In this document: positions 1 to 64,000 of the stretch, piece after piece
How the letters are laid out: each line of letters starts with the position of its first letter
How positions within the stretch are numbered: the first letter of the stretch is position 1
Assembly (NCBI GenBank): GCA_014281115.1
Contig: JACONQ010000001.1
Span: forward strand, 2,356,001 to 2,420,000
Length of the DNA: 64,000 nucleotides
Reading direction: 5' to 3'
Origin: Laburnicola sp. R22_1
Taxonomy: Eukaryota; Ascomycota; Dothideomycetes; Pleosporales; Didymosphaeriaceae
The notes under the pieces: model-generated
The model's input: only the letters and a program-made list of their open reading frames with translations
The model's database searches: none
What the model was told of the DNA's origin: nothing
Position numbers and translations under genes: made by a program

Positions 1-967
1 CGAATTCGAACAAGTTGTAACTCTTATAGCTGTTAAGAATAAGCAAATATATTATGCTAACAACACACCTCTTTGTATACTTATTAAAGTGCTTTAGCCA
101 CTATAGACTAAGCTTATTTGTTGTCTAGCCGTTCTTAGAGACTGCAATAACCTAATTATGAGGTAGATCCTTCTCCTTATACTAGGCGGAGAGGTGGTGC
201 TTGCCCCCGAAGATAATGAAGGGTGGGATCCACCACCCCGTCGCATTAATGCCTTAGATAACTGTTGTCCACTCCCTATTGCCCTGCTGCACCTGCTTTA
301 GCCGTCCTTAACGCTTAGAGCCTGTGACTACTACTCTAGTTAATATTATGCCTATTATTAAGCCTGCTTTATTAAAATTGTAGGTGTCCTTGTCTAGGAT
401 ACTATATTTAGCCTTTATGTTCTCTACAAGCCAGAACTAGTCTTGTATCACCTTAGGATTCTTCTAGAGAGCTCTCTTGTAGTCGTACTTTCGATTGAAC
501 TTAACTTTAAGCTCTAGCTGGCGCTTAACAAAGTTATAAGGCCACCTCTAGCCAACTAGCTTATAGTGGCGTGCAGCTAGTAAAGAATCAGCCATATCTT
601 TTATAGCATCGAGCTGAGGCGGAAATCCTCGCGCGTCTAGGTCGAGTATATGCTCCACAATCGCCTGCTCCTCTCTTATAGTAAGTCTTATTTTGTTAGG
701 TGCGCAGTCGCGTCTAAACGTCTTTCTAGCGCGTTAGTCGCTAAGTGTACTTTAAGAGACGTTATAGATAGCTGCAGCGCGTTGCTAAGAGAGTGTCGCG
801 TTTTGTTTAATAGCCTAGATCGCAAGCTATATACGCGCTTCTTTTAACGCTAGTAGTTCATTGTGTGGTTAAGGCATCGCGTTATACTATTGCTGATAGT
901 ACGTTTTGGTGGGGTCTTGGCAAAGTGTTCGACTCGATGGAGTGTCCGACTCGAGTGCAAAGTACGT
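1..967 (-). mobile_element. Fot1/pogo-like DNA transposon, left part off-window, RIP-degraded
   Basis: The minus strand encodes relics of a DDE transposase. Near base 1 the minus-strand reading L-I-L-N-S-Y-K-S matches the block around the second catalytic Asp of Fot1-type transposases, with Asp changed to Asn. The right end (about 902-967) contains GGTGGGGTCTTGGCAAAG, nearly the same as the inner part of the inverted repeat of the complete element at 1904-3767, and ends ACGT followed by TA (968-969). The rest of the element, including the C-terminal part of the transposase, lies outside the window. It sits in the 5' LTR of the neighbouring Gypsy element. Many stops; not functional. Confidence 0.75.
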
Positions 968-969
968 TA

Positions 970-1020
970 CTAGAAATTAACTTACTTTTATTCTAACTAT
1001 TATAGGCCCAAACTCTTACA
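970..1020 (+). repeat. Remnant of the 5' LTR of Gypsy-1
   Basis: These 51 bases match the last part of the 3' LTR at 10,762-10,812, including the shared end CCCAAACTCTTACA, with RIP-type differences. The break falls at a TA in the LTR, where the Fot1-like element to the left is inserted. The remaining roughly 140 bases of this LTR should lie left of the window. Confidence 0.8.
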
Positions 1021-1903
1021 CTATACTACTATCGCTCCCCCTAGAGTTCTAGCTATAATAGGCTCACCACTAGAGTGCTAGCGAATTAGAGAATTACGCG
1101 TTAATAAATTAGACATCTCTCGTAATTATATAGTAGGCCTAGAAGTAGGGCGCAGTAGTGTGTGTACGGATTAGGTTACTAATAATAATAGTAATAATAA
1201 TAATACGTAGAAACTTAACGACTAAGAGTATACTTCCTCTTAGGCTTAGTTAGTAGAGAAAGACTATAGAGAGTAGGTAGGTAGTAGGGCTAGATGTATA
1301 GGTTAATACGTGTACTGCTATAAAATACCTATAATAAGTATGCCGCTTAAAGAGAATCTAGCCTCTCCTACTACTATATTAGTATATAGTATTTTATAGT
1401 AATAGTAGTAATATTTAGAGTAAGCTAGTAGAATAGACGTTTGTAAAAATTCGGCTAGCAACTTTATTATAACTTTGTCTAAGGCGTAAAATTATATCTT
1501 ATCCAAAACTACTAACCTTCTACATTACTATAGTATGGATTCCGATTATCCTCGCCTAAGTAGTAAATATAACAAGTATAGACGACTTCGCACACCTTTA
1601 TTGTCTATGCCTAGAGAATTTTATTCTAATACTCTAACTTCTTAACCTTAAACCAGAACTATAGGCGATCTTAGGAACTTTATATTCTCTTTTGTAAAGA
1701 CGTTTACTTAATAATAGAAATAAGTAGATATATAAGAATCTATAATAATTGCTAGCAATTCGCAATTCTAATTGCAACCTATTATCCTAGCTCTAAATTC
1801 TTATGCCTAATTAGCGCTTTAAGGCCCTAATGTTTTGTGTACCTAACTTTTTTAAAACCCGTCTTAATACTTTAACACCTCTACTAATATTATTAACAAT
1901 ATA

Positions 1904-3767
1904 ACGTGGTTTACTAGCGAGTGACCCACACTAGTAAGCGTGTTACCTTTGCTAAGACCCCACTATTACTAACAATACCATTATAATACAACCACCTACT
2001 ATGTCTTCTAAGCCATCTAATAAAGCTCGGTTACTTATTGCTATTAGAGCTATTAAACAAGACCTAAATCTTACAGAGTAAGTAGCAGCAGGGCTGTATA
2101 ACGTTAATCGCAGAACGCTTAATTAAAGACGCAACGAAACGACTGCACAACGCGATAACCTACCTAAATTAAAGAATTTTACTCTCCTTAAGGAGCAGGC
2201 GCTTATTAATCATATAATTGAGCTAAACACGCGTGGATTCCCTTCTACAAAGCTTATAATTCGCATAATGGCCAATTTACTATGTTTACAGAGAGAAAAG
2301 CCACCTATTAGTATTAACTAGATAGACAGGTTTATTAAGCGCAGACGTAAAGTTAAAACGCGTTAGTCTTAGTTATACGACAACTAGAGGGCATAATAAG
2401 AAGATTCTAAGGTTATAAACGCGTAGTTTAAGCTTGTGGAGGGCATTAAAGTTAAGTACGGCATTACAGATAAGGACACCTACAACTTTAATAAATTAGG
2501 CTTCCTAATAGGGGTTATAGGGTCTTAGCTTGTGGTTACAGTATTAGAGAGGCGTGCGAAACCTAAATTAATATAGCCAGGCAACTGCTAGTAGATTATA
2601 GTAATTTAGGGTATCTGCGCTAATAGATAGGCAATTTCTCCCTTTATTATCTACGCCGGCAAGCGTTACATCTCCACCTAGTACGAAGACGCGTTAATTC
2701 CTAGCGATTGGGTAATCGCTGTTAGCGAGAACGGCTAGACAAACAATAAGCTTAGTATCGCGTGATTAAAACACTTTAACGCGCATACAAAGGGACGCGC
2801 TAAAGAAACCTATTAGCTACTAGTTATTAACGGCTATAAGAGCCATAACTTAATTAAGTTCTAGAATTACTATAAGGAACATAAGATTATTACTCTCTAT
2901 ATGCTGCCATATTTATCACACCTGCTGCAGCTATTAGATGTGGGCTATTTCTCCCCGCTAAAGAAGACATATAGTGCTAAGATCTCGGGCTTAGCGCGTT
3001 AGCTAATAACTCATATTACAAAGATTAAGTTCCTCCTAGCCTTTAAAACTGCGTTTTTAAAGGTTTTCTCTGCAGAGATAATTAAGGGTAGTTTTTACAG
3101 TACTAGGCTAGTCCTATTAAATCTAGAGAAGGTATTGCAGTACCTTAACATTCGCATCTATACACCTAGTCTGCCTATTAAAGAGCCTACCACCTAGGAG
3201 TCTAAAACACTAAGTAACCTACGCGAATTTAAGGCGCAATCAATACTAGTTCGCAAGAGAATTAGAGATTACTTTAATTTATCACTAACTTTAACTATGC
3301 AGGTGCTTAAGAAGCTTAAAAAAGGCGCTCTAAGTGTAATATATAGTTAGGTACTAGTGTTGGATAAAATTGCAGACCTTTATAAGATAATTAAGAAGAC
3401 TATAAGGCAAAAATCGCGTAAAAGGAGGTATATCTAGCATTAGGGATCACTTATAGTAGCAGAGAAATCTTAGCTAGCCACTTCTAAGGACGCTAGTGGA
3501 CAGAAGAAGGGTAAATAGTTATTAGGTACTAGTCGCGCTGCAACAGGGCCATTAACTCAACGGCGTTGTGGCATCTATAGGCAATCTAGACACAATACAC
3601 AAACCTGCCAGGGAGTTAAAGAGGAAGAATCTAAATTAGATATATTAACTTAGTATATATTTTTAAGTAGTGTTGCGACGCAGTCTAATAATAAATAAAA
3701 TGGTTTGGTGGAGTCTTGGCAAAGGTGGCGCGCTCACTAGTGTGGGTTAATCGCTGGTGAACCACGT
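1904..3767 (+). mobile_element. Complete Fot1/pogo-like transposon, 1,864 bp
   Basis: The ends form inverted repeats of about 65 bp: ACGTGGTTTACTAGCGAG at the left and its counterpart with RIP-type differences at the right (about 3703-3767). Both sides are flanked by TA (1902-1903 and 3768-3769), the target duplication expected of Tc1/mariner-superfamily elements. Size and single-gene layout fit Fot1. It is inserted in the leader/gag part of Gypsy-1, so it is younger than that copy. Confidence 0.92.
2001..3698 (+). pseudogene. Fot1-type DDE transposase relic
   Basis: The reading frame starts with ATG at 2001 (M-S-S-K-P-S-N-K-A-R) and shows in order an N-terminal psq/HTH-like region, a CENP-B-type DNA-binding region and a DDE core. 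Around 2480-2505 the family motif NFDETGF reads NFNKLGF, so the first catalytic Asp and the next Glu are both changed in a way G-to-A mutation would give. The second motif reads LLVINGYKSH (Asp to Asn). The third, LLQLLDVGYFSPLK near 2925-2965, keeps its Asp. Several TAA/TAG/TGA codons interrupt the frame. It cannot make active transposase. Family assignment is firm; exact end is approximate. Confidence 0.88.
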
Positions 3768-3829
3768 TATTTAATGTGTTAAAATTAGTAAGATAGTGTA
3801 ATAAACCCTATAAAGATTGCCAAGTTACT

Positions 3830-6000
3830 ATTTAAATGCCGTAGAAATCCCCTAACTATAGCCGCCAATCTAAGAGAGACTAGAAATCTCCTGCCTTCTC
3901 GTGTTTAAAATCCGACAGCTATAGCCCAGGCAATTTACGAATACCTAAGAAGGCGTCGTTCCTATAGATTTGTTTTAAATCTCCGCCTCTCCTTACGCGC
4001 GATAAATAATAACGCACCTCTTTAAGGGCTTTAAATCTATTTATAGAAGCCTATAGGCCCGTTAATAATAAAGAAGAGCTGGGCTATAATATAGAGGTCT
4101 AATATAAGGACGCTTAATAAGAATAGGTAAAAAAGATATTTTAACTAACTAATGTAGCCAAGTTTGCGAAAGACATATAAGCTTACTCTAACGCTTAGTT
4201 TAATATTATTATAAAGTGTGCTAAGTCTAGTAAGTAACTAGCCAAGAAACTCTCTTGGCTTAATATGCTAAAGGCTATATTTTAGTAGTTGTAAAACGCC
4301 TATAACGTAGCTAGCGGCACTAACCTAAAAGCTTATAAGTAATTATAATAAGCTTATAATGCTTTATTAGATACTTACTATTAGCGAGGTGTAGACTTAG
4401 CTACTACTAAGAAGAACTTTAAAGATATGTAAACTCGCGTTTAATAGGTTACCTAAGTTAGATAAAAATTATAGGTAAAGTATAATAATGCTATTAAAGC
4501 GAATAAGAACGCTTCTATAAAGCTTTATAACCTTAAGACTAATTATTAGTACACTGTCCAAGACGCTTAATAGTTTAAAGAAGAATTTTAATAACTATAA
4601 AGACGTGCATAATAGTTTAAGCGTTAAGTGTAGATAGCCAAATAAGCTACGTACACTGCCAAAAACAAACTTAGGTCTCTAAGAGCTTAGACGCACTTAC
4701 TATATAATGTATTAGAATGCGGTTAACCTTTTCTATGTGACTAGTTTAATAAATTACTAACTTCTTGTAAGTATAGGCGTGCGCGTTCTCTATAATAAGA
4801 TATCTATACCCTAAATAGCAACTCTACTCTTAACTACTATTCTACTAGTATAACGTATAGTTACCTTATATAAACATAACCCGCTAAAGAACTCTTTTGT
4901 AATAACCTTTATAACCGCTATAACTATTATAATAAGCATAAAGATGTATATAACTAACGCGACTAACATAAAGATTAGGACTAATATAATAACTAAGACT
5001 AGTGCGATAACGACTATAAATATTAGAAGACTTAAGACCTGCGTAATAAGTAACCCTTTAGCGCCTCCCACATATTAGTTGGGACTATTAGTAGCTCGCA
5101 TTATAAGGCCTTAGAAATAGAGTCCTTTAGCGGTAAAGATAAAGAGGATTATAAGTATTAGCGAATTACTATAGTTAATAAGGCAATTACACTTCTATTA
5201 GAGAAACACAAAGTCTATTATATTTGCCATTTTATTAAAAACAATGCCTAAAACCTTGTCTATCTAATTCTAAGTTTAGTTAACATATTAGAGGATTTGC
5301 TAAAGCTCTTAGATAAGACCTACATATCCTATAATTAGATTATAGAAGCTAAATAGAAGCTTTATAACAATATATTATAATAGAAGTATGGCGAGATATT
5401 TACGCAGTAGTAAGGGCGATTTCTCTTTATTATTAACTTACTTTCTATGGCCAAGATGGGTAAAGTTTAATATGCCTAATATCTTATAGACAGCCGTCTT
5501 GCCTGCTAAACTTTTTCTAGTTTAATACTAAATAAGAGCTTAATAGCCTTTTTAGCCCGCGCATATTAACTCCACTAGTATAATTTAGATATTAATAGTT
5601 AACTATATTTGGGACCTAAGAAGTTAACAATACTATCTAGTAAAGATACTAGCTGTAAGTGTTTCCTAAGCAATCGTTCCTTAGCGTAAAAGAATAGGGC
5701 CCCCTAGGCGCTTACTCGCAAATAAATAACTAAGAAACGTAATTATATAAGTAAACTAGGTCTTTGCTTTAAATGTGGCAAGCCGGAACACATAACGCGT
5801 AATAAGACTGCACCCTACAAAGATAAAGACTTTGTCCCTTTAAAAGATATTCTTACTTTGGCCTTCGCTATAAATGCGTACGTAGAGAATATAAAAGATA
5901 AGGATAGTAACAAATTTTAATATAAATTAACTACTAATAAGGATAAGTTAGGAAATAAGAGACTCCTAAACTAAACTATAATTAGGAGCAATAATGGCGT
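3830..6000 (+). pseudogene. Gypsy-1 gag relic
   Basis: A stop-riddled capsid-type region with one clear landmark: C-F-K-C-G-K-P-E-H at 5765-5791, the start of a retroviral-type CCHC zinc knuckle whose last Cys is not evident. The upstream sequence is rich in Lys/Asn/Tyr codons and TAA/TAG. Gag would package the element RNA. A minus-strand open stretch at 4811-5071 is a by-product of the mutated sequence. Confidence 0.6.
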
Positions 6001-6059
6001 AAAACTTAATAAGAAATCTAGTAGACTATCTAGCGCCTAGAAGCTGCACCTAAGAATAA

Positions 6060-9000
6060 CAGCCTTAATAAGCCTATAGACATATATGCTATATCTACTA
6101 TTACGTTAGATATATCTTCTATACTAGACGCCACCTATTAACTAGAATTCGACTATTATATTAAGCTTCCTCTGGCCTAAAAATAGCTTCGCGCATTTAG
6201 CTTAGTGGATATAAAAGCCACTACCTGTTTTATTTATTAATAAGTTGTTAAACAATACTAGCTTAAAGAAATTGCTTTAGAATAACTAGTTAGTCTAGCT
6301 CTGGCTAACAGCAATCCTTATACTAAGCTCCGCACCGCGGTAGAGATTATAATTAAGCATAGATCTTATACTAGCCTAGTGCTATACTATGTTACTAAAA
6401 TCGGTAAGTTTAACATGTTATTAGGGATAAATTAGATGGACTACTATTTACTAATCCCCTCTTTTAGAGAAACTTATTTATTAAGCTTCGAATCGTTATA
6501 TTGCCTAGTAAACTATTTGGATAGCGCGCTGCCTAAAAAGATTTATAATAACAAACTACTAGATAGTATAACGCGTAAGAAGATAGTAAAGAATAGAATT
6601 AATGTTATTTTAGGCCATACAGCCGCAATAATAATCGCTAGGGATCCTAACTTTGTTATTTTTATTAAGCCACACTACTAGGAACAACTAGAATTATTAG
6701 ATCCTAGTAGGGAAGAATTAGATAAGAAAAGTCTATAGAAATACATTATTGCTAACCTCTGCGCTACTTAGCACTGTGCGGTATTAGATGCTAACTTTAA
6801 AAAGTATATAAGGAAACTAGAAAAGCCCGTAATTACTAGAGAAGAAATTATTAAGCTATTACTACTATTTCTAGTTAACCTGGCTTACAAATTCGATTCT
6901 AAGGAAGCTAATAAACTACCCCCGCGTTAATCTAGAGTGGACCATACTATTAATTTAAATCTAGAGGCCATAGTATCACGTCCTAAAATATATAGGTTAA
7001 CCTATAAGGAATGTAGAGCGGTAAAGGTATATATTAATAAGATATTAGGCAAAGATTTTATTCGCCTAAGTAGCTTACCTTACGCTGCACCTATACTATG
7101 CATTAAGAAACCTAGAAGGGGACTATAGATTTGTGTTAATTACTGCGCCTTAAACAAGGCAACAAAAAAGAACCAGAATGCTCTGCCCTTAATTAAGAAG
7201 ACTATGGCATGACTAACAAAAGCACAAATTATAAGTATTATTAATGTAATAGCTGCTTTTAATATCGTATAAGTTAAGGAGGATAATAAGAAAAAAACTG
7301 CTTTTTTAACCCGCTATAGCCTTTAGAAGTACCTAGATATGCCATTTAGGTTATGTAATGCCCTAGGAACCTTTTAATCTTATATTAACAACGTTCTAAG
7401 AGAATATCTAGATAACTTCTATACCGCGTACCTAGACAACGTACTTATCTATTCTAATAATAAGAATAAGTATAAGATATATGTCTAGATAGTAGTTAAG
7501 AAGCTTATTAATGCTAGACTATTCTTAGATATCTATAAGTTATAATTTAAGGTTAAACGCGTTAAGTACTTAGGACTTATCCTAATTATAGACAGTATTA
7601 AGATAGACCCCGCCAAGATTAGCATAATATAAGGATGGCAACTATTGCGCAGTATTAAAGACATATAGGCCTTCCTGGGATTTACAAACTTCTATCGCTA
7701 GTTTATCCTAGGATTTAGCCAGCTTGCACGACTACTTATAGAGCTAACTAAGAAATTAAATACCTAGACTAAAGTATTTCTATTAGTAGCTAACTCTACA
7801 GCCGCCCAAGCTTTTAAACAACTTAAACAAGCCTTTATACGCGCACCTATACTCGCCCACTTTAATATTAACTTAGAGACCTAGTTAGAGATAAACGCGT
7901 CTAACTTTGTTACTACTATAGTCTTATTACAGATGCATAATGGCGTATTAAAACCTATTACCTTTCTATTATATTAGATAAACCTAGCTAAGTGTAACTA
8001 TAAGATTTATAATAAGGAGTTACTTATAATTATACGCGCATTTAAGGAATAGTATTTCGAGCTATTAGACACAAAATTGCCTATTAATATTATATTAGAC
8101 TACTTAGCGTTGCGCTACTTTATAACTAATAAGAGACTAAATTGCCAATAAGCACAATAGGCTAAATTCCTCTTAGAGTTTAACTTCCTTATTAGATACA
8201 GACTAGGTAACCAAGGCACCAAGCCAGACGCTTTAACCAGGCGTCCTAGCGATCTCCCTAAGGGCGCAGATAATAAATAATGTTAACACTAAGTCTAAAT
8301 AATCCTTAAGCTATATTGCATTGCGCTAGAAGCCCGCGCTAGCAGCCACTAAGTCTATTACAATCCTAAAGATAGTAATGGCTGCAATAGTAACACGCAT
8401 ACTAGCTGTGCCTATACTTTACATTATACTTATAAGAATATATTATAATATATAGTCTATATAGCTTAGGTTCTTACTAGTAAACTTATAGATACTATTG
8501 CAAATCTAGCCCTTATAATATACTTAATTAGTAAGGAGAATTATATTAGTAAGGAGTCTATAGAAGAATTACTAGTATTATCCTTCTTAGCACCTTTATA
8601 AGTGTAGTCGCCTAAGGCGAAGGAAGAGATAAGAATTAATTCTCCTACTAATAATAGAGATTTAGAGAAAGATCTTGTTGCTAGGATTAAGAACGCGTAC
8701 CCTACTAATAAGGACCTGCAAGCCATTATAAAAGCGAAACTTAAGGGATAATATCGTATCCTATTATTGCTTATATATAATAAGAAACTGCGAATTAAGC
8801 TTAGAGACTGCCAACTATAAGACAACTTGTTATACGTAAAGAACAAGATATACGTACTAAATAATAGACCTCTACGCACTATAATTATTAAAGACTCTTA
8901 TAATAAGTTATGCGTAGGCTACCCTAGTAAGCACGCCACGTACTATAACCTAAGTTGTTAGTTTTACTAGTCTTATATAATAATAGACGTTGCATAGTAT

Positions 9001-10275
9001 ATACGCAATTATTTAATATACTATTGCTTTAAAGTTAATAAAAAAGGCAAGCATAGACTTTTTTGCCTATTACTAATTCTAGATTAATACTAGGAGAGCA
9101 TATTAATTAATTATATTACTTAACTGCCAGTCTATAAAGATTATAGCCGCACCTATACTAGTATACTTATTATAGTTAATTGCCTATCTAAGAAGAAGAA
9201 GTTTATTTCTATTACTAATCTTAAAGTCATAACGCTAGTCTGTGCGTTTATTAAGTATGTATAGCGCGAGGAGGGATACTCTGCACAAATTGTTAGTAAT
9301 TATAGCGCTTAGTTTGTCTTATATTTCTAGCATCGCCTATGCTAATAATTAGGTACCTAGCCTAAGGTATTAACTTTCTATTATCTAGAGACTAATAGCT
9401 AGACCGAGATTATTAATACCTAGATAAAATAGTACCTACAAGCTTATGTAAATTACTAATAGGATAATTAGGCACTATTTCTGCTAATAGCTAAGTTTGT
9501 CGCAAATAATTAGATTAGTAACTCTACTAGCGTCGCCCTATTTATAGCAACTAAGGGCTATTTATCGCGATCCTTAATCTATAAACTAGTCGAATTAATA
9601 ACGTCACTATCTGCCCCTGCCTAAGCTAACCAGAAACGCGCCGACAAGTTTGTTACTAAGTTAGAGAATTTTTAATAGTTTTGTTAAGATAATATGGCCT
9701 AGGCACAAGCAAAGTAGGTAGAATATGCGAATAAAGACTGTATGCCTACTTCTAAGTTACGCGTTAGTGACAAAGTTATGTTAGATATAAGGTTTATTAA
9801 GATAACGCATTCTAGCAAATTATTAGACATAAAATACTATAGACTATTTACTGTTATACGCGTTATTAATAACTCTATATATAAAATAGACCTACTCCTA
9901 GAAATAAGACGCGTATATAATATATTTTACCTATAGTTATTATATAAACAACCTAGCAACGCGCTACCTAGACAGTAATTAAAACCTAAGGGCCCTATTA
10001 ATATTAATATAGACGACACCTTAGATTATACAATTAAAGCCATACTAAACTATCGTATTAATAGTAATTTCTAAGACTTATACTACCGCAATAAAAAAGG
10101 TTTACTTTAGTACCTAGTTAAGTAGAAGGACAATTCTAAGGGTCCTAATAACCCGTTATAGGAACTATAAATACTCCTTATTAATGCCCCAGAGGCAGTA
10201 GATTAGTTTTATGGTAATAACCCACGCAAACCCGTCAAACACGTTAAGTTTAGGAACCTAGCGGCCTAATAAGAA
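6060..10275 (+). pseudogene. Gypsy-1 pol relic (PR-RT-RNaseH-IN-chromodomain)
   Basis: Domains appear in the standard Gypsy order. Protease/linker lies at about 6180-6900. Reverse transcriptase lies at about 6940-7620, with I-K-K-P-R-R-G-L and the active-site box reading YLDN instead of YLDD. RNase H is at about 7700-8280. Integrase is at about 8880-9720, where two catalytic-type Asp sites read Asn (IVNCLSK and IVSNYSA). A chromodomain-like tail, YLVK*K, is near 10,080-10,140. Short open pieces (6436-6681, 6937-7128, 9742-9936) are uninterrupted fragments of this relic, not separate genes. Confidence 0.85.
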
Positions 10276-10605
10276 GTGCTAACAAACACGATTAGTGCCA
10301 TATATATTATTATATAGGTGTAATAAAAATGCTTTACTATATCGCAAGTGACTAAGTTGTTTATCTTAGTAAAGTACTCTGTTAGAGGAGGTTGCCTCTA
10401 TAGTGTTAGTTAAAACAATCTACTAAACTTAGTAACGCTGCTAGGCACATTGTAATAGCACTATTACTAGCTGCAATAGTTCCTAACTAGCTAGAAATAG
10501 TCTATAATAACGCGCAATAGCGTGCGATAGTTTAGAATACACCGTAATAGTGTAAGATAGTTAGGTTATATAATAGACACAAGCCTCGCCAGAGCTTAAG
10601 GCTAT

Positions 10606-10616
10606 AGAGGGGGGGG
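10606..10616 (+). other. Polypurine tract of Gypsy-1
   Basis: AGAGGGGGGGG just before the 3' LTR, at the place where plus-strand DNA synthesis is primed in LTR retrotransposons. Confidence 0.7.
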
Positions 10617-10619
10617 TAG

Positions 10620-10812
10620 TGTTATGGATCCATAGCGGCACCTGGCTCGGAACCTAGAATAACGTTAATCCGGCACTAGGCCCAATTCGGCCACTAGCGC
10701 GGTAGCACCCATAAGGTGCTGCCCTTCTGCCTACCTACTTAGTATAGCAGTATTTTATGTACTAGGAATTAACTTACTTTTATCCTAACTATCGCGGGCC
10801 CAAACTCTTACA
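10620..10812 (+). repeat. 3' LTR of Gypsy-1, 193 bp
   Basis: Starts TGTTATGG right after the polypurine tract and ends CTCTTACA, the canonical TG..CA. Its last 51 bases match the 5' LTR remnant at 970-1020. It is less AT-shifted than the interior. Its end formula (TGTTA..CTCTTACA, about 195 bp) resembles the solo LTR at 48,132-48,328, suggesting related families. Confidence 0.85.
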
Positions 10813-10813
10813 T

Positions 10814-11054
10814 TAATATTGCCGTATAATAGTATTATATAGGAATTACATAATGCCTATACGCCGCGGCCTATATGCCGCAGAATCTTCTTCTTTTTAT
10901 TCGCATCCTCTCTAGAAATAAGTAATTAATACCAAGTTAGTTTTATTATGTTATTTCCTTTTCTTATATAATTATTCCATACACCCTCTATACTTGCCAA
11001 TATAGAGTAGTAGATATTAATGTCTATATAGCTAGCTATAGAGCCTATTTAATA
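10814..11054 (+). repeat. Copia 5' LTR, 241 bp
   Basis: Closely matches 25,759-25,999 along its whole length, from TAATATTGCC to GAGCCTATTTAA plus two bases. The outer TG..CA appears as TA at both ends, as RIP would give. 11,055-11,480 downstream is AT-rich leader with no gene visible. Confidence 0.85.
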
Positions 11055-11479
11055 CTAATTAGTAGTTAACTAACTTATAACTATAAATTAGCAAGAGTAA
11101 AGACAGATTATACAAGTTATTATTAGCTATATAATTTGTTTTGTTATATCCTATCCTCTATACATAAGAGAATAGTAAATTAAACCTTTATAGAGTTAGT
11201 AAGTAACTATCGCTACTATATAAAATAAAGGAAGCGATTATATAAGACGTACAAAACCTATTCTTATTTATAGAAATAGTAGATTAACTTTTTTATTAAG
11301 TTAGTGAGTAGATATTACTACTATATAAAATTTAAAAAAAGATAGTGTACTAAGCACACTACTAGTAACCGTACAAATACATAGTTAAGATAATAATAAA
11401 CTCTAATAAAGTGCGACTCTCTATACAACTAACCTATTAAACAAACTAGTTATATAATAACTACCCCTACCACTACTTT

Positions 11480-14400
11480 ATATAAAGCCTTCACCTTTAC
11501 TACCTTTACCTTATAAGACAACACTAATATACCTAAATATACTAGACTGTACAATAAGTATACTAAAGAAATAGGAATATTAGAGGCAACACTACGTAAG
11601 GAAATAAGACCTAAGTACTAGAAGAATAAGATTAGCCTAGTAGATAATTCCTCTTTATTAGAAATACAATTGTACGCAGTATATACTATTGCTAATTATT
11701 ATACATTATACTAAAAAGCGATAGCGTTTTTAGAATTATTCTAAAAAGACTTTAAAGGATAGAAAGAACACTATTTTTTAAAGTTAAACTATATATTTAG
11801 AAGAAAGCTTATTATAGTCCTAGAAGAAAAGAGCATTATACTAAGGATAGACGCTAGAGCCATAAGTGCTAGCAAACTATACAAAGTAGCCTAAGGCAAT
11901 GCAGATATTACTTATATATTATTGCCCTTACTAGTCTGCTTAACTTCTTATACGCAAATACTAAGGCTAATCTTAAAAATACCTAAGCTAGTTAGACTAT
12001 CGCACAAACCTAAATAGAGTAAGCCTCTACTACTATAGGCATCTATATAGCTGTAGGTCTCTATAAACATCTTAAAAGAGCCTTTACACAAGTACTAAGA
12101 ATAATCTTATTTATATAAATAATTAAATAACCTACTACTTTTTATACATAGTACCTAACTACTATTCTGCTTACTTACTTGCGATTATTAAACGCTGTAT
12201 AGAATAGAACCACTACTAGTTAAATATAAATCATAGGCACTATACTAATCTACATAGACTAAGTCTATACTATAATCTAATCTATATAAACTTCTGCCTA
12301 AGCACAACCTACCTCCTTAGAGAATTCTAGCTAATAAGATAATTTAATGTTAAAAGGTATAGAATAAGGATAATAACTATACTAGAGTTCTATATCACAT
12401 TTTAGTAGATAAGACTAAAATCTTTATAGATCTATACAGACGTCTAGATATTACTAAGGATTAATACCTAGATATCTTTTTAGATATTCTTACTAGCCGT
12501 GCAGTATAGTATTACCTCTATACTATTTATTCTAGATAATTGTAGAAGTGCTTGTATAAAGTACTTAATAGTTACTTTAATACTACTATTAACTATAACT
12601 AGTATTAGATAGACTAAACTATAATAACTTTCGTATAATACTAGTATAAGAACCCTAATAAGAGTCTACACAAAGTCTTAGAGGCAATAATTAATAGGCT
12701 TACCCTCGCACAGAGAGTATTAGGTGCAGACTTTACTAGGGAAATTTCTCTCTATACTACTATTATATAAGCATGCTATAGATATGTAGAGCTAGAGTAG
12801 GCTATATTTACTTCTAAGCCTATCTATAAAGCTCTATTTGCTAATCTTTATATATTAATTTAAGTTGCAATTAACTACTAATTTAATTAGTACCTATAAG
12901 AGGCTAATGTGTGCTACACTAATTATAAATATAACTTTTCTATACAAAGAGAAAGATTACTAGTCCCTTACAAATAAGGATTTCGCGGACGTTTTATACT
13001 ATTATTATCGCAATCCTAATTAAACAATATTTATATAAGACTAAAGAAGTATTTTATGTACTATAAGAAAGATTGTTAGTCTTTTAATTATCTGCGCAAT
13101 AAGCGTACCTATGTAATAAGATAGTATATTACTTTCTATAAAGAGTATAATAATAAAACGCCTTTATATAAGACTATTTAGTCTTATATTTAGAATATAA
13201 AAGAGTATAATAATAAGGAACCTATTTTACACAAAGAAGAGTAGTAGAGCAAAAATAACAAGGATGGTAATAATTAAGTGTCCTACCTAACTACTGCTGC
13301 CTATCTTTACTATATAACTAGCAAACATATTTATAATATAGAGCTAGAGGAGTGTATAGAATAGTTTATTCTTAAAGATTAATACTATACAATATACTAA
13401 GGTAAACTATGGAATATAAGTATAGTAAGAATTTCCACTACTAGTAAAGCATAGCTAGAGACATATATATAAGAGAACCCCTATATAAAGATTAATTAGA
13501 TACCTAGCAACACTAATATTAGCTTTAGAGATTAGAACTTATAAGAATCTCTAGGAACTATATAAATTACAAATCTAATAGGAATGGTTATCTACTATAT
13601 TCTAGATACTCTAACATCATTCCTACTATTACTAGTAAATACTAATAAACTGGATGCCTACTTTAATAATATTCTAGATGTTATTGTATAAAAGAATGGC
13701 ATAACTATACCTATTATACGCAAATAGAGACACTCTTTCTTTAATATTAGTAAGAAAGAAACTGTGTCTTTTTTTACTAAATAAGAACTTCGTCGCCTTT
13801 ATTAATAATTCGAACAACTCTATATAGAAAGACTTTAGAAGATACTTACTAATACTAGCTATAAAGTAGATGCCACTATACTAAACAAAATTTAGAAGTT
13901 TTGCCACTACTATTAATTGTATAAATAAGTCCTATATCGCTTTAAGTTTACTATTAAGGATAACACCTACTTTAACTATAAGATTATTATTAATATTATA
14001 TATATTAGAACTAGAGACGCACTATATATTATGAATATAAACATATTATTTTAAGCTATAATCTTCTTAAAATTAATATCTGCATAAAATACGTGGGAAG
14101 CCCTCTGTAGATGCTAAATTAATGTCTACTAAGGTCTATCTAACTATATTATATATAACCCAGATACAAACTTTATATTAGATAAGTTTAGAAACTACGT
14201 AAAGATTATTAGCATAACCTATAGGCAGATGCCTATAGAAGTATATTAGATAATAGGAAAGGTTAAGCGTTTATACAGACCTCTTTGCAGAGCCTTTAAT
14301 ATTCTTAAGACTAAACTAGGAAATTATATAAATAAGGAGAATATCCTCTAGATAGCTATTAAAGCTATTAATAACACTGCAGGCCTAGATAGCCTTATAT

Positions 14401-15149
14401 CTACACTGCTAGTCTTTAGCGCATATTCTAGGATTAATATAGATTCTCCCCTATTATCTAATATTATTGCACGTACAAATGCTATATAAAAGGTAATAAA
14501 GATATTATAAAGAAAAGGGATAAGACTAATATTAATTATGTGCTAAACATCTGCAATAGTCTATTAGCAGTATATAAAGTCCTTAAGCTCCCACTTAGAT
14601 TTAAGATTATAGTCTAGAGAGAGAAAGGTAGATAGATAGGTCTATATAAGATTAAGGGCATTAAGAATAGAAATATAATTCTTAACCTAGAAAATAGTCT
14701 AGTAAAGTTTCGCTATATATAAGTTAAGCTATACTATTATAAAAAAAATTACACTCTCTCACTATTGTATAAAGTAGATAATATCGCCCCTATATAAAGA
14801 GATCCTTTAGAAAAGAGGAAAAGAGGCCGCCTAAGAAAGAATGCTGCATTCCTTTCTTAGAAGGAGATAAGCAATTAGGAACTGTCTCTAAAGCTCTATG
14901 CGGAAGGTGTAATTATAATACCTAAAGCACCTTTTAAAGTGTTAAATTATATAGAGATGGACGCTTTTATTACTAATAGCACATTTAAGATTCTTCTCTT
15001 TAACCTATCTAAGTATAAGGGTAAAATCTTTAACCTCCGCCTTATATAAAAAGTTAAGGGCAAGTCTACTTAACTATATAAGGAATCTCGTCTTGTGTTT
15101 ACTAGCCACTCTAACGAAAAGAAGGATAAAATTCTTACCTAGTTATCTA
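11480..15149 (+). pseudogene. Copia gag-PR-IN and start of RT (5' part)
   Basis: Stop-filled Copia polyprotein. The integrase part (about 13,560-14,560) is recognisable from the H..H/C..C-like zinc region and the block A-G-L-D-S-L...L-L-V-F-S-A-Y-S near 14,380-14,430, which matches the fungal Copia integrase pattern. Reverse transcriptase begins at about 14,900 (K-E-S-R-L-V-F near 15,080-15,110) and is cut at 15,149 by the inserted element. The frame resumes at 23,010. Confidence 0.75.
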
Positions 15150-16660
15150 ACGTCCCTCACTGCGTAGCGAGAAACACTGTGTGCCGAGAAAAATAAGGGG
15201 TACTTTGACTTTCAGCAACCAGAAAACCCATGCGCACGACAGATATTGCTATAATTCTACGAAAATAATCTGCTGTAACTAATTCTAAATGTTTATGTTC
15301 CACCCTCGCCCAAATACTACGTTGGCATCGTTGCTTCCGCGCCTGATTTGTACAGCGCCGTGTGTTATAGCACAACAGGTTTCCCTCCCTATAGCGTTAG
15401 CCTTAAGCCTTTTTCGCTCCAAGTTTTCGTAGAATAGCCTAATCCTACGCTTACAACCCCCCTCTAATACTAGGAGGTTATCATCAGCCCTATGCGCGCT
15501 GCGAGGCGCGATTTCATGCAGGGCCGCCCCGTCGATTAGTACTTCCATCAGAAGCGAACTACCAATCCTAGCTAATGCGAGATGACCCCGCACGTCTTAC
15601 CTTATGCACTAGTATAGTATTTTATTGTACAATATGTGGCTGTGCGCGTTGCATAAGCGTTCGGATTATCTCTTAATCCGACACAGGATTAGGAGCAGAT
15701 ATTAGACTTAAGGGCACGGCACTTGTATAGTCAGCCGACGCGTCTCAGCGTCGCAACCACTCGACACGGCCATCGTACAACTTCAAGATACGGCTCAACG
15801 ACAGCGATACCTACCATCGCGCCGCCCCGAGTGCCGAGATCCGCCGTTTTCCCTTCCGCTGATCGATGGAATGACCTGATTGAGCCCACCACGCCCTCAT
15901 GCTTCTCGAGTCCACCGGCGCGCCAATACCTAGACCAAGCCGCAGCGAGCTCTAGTCTCGGCTCATTGAAGGGGAATACGATGTGATGGGAAGGATACAA
16001 GCTAAGATAGAACGCGGCGGGCCTGGAAATCGAAGCCCGCGCTTCGGCATGTGGGTTCAACCGAGCGTTACTGGCAAAACGCCGTCGTTGCAAGCGCATA
16101 CGAAGGTGGAAAGGCTCTGCATGCTTTGGTGATACAGCTGTCGTACGGTCAATCGACCAGCGGCTCCTTACATGAGCACTGCAATCTTTAGGGCCGTAGA
16201 GATGTGCTCCAGTACGACCTCCAACAGTCATGAGGAGTTAGATCGTTCATATTCGTGAGGGATGAGTACTAGCAGAGCTGTAGTGGTGGCCATGCTTAGC
16301 AAGATTCTACACTATCTAGAGCTGCATACAGCACTCTTCTCTTCAGCCCTATCTACACACCATCGCCTCCGGCGCAAGACCTGTGTCGGAGCGGGTCGGC
16401 TACCCTCCCGGTCTGTGGTGGCGATACCTAGTGGCAATTTGCTCCTATTGCTGTAAAGTATCAATCTTAAGCATGCTTACACAGCTGGACTTGTTCTGCA
16501 TGTATACTAGCTTCATGTTCTACAAAATAAAAGCAGCGTTAGATTCAAATCTCTAAATTCTCCATTCGCCACTCGTTTAGAGCTTCGAGCGACCCCTCTG
16601 TGTCGGGATGGTGAGAGCCAAGAATCCGCTTCTGTAACTCCAAGCACTTTTCCATCAATG
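15150..16660. repeat. Left arm of the NLR-carrying element
   Basis: Inverted counterpart of about 21,530-23,007. The outer 600 bases or so are nearly identical between arms; further in, similarity falls but continues through the gene's 3' flank into its last codons. Arm-to-arm changes in the outer part are transitions. Open stretches in this arm (minus 15,285-15,593 and 15,731-16,231) do not keep a start codon or frame in the other arm, so I do not call them genes. Confidence 0.85.
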
Positions 16661-19600
16661 AGATAGCTTCGTCATTCCGTCTTTGGGACTTCCATGTATG
16701 TGCTAGATTGGCCATGCTGGTCAGCGTGTCTAGATGCTCCTCCCCAAGCACCCTCTTGAACGTCTCCATCACTTGCACGTTCAGCTCTTCGGCCTCCTTC
16801 CACCAGCCTTGATCCCTGTACGTTGACGCTAGGTTGGCCATGCTGGTCAGCGTGTCTGGATGCTCCTCCCCAAGCACCCTCTTTCTCGTCTCCATTACTT
16901 GCACACATAGCTCTTCGGCCTCCTTCCACCGCCCTTGATTAATGTACGTTGACGCTAGGTTGGCCATGCTGGTCAGCGTGTCTGGATGCTCCTCCCCAAG
17001 CACCCTCTTTCTCGTCTCCATTACTTGCACACATAGCTCTTCGGCCTCCTTCCACCGGCCTTGATCACTGTACGCCAACGCCAGGTGGGCCATGCTGGTC
17101 AGCGTGTCTCGATGCTCCTCCCCAAGCACCCTCTTTCTCGTCTCCATTACTTGCACACATAGCTCTTCGGCCTCCTTCCACCAGCCTTGATCACTGTACG
17201 CCAACGCCAGGTGGGCCATGCTGGTCAGCGTGTCTCAATGCTCCTCCCCAAGCACCCTCTTTCTCGTCTCCATTACTTGCACACATAGCTCTTCTGACTC
17301 GTTGTACCGCCCTTGATTGATGGACGTCGACGCCAGGTTGGCCATGCTGATTAGCGTGTCTAGATGCTCCTCCCCAAGCACCCTCTTAAACGTCTCCATT
17401 ACTTGCACACATAGCTCTTCGGCCTCCTTCCACCGCCCCTAATTCCTGTACGTCAATACCAGGTTGCCCATGCTGGTCAGCGTGTCTGGATGCTCCTCCC
17501 CAAGCACCCTCTTTCTCGTCTCCATCATTTGCACGTTCAGCTCTTCGGCCTCCTTCCACAGCCCCTGATTCATGTACGTCGACGCCAGGTTGGCCATGCT
17601 GATTAGCGTGTCTGGATGCTCCTCCCCAAGCACCCTCTTGAACATCTCCATTACTTGCACGTTCAGCTCTTCGGCCTCCTTCCACCGGCCTTGATCACTG
17701 TACGTTGACGCCAGGTTGCCCATGCTAGTCAGCGTGTCTGGATGCTCCTCCCCAAGCACCCTCTTTCTCGTCTCCATTACTTGCACACATAGCTCTTCTA
17801 ACTCGTTGTACCGCCCCTAATTCATGTACGTCAACGCCAGGTTGGCCATGCTGGTCAGCGTGTCTGGATGCTCCTCCCCAAGCACCCTCTTAAACGTCTC
17901 CATCACTTGCACGTTCAGCTCTTCGGCCTCCTTCCACCAGCCTTGATCACTGTACGTTGACGCCAGGTTGCCCATGCTGGTCAGCGTGTCTGGATGCTCC
18001 TCCCCAAGCACCCTCTTTCTCGTCTCCATTACTTGCACACATAGCTCTTCTGACTCGTTGTACCGCCCCTGATTCATGTACGTCAACGCCAGGTTGGCCA
18101 TGCTGGTCAGCGTGTCTGGATCCTCCTCCCCAAGCACCCTCTTAAACGTCTCCATTACTTGCACACATAGCTCTTCTGACTCGTTGTACCGCCCCTGATT
18201 CATATACGTCAACGCCAGGTTGCCCATGCTGGTCAGCGTGTCTGGATGCTCCTCCCCAAGCACCCTCTTGAACGTCTCCATCACTTGCACGTTCAGCTCT
18301 TCGGCCTCCTTCCACCAGCCTTAATTCCTGTACGTTGACGCCAGGTCGCCCATGCTGGTCAGCGTGTCTAGATGCTCCTCCCCAAGCACCCTCTTGAACG
18401 TCTCCATCACTTGCACGTTCAGCTCTTCGGCCTCCTTCCACCAGCCTTGATCCCTGTACGTTGACGCCAGGTTGGCCATGCTGGTCAGCGTGTCTGGATG
18501 CTCCTCCCCAAGCACCCTCTTTCTCGTCTCCATCACTTGCACACATAGCTCTTCTGACTCGTTGTACCGCCCCTGATTCATGTACGTCGACGCCAAGTTG
18601 TTTATGCTGGCCAGCATGTCTAGATGCTCCTCCCCAAGCACCCTCTTTCTCGTCTCCATCACTTGCACGTTCAGCTCTTCGGCCTCCTTCCACCGGCCTT
18701 GATTCCTGTACGTTGACGCCAGGTTGGCCGTGCTGGTCAGCGTGTCTAGATGCTCCTCCCCAAGCACCCTCTTGAACATCTCCATCACTTGCACGTTCAG
18801 CTCTTCGGCCTCCTTCCACCAGCCTTAATCACTGTACGTCGACGCCAGGTTGCCCATGCTGGCCAGCGTGTCTCGATGCTCCTCCCCAAGCACCCTCTTT
18901 CTCGTCTCCATTACTTGCACACATAGCTCTTCAGCCTCCTTCCACCAGCCTTGATCACTGTACGCCAACGCCAGGTGGGCCATGCTGGTCAGCGTGTCTC
19001 GATGCTCCTCCCCAAGCACCCTCTTTCTCGTCTCCATTACTTGCACACATAGCTCTTCTAACTCGTTGTACCGCCCCTAATTCATGTATGCCAACGCCAG
19101 GTGGGCCATGCTAGTCAGCGTGTCTGGATGCTCCTCCCCAAGCACCCTCTTTCTCGTCTCCATTACTTGCACACATAGCTCTTCTAACTCGTTGTACCGT
19201 CCGTCACTAAGTAGTACCATAGCGCATTTCCATACCAGGGTCATCCTATCCGCGCCCTCTTATTCAGGGAGGCTATGTGACAGAACGTACTTGGCATGTG
19301 GAAGTAGTCGTCTCCATTTGCTTCGACTACCGTGATTATCATCGGGGAACACCCTTAGGAGCCGTGCAATAGCATGTTGGGTCCATTAGTCTAGCCTCTC
19401 CTGCTTTTAGAGCCACTGCCATAGAGCACGATGTACTAGCTAGTAGAGATCAATTGCGGATTCGGCAGGTCGCCTAGTAACAAGCGCGTAGCTGTTGAGA
19501 ACTTTTACCGCATCGTCCCTTTTACGAGGTGAGGATGCTTCCAGGAGATCAAGCAGGATGTCTTTTCAGTCCACGCAGGCCGCAAGGAATAGATAATCTG

Positions 19601-21182
19601 CTGCTAGCGGATCACTACCGCGGATCTGGTCTATGGAGATAAGAAGTGTGGTGGTCACAGGATCTTTTAGACCGAATTCTTGTAGTTTGTCCCCCGGTAA
19701 TTCGCTACTACGCTCAAAAGCCTCTTCCTTTTGCTGGAGCAATTGTGACTAGTAGTTTTGCAGCGTGATGTTTCGGGTATTAATGTAGGCTGCTGCTTGG
19801 ACAATTGCTAGGGGAAGATATGATAGCTCTTATAGCAAAAGCTTCGCCTCCTGCTACTCACCTCTTGAAACCGGAGTGTGCAAATAGTTTTCCAACATTC
19901 TTTCAGCCTTATCTGGTGCCATTTTCTCTAGCTCTACAATATTCTGCGATGCCAGCCTCTCAGCCATGTCACTGTTGGTGGTTGTGAAGACAATAGAACA
20001 TCGTTCGGACTGTGGTAGGTAATCGAGCAAGTCGGTAGCCCCTGCTGTGGACAGCCCGCTGGACCCTAGGTTTATGTCATCCGTGTTGTCGAAAATAAGC
20101 AGCCACTGCCTTGCGCCCTTCCTACTCAGATGTAGTCTCACCAGCTGCTTAATATCTGCCTTCTCATCGTCCCAACCGGGCACGTGAAGCTTTTGGCCAA
20201 TACTCGCATACAACTGATAGAGACTGTCTATGTCACTTGCATCAATCCAGAAGACTGAGCAGTTCTTGTTCTTTTGTCTTATTTAGTACGCAAGCTCGAG
20301 CGCTAGCTGCGATTTGCCTTTTCCTCCTGGTCCTGTTATAGCCATCATAGTAGTTTGCTTGCCTCCGAAGAGCTTTGCTTCCAGTTCAGCAAGCTGTGAC
20401 TCCCAGCCCACGAAATGATCGTTCCGGGAAAACGGAATAATGGACGGGGCGCTATTGGCTGCTTCCACTTCAAGTTGGAGTCTTCTCCACGCTTTCTCCT
20501 TTCCCTCGCCATAGGAGGCAGGCATGAAGATATCGAGAAGTCCAAGAAGGCAGTATACCTTATCTTCTTCTTCAGTTGTCTTGCGATTTTCGGCCCATGC
20601 CATTCTCTCGGATATGGTAAATCCGTCTAATGGACAGTTCTGCAACGCCTCCACTGGAATGCTAGTAATCTCATAGACCAGCTGCTCAAGGGATCGTTTA
20701 TCGCCTATTCGCCGTCCTTCCGAAGAAAAGAACTCGACTGATACCGGAGCAATGAGTTCCTGGAGTGTCCAACCTTGGGTGAACCATTCGCTGGCTCGAA
20801 AGGATGCCTCCCAGCTACTTTGTTGGGCTATCTCTGTAGCGGTGGATACTGAAACATCCGGTAGGAATACGTAGCATTTTGTCGCATTCTTATACCAACG
20901 ATACATCGAGTTGATCGATTTCGAAAGCTCAGATAGGTTCCATTTATCAATGCAGCATGCATCAATCCAGAAGTACGGTAGCTGATCCTAGGCCGCCTAT
21001 TCGGCGCAGAACTCGATCTTTCAATAGCCCTCCTTCCCTTTGTAGGTGCCGCTTCTAATATCCTCAAAGAGAACCTCCGAATCCCCCCATCTGTGTGAAA
21101 GGATAGCATATGGCGGAATGGACTTCCCGCTGAAGTCTGTCAAGACGAGCCTCTCGGAATAATCAAAGTGAAGAAGTCGCAT
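16545..21182 (-). pseudogene. HET / NB-ARC / TPR NOD-like receptor gene, disrupted only by nonsense mutations
   Basis: One continuous minus-strand frame of 1,546 codons starts at ATG 21,182 (MRLLHFD). The HET domain comes first: P-P-Y-A-I-L-S-H-R-W-G-D at about residues 23-34, then Y-F-W-I-D-A-C-C-I-D-K, then G-W-T-L-Q-E-L-I-A-P. The NB-ARC part has the P-loop G-P-G-G-K-G-K-S at about residues 283-290 and Walker B L-L-I-F-D-N. The C-terminal half is 20 uniform TPRs plus one divergent repeat. In fungi such proteins sense non-self, with HET as the cell-death effector. The frame has about 18 stops (for example three near 20,995-21,035, TAA at about 20,281, TGA at 19,566-19,568, TAG at about 19,078), each explained by CAG/CAA/CGA/TGG transitions. 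No frameshift is seen. Domain assignment is strong; biological role is inferred from the family. Confidence 0.9.
16560..19220 (-). repeat. Array of 20 tandem 126-bp TPR repeats plus one divergent repeat
   Basis: The block R-V-L-G-E-E-H-P-D-T-L-T-S-M recurs at exact 126-base steps from 16,745 to 19,139 (20 copies), so each repeat is 42 residues, the kinesin-light-chain-like TPR_10/TPR_12 type. The last repeat (I-L-G-S-H-H-P-D-T, about 16,590) is divergent. Copies are nearly identical at DNA level, mostly varying at a few positions (W/R/Y-K/N, N-V versus C-V, T-F/T-R), typical of recently homogenised NLR repeats. Six stops fall in the array. Opposite-strand open stretches here are shadows of the repeat. 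Confidence 0.92.
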
Positions 21183-21479
21183 CGCTACAACATCGTTTCC
21201 AGGACGAGAGGGCAGAGAAGGCAAACGATTTGGGGCAAGGCGCTGCTTGGAACAGAAGCGGTTGATAGATTATGATGGTCGCGGGTGGGCTGTGAAGGCA
21301 GTGCACGCCAAGGCGGTAACCGGGCGAAGCCCTCCGGCCCAGGTGGCTGTGCGGGCTAGCCATACTGGCTCTAACGTTACTTTGCTTCTAGCAACTTTAT
21401 TAGAGCGATGCAGCTGCGCTTCACTAGAAGAATTAGCTGCCACGTTAACAACGCATGCAAAGATACGCTGCTCCCAAAA
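21183..21479. other. Short spacer upstream of the NLR gene
   Basis: Presumed promoter/5' UTR of the minus-strand NLR. It contains no gene I recognise; open frames here are short, overlap on both strands and show no family motif. It separates the main gene's start from the tail of the inverted second copy. Confidence 0.4.
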
Positions 21480-21645
21480 GTGCGGGAAATGGTTAGTAGT
21501 AACAAGGTAGAAAAACACTTTTCGCTTGGATCATCTATGGAAGCATGCTCTCAGCTGCGCAAACAAATCCTTGGCGGCCATCTAGACACAGTGTCATCAC
21601 TTGAAAACATTAAATAAGTGGCAGATGGAGAATATAGAGATTAGG
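21480..21645 (+). pseudogene. Decayed 3' tail of a second NLR gene, opposite orientation
   Basis: Plus-strand M-E-A-C-S-Q-L-R-K-Q-I-L-G (from 21,537) corresponds to M-E-K-C-L-E-L-Q-K-R-I-L-G in the last TPR of the main gene. Further on, after a one-base shift of frame, L-N-K-W-Q-M-E-N-I-E-I matches its final residues L-N-E-W-R-M-E-N-L-E-I. So the right arm carries the end of a related gene pointing outward, with its HET, NB-ARC and nearly all TPR sequence missing. The normal stop is lost. Confidence 0.8.
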
Positions 21646-23007
21646 CATTAATGCTGCTTTAAATGTAGAATATAAGCTAGTGCGAAAATGGAAGGGCGTG
21701 AGGTGCGTAAGCATGATTAGGAGTAATATCTAATGGTAATCCGAGCGATTTGGCGGTGGCGATTGCCACGGTGTGCAGGGAGGGCGGCCGACCCGCACTG
21801 GCCACAGGGTTGCGCCGGAGGCGATGGTTTGTAGATATGGCTAAAGAGAAGAGTGCTATATGCAGCTGTAGATAGTGTAGGGTCTTGCTAAGCATGGCCA
21901 CCATGAACAACCCAAAACTCCTCACCACCCTCCTAGGTCGAACTGAAGCACACCTCTATGGCCCTAGAGATTGCAGTGCTTCATGTATGCAGCCGCTGGT
22001 TGTTTGACCGTACGATAGCTGTATCGCCTGAGCATGCGGGGCCTTCCCACCTTCGACTGTGTTTGCAACGATGGCGTGCGGCCTGTGGCACTAAACCCAC
22101 TTGCTGAGGCGCAGGCTTCGATTTCCAGTGCCTCCCCCACTCTATCTGACCATATAACTGTATTCCCCTTCAACGAGCCAAGACTAGATCTCGGCTGCTG
22201 CTTAGTCTAGGAATTGGCGCTGGTTGGCTTGAGAAGCAGGACGTGGTGGCTTGAGCAGGTCTTTCGTTCGGTTAGCGGAAGGGATACCAGCGGGTTTCGC
22301 GGCTTAAGGACGATATAAATGGTATGTCTCTATGTTATAAAGTCCATATCGCTGTGTGTTGGACCGTATCTTGAAGTTGTACAATAGCCGTGTCGAGTAG
22401 TTGCGACGCTGAGACGCGTCGGCTAACTATACAAGTGCCGTGCCCTTAAGTCTAATATCTGCTCCCAATCCTGTGTCGGATTAAGAGATAATCTAAACGC
22501 TTATGCAACGCGCACAGCCACATATCGTACAATAAAATACCATACCAGTGCATAAGGTAAGACGTGCGGGGTCATCTCGCATTAGCTAGGATTAGTAGTT
22601 CGCTTCTGATAGAAGTACTAATTAATGGGGCGGCCCTGCATGAAATCGCGCCTCGCAGCGCGCATAGGGCTGATAATAACCTCCTAGTATTAGAGGGGGG
22701 TTGTAAGCGTAGGATTAGGCTATTCTATGAAAACTTGGAGCGAAAAAGGCTTAAGGCTAACGCTATAGGGAGGGAAACCTATTGTGCTATAACACACGGC
22801 GCTGTACAAATCAGGCGCAGAAGCAACGATGCTAACGTAGTATTTGGGCGAGGGTGGAACATAAACATTTAGAATTAGTTACAGCAGATTATTTTCGTAG
22901 AATTATAGCAATATCTGTCGTGCGCATGGGTTTTCTGGTTGCTGAAAGTCAAAGTACCCCTTATTTTTCTCGGCACACAGTGTTTCTCGCTACGCAGTGA
23001 GGGACGT
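21530..23007. repeat. Right arm of the NLR-carrying element
   Basis: Inverted counterpart of 15,150-16,660. In a shared 102-codon stretch (22,564-22,872) six codons differ, and every change is G-to-A in this right copy read on the plus strand. That is a one-sided RIP-like pattern. The stretch opens with GTG, not ATG, so it is not called as a gene. Confidence 0.85.
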
Positions 23008-23009
23008 TA

Positions 23010-24300
23010 CTATTTAAAGAATAAGCTAGTGTCTACTCCTTATATTAGGAGCAAGCCTTTAGGCAATATACAGAATACATTTTAAACTATAAGATATTAT
23101 CTAGGCCTATATTTAGTCTACTAACAAACTAAACTATATGCTCTATACTAGACTATTTAAGGAACTACGCATAAATTTTTTATAAGACACAATCTTCTAT
23201 ATTATATAACTACTCTATAGTATAGCTAAATTAGGTCTTTACTAGTTTAAAACCTACTACAACTACTATAAAGAGAAACTTAATATAAAGACTTTGTTAT
23301 ATAATCTATATCTACTTATTACTAATAAAGGAGAGCACACCTTTAGGATTACTAGTCTTTAGATAGATAATACTTTTAGTATTATTAATAAGAACTTTGC
23401 ACAAAGAGAAGAAAAAAAGCTAAAGAAAGTAGCCTTTTATATAACGAATAAGACTGTCCTTACTAAGGACTAACCTATTAAGTTTAATAGTGAAAGAATT
23501 TAGCTTATATATAATACTATAGTTCTTATATAAAAAGGGCAAGCAAAGGGCCTTTATATAATTAACTCTAAAGATAAGGATACTACTTAGAGGTATATAG
23601 AGAAGCGTGTGAGAGGCGCCTATATTACATCTATATGCTAACTAGAAGCCGTATTTAATTTATCTATTACCGCTTAGACTACATTATCCTTGCACAAAGA
23701 TATTAAGGTATTAAATATATAAAATAAATAGCAGATTAATAATAGAAAGCGTGGCCTTACCTTTATACTATTGGATCTCTATCGCGCGAAGCTATTTATC
23801 TTTACTAATAGCTTATTCGCTAATAATAAGAACCTAAGCTCACAGCTAAAATTCCTAATCGCTTTAGGTAATAAGCATTATATAGGTAATAGCAATAACT
23901 TTAACATTCTAGCAAATATTGTATACTAAAATTTAACTAAGTATAAGAGAGTAATAAGGAGTATTCTTGCCAGCGAGCTGTATAGTATAGTAGAAGGCTT
24001 TAATAATATTATTACTATTAGCACAACTCTTTAGAAGATTGTACGCACGCTTAGTCTACCGCTAATTCCTATAGTTATCTATATAGATTCGAAGTCTCTT
24101 TATAACTGCCTTGTACAACTAGAAACTATAAATAAGAAGCGCCTTATAATTAATATTATATTACTCTATAAATTGTACGAGCACTGCGAGATCTCTAAAA
24201 TTAGATAGATTAATAGAAAGGACAACCCTACTAATGTCTATATAAAGAAGGCCCTAAACTAGGCTCTAGAGTCCTTAATCTAGTAACACCTTAATAATCA
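23010..24300 (+). pseudogene. Copia RT-RNaseH (3' part)
   Basis: Continues the frame broken at 15,149. The RNase H portion is clear at about 23,950-24,290: S-I-L-A-S-E-L-Y-S-I-V-E-G, then I-D-S-K-S-L-Y-N-C-L-V and K-D-N-P-T-N-V, matching fungal Copia RNase H (normally D-S-x-S-L-Y-D and N-P-A-D-A). Stops throughout; inactive. Confidence 0.8.
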
Positions 24301-25758
24301 CTATTAAAGTATTAGTGGATTGCCTTGAGCCCGCCTACGCGAGCTCTTCCTAGCCTTTATATAGCACTATTTCTTTATTATTTATCTATTCTTTTATATA
24401 ATATATTTATTTAATTCTTTTTACACGCATATATTACTTAAAAATACGTATTTTCCTATCTATTATTTGTATAGAAAGAGAAGAGACATAACACACATTT
24501 ATTTAGAGAAGAGTCTTTTTTATTTTAGTACTTATAAATAATATTTAGAAGTGTCTACTCTACTATTTAGCCCTACTCTATACAATAATCACACCTAGTA
24601 CTATAGCTCTACCACACGCAAGAATCGTATAATTCCGCCTAGAAGTTTGCTACTATATAACACTTAGTAAAGGGCCTAGGGCTAGAGTTACTACTATAGT
24701 AGTAAGCGCACGCAGTGCCCCTAAGAACACTACGTAACTAGATAAGAAGCGCGTAAAAGTAGCCCTTGCGCTAAATAAGCTTAGTAACCTATAGACATAG
24801 GTCTGTACTAGCTATAAGAATAATATTAATATTATAAAGGCAGATGTGTAACACGTAACTCCTTAGCCTATTGTTTATAGTTAGCATTTATATAAAAGTA
24901 AAGAATAGAAGAACTTATATTAATAGAGATATTCTAGATAAATATATAGTTCGTCTAGAAACCTATTAGAAGGGTAATGCGTACTCTTTTGCCTAAAAGA
25001 GCTACTACAGTAGTATTAAAGCTAGAAAGGTCTAGCTAGTTAAGACCTACTAGTATAAGCGCCATTATCTACACTAAGTTAGTATTATATAGAGATAAGA
25101 TATAATATAATAAAGGATATAGTTTAGCACTATACAAAATAGGAGATTAGCTTAATAAAAAGAGAAAAGAGCTAGAGAGAAGGGATACGTATAGAGAGAT
25201 ATTTAAAGTAGGGGATAAGAGAGAGAAGGATAGAGGGAGAGAAGCCTACCTTATACGCCTCTCCCTTCTGTCCAGAGCCTTAATTTCTACCCCTTATTAG
25301 CGTTTATCCTCCTCTTATCTAACGTTGCATAATTGCCTAATATTACTACCTAAATAGATAAGATAACTAGGTCTACCTATTATATAAGAAATAAACTAAG
25401 TAAAAGAACTCTATATAAATATTATATTATTACTATAATCTTATTATTAACTACGCAATCTTACTCTTAACTACTATTAGTTAGACTACTACTCTACTAC
25501 TAATAAGCCTAATTGCGTCTCTAATAAATAGTAGCAAAGTATAATAAATAGTTACTTAATAGAATCTTTTTATTAACTAGAACAAACTAGCTAGAGTAAA
25601 AGACGTATGGATAGAGGAATAATAAATAGATAGGATAAGTATTAATAAGTAGATAGTTTATACGGAGGAAGGAAAAACTACTAATAGTAACCTTAAAATA
25701 AAAAGTTGCTAGTGTCTGTACACTATATAGGCAAGGGCACCTAAGAGTATTAAGATTT

Positions 25759-25999
25759 TAATATTGCCGCATAATAGCATTATATAGAGATTATATAATG
25801 CCTGTGCGCTACGGCCTATATGCCGCAGGATCTTCTCCTTTCTATCTACACCCTTTCTAGAGATAAGTAATTAATACTAAGTTAGTTCTATTATATTATT
25901 TTCTTTCCTCGTATAATTATCCTATATACTCTCCACACTTACTAATATAAAGTATTAGATATTAATATCTATATAGCTAGCTATAGAGCCTATTTAACA
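25759..25999 (+). repeat. Copia 3' LTR, 241 bp
   Basis: Direct match to the 5' LTR at 10,814-11,054, ending TATTTAACA. Differences between the two LTRs are mostly RIP-type transitions. Confidence 0.85.
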
Positions 26000-26007
26000 A
26001 TAGATTT

Positions 26008-27707
26008 AATTTTATATTAGGAAAATTTTTAAGTGCGTGTGTATATCTATAGCATCTAGGTAGCTTTATATATACCTACGCACTAAAAGCGCTCTAAGCG
26101 CACTTATAATACTACTTTTTTTTTAGCGTACGTATATGTAAGGTTGTGTAAAAATGCACACCTATACTACTAGTGTACCTAGAGTATCTAGAGCACCTAT
26201 AGCACCTATACTATTAAAATAATACTAATTAATTAGCAAATAAAGCTCTTTAATTAGCTAGAATTTAAAAAAGCTTAGTAAGCTACTTAGTAAGCTGCTT
26301 AGTAATCTTTTAAAAAAAGATTTCTTAAAGTATAAAGTTAAAGTCTCTTACTAGATAGTAATTACTAGCCTGTTATATAGAACTTCTATCTAATTCTTAA
26401 TTCTAGATTTTGTAGGTTTAAAAATAGAAAAAATATAGTTTTATAATTATTTAAAAGAATTAGATTAGGCGAAAATTAGTAGCTTAGTAAATAACACTAT
26501 TATAAAAAGTATAAACTTTAATAACTTTTTAACTACTTTATTTTTATTAAAACTTTTTTAAGATTTTATATACTATAGTATTAGTACTATAGATTTATAT
26601 AATAATATCACGTAATATATATAATAACTAGTAAAATGAAGAGTCTTTTATTAATTACTAACTAATTACGTAATAATAATGGTATTTTCAAATTAAATAA
26701 TTAAAGACTAGTATTCTCTCTATAAATCTATTAAAAAATCAAAATTATAGCTTTACCAGTAAAAAAGTTATAAAGCTTTAAAAAAAATTACTTAGTTATA
26801 CTATTTGTGCACATTTGCGCAAGTCTGCGTATGTCTGCGCATCTCTAAGCATTTTTGTACTAGTAAATTGCCTATATAAAAATGCGCATAGATGCGCACA
26901 TCTACGCACGGTTAAGTAGCCTTTTTAGAAAAAACTTTCCTAATATAATTAGAATCTTAACACGATAAAGATCTTTAATATAATTTTTAATTTTTTTTAT
27001 AATTACCTTTTTTACACTCTTTTTAATTACTAAGTAGGGGGCTCTACTTATTTTGTTATGTTATTTAAGATAAAAGTCTCTGTCGTGCTACTTCTAGGTA
27101 GTTAATTTAACGCCACATATAATTTTTAAAAAGTTATAATAATAATAAAGTAGTTAAAATGTTATTAAAGTTTAAACTTTTAAAATAGTGTTCTTTACTA
27201 AGCCACTAATTTTCGCCTAATCTAATTCTTTTAAATAATTATAAAACTAAATTTTTTTCTATTCTTAAACTTATAAAATCTAGAATTTAGAGTTAGGTAG
27301 AAGTTTTATATAACACGCTAGTAATTAGTACTATTATATTAACTAGTAATTACTATTTAGTAAGAGACTTTAACTTTATACTTTAAAAATCTTTTTTAAA
27401 TCCTTACTAAGTAGCTTACTAAGCTTTTTTAAATTCTAGCTAATTAAAGAGCTTTATTTGCTAATTAATTAGTATTATTTTAATAGTATAGGTGCTATAG
27501 GTATCTTAGATACTCTAGGTACCCTAGGTGCACTAGTAGTATAGGTGCGTATTCTTACACAACTTTATATATATATATATACTAAGAAAAACTAATATTA
27601 CTAGTACGCTCTAAGTGTAATTAGTGCGTAGGCGTGCGTAGGCGTGCTTAGAGCTACTTAGGTGCCTTAGGTACTTATACTTACTTAAAACTTTTCCTAA
27701 TATAATT
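26008..27707. repeat. Long palindromic repeat P, 1.7 kb
   Basis: Left arm 26,008 to about 26,580 and right arm about 27,125-27,707 are inverted copies, starting at opposite ends from AATT(T/A)TATATTAGGAAAA. The centre (26,580-27,125) is AT-rich without a gene and contains pieces (near 26,950 and 27,030) seen again at about 41,030 and 51,450. A second copy at about 48,614-51,420 is interrupted by a Fot1-like element. Confidence 0.75.
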
Positions 27708-27829
27708 GCCTTTAATTACTTATTATAGTTGCCTAAGCGCTATTCTTATAGCTAGATTTAGAGTAGTAGTAAGTACTAAATTACTAGCTTTTATTATACT
27801 ATTTACTATATATAATAGTTCGTGTCTAC

Positions 27830-28092
27830 CTTTCTACTAGTTATTAACTATTACCTTTTCTTTTACATTCTAATAGCGCCTTTTACCTTATAGAAGACGC
27901 CTTTTCTAATTGGTATTAGCGTGTAGTTAGTGTAGGCCTATGCTCTATACTACCTACTATATAAGTAAGAGTCCCCTAGATTCCTTTTTTATTTTCTATC
28001 TTAGTATAGTCTTAATTTAGTTATCTCTTTTAACTATACTAGCTATTTCTAAGAGGTTTGCCCTATAAGGCTATGTACCGCCCTTATATTAT
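27830..28092 (+). repeat. Repeat X, copy a
   Basis: A roughly 260-300-bp segment that recurs reversed at 39,325-39,612 and 43,376-43,705 and forward at about 48,000-48,445. Its placement at both ends of the Gypsy-2 relics would fit an LTR or terminal segment, but I could not define TG..CA ends or a target duplication. Confidence 0.6.
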
Positions 28093-28194
28093 ATTAAGAT
28101 TAATATTTTCTTTAGCTATAGAGAGTAATATAATATCTACTTCTTCTTTAAGACACTACCTATAGGTAGTTAAATTAGTAAAAGTTTTACTTTG

Positions 28195-28740
28195 TTAGTT
28201 ACTAGAAAGAATCTCTAGCACTAGAGAGTTTATATTTTACTACCCTAAAGTCTATTAAAAGAGGCTACTTCTAAGTCTCTTCTCTACTTATTATATAAGG
28301 GTAGAAACTTTATTAGTTACTAGAAAGAATTCCTAGTGCTAAGAAGTATATATTTTACTACCCTAAGGTCTAGTAAAAAAGGCCACTTCTAAGTTTCTCC
28401 TCTACTTATTGTATAAAAGTAGGAACTTTATTAGTTATTAGGAAAAATCCTTAGTATTAGAGAGTTTATACTTTACTACCCTAAGGTTTATTAAAAAGAC
28501 TACTTCTAAGTTTCTCTTTTGCTTATTATATAAGAGTAAGAACTTTATTAGTTACTAGAAAAGATCCCTAGCACTAGAAAGTTTGTGTTTTACTACCCTA
28601 AAGTCTATTAAAAAGGCTATTTCTAAGTCCCTCCTTTACTTAATATATAAGGGTAGGAACTTTATTAGTTACTAGTTATAGTAGGTAGTTATTACACTAC
28701 GCTAAGATTTATTAAGAGAGGCTGCCCTAATATCCTAATA
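28195..28740 (+). repeat. Tandem repeat, about 117-bp unit, four full copies
   Basis: The phrase T-T-A-G-T-T-A starts at 28,195, 28,313, 28,431, 28,548 and 28,664, giving units of 116-118 bases with RIP-type differences. No coding sense. A related reversed array lies at 42,737-43,290. Confidence 0.85.
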
Positions 28741-28899
28741 TTTTAAAAATAAATAATAATTAATAATTAATAAATAGTAACTATTGCGCTATACTCTATA
28801 GAGCTAACTTGCCTAATAACTACTTTCTAGCGCTATTATAGCAATAGTATAAGGTATAAAGCTAAAGAAATTAGAGCTAGGCTATAGTAGCAATATAAA

Positions 28900-29770
28900 A
28901 GTTAAAATTTTATATATTTTATTGTATACTTTAACTTTTACTTAATCATTTTTTAGCTTAGACTATACGCTAGCTTGCACGCTATATAAGATCTACTACT
29001 CTAGGTTTATTTACTATACCCTCTTTATCGCTCTACTTCGCTTAACTTTACTATTGCCTATACTATAGAGAGCTGTCGTCCTTTTATTTAAAAGACTCCT
29101 CTAGCCTCTAGAGTGTTCCCTAAGTCTTTTTAATATAACTCTATAATAGATAATATAGTAGAGAATATTTATACGCACCTTACTAATAATAGTTTAAATA
29201 ATATTTATTATAGAATTTTCCTACTTAACCCTACTAGTAATTTATTATCTATTAAGTATAGAAAGTAGCTTATAGCTACTTCTATAATAACTAGTTGCTT
29301 CGCCCCTAGCTTTATAAAAAAAGAGCATTATTAAACTACTAAGAAAGGTCTACCCTAATAGCATTTCTTATAAGACTCTTAAATATAATTAATATATTAC
29401 TACACTTAAAGTAAATTAGCTAGATAACAAATTTTTATTAGTAGACTTTAAGTAGCTTGCGCACTAAGGCAAAGCTAAACTTAAAGCTACTAGGAAGTTT
29501 AGCGTGTTTTTAGCGCAATTTAAACTAGATTTATTACTTTAGTATAGCCTAGAAATAAAATAATTACTTACTACCTATTAGCTGTAGGCTTAATATTACT
29601 TTTCTTAAGGCCTACTTTAAGAGATAGCACTCGATTTAGTAGCTAGGGCTATTATAAAGTCTAAAGACAACTCTATATAAAAAAGTATTATTTAGGCTTT
29701 ATATAAGCGTGTTAATATATTTAAATAAGCTTTTACTATACTTAAGATATAGTTACTTTATACTATAATA
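28900..29770 (+). pseudogene. Gag-like relic, probably of Gypsy-2
   Basis: A stop-filled region followed, after the IR1 insertion, by a degenerate C-Y-N-Y-F knuckle-like spot near 33,310. I place it as gag of Gypsy-2 from its position upstream of protease and RT; the sequence alone gives weak support. 28,740-28,900 holds nothing I can name. Confidence 0.35.
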
Positions 29771-32700
29771 TATATAGTTTTTTTGCGACTAAGGGATTTC
29801 TAATAAAATATTACAATAATAGTAGATATTCCTTCTACTATTATATACATAGAAAAGCGTTTTAAAGTAGTGTTAATATAAAGGATTAGCGCATTATAAG
29901 CTTCTTAAGCGAGCTTAGCGCGCCTACTCTAACAAAAAAATTACATATAAAATATAATAAGGCTATATTACTATACTATAGTTTAGAGTAAGAAAAAGGT
30001 ATAAAATAGCACTAGCGCTATAATACTACAACTATTATCTTTCTTCTCTACTATTATCCCTAAAGATATTACTAAAAGCAATAGCTATATTAGTAGATTT
30101 GTGCTACTTACAAGATATATACTAAATATAAGCTTCTATACACTATAGGTATACTAATACTCTATCTCTATATTAAAGTTAACTTTAAAGAGACTTCTAC
30201 TACTGTCCTTATTACTTTATTTCTCGCTATCTTTTTAGACCCTAGTGCTAATACTAATACTAATACTAATACCGCCTAAAAGTACACTCTAATAATCTAT
30301 TCGCTTAAAGCCAATACTACTATATCTAGAGTATTATTAATAGAAAGTAAAAGGTATATCTTACCCTATATAAAGTAGTCCTAGTGTACTAGTTAGGCTA
30401 GTAATAGATTAGTAACTATATGCGTAGGAATAGATGCATAGAATTCCTACTATAGTTCCTTATATTACTACTAGTTAGGAAGGCAGTAATAGAGGGCAAG
30501 ATTAAGAGCAAAAGAAAAAAGAAAATAAAGGTGTTTATTAATAAGTTACTAGGAAAAAAGTGCATTATATAGATATATTAGATTCTTATAGTTATTATAG
30601 TATTAGATAAGCACAATATATAAGTGTACTATGTAAGCAGCACGTAAATATAACACAGTTACTAATAATAGCAATAATAGAGCTTAGTTTACTATACACG
30701 CTTTAAGTAAATTTAATAGCTATTAGAGCGCTAATAAATAGTAGGGCAAGTGCGCAGTTTATATATAAACTATTATCGCGTTAGCAAAGACGTAGTAGAC
30801 TATATTTTTAGGCGCTAGACTAGAGCGGCCTTTCTATCCTAATCTACGCAGGCTTTAATTAAAAAAAGGGGTTAAAAAGGATAATTAACACTAAATAAAC
30901 AATGCGACTATATAATATATATAGTAAAGAATAAATTCTAATTCTTGTCTGATAGTACTAATTACGCAGCTATTAAAGATAACTTATTTACCCCTACTAA
31001 AGCTCTCTCTTCTATTAAAAATAATTCTAATTTATAGCATCGCACTTAAGTCTCCTTAAAAGATAATTCTAATCTATAGCGCTGCACTTAAGTCCCCTTA
31101 AAAGCCCTTAGCCTAGAAACGCCTAATTTACTATATAGTTCACGCTGCTTTTATATAGCTAAGTAGAGCTTATTCTACTTAGTTACGCCCTAATATATGC
31201 CCTATTTAGCGCCCTAGTAGGTATTCTAATATTTACCCTAGCTTACAGTGCCTATTCTATATTTAGTTAATACTCTTTACTACTTTTTAGTTTTAGAATA
31301 TATATAAACTAAGCTTGCTAATAGTAATTAGATAGATGTACCCTAGAGTAGATATACTTTTACTACTCCTTTTAGTATATCTAAGCTAGAACGCTCTATA
31401 AAGCTACCTATTATTAATAAGTATTATAAAAAGATTAATCTAGCCCTAGTATTAAAAATTAGCTAGAGGATATGCGCAATAAGATCTAGGTTAATATAGA
31501 CTCTTACTAAGGCAATAATTATATAGAAAATTAAATAACTTTATAGAAGCTATACTTAGCTATCTTAAAGACGCGCCTTAAGAGGCTATACAAAATTAGT
31601 ATTAAATAAATTAGGCCCTCTAAAAAGATTATAGACCTAACGTACTCTTTAAATTTCTAAAAAAGACTTATTATAATTCTTTTACTCCCTAATAGGTACG
31701 TAAAAAGTTCTATAAGCTCTTTCTCTCTAATAGAATAGACGCCTAGACGTTTCTATTAGCTTTTAAAAGTCTAGCTAGAAAGGGTAAACTAGACGTAAAG
31801 ACCTAGAAATAATAAATTATAACTTAAGTTAACTAGAAGTCTTAAGTTAATACTCTAAAAAGAAATAAAAGATTCTAATATTAACTACCTAGGAATTAAA
31901 CGCTAGATAGCTATAGCTAGCTACACTTTTTAAGATAATAATATAATAAACCTATTATAGGCGCGTATATAGACCTCTTATTATTATATTGTTTACTTAG
32001 TATTAATTATATTTTTGATATATTTTTTAAATTAAGCCTGTGTAGATTAGAATAAAAAGACCGCTCTAGTCTAGCGCCTAAAAATATAGTCTACGTCTAG
32101 TCTTCTTCGCTAACGCGATAATAGTTTATATATAAACTACGCACTTGCCCTACTATCTATAAGCGCTCTAATAGCTATTAAATTTACTTAAAGTGTGTAT
32201 AGAAAACTAACTTCTTGTTCTATTATTGCTATTATTAACGATTGCGCTATAAGCGTGCTGCTACCCTAGAGCACTTACGCGTTGCACTTACTATTTAACA
32301 CTATAACTGCGAGGATCTAACATATCTATATAACACTCTCCTCCTCTAGTAACTTATTAATAAATACCTTTTCTTGCCTCTTAACCTTGCTCTTTATTGC
32401 CGCTATCCTAATCTATAGCAATATAAGGAACTGTAATAGTAACCCCACGTATCTATTATAATGCCTATAGTTACTAATCTATTACTAGTCTAACTAGTAC
32501 ACTAGAACTATCTTATATAGGCTAAGGTATACCTTCTTTTACTTTAACCTATTAATAATCTTCTAGACAAAGTAGTACTCTAGTGTGGCTCTAGTAATAG
32601 TGGCGAGCGAATATAGAGCATACTTTTGGGCAGTATTAACCGCAATTTTAGTATTAGGGCTTAGAAGAATAGTGGAAAATAAAGCAATAGTAATAGATAA

Positions 32701-33124
32701 TATCTTATTAAGGTTAACTTTAATATAAAGATAGAGTATTAGTATACCTATAGTGTATAAGCTCCTACCTAGTATATATTTTATAATAGCACAAACCTAC
32801 TAATATAATGGCTATTACTAGTAATCTTTAGAAATAATAGTAGAGAAGACAATAGTTATAGTATTATAGTGCTAGCGCTATTTTATACCTTTTCTCCTGC
32901 CTACTCTAAACTATAGTATAGTAATATGGCCTTACGCATAGTTTTATATATAAATTTTTTTTAGTTAGAGTAGACGCGCTAAGCCCGCTAAGCTTGCTTA
33001 TAATACACTAACCCTTTTATTAACACCTTAAAACGCTTTTCTATATATATAATAGCAGAAGAGATATCTACTATTATTATAATATTTTTATTAGAAATCC
33101 CTTAGTCGCCAAAAAAAAATATAG
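29771..33124. mobile_element. Long-inverted-repeat element IR1, 3.35 kb
   Basis: Arms 29,771-30,909 and 31,985-33,124 are inverted copies of about 1.14 kb. The termini read TTTTTTTGCGACTAAGGG inward at both ends. The 1.07-kb centre (30,910-31,984) is AT-rich and stop-filled, with no protein I recognise. It lies in the gag region of Gypsy-2. Related single arms occur at 45,225-46,355 and, decayed, at 40,120-40,990; a terminal fragment is at 38,995-39,090. Confidence 0.8.
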
Positions 33125-33847
33125 ACCTCTTATAAGGTACTACTCTCTAGATTAAAGCCCTTATATATAGTAATTAAAAAATAAGTACTTTACTTTAGAT
33201 CTACTATTTTCTTCTTACCCCTTTATAACTATAATAGAATATAGTATATTAAGTATAATACTTAGTTTTAGTGTAGTAAGATAGGGAATAAGCACTTAAG
33301 CTGCTATAACTATTTCTAAAAGATAGCCACACAAGCAAATATATAGGCAGTAGATAGTTTTAATTTAAATAAACTTAGTATTACCTACTACTTTAATTTA
33401 GAGGTAGGTAATTTATTAGATAATAAGGCTTTAAATATAAGCTACTATACTACTCTAATCTAGTAGCTTATATGAAGGCTACTAAACTAATTAATTTAAA
33501 TAAGCTATAATTTTAATTACACAATATAAATACTAAACTAAAATTGCTACCTATAGGCGGCAAGATAGTAAAGATTCCTAAGCTATTTAGAGACCTCTAG
33601 CTAGTTATACTAGTGCAAATTATATTCTAAGAATTAGCTCTTAGGTTATAAGCCTTAATAGATACTAGTACTAGCACTTATAATCTTATTACTTTAAGGT
33701 ATATAAAGGTAGTATAAAAATAGCTTAAAGCTAAACTTCTCTACCTAAAGATACTAATTCCTCTTAAGAACTTTATAGGAAAGAGAAGCGCAAAAGTAAA
33801 TACTTATTTTATAGCCTAGCTTAATATTAATAGATATAGCTTTACTA
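33125..33847 (+). pseudogene. Gypsy-2 gag end and protease relic
   Basis: A knuckle-like C-Y-N-Y near 33,310 is followed by an aspartic-protease-type block, A-L-I-D-T (then S where family members have G), near 33,653-33,670. The frame is then cut by element Y at 33,848. Pattern and order fit Gypsy pol; details are weak. Confidence 0.5.
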
Positions 33848-36800
33848 TATTAAAGATCTTTATTATATTAAGATTCTAACTAAGATTGAATCCGCACTAT
33901 ACACAAAGAGGAGTAAAATAGAAGGCACTAAAACCTAGCACCTAGCACATAGTAGTAGTAATAAAATATACGCAAAATAATAATAATTTTATTATTAACG
34001 TTTTGCATAGCGGCATTATTAATAGTAGTTAATAAATAGTCTACTATCTAGTATAACTAAGTCACATATTATCTCTTAACTAGTAGACTATTAGAGAGCT
34101 ATAGTAGACCGCAAAGTCGCAACTATAAGAGTAGTATAGGCAATAGGACGCTTAACTATAGTTTAGTTATTGCACTTATAACCTAGTAGTAGTATAACTA
34201 TAGTTTGCTATACACACAGCGTATAAAGTCTACCTACTCTTATAATATTAGTAATACCTAGTACACTAAATCTTTACCTTTAATTTATACAACACTAAGT
34301 CTTTTAAATCTAACTCTTTATTATATATAGTAATGCAACACCTTTCTAGTGTTCTAAGATTGCATTATTTAATACCCGTAGTTAGATGGCTGCTGGAGAA
34401 TTTAAAACTAGTATAAATAACTAGCTGGGCAATATTAGCCATCTAGCCTACCTGCTATAAGATAAGGTTTAAGAAGCAGGGCTACTAGAGGACTAAATTA
34501 ATCACAATTACACTATCCTAGAGGATATATCTAATAATCTATTTAGACTATATATAATCTTTACGCAACTCTAAATTCTTAAGTACTAGGTTATTCTTTT
34601 ATATAAAGACCTAGGAAGAAATATAGTAATCTTTATAAGAAAACAATAGTACCTTACTATTATATTGCTAGTAAGGCTAGAGAATAGGCTAAAATATAGT
34701 AGTGGGCGTCTATTAGAGGAGGAGTGGATATTTCTTATATGTTGCCAGAGCGCGCGCGCGTAGCTATAGTAGAAGAAGCTCTTAGTGGTAGTTAAGATTG
34801 TGCAGGCGCATAAGAATAATAAGGAGTAAGGGTAGTAGTAGTAGTAGAAGCACAGAGGAGATAGGCAGCGATAGCCAGGTCCTAGAAGGGTAGTATACAG
34901 CTCGCTAGTTGCAAGGGGAGATTTACTATAGAAGAGTAATAAAATAGTTAGGTTAGTTACTATTATAATTGTTATTGTTATTATTATTACAAAAATATTA
35001 TTAAAGAAATTATTAATTATGTAACACGATAGTTAGTTAAACAGCCAGCCCGGGATTATAGCTTTACTATATAGTTTATTTTCTATAATATAAGGGACCA
35101 CAATCTTATTATTAGTAGAAAATTTTTTAAGTAAGCTAACTACCTAGTTAATGCCTAGGACTACCGCCTTTATTAGAAAGATAATAAGAATTTAATCTTT
35201 GCTAGCAACCTTATTCTACTATAAACTTCTCTACTACCTAATCCTTTCTACTAGAATATTACTACTTAATAGAATAGCCTATTTAAAAAGTAGAACTATA
35301 TTTACTAAAAGACTTATTAAAAGCTAACTAGAGCGTCTCTAAGGAAATCTCTATTTAGCTTCCTAATTCTACTATTTTAGTTCTTAGAATATACTTAAAG
35401 GCTTACTAGAAACTAAGCTATAAGAATAACTTTAATAATAATAGTAGTGTAGAGGCTAAAGAGCTGCCTTTTTTAGATAAAGAACTATTAGATAATAAAT
35501 TGCCTATTAGTTACTCTATTTATACTATCTAAGAAAGCTACTAGTAAAACTAGCCCCTAGGAATTATGTGGCAGGATCTAGGTACCACTACTAGTCCTAG
35601 ACCTAGAGACTATAATTCTACTAGAGAAGCTAATCTATAGATTAGATAGCTTTTATAGGAATTAACTATTTAATTAATACTACTCTAGCTAGAATAACCT
35701 AGATTAGCTTTCTTTCGCCCTACTAAATTACTAATATAGAAGGAGAACTTATAGAAAATAAATAATAAATTGTGTTTAGCAGACCGACTAGCCCTATAGG
35801 ATCTAGCTAACCTCCTAGAACTTATTTAGGCGCTAATATAGGAACAATTATACACTACTAGCTTTAATATTAATATAGTAAGCGCCGTAGCCTTTGCTTT
35901 AAATAGTAGCTATAAGTCTAATATAATTATTAGTTATACTAGCCCCTATTTCTCTCCCGGGATTAATCCGTAATGTTACGTAATCCTAGGCTGGCTATTT
36001 AACTAACCACTATATTACATAATTAATAATTTCTTTAATAATATTCTTTGCTATAATAATAATAATAATAATTATAATAGTAACTAAACTAACTATCTTA
36101 TCACTCTTCTATAGTAGATTTCCTCTTATAACTAGTAAGCTATATACTACTCCTTAGGACCTTACTACTGCCTATCTTCTCTATACTTCCCCTACTACTG
36201 CTTACCTTTATCTTTATTATACTACTACTCTTACTTTTTATTATTCTTATACGCTTATAAAATCTTAACTACTACTACTAGAAGATTTTTCTACTATAGT
36301 TGTGTGCACGCGCTCTAGCAATATATAAAAAACACTTTCTTTCTCTTTAATAGTTGCCTACTACTATATCTTAGTCTATTCTCTAGTCTTACTAATAATA
36401 TAATAGTAAGAAGCTATTATTATTATATAAATATTACTATATTATCGCTTAGGCCTCTATATAAAATAATAGCCTTGCACTTAAGAATATAAAGTTGCGT
36501 AAAGATAGTATATAGCCTAAATAGATTATTAGTTATAACCTCTAGAATAGTGTAATTAATTTAGTCCTTTAGTAGGCCTGCCTTAACTATATCTTATAGT
36601 AGATAGGCTAGATAGCTAATGTTGCCTAGCTAGTTATTTATACTAGTTTTAAATTCTCTAGTAGCTGTCTAACTACGGGTATTAGATAACTTAATCTTAG
36701 GACACTAGAAAGCTAGCTCGCTATATATATTAAAAAGTTAAATTTAAAAGACTTAGTATTGTGTATATTAAAGGAAAAGAATTTTTAGATATTATAAATA

Positions 36801-37123
36801 TTATAAAAGTAGGCAGACTTATATAATATACGTATAGCAAACTATAGTTATAACTTTACACTTTACTATAGCTCTCTAATAGTCTACTAGTTAAGAAATA
36901 ATATATAATTTAATTATGCTAGATAGTAGACTATCTATTAACTACTATTAATAATACTATTATATAAAATACTAATAATAAAATTATTACTATTTTGTAT
37001 ATATTTTGTTACTACTACTGTATACTAAGTACTAGGTTATAGTGCCTTCTATTTTACTCCTCTCTATATATAGTGCAGACTTCACCTTAGTTAGAATCTT
37101 TACATAATAAAAATCTTTAATAC
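33848..37123. mobile_element. Long-inverted-repeat element Y, 3.28 kb
   Basis: Outer arms 33,848-35,060 and 35,985-37,123 are inverted copies of about 1.2 kb. The terminal sequence reads TTAAAGAT(C/T)TTTATTAT.. then AGATTCTAACTAAG. The inner arm part (34,690-34,930) is less AT-rich, has a CG run near 34,750 and a GTA run near 34,829. The centre (35,060-35,985) is stop-filled and might be gag-like; I cannot name it. It splits Gypsy-2 between protease and RT. A lone right arm is at about 47,390-47,990. Confidence 0.78.
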
Positions 37124-38400
37124 TAGCCCCTATAAGCTAGCCAAACTTATTAAGAACTGCAAGAGTAAGATATATAGCCTAGAAAATAAGTTCTAAGCTA
37201 ACTTACTTACTAAAATAGAATAAGTACTTCCCTAGCTAGAATACGCTAGAGCGAAGCCTGCCTATTTTTTAAAATTAGATTCTAACGCCCTCCTACCTTA
37301 CTAAAGGGGTATTAATTACTAATAATTTACTATACTAACCTTACTAAAGACCTGTCTACACTTACTACCTCGCCTTTATATAGTATATTCTTAAAGTACC
37401 TTAAACTTTTTAAAGTCTATATTAATAATTATATTAAGCTTAGGTTTATTATTCTTAGTAACACTAGCTTTGCTTTGCTAGTATTATTTACTAAAAAGCT
37501 AGATAAAGGTTAGCGCTTTTATATTAATTACTACTAGCTTAATACTATTACTAAAAAGAATATTATAGTAATTCTACTTATTAAGAAGACACTTATACGC
37601 CTCTCTAAAGTAAAACTCTTTACTAAACTTAATATTTCCTAAGCATTCTACTAAATCTGGCTTACCTTAGAGACGAAAGCGCTAACTACTTTTTAAACCT
37701 AGTATAAAAATTATAAGTATAGGATCTTACTCTTTAGTCTTTATAATAGTCCTACTATTTTTTAATAGTTTATTAACAGCATTCTAGGTAATTATTTAGA
37801 TAACTTCTATACTATATATATTAATAATATTCTTATCTTTTCTAAGAATTCTTTAGAATATAAAGAATATATTCGCAAGATTCTACTATGCTTAAGAAAC
37901 ACTAATCTCTAAGCTAATCTTAAGAAATACGAATTTGCTATAATAGAAACTAAGTTCTTAGAATATATTATTAGTACTAAAGGAATCTATAATAACTCTA
38001 TAAAGACTATTATAGTTTAGGAATACAAAGAGCCTATAATACTTAAGGTATTATAGAGCTTTTAGGCTTTTACAACTACTATTACTTTTTTCTTTCTTAT
38101 TATAGGTAGGTTATTTGCCCTCTAATTAAGCTGCTAAAAATAGTGACTTTTACACTTTTAGAAACTAGAAACGTGTCGCCTTTAAAGCCACTAAGTAACC
38201 TATAGTTAATAATATCCTAGTCTTATAGTACTCTCTATTTTAGATTACCTATATAGAAACTAACTTTAGTAATAGTGTTAATATAGACTCTCTTAGTTAA
38301 CTATAATCTAATAGTATCTAGTGCCTAGTTATATAGTACTCTAAATTATTAAAGCCTACTAAGTTAAATTATTATATTTATTTTATTATTTGTTTTCATT
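37124..38400 (+). pseudogene. Gypsy-2 reverse transcriptase relic
   Basis: RT motifs in order: F-Y-I-N-Y (family Y-R-x-L-N block), T-K-L-N-I, Y-R-I-L-L-F-S-L, and I-Y-I-N-N-I-L-I-F-S at about 37,818-37,850, where the active-site YxDD reads Y-I-N-N, a double Asp-to-Asn change. K-F-L-E-Y-I-I follows near 37,950. The coding sequence is broken off near 38,400; integrase reappears at 43,700. Confidence 0.75.
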
Positions 38401-39320
38401 AGGCTATTCTTACTAAGAGGGACGTTAGCTAGCTATATTGCATACACTTAGTTATTAATTACGTAATATTATTTTAGTATACTATGCCTATGTATATATT
38501 AGTAATTACTCTATACTTATAAGCTATAAGTATATATAACGCATTACTATAGGCAGAACTATTAACTATTAACTAGCTCTCTATAAGTCTACACTCTAGC
38601 TTTAAATACCTAGTAACGCTTACTTATTATATCCTCTACCTTCTCTCTCTACTATATTAGAATCGCTTTAGAAGTTAACGCGTCTCTTTCTTACGCCTAT
38701 AGCACCTAAGAAGAGTGTATAAATTAATAAAGTAATAATACTATAATTTACTAAGACACTAAGAGCTATATTTAAAGAAATAGGTATATAGTATATAAAA
38801 GGCCTGCTAGCTCTACACTAGATATAGACTAATCTCTAGATTATCTAACTTAAGGAGATTAGTCTATAGCTACTATATAAATAGTTACTCTATAATAGTC
38901 TAGCGTACGCAGCGTATGCGGCGAAGCTCTAAGACCTTTACTAGCTAAAGGAGGACTTTAAAGCTAACTATAATCTTACTATATATTATTATATATAGTT
39001 TTTTTTGTAACTAAGGGGTTTCTAATAAAAATATTACAATAATAGCAGATATCCCTCCTACTATTATATACACAGAATATTATTATATATAGCTAATAAC
39101 TATTAAAGAGAATAAGAAGTATATATAATAGTATCTCTATCTACTTACTACTTATAACACTATATAGATGTGTTAGTAGCAATAATAATAATAACAAACT
39201 AACAACGTAACATAGGTCCTTTAAAAGGACTTATAATATTTATAATAAGAAAATATTAGTAGTTATATAGAGCCTTTTAGAATAGAGAGTATAACTAATT
39301 AGCCTCTAAACCGCTAAGCC
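38400..39320. other. AT-rich repeat DNA, no gene visible
   Basis: Stop-filled. Contains one recognisable piece: an IR1 terminus at about 38,995-39,090. I see nothing else nameable. Confidence 0.5.
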
Positions 39321-39324
39321 CTTT

Positions 39325-39612
39325 GTAAGGACGGTACACGGTCTTATAGGGTAAACCTCTTAGGGATAGCTAGTATAGTTAATAGAGATAACTAAATTAA
39401 GACTATTCTAAGATAGTAGATAAGAAAGAAATATAGGAGGCCCTTTCTTATATAAAGAGTAGTGTAGGGCATAAGCCTATACTAATAACTACGCTAATAC
39501 TAACTAGGAAAAGCGTCTTTAAAAAAGTAAAAGGCGCAAATAAGAAAAAATAGAGTGTAAAAGAGAGGTAATAGGGCGTACTTAGTAGGGAGGCTAGTAA
39601 GTACTATTATAT
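39325..39612 (-). repeat. Repeat X, copy b (reversed)
   Basis: Starts TGTAAGGACGGTACACGG and runs through a segment shared with copies a, c and d. Orientation is opposite to copy a. Confidence 0.65.
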
Positions 39613-39985
39613 AAACTCTTTTTTAAGGTCTAAAAATAGGAAGGAAAGTATATAAAAATAGGGTATTGTAGTGGATTTTTAATATAACTAGCATTATTTT
39701 AGGGCTAAAGAGGGTTGCAATAGGGGTAACAGGCCTCTATAGTTCTAATAGTGGCCTTAGGTTTTAATTTAGTTGCTATTTAGTAAAAAAACATAGTAGA
39801 AACCATATCTTAGTATTTGGCGTTTTGCTAATAGAGTGTATTCTTAGCTCTAACGCTATATAAAAACGCAGTTAGCTAAAAAAATTCTAGTTAGTTTATT
39901 GCGTGTGAGCGTAATTATATTATATAATATTTTCTAGTACTATAGAAGAGTGTTAAAAATATATTAACCTAACTATATAGTTTTT
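39607..39985 (+). repeat. Inverted-pair repeat Z, copy 1
   Basis: Matches 46,955-47,370 in reverse orientation over about 380 bases (shared landmarks: the run around TTTTTAATATAACTAGCATTA and the block around CATAGTAGAAACCATATC). The two copies are 7.3 kb apart. 39,986-40,120 between Z and the IR1 relic has no feature I recognise. Confidence 0.6.
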
Positions 39986-40119
39986 TTAGTCGACTTACTA
40001 AATATCTTTCTTAACCTATTTTTTTAGTTTGAGGTTAAAGTAGGTTAAGATAGAAGGTTATTATATACTATATACAGTACTTAATTCTAATTAAAGACTA
40101 ACCTTAAATACTACCTAAT

Positions 40120-40990
40120 AACACGATAATAGTTTAAACTTACTTACACCCTATCTATACCTTATAAGCTTCTAACCTATATAGGATTTACTTACGCTGT
40201 ATATAGTATACCTAGCTTATTGCTACTACTATTATTAGTTATTCTTACTTATACTGCTACGCGGCGTACTTGCTTAGATAAGCTAACTTAATAGTAATAA
40301 TAGTAATAATAGCTAGAAGAATCTTGCGGATCTTTATAACGCTCTTGCTATCTTATAGCTTATTAATAAATACCTTATTGTTTTTCTTTTACGTTCCCTA
40401 CTAGATTCTATTACTAATAAGGAGTAATTATATTTACTAGAGTAGAAATTTAATCTTATAGTCCTTTGCAAACTAAATAAACTACTAACCTAACTAGTAC
40501 ACTAGAACTGCCTTATAGATAGTTAAGTATACTCGCCTTCGCGCTAAATAAGCATCTAGACAAAATAGAACTCTAGCGTAGTTACTTTAACAGCCTCTTT
40601 AATAGTAGCAGCGGAAATTTTTAGTGTATACTTTTTAGTAATAGTAAGTACTTCTTTAGGAATAATATTAATACCTAGATAGATAGTAGGGCATAGAGTA
40701 ATAGTGGGGCTTTATCTAGAATAATTTTAATATAGTAATAGAGCAATAGTGTATCTAGTATATATTACTCTTATTCTACTTATAAGCAAAGCAGTATATA
40801 CTTATTAATATATTAACTTTTAATATATTAACTTATATTATTTACGATAATTAGACTAGTAGAGGAGAAGAAAGGATAACTATAGTATAGCTATGCTAAA
40901 GTTTTATTTCTCCCTACTAAAGTTCTAAGTAGCCTCTTTATAAAAACTTTATATATAGGAGCTGTGGGCGCTAAGACTACTAAGCTCGCT
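40120..40990 (-). repeat. Decayed IR1 arm
   Basis: Shares ordered blocks with the IR1 right arm (32,100-33,060), such as the segment TAACTAGTACACTAGAACT, but is more divergent. No protein evident. Confidence 0.55.
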
Positions 40991-42720
40991 TAGCAGTTTA
41001 AACGCTTTTTTTTTATAATTACTACCTTTTTTACGCTCTTTTTAATTACTAAGTAGGGGGCTCTGCTTTTTTTTATATTATTTAAGATAAAAGCCTTTGT
41101 TATACTACTTCTAGGTAGTTAATATAACGCCACACACATATAGTTTTTAAGTAGAGTAAGACAGCTTATAAAGCTATAGGAACTACTAGTATAGTAGAGT
41201 AAAAGTGCTAAAAAGTGCCCTATATATATAATAGTTAGGAAGCTACTAAATTAGTAGTAAGCTAGCTAGAAAGGAGATAGCTAGGGGCAAAGATACTAAA
41301 AGTAATAAGTGCCTATATATAGTAAGCTAGCTAGAGAGCTACTTAATTAGTAGTAAACTAAGCCACCTATTTTAGTAGCTTAGAATACTCCTAGGGGCAG
41401 AATAAGTTAAATAACTAGTAAATTAGAGTAAGGGCTAATAGTTAGATGGTAGCTTCTAATTATTAGTATTCTAAAAGATTTTATTAGGCAGTTTACTATT
41501 AGATTTATTATCTAAGTATCTTTTTTATAAAAAGTTATACTTAGGATTAATTAGGTTAGTAAGTTAGAAAGATTATTAGAAAGATTATTATAATAGGTAG
41601 GCTCTTTATTTTCTAATCTACTACTATAATAGATAGCGTTATTATCTTCTAGGCGATTATTATAGTAAGTAATACTAAGTTTACAAAAATTATTCTTATT
41701 AAGCGCCTCTTCTTTAGTGTAAATACTATAGTCCTTACTAGGTTAGGCGTCTTCTAGCTTATCTAGCTATTCTAGCAATAGCTAGAAAAGAGTAGTAGGG
41801 AGTAGTTAGCTAAAGTAATTAGGCTTAGGCTCTACTTTAAAGTCTCTATTATTAGAAAAAATAGTTAGGATTGCCTAATATACGTTAATTTTAGGACCTT
41901 TAGAGAATAATAGTATAGAGTTATTAAATTTAGAGACTAACTACTAGTAAGTTTAAGGTAGAAGTAAAATTATAATAAAGACATTTAACTATAATCTATT
42001 AATAAGCTAAACTAGAAGGTAGCTAGGTAATATTAATAGTCTAGTAATTAGTTATCTAGCTAAATACTTAATAGGTAGTAGGTAAGGACTAGAGTAGTTA
42101 TAGTAAAAGAGGTAGGTTTCTATAACTAGTGCTACCCTAGTTTAAATATAAGCTTAACTAAGGTCTAAGATAGTAAAAAATTAGGGTAGAGTGTATAAGG
42201 CTACTTAGTAAAGTAGAGTAGCAAAAGATTAGAGTAAACTAGATAGAGCCACTTAGTAAGATTAGCGCTAGGGCAACCTAGTATTTAGGTTTTCTAAGTA
42301 GCTAAGTAGTTTATAAGGGGCGTCTCTTATAAAAAAAGTAAAAGAAAATAAAAAAAATACTTAAGAGATTAATAGTTAGGCGTAGTAAGGTACTTAGATT
42401 TAGGAAATCTAGGTATCTTATAAGTACGAGATAGCGCGCTTAATAAGCAAGATAGAGCGTTTTATAAAGAGGGTAAAAGTATTACTTATATAAAATCTTT
42501 ATAAATAGCGCTATAGCGCCTTTAGAGCCTAATTCTAATTCCTCTTACTTAGTACCTTTAGCCCTTCTAGTGTAATACTAGTTAGATGTTATAGACAAAT
42601 TAGTTTTTAGAAATAGTATAGTTATTATTTATTATTATCTAGGAATATGTAGAGCAGCCTCTTAATAGACTAAGAGAATCTCTTTTAGTAAATCTAAGTA
42701 TAACCTAGTAAACTAGAGTA
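40991..42720. other. AT-rich repeat DNA, no clear gene
   Basis: 41,030-41,150 repeats a piece also found at about 27,030 and 51,450. The rest reads as stop-filled sequence on both strands. The minus strand at 41,400-42,000 is Asn/Tyr/Leu-rich and might be gag debris, which I cannot confirm. Confidence 0.4.
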
Positions 42721-42736
42721 TAAAGTCTTATAGAGG

Positions 42737-43290
42737 TAACTAATAGAACTTTCTACTACTTGCACTATAACTAGCAGCTAGTAGACTTAGAATTCTAGCC
42801 TTTTTAAATAGGCCTTAGTAGTATCTTAATTCTACTAGCGTAAAGTAGTACCACTACTTTTATAACTTAGAGCAATCTCTTTTAATAGACTATAGTAGCG
42901 CAACCTATTAAGCTAGTCTTTTATAAAAGTAACTAATAAAGTTCCTACTTTTATATATTAAGTAGAGAAGGGACTTAGAGGCAGCCTCTTTTAATAGACC
43001 TTAGGGCAGTAAAATATAAACTTCTTAGCGCTAGGGATTCATTTTAGTAACTAATAAAGTTCCTACTCTTATGCATTAAGCAAAGAAGGAACTTAGAAGT
43101 AGCCTCTTTTAATAGACCTTAGCGTAGTATAATAGCTATCTAGCACTAAAGTAACTAATAAACTAATACACTCTTACTAGCTTATAGTAGGTAAAGAAGT
43201 GTAGAAGCAGCCTCTTTTAATAGACCTTAGCATAGTATAATAACTACTTAGCATAACTAGTAACTAATAAGGTAAAACTTTTACTAATTT
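42737..43290 (-). repeat. Reversed tandem repeat related to 28,195-28,740
   Basis: The phrase T-A-A-C-T-A-A-T recurs at 42,737, 42,930, 43,048, 43,152 and 43,261, with the shared block TTTTAATAGACCTTAG in most units. Spacing is less even (about 104-118) than in the forward array. Confidence 0.7.
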
Positions 43291-43375
43291 AACTACCTAT
43301 AAGTAGTGTCTTAAAGAAAGAGTAGATATTATATTGCTATCTATAGCTAAATAAAAAAGGTTAGTCTTAAAATAA

Positions 43376-43705
43376 TATAAGGACGGTACATAGTCTTATA
43401 GAGTAAACCTTTTAGAAATAGCTAGTATAGTTAATAGAGATAACTAAATTAAAACTATTCTAAAATAGTAAATAAGAAAGGAATATAGAGGGCCCTTTCT
43501 TATATAGAGGGTAGTATAGGGCATAGGCCTACGCTAACTACTACGCTAACACTAATTAGGAAAAGCGCCTTTAGAAAGATAAAAGGCGCAAATAGAGGCA
43601 AATAGGGTATATAAAAGAGATAATAGGGTATATAAAAGAGGTAATAGGGTATATAAAAGAGGTAATAGGGCGTGCTTAGCAGGGAGGCTAGTAAGTACCA
43701 TTATA
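43376..43705 (-). repeat. Repeat X, copy c, with a short internal minisatellite
   Basis: As copy b, but around 43,606-43,670 the segment AGGTAATAGGGTATATAAAAG is triplicated with a period of about 23-24 bases. It adjoins the tandem array to its left, mirroring the copy a plus array arrangement at 27,830-28,740. Confidence 0.65.
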
Positions 43706-45224
43706 TCCTTTAATATTATTACTAATTATTAGGCTCTTAAATACTTTAGCACTAAATATAAGCTTTTTTTATAGTAAGCCTATTAGTTTAAAAAGCTATC
43801 TAAATACTATTATTAAATTATATACTAACTAGGCACTGCAAATATTATAGCTAATATGCTATTTAGAAAATAGGATAAGCTAAAGTTATAGAAGAAGAAG
43901 AAGAAGAATTAAAAGGCTTACACCTAGTTTTTTCTTCTATAACTACTAAATACTACTAAAGTAGCCCTTATAGCTATTATAATTATAAAATAGAAGGAAG
44001 AAAAAATTAATATAAGCTCTAAAGAAGCCTATTCTTATATACTTATTAATCGCCTATTATATACTAATTAAACACATAAGGTGCTTAAATTACTTTAAAA
44101 ACCTACCTATTTAAAATTACTAGATTTTGCTTTTACTCCTTTAAGGTTGCTTTTTTATAAAGACTGCCTAGTAGTTCTTTTTATAGAGTTTCTTTAGACG
44201 CATCTAATTTAAATAATATATACTTATTAGGTTACTACCTATTTAGATTTATATAAAACTCTTTAGCTTTTACACTAGTTATATTACTAAAAGGATATAA
44301 ATGCTAATATTAATAGGTATATCTCTAATTGTAAAGACTGCTAGTAGAGTAAGCCCCTACTAAATAAAAAGCTAGGCTTATTATACCTACTTCCTATCCC
44401 TAAAAATATCTAGTAAGATATCTTAATTAATTTTAAATTATTCCCTAAGGATAAGAAAGGGTATAATAATGTAATAGTATCTTATTACTACCTATCTAAG
44501 TGTGTCTTTTCTATGCCCTACTGCAAAATAGTTACTACTAAATAAGCCACTAATCTCTACTATTAGTATATATTTAGAGTCTTTAGCCCCTCTAGATTAA
44601 TTATCTTTAACTATAGTCTTTAGTTTATCTCCGCTTTCTTAGCTACTTTATATAAGCTTATAGGTATTAAGTAACTTTCCTTTATAGTGCGGTATTTATA
44701 AACTAATAGCTAAACTAAAATTATAAATTAGTACCTTAACTAGCGTCTGCGTCTGTTTATTAACTTTTATTAAGACAACTAGTTAGATTTGCTACCTAGC
44801 ATAGACTAGGCCTAAGTAATACTGTCTTATAATAGCACTAGAGTTTTGTCTTTTAAGATTAAGTTTAGGTATTAGCTATACTTTTACTAGGACTAGCATA
44901 AGTATACCTAACTAGTTACTAAATCTCTAAATAATATTACTTTAAAAAAGGCTAAGGTATAAGTTAAGATCTATACTAAAGCCTATTAATTTATCTATAA
45001 TACCGCCTACACTAATATATCTACTACCTAGGAAATATAATTAGAGTAGGCTAATAAACACAGACAAGCTATTAATTTTAATATTAAGAACTAGATCTTT
45101 ATTACTCTAGAGGAATTTATTACTAAACGTCTATTAGTTAAGTTAGATTATTAACTAAAAGGACTATACCTAATTATAGGCAAGAAAGGCCACTTATTTA
45201 TACTTAAACTTCTATGGTTTGTTT
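43706..45224 (+). pseudogene. Gypsy-2 RNaseH end and integrase relic
   Basis: L-K-Y-F-S-T-K near 43,738 marks the end of RNase H. Integrase follows: L-L-Y-L-L-P-I-P-K near 44,378-44,410, F-P-K-D-K-K-G-Y-N-N-V near 44,440-44,475, then R-L-I-I-F-N-Y where the family has (S/D)-D-R-G (Asp to Asn), and I-N-Q-Y-L-N. Stop codons are frequent. The region is cut at about 45,225 by an IR1 arm. 46,356-46,950 beyond that arm may hold the C-terminal end of the polyprotein, but no motif is clear. Confidence 0.75.
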
Positions 45225-46355
45225 CTTTTACGACTAAGAAGTTTTTAATAAAAATATTACAATAATAGCAGATATTCCTCCTACTATTATATACACAGAA
45301 AAGCGTTTTAAGGTATTAATAAAAAGGGTTAGCGCGTTATAAGCGAGCTTAGTAGGCTTAGCGCGCCTACTCTAACTAAAAAAAATCTATATACAAAACT
45401 ATGCGTAAGGCTATATTACTATACTATAGTTTAGAGTAGAGGAGATATAAAATAGTGCTGGCGCCGCAACTAGTATAACACTATAACTATCTTCCTCTAC
45501 TATTATTTTTAAAAATTACTAAAAGTAATAGCTATATTAATAGGTTTATACTACTTATAAGTAATATATACTAGATAGGAGCTTACACACTATAGGTACA
45601 CTAATACTTTATTTTTATATTAAAGTTAACCTTAAGAAGACTTCTACTACTCTATTTCCTACTATCTTTCTAAGCCCTAATACTAAAATTGCAATTAATG
45701 CCGCCTAAAAGTACGCTCTAATCTATCTATTTAAAGATACTAGGTCTATACTAGAATATTACTCTATTTAAAAGATTATTAATAGGTTAAAGCGAAAGGT
45801 ATTCTTTACCCTATATAAGGCGATTCTAGTATACTAGTTAGGCTAATAATTAATTAGTAACTATAGGCGCTATAATAGACGCATAGGGCTTCTCCTATAG
45901 TTTCTTATATTACTATAGATTAGAATAGCGGCAATAAAGGGCAAGGTTAAGGGATAAGAGAAGGTGTTTATTAATAAGTTACTAGGGGAGGAGAGTGTTA
46001 CGTAAATACGTTAGATCCTTATAGTTATAGTATTAGATAGTAAGCTAGTAAGCGTATTATATAAGTGTACTATATAATAGCACGCAAATATAGTGTAATT
46101 ACTAATAATAGTAATAATAGAGCTTAGTTTTCTATGCACGCTTTAAGTAACTTAATAGGTATTAGAGCGCTTATAGATAATTAGGGAGCGAGTGTGTAGT
46201 TTATAAACTGTCCTTATAAACTATTATTATGTTAGTAGAGACTAGTAGACTATATTTTTAGACGCTATACTAGAGCGGCCTTTCTATCCCAACCTACGTA
46301 TGCTCAAATTAAAAAAATGTATTAAAAAGGTAATTAACACTAAATAAACAATGCG
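45225..46355 (+). repeat. Single IR1 left arm
   Basis: Direct copy of 29,771-30,909, starting just after TTTTACGACTAAG and ending at AACAATGCGACTA. The centre and opposite arm of IR1 do not follow. Confidence 0.7.
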
Positions 46356-46954
46356 ACTAAACTTCTATAATATATAAGAGTTTACCTAGTATTCTACGCT
46401 AATAGGCTTTAAAGGAATTTAAATACTTCCTTACTAAATTAATTACAATCTTTAGAACTACCTATTAAGATAAATAGAGTTTCTAAGTAGCTAGTTTCTT
46501 ATATTCTTAATAGCAAAGTAGTCTGTAGATCACTAAAGTACTAGGTAGTATAGAAAGGATATAATTCTAACCTAACCTACTACCTTACTAATAACTTTAT
46601 TAACTCTCTCTTACTAATTAAAGCTTATTATTAAAAGTATTCTAAGTAAGCTAGTCTACTAAAATAGTTGCTTCTTTAGCTAGACACTACCCTTTAAGAT
46701 ACCTTTCTAGAGCCTATTTCTAAAGATAATATGTCTATAAAGATAGAGTTAAAGCGCTATATTAGGCGTGCTTAGCTAAGTACCTATTACTTTTTAATAT
46801 CTATACACCCTCTAGCTTATACACATAACTAGATACCTATTACTTTTTAGTAATCTTATCCCTTAATAGCCCTTTTACCCCTAGACATCCCTACTATTAC
46901 TAGTAGCCTCTATAGCTTTAAGAGCTGCCCTACCCTAATTAAAAACTATATAGT
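46356..46954. other. AT-rich sequence, no gene visible
   Basis: Stop-filled; possibly the 3' end of Gypsy-2 pol. No motif I can defend. Confidence 0.3.
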
Positions 46955-47370
46955 TAGATTAACACGTTTTTTTAAAACACTTTTCTATTATACTAAAAAA
47001 TCTTATATAATATAATTATGCTAGCGCATAATAAACTAACTAGAAAAATTTTAGCTAATTATATTTTTATATAGTGTTAAAGCTAAGAATGCACTCTATT
47101 AATAAAATGCTAAATACTAAGATATAGTTTCTACTATGTTTTTTTACTAATTTACTAATTTACCTCTAATAATCTTTCTTAATATCTCTACTAAATAGCA
47201 TCTAAATTAAAAACTAAGGCTACTACTAAAATTATAGGGGCCTATTACCTCTATTCTAGCCCTTTTTAGCCCTAAAATAGTGCTAGTTATATTAAAAATC
47301 TTCTAAAACACTCTATTTTTATATACTTTCCTTTTTATTTTAGGTCTTAAAAGGAGGGTTATATAATAGT
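46955..47370 (-). repeat. Inverted-pair repeat Z, copy 2
   Basis: Reverse-orientation match to 39,607-39,985. Confidence 0.6.
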
Positions 47371-47389
47371 TTATACCTGCCTCTCTACA

Positions 47390-47990
47390 TTGCCTAGCTA
47401 GTTGTCTATGCTAGTTTCGAATTCTCTGGCAGTTGTCTGACCGCGGATATTAGACGACGCGATCTTAGAATGCTAGAAAGGTGTTATGTTACTATATATA
47501 ATAAAGAGTTAGATTTAAAAGACTTAGTATTATGTAAGTTAAAGATAAAGATTTAGTGTACTAAGCGTTACTAATATTATAAGAGTAGGCAGACTTTATA
47601 CGCTATGTGTATAGCAAACTATAGTTACGCTATAGCTGTTAGGTTGTAAGTGTAACAACTAAACTATAGTTAAGCATTCTATTGTCTATACTGCTTCTGT
47701 AGTTGCAACTCTGCGTAGGTCTACTATAGCTCTCTAATAGTCTACTAGTTAAGAGATAATATATAACTTAGTTATACTAAATAGTAGACTATTTATTAAC
47801 TATTATTAATAATACTGCTATACAAAATATTAATAACAAAATTATTATTATTTTGTGTATATTTTATTACTACTACTATGTGCTAGGTACCAGGTTTTAG
47901 TGCCTCCTATTTTACTCCTCTCTGTGGATAGTGCGAATTCGACCTTAGTTAGAATCTTAACATAACGAAGATTTTTAATACCTACCTCTC
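47390..47990 (+). repeat. Single Y right arm
   Basis: Direct copy of about 36,610-37,123 and inverted copy of 33,848-34,450, ending in the Y terminus near 47,985. It has suffered less RIP than the other arms (for example around 47,420-47,470). Confidence 0.7.
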
Positions 47991-47999
47991 TATTAGTTA

Positions 48000-48445
48000 T
48001 TTACTATTACTTTTTTTACACTCTAATAGCGCCTTTTACTTTATAAAAGGCGCCTTTTCTAGTTAGTATTAGCGCGTAGTTAGTATAGGCCTATGCCCTA
48101 CGCTGCCTACTATATAAGTAAGGGTCCCCTATGTTAGGGATTCCTGAGATGCGGCGCGCCCGGCGGAAGGTTCCGCCGAGCCCCGGAACCTTACCCGATT
48201 AGGCATTAGCGCCTCGGCTACGTGTGGGTATATAAGGCAGCTATTAATAGTCTTTATACGCCACCTCGATATCTTAGTAAAATTAACTTCTTAATTTTAA
48301 CCTTTAATGCCTTAAGTAATCTCTTACACCCTAGGTCTCTTCCTTATCCTTTATCTTAGTATAGTTTTAATTTAGTTATCTCTTTTAACTATACTAGCTA
48401 TTTCTAAGAGGTTTGCCCTATAAGGCTATATATCGCCCTTATACT
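48000..48445 (+). repeat. Repeat X, copy d, interrupted by a solo LTR
   Basis: Matches copy a up to GTCCCCTA at 48,131 and again from 48,334. The LTR at 48,132-48,328 lies between. 48,446-48,610 has no feature I can name. Confidence 0.7.
48132..48328 (+). repeat. Solo LTR, 197 bp, with 5-bp target duplication CCCTA
   Basis: Begins TGTTAGGG and ends CTCTTACA, flanked by CCCTA at 48,127-48,131 and 48,329-48,333. Repeat X copy a (near 27,972-27,980) shows the site with a single CCCTA and no LTR, so it acts as an empty site. The first half is GC-rich and keeps CpA/TpG, so it escaped RIP. No internal retrotransposon region is present, which points to LTR-LTR recombination. Confidence 0.9.
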
Positions 48446-48984
48446 ATATATTTCTTTATTATTACTTTTTTAAAGTAAAGGTTATATTAGCTTTAAGCTT
48501 ATTAATACTATAGTTAAAGTAGATATAATACTATTTTATTTAGTAGTAGTAGTAGCTATAGGTATTCTTTATAGGGCAATATTAATAGTTATTATTATAA
48601 TTAGTACTAGTGTTTACTAGAAAAAATTTTAAGCGCGTATACGCACCTATAGTACCTAGGTAGCTCTACGCACACCTACGCACTAAAAGCACTCTAAGTA
48701 TACCTATATTACTACTTTTTTCTTAGTGTATATATATATAAATTTACGTAAGAATACGCACTTATACTACTAGTGCACCTAGGGCACCTAGAGTATATAG
48801 GGTATCTATAGCACCTATACTATTATAATAGTACTAATTAATTAGCAAATAAAGCTTTTTAATTAGCTAGAATTTAAAAAAGCTTAGTAAGCTACTTAGT
48901 AAGCTACTTAGTAAGCTTTTAAAAAAGATTTTTAAAGTATAAAGTTAAAGTCTTTTACTAGATAGTAATTACTAGTTAATATAA

Positions 48985-51197
48985 TATATTCTATTAGTAG
49001 CCCGAATAGATTAGTTCGCCAGATAGTTTTTCTTAGTAACTGTAAGATCCCTTATAACTTATTATAGAACACTACTAATATTACTTTATAGTAACTTATA
49101 ATAATCTACTATAACTTATAATATACTAAGTTACTATTTAATCTACTTTTTATATTATACAGCCTCTTTACGTGGTTATAGTAGTCGCGTAAAGCTAAAG
49201 AGTCTTTCTTAGTAGTATAAACTTATAATAAGACTCTCTATAATATATAATATATTATCTACTATACTATATATAGACGATATATAGTATACTTATTATA
49301 ATTCGTAGTAAAGTATACTATATCTTAAGTAGTACTTTATTTAATTTTTAGTTACTAAGTGCATACTATTATAAGATAAAGTTAACATGTTATTTTTGGC
49401 CTTATAGTAACCTATAATAAAATTACTCTAATTTACTATTAACACTATTTAAAAATAAGCTACTAAGGGTAATATCTAACTTCTTTTTTATCTCTTTATC
49501 TATCTAATAGGTCCTTGCGTTGTGTCTAGGCTCTCTACATCTCTCATAGCAGCATTATATTAAGGGACCTGCCTCTCTCTTACTACTACCTCGCGCTCTT
49601 TTTAATAATTTTACCCTAATAAAAGGGCTTTCTACTCCTAAATCTGCTTCCTAAGTAAAGCCTAGCGTTCTACCTTTTTAAATGCGCTTTCTTTTACGTA
49701 TTTTTCGCTTTATTAGAACCTTAATTTGCTTCTTAAGTTCCTTAATATAGGTCTCTTAAAGTATACTATAGTAAAGCATAAGTTTAGCACCTTTTATAAG
49801 CTATAAGTAGCTTACTTTAGTATTAGGTAAAGACTAAATAAAAGAGTCGCGTATAAGCTTTAACTAGGATCTAAACTTAAGGGTATTACTTAGGGTCCTG
49901 GCTTACTATAGTGTATCTAGTAGGATACCCTAAGGTAGAGTATGAATACGCACATTAAGGCGATCTACCACTACTAACACATCTAAAGGAACAAGCCTAG
50001 AGGCCTTAAAGGCTTTCTTATAGTTTTCTAGTATAAATATATTAAAAAACGCATTATAAAAGGCTAATAAGAAGCCCTTTTTATTAATATAAAAGATGTG
50101 TTAGCGCGCTAAGTCCTGCATGCACTAGGAGTACTTTAGCTTTAGTAGCGCAAAATAGACTATATTAAGCAGCTAAAGGATATAAGATAAGTGCGCTAGT
50201 ATATAGAGTGTTAGGATCTTCTGTTCTAGGTAATAATTCTTAAAATTCTAAAAGTAGTGGCTCTTATAGCTGTTTAGAATAAGTAACCTTTATAACCCTA
50301 CTATGCGCGACCTTATATACGCGTTAAAGTACTTTAACTATGTAACTCTAAGCTTATTATTAGTCTAGCTAGCCTTAGAGACTAAGAGCTTCTAATTACG
50401 AGAGATACTAGTCTCTTTATACTACGCTAAGATATAGACTTGCCCTTTATAGATAATAAAGGGTAGAATAGTATACCTAGTAGCGTAAATACTCTAAATT
50501 ACTATAATCTACTTATAGTTGCCTAACTAAATAAGCATAGGTTAAGAATATCTTTCTAAACTAGTTACAATCTTTATTAAGCTAATAACTTCTATCTAGA
50601 AGCCTATCTTATTAAAGTTATAGATATCTTTATTCTGCACTCTATACTTAGCTTTTATATCCTCTACTAGCTAAAACTACGCGTTTATAACCTCTAGGTC
50701 TTCCTATTATATTCTCTATTAGTCCTTTGCTTAATTAAAAGCTATTTTAAGCTTAGGTACGCGTTTTACAAAGCGCTAAGTCTAGTATTATCCTATAGAG
50801 TCTCTATACCACGCAGCTAGTAGTTTATTAGCTATATTTTCTACCTTACCTAGCTAGAGTGCAAATCCTCACAAATCTAGATTAAGAATATACTATATAA
50901 GCGTCTACTCTTTAGTTATAGTAAGCTTTGCCATGCCTAATTATGTATCTACTTAGGCGGTAATTTTATTAATTTAATTACTTAGTGTAGACTTTAGGAT
51001 ATTATATACTATAGTAGTGCATTATAGGCTTAAAATTTGCTTATTCTAATAGGCATAAAGGGCAAGCTTAATTCTGCCTTCTTAATTAGATAATAACGCG
51101 TTATGTTATTAAGATATTATAATTTATAGTGAAGTGTTATAGTCTTAGCAAAAACTATTCGGCGGACTAATCTATTCGGGCTACTAATAGAATATAT
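48985..51197 (-). mobile_element. Third Fot1/pogo-like transposon, 2.2 kb
   Basis: Inverted ends of about 60 bp share TATTCTATTAGTAGCCCG, then AATAGATTAGT(T/C)CGCC. They flank a minus-strand transposase relic. The insertion site can be checked against an uninterrupted copy of the host repeat at about 27,330-27,350. A TA (possibly TTA) duplication is consistent. Confidence 0.85.
49050..51130 (-). pseudogene. Fot1-type transposase relic in the third element
   Basis: Minus-strand reading shows L-L-I-L-N-S-Y-K-S-H near 50,240-50,280 (Asp to Asn at the second catalytic site), then I-L-Q-L-L-N-I-V-Y-F near 50,150-50,200 (third Asp also Asn) and R-L-V-P-L-D-V near 49,985-50,010. The region aligns in order with the transposase relic at window start, so these two are closer to each other than to 1904-3767. 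Full of stops. Confidence 0.78.
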
Positions 51198-51699
51198 TAA
51201 TAGTACTAATTACTAGCGTATTATATAAAACTTCTACCTAACTCTAAATTCTAGATTTTATAGATTTAAAAATAGAAAAAAATAGTTTTATAATTATTTA
51301 AAAGAATTAGATTAGATAAAAATTAGTAGCTTAGTTAAGAATACTATTTCTAAAAGTATAAACTTTAATAACTTTTTAACTACTTTATTTTTATTAAAAC
51401 TTTTTTAAAATTATATTTACTATATTATTAGTCTTTTTATATAATTACCTTTTTTACGCTCTTTTTAATTACTAAGTAGAGGGCTCTACTTTTTTATTAT
51501 GTTATTTAAGATAAAAGCCTTTATTATTCTACCTTTAGGTAGATTAATTAATACTATATATTATTAGTATTATATATTTATATAATAATATTACGTAATA
51601 TATATAATAACTAGTAAAATAAAGAGTTTTTATTAATTACTAACTAATTATATAATAAAAATAGTTCGACCTTAGAATCTTTACACGACGAAGATCTTT

Positions 51700-52144
51700 A
51701 ATATAAAATTTAGTAGGGCTACTATTTCTATTAGTAATAAAGATATATAGTAGGTATTTTATACTAGTAGGGTTAGCTATATAAGGAGCTATTAAATTAG
51801 CTATTAAAGTTAATTTTGGTTAAGTTTTTGGGAGGGGGAGAGCCGAGCGATGTGGTGGGGTCACGAGGGCGCGTTGCCGTATTGGGGAATAATTGCGGGT
51901 AGCTTTACATCACAGTAGCATCAACGCGATGACGAAATTAGCAGTAATTGTCCCCACACGCAGACGTTTATTATTATACGCCCACCAGCTCTCTTGATTG
52001 TGCTTTGCAACCTCACGCCATCTTTCCCGCCGACTCCCGAGTACTAAATCATCGACGCTCACATACCTAGGTATATCTAGATCGAAGCTGCGGGTCCTCG
52101 ACCGGCAACCGTCCAACAACCGTCGAATTCAGAAGGAGTTTAAC
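51700..52144. promoter_or_regulatory. Composition boundary and upstream region of the phosphoketolase gene
   Basis: TA-rich RIP sequence ends at about 51,815; from there the DNA has normal composition. About 330 bases remain between the boundary and the ATG at 52,145, presumably 5' UTR and promoter. No TATA box or other motif is convincing. Confidence 0.5.
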
Positions 52145-54976
52145 ATGTCCTCACAAGCTGAGGAGACGAGCAAAGAGCTCGCAAGTATGGGCATCTCTCC
52201 ATTTGGCAAAGCCCAAGCGACAGTCAACGACGATCCACTCGAGGAATCAGAAGTCAACAAGATGACCCACTATTTCCACGCGACCTTGTACCTGTGTTTG
52301 GGTATGATCTATTTGAGACAGAATCCATTGCTTCGCGAGCCCCTTTCGCTTGATCACATAAAGAGACGCCTTTTGGGGCATTGGGGATCGGATGCTGGCC
52401 AAAGTTTCACATACATCCATATGAACCGCTTGATCAAGAAGTACGACCTCGACGCGATTTTCATCTCTGGTCCCGGGCACGGCGCCCCTGCAGTCTTATC
52501 GAACGCCTATCTCGAGGGAACTTACTCTGAAGTGTACCCGGATAAAAGCGAGGATATAGATGGCATGAGACGGTTCTTCAAGTACTTCTCGTTCCCTGGT
52601 GGTATCGGTTCGCATGCGACACCGGAGACGCCGGGGAGCTTGCATGAGGGTGGTGAACTCGGCTATTCGATTTCGCACGCGTTCGGAACCGTCTTCGATC
52701 ATCCAGACCTGATCTCTCTCACGATGGTTGGAGACGGCGAATCCGAGACGGGTCCGCTTGCAACGAGCTGGCATTCCACCAAGTTCCTCAATCCAATCAC
52801 GGACGGCGCGGTACTTCCTGTGTTGCACCTCAATGGATACAAGGTAAGTCGCTGGCCGCCAAGGCACACAATTTCATATAGTCTACGCTTGGTTTGCATG
52901 TTCCAGGTTAATCACCCTGGGAATGTTATTAAGGCTATGCGAAACTAAAGTCTACGGTTACAATGATGAAGCTAGCAAGTGGCTAAAATGTGACAGATCC
53001 ACAATCCCACTGTTCTTTCTCGCATCAGCCGCAAAGAGCTTGAGGCACTCTTCATCGGCTACGGGTGGACACCGTATTTCGTCGAAGGTAGTGATCTTCC
53101 AACGATGCACCAGGCCATGGCGACCACTCTTGAGCGATGCGTTATGGAGATCAGATCGTACCAAAAGGAAGCTCGTGATTCTGGAAAGGCATTTAGGCCT
53201 ATGTGGCCTATGATCGTCCTTCGGACTCCAAAAGGATGGACCGGTCCGCGCAAGGTCGGAGATCATTTATTGGAAGGGTATGTATATTCCTTCAATATCT
53301 AGTACGAACTAACAGATCGAAGCTCCTGGCGTTCGCATCAGGTTCCAATAACGGACGTGCTTGAAAACAAGTCCAGCCTGCAGAAGCTGGAACAGTGGAT
53401 GAGGAGCTATGAGCCCGAGAGGTTGTTCGGTCAGGATGGGAAACTTAGGCCTGAATTAAAAGAGCTCGCTCCTACAGGTACACGGCGAATGAGTGCCAAC
53501 CCCATCACCAATGGTGGTGTGCTTCGGTAAGTAACATACTATTACAGATTATTGGGTGACTCACCCAAATGAGCTTCACTGACCTGCGTCTTCATGTTAG
53601 CCACAAACTGCATTTGCCTGACTGGCGCGACTATACCGTAGAAGTGGAAAAGCATGCTGCAGCAAAATTCGGCAGCATGCAAAATTTTGCAAGGTACCTC
53701 AGAGATGTCATCGCAAAGAATCCCGACCAATTCCGCGTTTTCGGACCAGACGAGACGCAGTCCAACAAGCTCGACACTATATACGAGGTAAATGACAAAC
53801 TACAGGCGGGGTGTCTAAACATGACCAGGATTGTGCTGACTTGGTACTCTTAGGCTGGAAAGAAAGTATGGATGGGCGACTATATGGAAGAGGACGAGGA
53901 TGGGGGCAATCTTGCCTTCAGCGGACGAGTGATGGAGATGCTATCAGAACACACAGTTGAAGTACGTTCACTTCCCAGGGCTGAGAACTCGAAAGACTAA
54001 CCCACTGCAGGGTTGGCTCGAAGGCTACGTTTTGTCTGGACGACATGGATTGCTCAACAGCTACGAGCCTTTCATTCACGTCATCGATTCAATGGTTAAC
54101 CAACACTGCAAGTGGTTGGAGAAATGTCTTGAAGTTGACTGGAGGGTGAAGGTCCCTTCTCTGAATATCCTTCTTACAGCCATAGTCTGGCGTCAGGACC
54201 ACAACGGGTTCACACATCAAGACCCAGGTTTTCTTGACGTGGTCTGCAACAAAAGTCCGGAAGTTGTCCGCATCTACCTGCCGCCGGATGCGAACTGCTT
54301 ACTATCGACGATGGACCATTGCTTCCGCAGCTCGAACTACGTGAACGTTGTTGTAGCCGACAAACAGGAACACCTGCAATTCTTGACGAAAGAGCAGGCC
54401 ATCGCCCACTGCACGAAAGGCGTCGGTATTTGGCCATGGGCGAGCAACGACCAAGGCGAAGAGCCCGACGTCGTCATAGCCTCCTGCGGTGACGTAGTCA
54501 CTGCCGAGGCTTTGGCCGCAGTCGTCCTTCTCCGCGAACACGTTCCCGAGCTGAAGATTCGCTTCGTCAACGTTGTCGACTTGTTCAAACTCATTCCTCA
54601 GGGCGATCACCCTCACGGTCTATCGGATCGGGAATTCAAGGCCATCTTTACGAATGACAAACCAGTCATCTTCAACTTCCATTCATACCCCTGGCTGATA
54701 CATAGAATCACCTATCGACGCAAAGGCCAGCACAACTTGCATGTGCGTGGCTACAGGGAGAAGGGAAATATCGATACCCCGCTCGAGTTGGCCATCCGGA
54801 ACGGCACTGATCGGTTTAGTCTGGCTATCGATGCTATCGACCTTGTGACAGGACTTGGTAACAGAGGCGCTGCTGCACGCGAAGCGTTCTTGGACAAACA
54901 AATCACAGCTAAAAACTACGCATTCCACGAGGGGCTGGATCCCGAAGAACTGGAGTCTTGGACTTGGCCATCTTGA
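52145..54976 (+). CDS. Phosphoketolase (xylulose-5-phosphate/fructose-6-phosphate type)
   Basis: This ThDP enzyme splits xylulose-5-P or fructose-6-P with phosphate to acetyl-P plus glyceraldehyde-3-P or erythrose-4-P. Six exons join in frame: 52145-52843, 52997-53277, 53323-53526, 53601-53787, 53854-53961, 54011-54976, giving 814 residues, the usual family length. Family motifs: [21 protein letters not shown], the ThDP/Mg site [12 protein letters not shown], and S-E-H-T-V-E-G-W-L-E-G-Y joined across intron 5. The ATG at 52145 has A at -3 and is the first ATG in frame; an open frame before it opens with TTG. Introns are 45-74 bp except intron 1 (153 bp). No disruption seen; likely functional and cytosolic. 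It is the first gene beyond the RIP block. Confidence 0.95.
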
Positions 54977-55384
54977 AGCATTATTGACAAGGGTTGTCTG
55001 GGAAGTGTGGAAGAGGAAACTGGAACAAATTGCACGAAGATGTAATATGAATGGAAGCGATGGCTTTTGAGGCAGTACCATGTATCATAGAATACCTCAG
55101 TTCACAATGATTTTTCTGCACTTTACGCTTGCAGTGCAAATTCACACAAGACGTGGGTCCTTTCACACATCCGAGCCCGCTCACGGAGCATTCCATTATG
55201 AAAATTGAAACTGTGAAGCACACAGAGCCTTGAATTCAACCTCTTTACATCAACGTTCCTATCGCGCTATAAATATCTCTTGCCGTTGGCATTTCTGTAC
55301 CACTCTGCCTACCCGACAACCGCTACCTTTTGGTGAATTTCATCAGTTTCTCTGCGACTCTACCACCCAAATCGATAAGCCAAC
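54977..55384. promoter_or_regulatory. Intergenic region with a TATA-like box
   Basis: Holds the phosphoketolase 3' UTR and the promoter of the next gene. TATAAATA at 55,268-55,275 lies about 110 bases before the ATG at 55,385. No other gene seen. Confidence 0.5.
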
Positions 55385-56020
55385 ATGCGCAGCCAGACGC
55401 CATTTAATACCATCTTTGGGCCCGCGTTGCTCCTTGGTGCCACACTTCCAGCACCGCTCAACGGTGCTTCGACTACAACAGTAGTGATCACGCTGACGAG
55501 GACCATCACAGGGCCTACTATCGCCACCACAACATCCGTACCGCCCGCTACGCCCCCAGGCTTCAACAACATAACCATGGCGAACCCGAGCGACGGCTGC
55601 GTCACCATTTGCTCACCCACGTTACCCGCTCTGCCAACGTCGAATCCGAATGAGACATCAGTAGCGCCTGGAACGTCTACATTCTTTGTCCCCACAGCGA
55701 ATGATACCTTGACCGAGCTCCTTGGTGAGATACCTAGGAATACAAGCACAACATGCGCGCACTCCATGTCGCACTTCGTTCCGAAGGCAGACTCAACACT
55801 TACAACGCTGCCCTCGCCGGTATCAAGCGACAAGGCTGACGATTCCACGGGCACCCTACCTGTCACGGACTTTGTGTTTCCGGGTGCGGGAGCTTCGGGA
55901 GAGGGGAATAACGTGAATGGATTCATGCATCCTGCAGGTGGGCCTGGGAAGGATGAGGACAAGGGAAATAGAAGTTGGGCCCAGCGGCTCGCGCGATGGG
56001 TGGGTCGGCGTCAAGGTTGA
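55385..56020 (+). CDS. Ser/Thr/Pro-rich predicted secreted or surface protein, unknown function
   Basis: A single-exon frame of 211 residues from ATG 55,385. The N-terminus (residues 1-28) has a basic residue, then a hydrophobic stretch with G-P-A-L-L-L-G-A, like a signal peptide. The body is rich in Thr, Ser, Pro and Ala with five N-x-S/T sequons (N-I-T, N-E-T, N-D-T, N-T-S, N-R-S), so it is probably glycosylated. Only three Cys (two near residue 75, one near 126), unlike a compact Cys-rich effector. The C-terminus is basic (R-L-A-R-W-V-G-R-R-Q-G) and lacks the hydrophobic tail of a GPI signal. I recognise no family. An intron is not required. Confidence 0.65.
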   Translation: MRSQTPFNTIFGPALLLGATLPAPLNGASTTTVVITLTRTITGPTIATTTSVPPATPPGFNNITMANPSDGCVTICSPTLPALPTSNPNETSVAPGTSTFFVPTANDTLTELLGEIPRNTSTTCAHSMSHFVPKADSTLTTLPSPVSSDKADDSTGTLPVTDFVFPGAGASGEGNNVNGFMHPAGGPGKDEDKGNRSWAQRLARWVGRRQG

Positions 56021-56703
56021 AAGGGAGTCTAATGCGTTCAAGTTGTTAATTCAGGGTACAAGATGAGTTAGTATTGTCCTAAGTCTTGCTGTATGTGAAG
56101 CCGATACGAAGTAGTGTTGCGCCGAAACTTGTTTTTTTGTGGCTAAATTCCTCTTGCACGCGTTAATAACAGTGCCTAGGTACCTAGGTAGATTGCAAAA
56201 CGAGCCAACTCTAGGAACCATGTGCCAATGAAGACGCCATTGACATTCTTACAACAAGACAATGCTGAAATATAATGCATGAATTGATCCTGGGGTCAAT
56301 CAGAGACCCCATGCAGCTCGAGTCGGCAGAAATCGTGGATAGGCCAGCCTTTTGACTCAGACATGCCTATACTGGTAAGAACCGGCCATGACCCGTAGAA
56401 AATCAAAGTAATACCTCCAAAGTTCAGCAATGCCTGCCATTCATAAGGTCATCATCTCTTTAACGCCAACCCACGTAAACGATTCCATAGCCATTTCGCG
56501 GATAGTTTGGCATCACGCCAGTCGCAGCTCCGGCACCCCTTTGCTGCCGCCATGGTTCGCGATTTCTCCGTCCATGTCGAGCCCGCCATCGAAGTGCGTG
56601 TTTTGCTTGGAGTTCGTGATGTTTGCACGGTATTGAGGCCCACACGAGTATTGATACTGCTTCGCTCTCGTGCGGTCACCGATCGTGTGGGCCTCGCCTC
56701 ATG
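56021..56703. other. Intergenic region, no gene visible
   Basis: 3' flanks of two convergent genes. Short open frames on both strands lack motifs and overlap each other. No RNA gene recognised. Confidence 0.5.
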
Positions 56704-57248
56704 CTAATCAATACCGTGTTGGCGTTTGAGTTTTTCTAGGTTCTCCTGGCGCTCTGCAAGATCGTTTGCGGCCTTGATCATCTTCTCCGGCTGATGATAT
56801 AGTACTGTAGCGCACATTAGTGATGGAGTTGGGTGCGTGATGCGCTGGCGAGCACGTACCGACGAGGTATCGGTTCTGGAAGTTGAAGCCGTTCAGCTTG
56901 TCGCAGGCGGATTTCGCATCCATGACGTCTTCGTAGACCACGAAGGCGGTGCCCTTGGTGTTGTTGGCGATGCCCTGGCGGATTTGGCTGCGGCAGTTAG
57001 CACTGCGAATTGGGCGACATGGCTGGAGGGGCGGGAAGAGGGGGCGCAAACATACCGCACGGGGCCGAACTTGCCGAAGAGATCGAAGAGGTCCTCTGGG
57101 GTCACGTTGAAGCTCAGATTCTTGACGAACAGAGCACTGCACAAGACTCGGTTAGCGGAGGTCGTGTGAGGTGGCCGCGGCGCGCGGCAGACAAAGGCTG
57201 GGCAACGTACCGGTTGACTTCCGGGGCGAGCTTTCCGCCGCGACTCAT
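56704..57248 (-). CDS. SF3B6: U2 snRNP subunit p14/SF3B6 (RRM protein)
   Basis: Contacts the branch-point adenosine region within the SF3b complex of U2 snRNP during splicing. Four exons on the minus strand: 57248-57211, 57136-57056, 56987-56860, 56804-56704. They join in frame to 115 residues, the family's usual size. It begins [19 protein letters not shown]2 is L-F-V-K-N-L (residues 15-20) and RNP1 region is K-G-T-A-F-V-V-Y-E. The C-terminal end L-Y-H-Q-P-E-K-M and K-L-K-R-Q-H-G-I-D is the conserved SF3b155-binding/helical tail. Introns are 74, 68 and 55 bp with GT..AG. The first exon is only 38 bases. Shares its upstream region with the divergent demethylase gene. Confidence 0.95.
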
Positions 57249-57852
57249 AGTTTGGCAACTGGCGGGGGGCTGGAAAAGACTGGCTGCGCAATGCAGAGAC
57301 GTGCGATGGGGGTGGAGAGGTCGTGGCGGGTGACCGGCGTCGAACCGCCTGGGGCCGCAGGCCGGCACCGCCCCGCACGTGACCAGACGCGCGCTAGCCG
57401 GAACGGGCAGGCTCGCCTGGCGCGAGAGGCAGTCGCAGCCACGGGCGCGGGCAGGAGCGATGGCGCGTTGCTGTGCACACAGGCCGTCGAGCGTCGGCAT
57501 AGCAATTGGCAGCAGCAGACGGTGAAAGCACCTTGGGCTGCTGGGCATGCAGCCGTCGTTGTGTGTGCGTGCGCGTCTCCAGGCCTGCTCCGTCCGCATC
57601 GACTGGAACTCCCCGCCAACGAACCCATTTCCACCCTTCGACCTCGACACCACCCACCGCACACCCACCGCACCCGCCACGCTCGCTCCGCCCCTCGTCG
57701 CGCGCGCTCCGCCCTGGGATATGCCGTCTCCTGCTGCCAGCGCCTCCGCCTGCTCCCACAGCGCCGCTGCCCCGTAGCCCACTGACTCCGAGACCGTCGA
57801 CACGGCACCTCCGAACCCCCTCCAATCCACCCACCGCGCTCGCAGCATCACC
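57249..57852. promoter_or_regulatory. Divergent promoter region between SF3B6 and the JmjC gene
   Basis: 604 bases, strongly C-rich on the plus strand in its right half (57,640-57,850), with CCACCGCA and CCGC runs. Presumably two core promoters and 5' UTRs. Long open frames here in several frames arise from GC-rich sequence and show no protein family. Confidence 0.55.
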
Positions 57853-60800
57853 ATGAGGGTGTCCTCCTTCAAATGGCCGCCCGGGCAAGCTCCGCCGCGC
57901 GCTGCCACCCCGCCGCGGCCTCTGTGCGAGCCGCTCTCGCCCATCCTCCGCCCGCACGAAGCGCCCTCAGCAGACCCCGCTGGCGGCACCATCGCCGGCC
58001 ACACCGCCAGCGGCAATGGCGTTGCTGGTGCTCTTCGCCATGTCCCAGCCCCGAAGCTGGCCGCTGCCGTGCAGCTACCGCTCGGGCCGGCAGCCGTCGT
58101 GGGCGAGCCATCGCTGCGATCCGCTCCGCTGCCACGACGCGCCGCTCCATACTCTCCGGCGCTGGGCTCGCCCATTGAAGCGCTTGCGGATGCCGCCATG
58201 TCCTCTCTGCACGCGAGCCCAACATTTGTCGACTCTGCGCGCCGCTCCGCCCCGGTGCCCGCTTCGCCCACGGCCGTTGCTCATCCACCCGGCCATCGTG
58301 CGCCCAAGCACGCGTATGCCGTCGACGGCAATTACCCATACAGCGAACGCCCAGCAAAGCGCGCGCGCTCCAGCTACTTTTCCCCCCCGCAATATGGTCA
58401 GGACCCTGCGCGCCCGGCCACTAGCCACATTCCGAGCTGGTCATACAACGTGGAGCAGATGGCGGACAATGGCCGGCGCATGTACCAGCACGCTGCCCAT
58501 CCACACCAATACTCTGATGAGAGCAGTCTTAAGAGGCTGTCCGACGCTCAGTTGCTGATGGATTTCGCCGCGGCCGCGTCCAGCTCCACACCCCAGCGCG
58601 CCCCAACCGCCAAACGGCGGAGCATCTCGCGTCAAGAAGCTGCCAGCCCTCATACTCAGCGACAGCAGGCCGAACCGAGCAACCCATACCCGGGGGCCAC
58701 TTCAACTACCTCTCACGTGCAACACCACCGGCCATCGACGGATTACAACTGTGCGCCAGAAGCATTACCGACTGTGACTGAACCCCCACTAGACGCGGTC
58801 AGTACGCAGACAGAAACGCCACCAGATGATTTTGTAGGGACTGAAGCACCCCCGCTTATCCACGAAACCGATACCACTGCCGATTCGAAAACGAAGAAGC
58901 ACCAGGGGTGGCCAAAAGGCAAGCCTCGTGGATCACGCAATGGCGCCCCCGGCGCGAAGAAGAAGAGGTCCACATCGAAACCGAAGGCATCTTCATCCAA
59001 TATTATACCGGAGACTCCTAGACAACTACATTCCCCGCAGAGCTTGCCGGCCGAACAACGCGAGGTTCTCGTCACCGAGCCAAGCATCGACGCCGCACCA
59101 TCTCTACTGCCTCGCGAGCTCGCACCACAAGTTCGACGCTACTCGTTTCCTGACGCATCGTCCATTTCAGTCGACAACGTCTCTGCCCGAGCATCCACAA
59201 GGGGTCGTTCGGTTCCCTTAGGTACTCCCATGACAATCAGACCTTCAGTCGATGGCCGACCCTTCGAGGACGCCACTGAACCGGTCACTATATGCGCTAG
59301 TTGTGGCTCTTCCGATTCTGAAACAACTATAGGCGACGGAGAGCAATGGATCCGATGTGATGGCTGCAAAGAATGGCATCATTATGTGTGCGCCGGTTTC
59401 CAGAGCGAGCGGGAAGTTCGCGACGTAGACAAATTCTACTGCGAGCGGTGTAAGCCCAAATTCGGCGAAACAACCAGAGTGAGAAAGTCCACCAGAGCGC
59501 ATACAGCTGTCGACTATGCTGGACTAAATGAAGGCATACTGAAAACTTCCGATGATAACCCGGAGCATCATTATATCGCTGCGTTCAAGAATGGCGACAT
59601 TGAGTTCGCTCCAGAGACATTTGCGCGTCTACCACCAGAGTTAGTGTCCGCCGACTTCCTCGAGAAGACGAATGGCTTTAAAGAGCCTATCCTAATCCCT
59701 GCAGCCTTGAACCCCCGACCAAGATACCCCGGTAGAGAATATCCTGAGGACAACCCGATTCCGAAGACCGATGAAGCTGCCGAGATGCGCTACACATATG
59801 ACATGATGCCAGATGATGGGCAGGACAAGCTGGACATGGTAATACCTGAAGGTCTTACCGTGCGTCGTGTTTCAGAGCTTTACGGACCCCAAGAACGTGT
59901 TCCAGTCATCGATGTGAAAGCTCAAGAGGGTGAGGATAAGAGGTGGACGATGGCCAAATGGGCTGACTACTACGAACAACAAGGCGAGAAGCCGGTCCGA
60001 AACGTCATCAGCTTGGAAGTATCTCGAAGTCGATTAGGAAGAATCATACGTCGTCCGAAGGCAGTACGAGATATGGACCTCCAAGACGCTGTCTGGCGAG
60101 ACGATGACAAGAAAGCGCCCCCCACCGTACAGTTTTACTGTCTCATGTCAGTCGCAGATTGCTACACGGACTTCCACATTGACTTTGGAGGCTCATCAGT
60201 CTACTATCATATTGTGAAGGGCAGGAAGGTATTCTTCTTCATACCGCCAACGAAACAAAACCTGAAGAAGTACGAAGACTGGTGCCTCTCCCCCAAGCAG
60301 GGCCACGAATTCCTTGGTCATCAGGTCAAAGAATGTTATCGGGTTGATTTATACCCCGGAGACACAATGCTGATCCCCTCCGGGTGGATCCATGCGGTGT
60401 GGACTCCAGAGGACAGTCTCGTCATCGGAGGAAACTTTCTTACGCGGATACACTACGGCATGCAGATCAAGGTCCTAGAGATTGAGAAAAACACCAAGGT
60501 CGCGACCAAGTTTCGATATCCCTTCTTCCAAAAACTCATGTGGCTCTCCTTGATACGCTACCTAGAAGAGGATCCCCTTCCCGCGTCAGTCGAACAGCTT
60601 CTGCTAAGTGGTGGCCAGTTCCAGCGCAATGTTCCCGTGTACTGCGAGACGGATAAATTTGGACACAACTCACGCCTAGGTTCGCAAAACTACAACCGGC
60701 GGTACTATCCTAAAGCCGAATTGGAAGGTCTTTCAGATCTTGCAAACTATATCTGGAGGACTGTATTGATATCCCTTGGCCGTATTGAGGGAATATCCGA

Positions 60801-62409
60801 CAAAGTGAGGAAAAGCGTCACAAGTTCTATTCCAAAGAGCTTCGGAGAACCGTTGGTGCTCGCTAGGCGATTCGCAATGTGGATTGCTTGGAAGAGAGGA
60901 AACGAGAATATCCCGCAATGGGCATACGCCGATGCCGCGTTACCTGAGGCCACAGATAGCGAGAAGAAGATGAGCGCCGCCCAGGCCAAGAGGCTGGAGA
61001 AAGAATCGTTGGGGGAGGGGCTTCGAGCAACTACAGAAAGACAGTCTATGAGAATCAGGGCCACTGAAACCCCGCAAACGAACGGCGTGGAAAGCCAGAG
61101 CCCAGTCTTGCTGACTCCACCACCACCACCGCCAATGCTGACTGGTTTTTTACAAAAGACGGATCCCACGCGGCCGCAAACTACACCTAAGACGTCTCAA
61201 CTTGGTCCAAAGCGCATTGCCTGCGATGCCTGTCGCAAACGGAGAATACGCTGTAAACATAAGGACGAGATCTTCGATCTCACGAAACCCTCCGGTATGG
61301 CTGGTGGAATGAACACAATCGATCTTTCTGGTTCTTTGGGGCTATCAGTCAAACGTCGTTACAGTGATTTCGGTGGTTCTCACGGGCAGCAACCTAGTTC
61401 TATGGACAAGAGCGTGACGAACGGAGGGCCTCTTCTGGCAGATGTCAATGGAGATCCATACGCATTGAAGTCTGGTCGCGTCAAGGCTTGCGCTGATTGT
61501 CGTAAAAGCAAGGTGAGCTATGTGATTCGCCGGCCCTCGTCAAGCTAACACACTCAGCGCCGCTGCATCCACGATGAATATGGCAACGTAGACCCCGTCA
61601 AAGCGAATGAAGTCCCAATTCCGAGAGGAGCAGCGGCCAAAAAGCGTCGCATCAGCGAAGAAGATCCAGCTTCAGCCCACCGAAGAATGAAGAAGGAACC
61701 TGCTACTGACGATGCCGTGATGTATACTCCTCTTCATCGTCGAAATTCTTCTTCAGGGGGCTTCGACACTGGCAGCACCGCCGAACTTCAAGATCTTGCA
61801 TATTCTGCACAACAGGCTCTCGACCAAGCGCAGGATGTTGATGCAATGCCGATCGATCCAGCTTTACAATCATACAACCGCTTACACGACACTGTCATGT
61901 TGAACACATCGCCCCAAGCCTCTCATCGCGATGGGATCATGTTTTCGGTCGAGGATATACCCAATGGTGCTATGGAAGGATTCGAAGAGGGCGATCAGGG
62001 GGGCCGACCAGGACTTAGCATGGAACCTCTAAGCCCTGGCACTCGCCTCGATGGTTTTCACGCTGAGCTCAATGGCTTTCGGGACGCTTACTCCTCGCCA
62101 CATGCCAATGGGACCGGAATACTACTCCCTCCATTCACGCCCAATGCCCAACACTCTCTTAGACTCAACTCTAGTGGCCACAAAGCAAGTCAAACATCAT
62201 ATTTCTCAAACAGAAAAAGCCACACACCCAAGACACCTTCGAGTCAAAGACGTGATAGTAAGGAGTCTATGAAGATGGAACCAAGGTCGGAACCAAAGGC
62301 GCGCACGTCATCGGCTATCACAGACAACGAGGAAGACATGGCAAGTCTAGCGCTGGCCATGCAGCTACAAATGGACGAACATGGACTCCGCAGACGCAGC
62401 ATGATATAA
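57853..62409 (+). CDS. PHD-JmjC histone demethylase, JHD1/KDM2 type
   Basis: Fe(II)/2-oxoglutarate enzyme, family target mono/dimethyl H3K36; nuclear. Two exons (57853-61512, 61558-62409; 45-bp intron) give 1,503 residues. ATG at 57,853 follows CACC. Order: long Pro/Ser-rich disordered N-terminus; AT-hook-like P-K-G-K-P-R-G near 355; PHD finger C4HC3 at about 481-532 (C-A-S-C-G ... C-D-G-C-K-E-W-H ... C-E-R-C); JmjC core with H775, D777 (H-I-D-F-G-G), K792 and H847 (W-I-H-A-V-W). The spacing matches KDM2 proteins, so iron and 2-oxoglutarate ligands look intact. The C-terminus has two Cys-rich basic motifs, C1124-x2-C-x6-C and C1213-x2-C-x6-C, the second spanning the intron. The rest is low complexity. 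Assignment to JHD1 rests on the PHD+JmjC order; substrate is inferred. Confidence 0.92.
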
Positions 62410-62876
62410 CGAACTATGTCAATGCTTCCTTGTAACACTTCGATATTTTTTTGGCATGTTCTGGTTATTGGTTTTCATCGGGTTCATGGTGCATGGAGAC
62501 GTATCAATGGCGCTTGTTTTTTTCTTCTTTTCTCTATGTTTTTGCTACACGTGCGGATAGGAAGCTTTACAGGTGTTACGGAGTCTACCGAAGTCGGCTT
62601 TCAATGCCTCTTATACCCGGATCTGAACGGTATAGTTTGTATTTGTACAGTGGTCGAATACGAAGGAGTTGTCTTCTGAGGACAGGCAGCGAATGTAATT
62701 CCAGCACGGACTGCGTGACTCAGCCTGTAGATGTGTCACTAGAATAGGTCGCGCAGTGGCGAAGTTCAAACGTTTATTGTACAGGTTGCAATTCTGACAT
62801 GATTCGTAGGATGTTTGTCACTCCTCGGCGCGTATTGACAACCAAATGCAGTCGTGACATGCTCGACTGACTATAC
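62410..62876. other. 3' flanks of two convergent genes
   Basis: No gene seen. T-rich run near 62,515-62,530 just past the demethylase stop would fit its 3' UTR. Confidence 0.5.
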
Positions 62877-63527
62877 CTACATCCACCGATCCATATCCCC
62901 AAAGGGAGGGTACTTTAACCGAGACGCTCTACTACCATCTCCACTCTTCTTGCTGCCGCCCCCACCTCCGCTAGGAACACTGCTCAGGCAATCCCAATTC
63001 CAAGGGACCTCCCCGCCCAATACCTCAAATCCTGGCACTCTTCGCAACCTGGCTCTATCCGTCCTACCAGGTCGAACTTCCCTCAACGCCATCCGGGTCG
63101 TCTCACGCACCTCGCGGATCGGGGGCTCCACGATTTGCGTCCGATATATCGGCTCCCGCGGCGAAGGGCACGAGGAGGGACTGTGTGACGGCGGGGGTGC
63201 TGGAGGTGCTGCAGGTATGTGACTGCGTTTCTTACCAGGTCCGTGGATTTTGAGACGGTGGTGGTGGTGGTGCAGTGGGTGGATTGGGTGCATATGTAAT
63301 GGATGGAGATGCGGATGATGATGGTGGTGATGATAAGGCTGGTCGTGGTCGATGGTTATGCTAGGCGCTAGAATACGTACTTTGCTATAGCGCGGTCCAT
63401 GGCCGTCGGTTCGTACTCGGACGAGTTCTTCGACAGAGGATCCATGGTCGGAATGGTGATGGTGAAGATTGTGGTGGTGGTGGTGGTGAGGTCGTTTGGG
63501 TTTGGGGGTAAGGGTTATCCAGCACAT
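62877..63527 (-). CDS. His-rich hypothetical protein
   Basis: A minus-strand frame of 216 residues from the first ATG in frame (63,527): M-C-W-I-T-L-T-P-K-P. It has several His runs (about residues 14-26, 65-72 and 85-89), a basic middle, and a Gly/Ser-rich end. No catalytic motif or membrane segment. I recognise no family; clustered His could bind metal, but that is a guess. An upstream open stretch opens with TTG only. The possible splice signals near 63,210-63,240 would make an intron of just 27 bases, so I leave the frame unspliced. Low-complexity coding makes this the least certain gene of the right arm. Confidence 0.45.
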   Translation of the reverse strand: MCWITLTPKPKRPHHHHHHNLHHHHSDHGSSVEELVRVRTDGHGPRYSKVRILAPSITIDHDQPYHHHHHHPHLHPLHMHPIHPLHHHHHRLKIHGPGKKRSHIPAAPPAPPPSHSPSSCPSPREPIYRTQIVEPPIREVRETTRMALREVRPGRTDRARLRRVPGFEVLGGEVPWNWDCLSSVPSGGGGGSKKSGDGSRASRLKYPPFGDMDRWM

Positions 63528-64000
63528 GGCTGGGAAATGACGTGGGAAGCGGACGGATACGAAGGGGCGGTGCAAGACGGTGGTAGGTATGTGAAGATAA
63601 GGGGGTGTAGCAATGCGAGGGGTGTGTGATCGGGGTGTAGGAGCGGTCTCGTTGGGACATTCAGTAATGGTATACTAGAGAGAGTATTCATATAGACTAT
63701 ACAACAAACAAAGAACTGATTTGCGAGGGAGACGCAATCCCAATCAGAAGGGAATTGCTGTTGGAGTTATACCACGTCCAGCTACCAAACCATGGCATGT
63801 CACGCACAAATGTTGCCTTCCACGCGCACGCATCTCTTGTACGGGAAAACGAGACATAGGGTTCTTATGACGGTTGCGGGTCGCGAAGCATGCAAACATG
63901 TGTTCGAGTCGGGTGTCCGGATGACTGTGACCTGTGGTTGGAGGTTGCACATGGTGAGGCCAGGATGTCTTAGGTGACCTTGTCAGGGCAGACGCAACAC
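63528..64000. other. Unassigned window end
   Basis: Probably the upstream region of the His-rich gene. No further gene or RNA recognised. Confidence 0.4.

Follow-up and report, generated by a model that had tools for sequence, protein, structure and literature searches.

TA-flanked elements with inverted arms carry NLR and HET genes in the genome of Laburnicola sp. R22_1

Introduction

The numbers of NLR and het genes vary greatly among fungal genomes and, to our knowledge, how these genes move and diversify is an open question. A locus in Laburnicola sp. R22_1 gives this question a concrete form. Within a 64,000-nucleotide stretch of contig JACONQ010000001.1 (positions 2,356,001 to 2,420,000; hereafter the window), a first-pass annotation proposed that a TA-flanked, long-inverted-repeat element had carried a whole HET/NB-ARC/TPR receptor gene into a Copia element. 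Is this a mobile element, and has it moved the gene? The analysis described here upholds long inverted repeats, TA on both sides, insertion of the element in one piece and an NLR gene as its cargo, and does not uphold the whole gene or the Copia label. The proposal was also too small in scale, as the element (E1) is one member of a family that has several NLR architectures and in which cargo changes arm sets.

The window element and its insertion site

E1 spans window positions 15150-23007 (7858 bp, strand not assigned), as delimited by its inverted ends, by empty sites and by its sister copies E2-E4. As first described, both termini start ACGTCCCTCACTGCGTAGCGAGAAACACTG and have TA directly outside, at 15148-15149 on the left and 23008-23009 on the right (neither with an assigned strand). 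The arms consist of a ~1.28-kb family module, which lies on the forward strand at 15150-16424 (inner edge near E1 position 1275) and is inverted, on the reverse strand, at 21733-23007 (inner edge approximate). Their outer 652 nt (15148-15799 and 22358-23009) are 97% identical, so that the outer part of the right arm is close to the left arm, and its inner part has diverged; the original arm length of about 1.5 kb holds because 1492 positions align at 81% by gapped BLAST. The left terminus also contains two 11-nt direct repeats on the forward strand (15164-15174 and 15181-15191, 17 nt apart), which are presumed transposase sites.

The sequences on either side (14500-15149 and 23008-23657, strand not assigned) belong to a single high-copy, AT-rich host repeat; of the 40 scored matches of the left flank, 39 are to other copies, at 86-89%. 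In all seven of the other copies examined (L038-L044) the insert is absent and the flanks are contiguous. The flanks overlap by exactly two bases, TA, in L041, L043 and L044; L039, L040 and L042 carry CA at the insertion site (in L042, no more than 156 bases of the right flank match), and the L038 alignment stops a few bases before it. Because the empty copies are contiguous and three of them have a single TA, the TA that flanks E1 is a real target duplication. A second empty site is provided by the left flank of E14, which matches the E23 site without an interruption and likewise has a 2-bp overlap. These observations also bear on the proposal that the NLR gene has stayed at a fixed locus and that the host repeat was inserted around it. 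No support for it was found, and it is refuted by the seven uninterrupted repeat copies and by the presence of the same NLR unit on three other contigs amid unrelated flanks, which leaves it practically no probability.

Identification of the host as a Copia reverse transcriptase was not confirmed, because 15 flank readings (with X at stops) have no Pfam match and a Copia-type polymerase ORF of the same genome (RVT_2) has no match in the window. In addition, no ORF of 120 aa occurs in the seven relatives.

The cargo of E1 lies on the reverse strand and comprises a TPR-coding array of 126-nt units (16576-19272) and a HET-NB-ARC coding stretch (19692-21269). Its proposed domain content is borne out by the TPR units, by an NB-ARC match at C1:2375716-2376399 (window 19716-20399) and by tblastn with the E2 protein at 97%. 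When intact pieces of the window gene were searched against Pfam, 19854-20213 gave a NACHT match below the cut-off and 20283-20906 gave no match; the HET-NB-ARC protein of E2 had no match in the PDB at 0.001. The gene is not whole, since its 1443-nt HET-NB-ARC span contains six in-frame stops in E1, compared with none in E2, 18 in E3 and one in E4, and the E1 NLR has been broken by RIP-type changes.

A family of related elements across the genome

E1 belongs to a transposon family that carries NLR/HET genes. In this one genome, 20 members of 5.0-21.5 kb were delimited, 11 of which have the ~1.28-kb inverted arm at both ends. TA flanks both ends in 20/20 members, a count to be read with the fact that two of the end-search patterns contained TA; E10 and E11, however, were found through arm matches and E27 through a sub-terminal match. 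The family end pattern occurs at 46 genome sites as opposed to none for the reversed control, so the arms are not confined to the window, contrary to what the first-pass annotation named as refuting it, arms found only here with no TA-flanked copies elsewhere. A 17-mer end pattern with up to two mismatches finds 53 sites (15 exact, eight with one mismatch and 30 with two), and the 30 two-mismatch sites are singly unreliable because the reversed control exceeds the pattern (66 versus 53).

E1 and its sister copies E2-E4 are alike at 91-97% in both arms and cargo, lie on four contigs and have no cross-matches among their eight flanks, which supports transposition as a unit. Among the compact members, E22 corresponds to C1:242370-247664, and the end at C1:239876 belongs to a separate neighbour.

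Could NLR loci simply have been duplicated, segmentally or in inverted form, so that they look folded back with no transposition involved? The near-perfect palindromes that extend over much of the length of E5, E6, E12 and E25 fit such an origin, as does the C6 palindrome, which runs beyond the element ends. Against it stand the TA at both ends of 20/20 members, the unrelated flanks of E1-E4 and, in E5, E6 and E12, arm homology that stops at the TA; the empty sites with a single TA contradict it directly, and we regard it as very unlikely.

NLR and HET genes as cargo

NLR/HET genes are present in 12 of the 20 members, or 13 counting E12. Seven others (E5, E8, E10, E14, E15, E23 and E25) contain other cargo or only nested transposons, and counting E12, which has no NTPase match, would make this eight of 20. 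The family cargo has the hallmarks of NLRs, an N-terminal effector domain, a STAND NTPase and a repeat domain in one gene. For example, Pfam places HET, NB-ARC and TPR in a single 985-aa ORF of E13, HET, NPHP3_N and ankyrin in one 1592-aa ORF of E7, and HET-NACHT and WD40 on neighbouring ORFs of E22, the join between which is read, by eye, as a presumed intron; E22 and E26, which share the HET-NACHT-WD40 architecture, are 97% alike and lie on two contigs.

A genome rich in such genes might supply this cargo through target preference or chance landing, as it has 153 HET matches, of which 150 are listed, and 78 NACHT-type matches. Yet an NLR NTPase lies within 8 kb inside 19 of 46 family ends (strictly 18, leaving out one with its NTPase beyond the paired end; the ends of E11 and E27 are absent from this list) and outside only two of 46, and seven of the 15 NB-ARC matches in the genome are inside members. 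The inward NLR matches number 20, or 18 of 93 without those at C21:1184262 and C20:2058564, which lie beyond the paired end. Density alone predicts ~0.74 NLR matches over 64 ends, a set in which 15 of the 18 extra ends are two-mismatch 17-mer sites (pattern 53, control 66). Furthermore, the same gene occurs at different places in E1-E4 (four contigs with unrelated flanks), E22/E26 and E13/E27, and chance or preference is therefore extremely unlikely to explain the cargo.

Cargo and arms are also uncoupled, with NLR cassettes found on unlike arms. The NLRs of E13 and E27 are 99% alike on arms that are only 61-62% alike, and E12 and E13 have arms that are 96-97% alike and do not have the NLR of E13 in common. 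Homologous arms and TPR arrays may allow recombination or gap repair between elements; by this route, exchange would keep some arm pairs nearly identical and pass NLR cassettes between arm sets, the outcome that is observed.

End motifs and candidate transposases

The paired 11-nt motif recurs across the family: an offset of 17 is the best in 31 of the 32 termini listed and at least 9/11 positions match in 28/32 (in this and the arm comparison, the entry named as the left arm of E22 is the neighbour's end at C1:239876). By comparison, 163 of 20000 random 60-mers reach 9/11 at offset 17 with starts at 10-17.

E1 has no recognisable transposase, and three end patterns searched across the genome found no short element with family ends and a transposase; the short candidate at C20:2062258-2062817 was set aside as only a 560-bp inverted-end element. 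An ORF in E11 encodes a Tc1-type transposase (Pfam DDE_3, 5.5e-13), whose only PDB relative at E 0.01 is Sleeping Beauty (1.7e-20). It has no TIRs of its own in a search that does find them for the nested Tc1 in E9 and a Fot1-like element in E14. Its nearest relative (77%), at C13, starts 0.4-0.5 kb inward of a family arm and also has no TIR of its own that could be found. The C13 locus is broken: its transposase gene has two stops, an outer piece of the left arm is displaced and the right arm is recognisable as two short inverted patches only. E9 contains an N-terminal fragment that is 45% like the E11 transposase.

Other transposases were set aside on the basis of having their own ends, namely the Tc1 in E9, the two Fot1-like elements in E14, the Tc1-like gene in the left arm of E7 (for whose right-arm copy no ends were placed) and a 47% relative at C22:3943508. 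In E25, a seeming TIR on either side of the Fot1-like gene was discounted, the entire locus being palindromic.

These findings somewhat favour an E11-type DDE_3 enzyme as the mover of the family. The same family might instead be moved in trans by a Fot1/pogo-type DDE_1 enzyme, the DDE_3 gene in E11 and C13 being a passenger, which we consider possible, if the less probable assignment. Its appeal lies in the termini, as all three nested Fot1-type elements with placed ends have similar paired motifs (offsets 17, 18 and 17) and two tested Tc1-like elements with their own TIRs have none, which favours a Fot1/pogo-type mover. Two of the three have a Pfam DDE_1 match, one of which the third, that of E6, resembles at 70%; DDE_1 is also abundant, with at least 150 scored matches among 2759 first-look candidates in the genome. 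However, none of the three has the ACGTCC terminus, and the E11 transposase and its nearest relative, lacking detectable TIRs, lie in or beside family arms.

Relation to known mobile elements

Tc1/mariner and Fot1/pogo elements are usually a few kilobases long and have a single transposase gene. The family resembles them in its TA duplication (20/20 members and the empty sites of E1 and E23) and in its terminal inverted repeats, although most members have repeats of much greater length than is usual, and the DDE transposase of E11 is a candidate for acting on the family ends. It differs in its size of 5-21.5 kb, its NLR cargo and the long arms of most members; it is Tc1/mariner-like in the broad sense. 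Helitrons have neither inverted repeats nor a target duplication, whereas the family has both. hAT elements produce an 8-bp target duplication, as opposed to the 2-bp TA found here. A hAT dimerisation match in E7 sits in an insertion within one arm. Plant Pack-MULEs also place varied host genes between terminal inverted repeats, but they are Mutator-like, have a target duplication of ~8-11 bp and carry mostly gene fragments, whereas TA alone is duplicated at the empty sites of the family and some of its NLR frames are long and open. Starships move by means of a tyrosine recombinase, the captain (DUF3435) encoded at one end, and lack long inverted arms; the family elements are small, have long inverted arms and TA, and carry NLR/HET genes as their commonest cargo, and Pfam tables covering 51 ORFs or pieces of ORFs show no captain family.

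An NLR aboard a fungal mobile element has a precedent in Gaeumannomyces, where one putative NLR, SesA-NACHT-WD40, is reported in Starship cargo (PMC12134995). In Pyrenophora tritici-repentis (PMC3538342) and in Pseudocercospora fijiensis (PMC6710886), transduplication of histone H3 by hAT elements similarly multiplies a captured gene between the inverted ends of a fungal DNA transposon, there with a hAT transposase and one housekeeping gene, and the P. fijiensis H3 copies, like E1, show RIP-type changes (PMC6710886). The family differs by inserting at TA, by arms that reach kilobase length in most members, by several different NLR/HET cargos and by exchange of cargo between arm sets. The E22 and E26 genes resemble the HNWD genes het-d, het-e and het-r of Podospora anserina, which are HET-NACHT-WD40 genes with internal repeats similar to theirs (PMC12222747). 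On links between NLRs and transposable elements, the available text of that source speaks in general terms alone, as an assembly problem (PMC12222747), whereas the NLR genes described here sit inside delimited elements.

A model for movement of receptor genes

The elements probably constitute a mobile, TA-targeting DNA transposon family that carries NLR/HET genes. We propose that, after capture of NLR genes by an element, a transposase would bind the two repeated motifs at each terminus, excise the element and reinsert it at TA, the targeting of which is seen in the insertion sites. For E1, movement would depend on a Tc1-type DDE_3 enzyme, similar to the one in E11, supplied in trans. RIP would then break some copies, E1 among them, and the net outcome would be the duplication and relocation of NLR genes, with altered repeat numbers.

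Judged from sequence, this transposon family appears to have copied and reshuffled NLR genes of the self/non-self recognition type around the genome, and so would represent a concrete route for the spread and diversification of fungal immune-type receptors. More tentatively, with the case for and against almost balanced, the system could be a main engine of the NLR repertoire, in which the arms serve as a standing chassis, NLR cassettes are swapped from one chassis to another and multiply, their repeat numbers vary and RIP removes some of them, and in which the element may persist through a possible role of its cargo in self/non-self recognition. Besides single genes, the cassettes considered here include one divergent pair of HET/SesA receptors. 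The family also provides a case of RIP acting on multiplied receptor genes. Because the carrier is a defined mobile element, documented by target duplications, empty sites, dispersed copies that are nearly identical and one NLR cassette found on unlike arms, whether recognition genes are gained, lost and exchanged can be tested directly, strain by strain.

An insertion into a high-copy repeat

Within the 63.9-Mb, 26-contig genome of Laburnicola sp. R22_1, the window (C1:2356001-2420000) contains an element, E1 (15150-23007), with a GC content of 0.51 versus 0.29 in its flanks. As the first-pass annotation had claimed, the window sequence has inverted ends at E1 with TA outside each, and the arms (inverted modules at the ends) extend over the proposed ~1.5 kb, with 81% identity across 1492 aligned positions and 97% across the outer 652 nt. 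Of 40 scored candidates for the 650 bases to the left of E1, 39 are matches elsewhere at 86-89%, and in the seven of these that were examined as loci the left and right flanks of E1 are contiguous (7/7), with a flank overlap of exactly TA in three, CA at the insertion position in three, and an alignment a few bases short in one. Because its flanks are contiguous in all seven copies of the repeat examined, with the exact TA overlap in three, E1 is an insertion into this host repeat. Such empty sites had been proposed as a check, and a second was found: the left flank of family member E14 (L029) is the uninterrupted counterpart of the insertion site of member E23 (L031), with the two sides at 86 and 89% identity and a 2-bp overlap.

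Outside E1, positions 1-51500 are AT-rich (GC 0.22-0.42 per kb), and no ORF of 150 aa lies to the left of E1. Gene-like GC begins at about 52 kb, where ORFs, judged by eye, resemble a phosphoketolase and a PHD/JmjC protein.

A family of TA-flanked elements

Searches of the genome with arms returned at least 49 and at least 47 matching pieces. A degenerate end pattern occurs at 46 sites (0 for the reversed pattern) and a sub-terminal 19-mer, allowing up to two mismatches, at 52 (0 in the control); the 17-mer end at the same tolerance gave no excess over control (53 versus 66), with 15 exact sites and 8 with one mismatch. The TA-flanked copies sought by the earlier annotation exist: 20 members of 5.0 to 21.5 kb were delimited, with TA on both sides in 20/20, the two flanks of E25 not being independent since it lies inside a palindrome extending beyond its ends.

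The common part of the first 16 members compared is an arm of about 1.28 kb, found at both ends in 11 of the 20 members (E1-E4, E6, E7 and E9-E13, with insertions in the arms of E6 and E7). Arms are shorter or interrupted in E5, E8, E14, E15 and E25, are only about 60-72% like those of other members across most of their length in E23 and E27, and lack the long form in E22 and E26. When 20 arm rows from ten elements were aligned, mean identity dropped near position 1275, from about 0.8 to 0.45. The same short inner-edge motif terminates 16/20 rows, the exceptions being both rows of E22 and the right rows of E4 and E9; rows from E10, E11 and E13 remain similar some distance past this edge.

The E25 locus (C6:161400-176400; L033, L034) is a near-perfect palindrome with arms of at least 6.5 kb, 99.8% alike and running past the element ends, that has a Fot1-like gene near its axis; its arms contain an NDC10_II/GCR1_C pair that is Crypton-like. 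The locus could be an assembly artefact. E12 (C26:694045-710614; 16.6 kb, GC 0.57) is almost wholly palindromic (arms of 7.57 kb, 99.4%), so it has two oppositely oriented copies of a DUF7779-TPR gene.

Receptor genes as cargo

Cargo genes were assigned from Pfam matches or from alignments with E2. HET-NB-ARC-TPR genes lie in E1-E4, E11, E13 and E27, which together hold 7 of the 15 NB-ARC matches genome-wide. In E13 and E27 this gene is divergent from a SesA ORF plus a TPR protein (DUF7779; in E13 it has a sub-threshold NACHT match, and in E27 the partner was assigned by alignment to E13). Each arm of E12 has a DUF7779-TPR gene, without an NTPase match in the one arm scanned. E7 encodes HET-NACHT-ankyrin, E6 and E9 HET alone, and E22 and E26 HET-NACHT-WD40 (WD40 scanned in E22 only), and E11 additionally has HET adjoining ankyrin, as well as an ankyrin/SsdA_C deaminase. 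NLR/HET cargo is thus present in 12/20 members, or 13/20 counting E12. Other cargo comprises dsrm just under cut-off (E5), a collagen-like gene (E8), an OTT_1508 deaminase with sub-threshold MYND (E10), DUF3176 (E23), the Crypton-like pair (E25), and a matchless ORF common to E14 and E15.

The divergent genes of E13 (C20:2036597-2046932) and E27 (C22:3357020-3367197) form a single cassette that resembles a paired receptor. The ankyrin protein of E11 (L023:6513-8000), matching a single-strand DNA deaminase domain, shares its element with two HET genes, and the deaminase of E10 is OTT_1508-like.

At the 46 degenerate-pattern ends, an NLR NTPase match lies within 8 kb inward at 19 (one beyond the paired end) versus outward at 2, and HET inward at 15 versus outward at 4. 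A further 18 ends from the 17-mer search, 15 of them two-mismatch sites, gave 7 inward versus 1 outward for NTPase; the density expectation over all 64 ends is about 0.74. Conversely, 20 of the 93 NTPase matches lie inward of an end (18 once two beyond a paired end are left out) and 3 outward. No p-value is given, as neither the two ends of an element nor sister copies count as independent observations.

A candidate mover

Family termini contain two 11-nt motifs 17 nt apart, this offset being best in 31 of the 32 termini listed, with at least 9/11 matches in 28/32; 163 of 20000 random 60-mers reach 9/11 at offset 17, start 10-17. As read from the termini, the two motifs co-vary between subfamilies. 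We prefer as candidate mover the transposase encoded inside E11, which matches DDE_3 and Sleeping Beauty, and for which no own TIR was located. Its nearest genomic relative, on C13 (77%, two stops), begins 0.4-0.5 kb beyond a family arm's inner end and has short patches of inverted arm on the far side of the gene, in a broken locus with an outer arm piece displaced upstream. A Fot1-type transposase is a serious rival, since the paired-motif layout recurs in the three Fot1-type elements whose ends were placed and is absent from the two Tc1-like elements tested; however, the transposase with a physical link to the family is the Tc1-like one of E11.

An ACGTCC-type terminus (L048:611) has a Tc1-like element ~100 bases away, with a transposase 47% like the E11 enzyme, and a 560-bp MITE-like element (M24, L032:459-1018) has ends resembling the family's. 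A stretch of the E23 arm (L031:1003-1141; query 463-601) recurs at many places as inverted pairs spaced ~0.5 kb, as though one half of another small inverted-repeat element were embedded in the arm.

Relation to known elements

Four family terminal sequences, searched as text, had no match in the mostly open-access literature, and searches there for NLR/HET genes in inverted-repeat or capturing elements, for fungal transduplication, and for HNWD genes with transposons found no such family among the matches listed. In the portions available, gene capture by fungal transposons (PMC3538342, PMC6710886) and an NLR aboard a Starship (PMC12134995) are already described, and an account of HNWD genes (PMC12222747) treats the link between NLRs and transposable elements generally, as a difficulty for assembly. 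Relative to the literature found, we did not find a previous TA-targeting family with modular NLR cargo; all evidence for the family comes from the sequence of one genome.

Movement, damage and exchange of cargo

E1-E4, on C1, C24, C13 and C22, have arms and cargo in common at 91-97%, and there are no cross-hits among their eight flanks; the E1-E2 length difference (1638) equals 13 TPR units of 126. In addition, the compact 5-kb members E22 (C1) and E26 (C10), with short inverted ends and HET-NACHT then WD40 as the recognised gene, are 97% alike. The family element moves together with its cargo.

These copies differ in their integrity. Among the changes private to one copy in the right 4.4 kb, C>T or G>A accounts for 277 of 303 in E3, with 202 of these in a CpA context, and for 23 of 24 in E1; the left 1.4 kb of E1 has none. 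The 1443-nt HET-NB-ARC span has 6 in-frame stops in E1, 0 in E2, 18 in E3 and 1 in E4. The window NLR, previously taken to be whole, is a damaged copy because it has these RIP-type changes and six stops. In E2 the span is open, with the TPR part in another frame (intron or frameshift), and in E13 HET, NB-ARC and TPR occupy one 985-aa ORF.

Cargo and arms are also uncoupled. The HET-NB-ARC DNA of E13 and E27 is 99% alike (1541 positions), versus 61-62% for their arms, and about 6 kb of the receptor-pair cassette is common to both at 93%; the arms of E12 and E13 are 96-97% alike, and no HET-NB-ARC homologous to that of E13 was found in E12. Such likeness on unlike arms shows a recent transfer of the cassette to another arm set, and the exchange could have proceeded by gap repair, or by ectopic recombination within arms or within TPR arrays. 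Near-identical arm pairs within an element (up to 99.8% in E5) and two distinct types of inner arm in E1-E4 suggest that arms are exchanged and homogenised.
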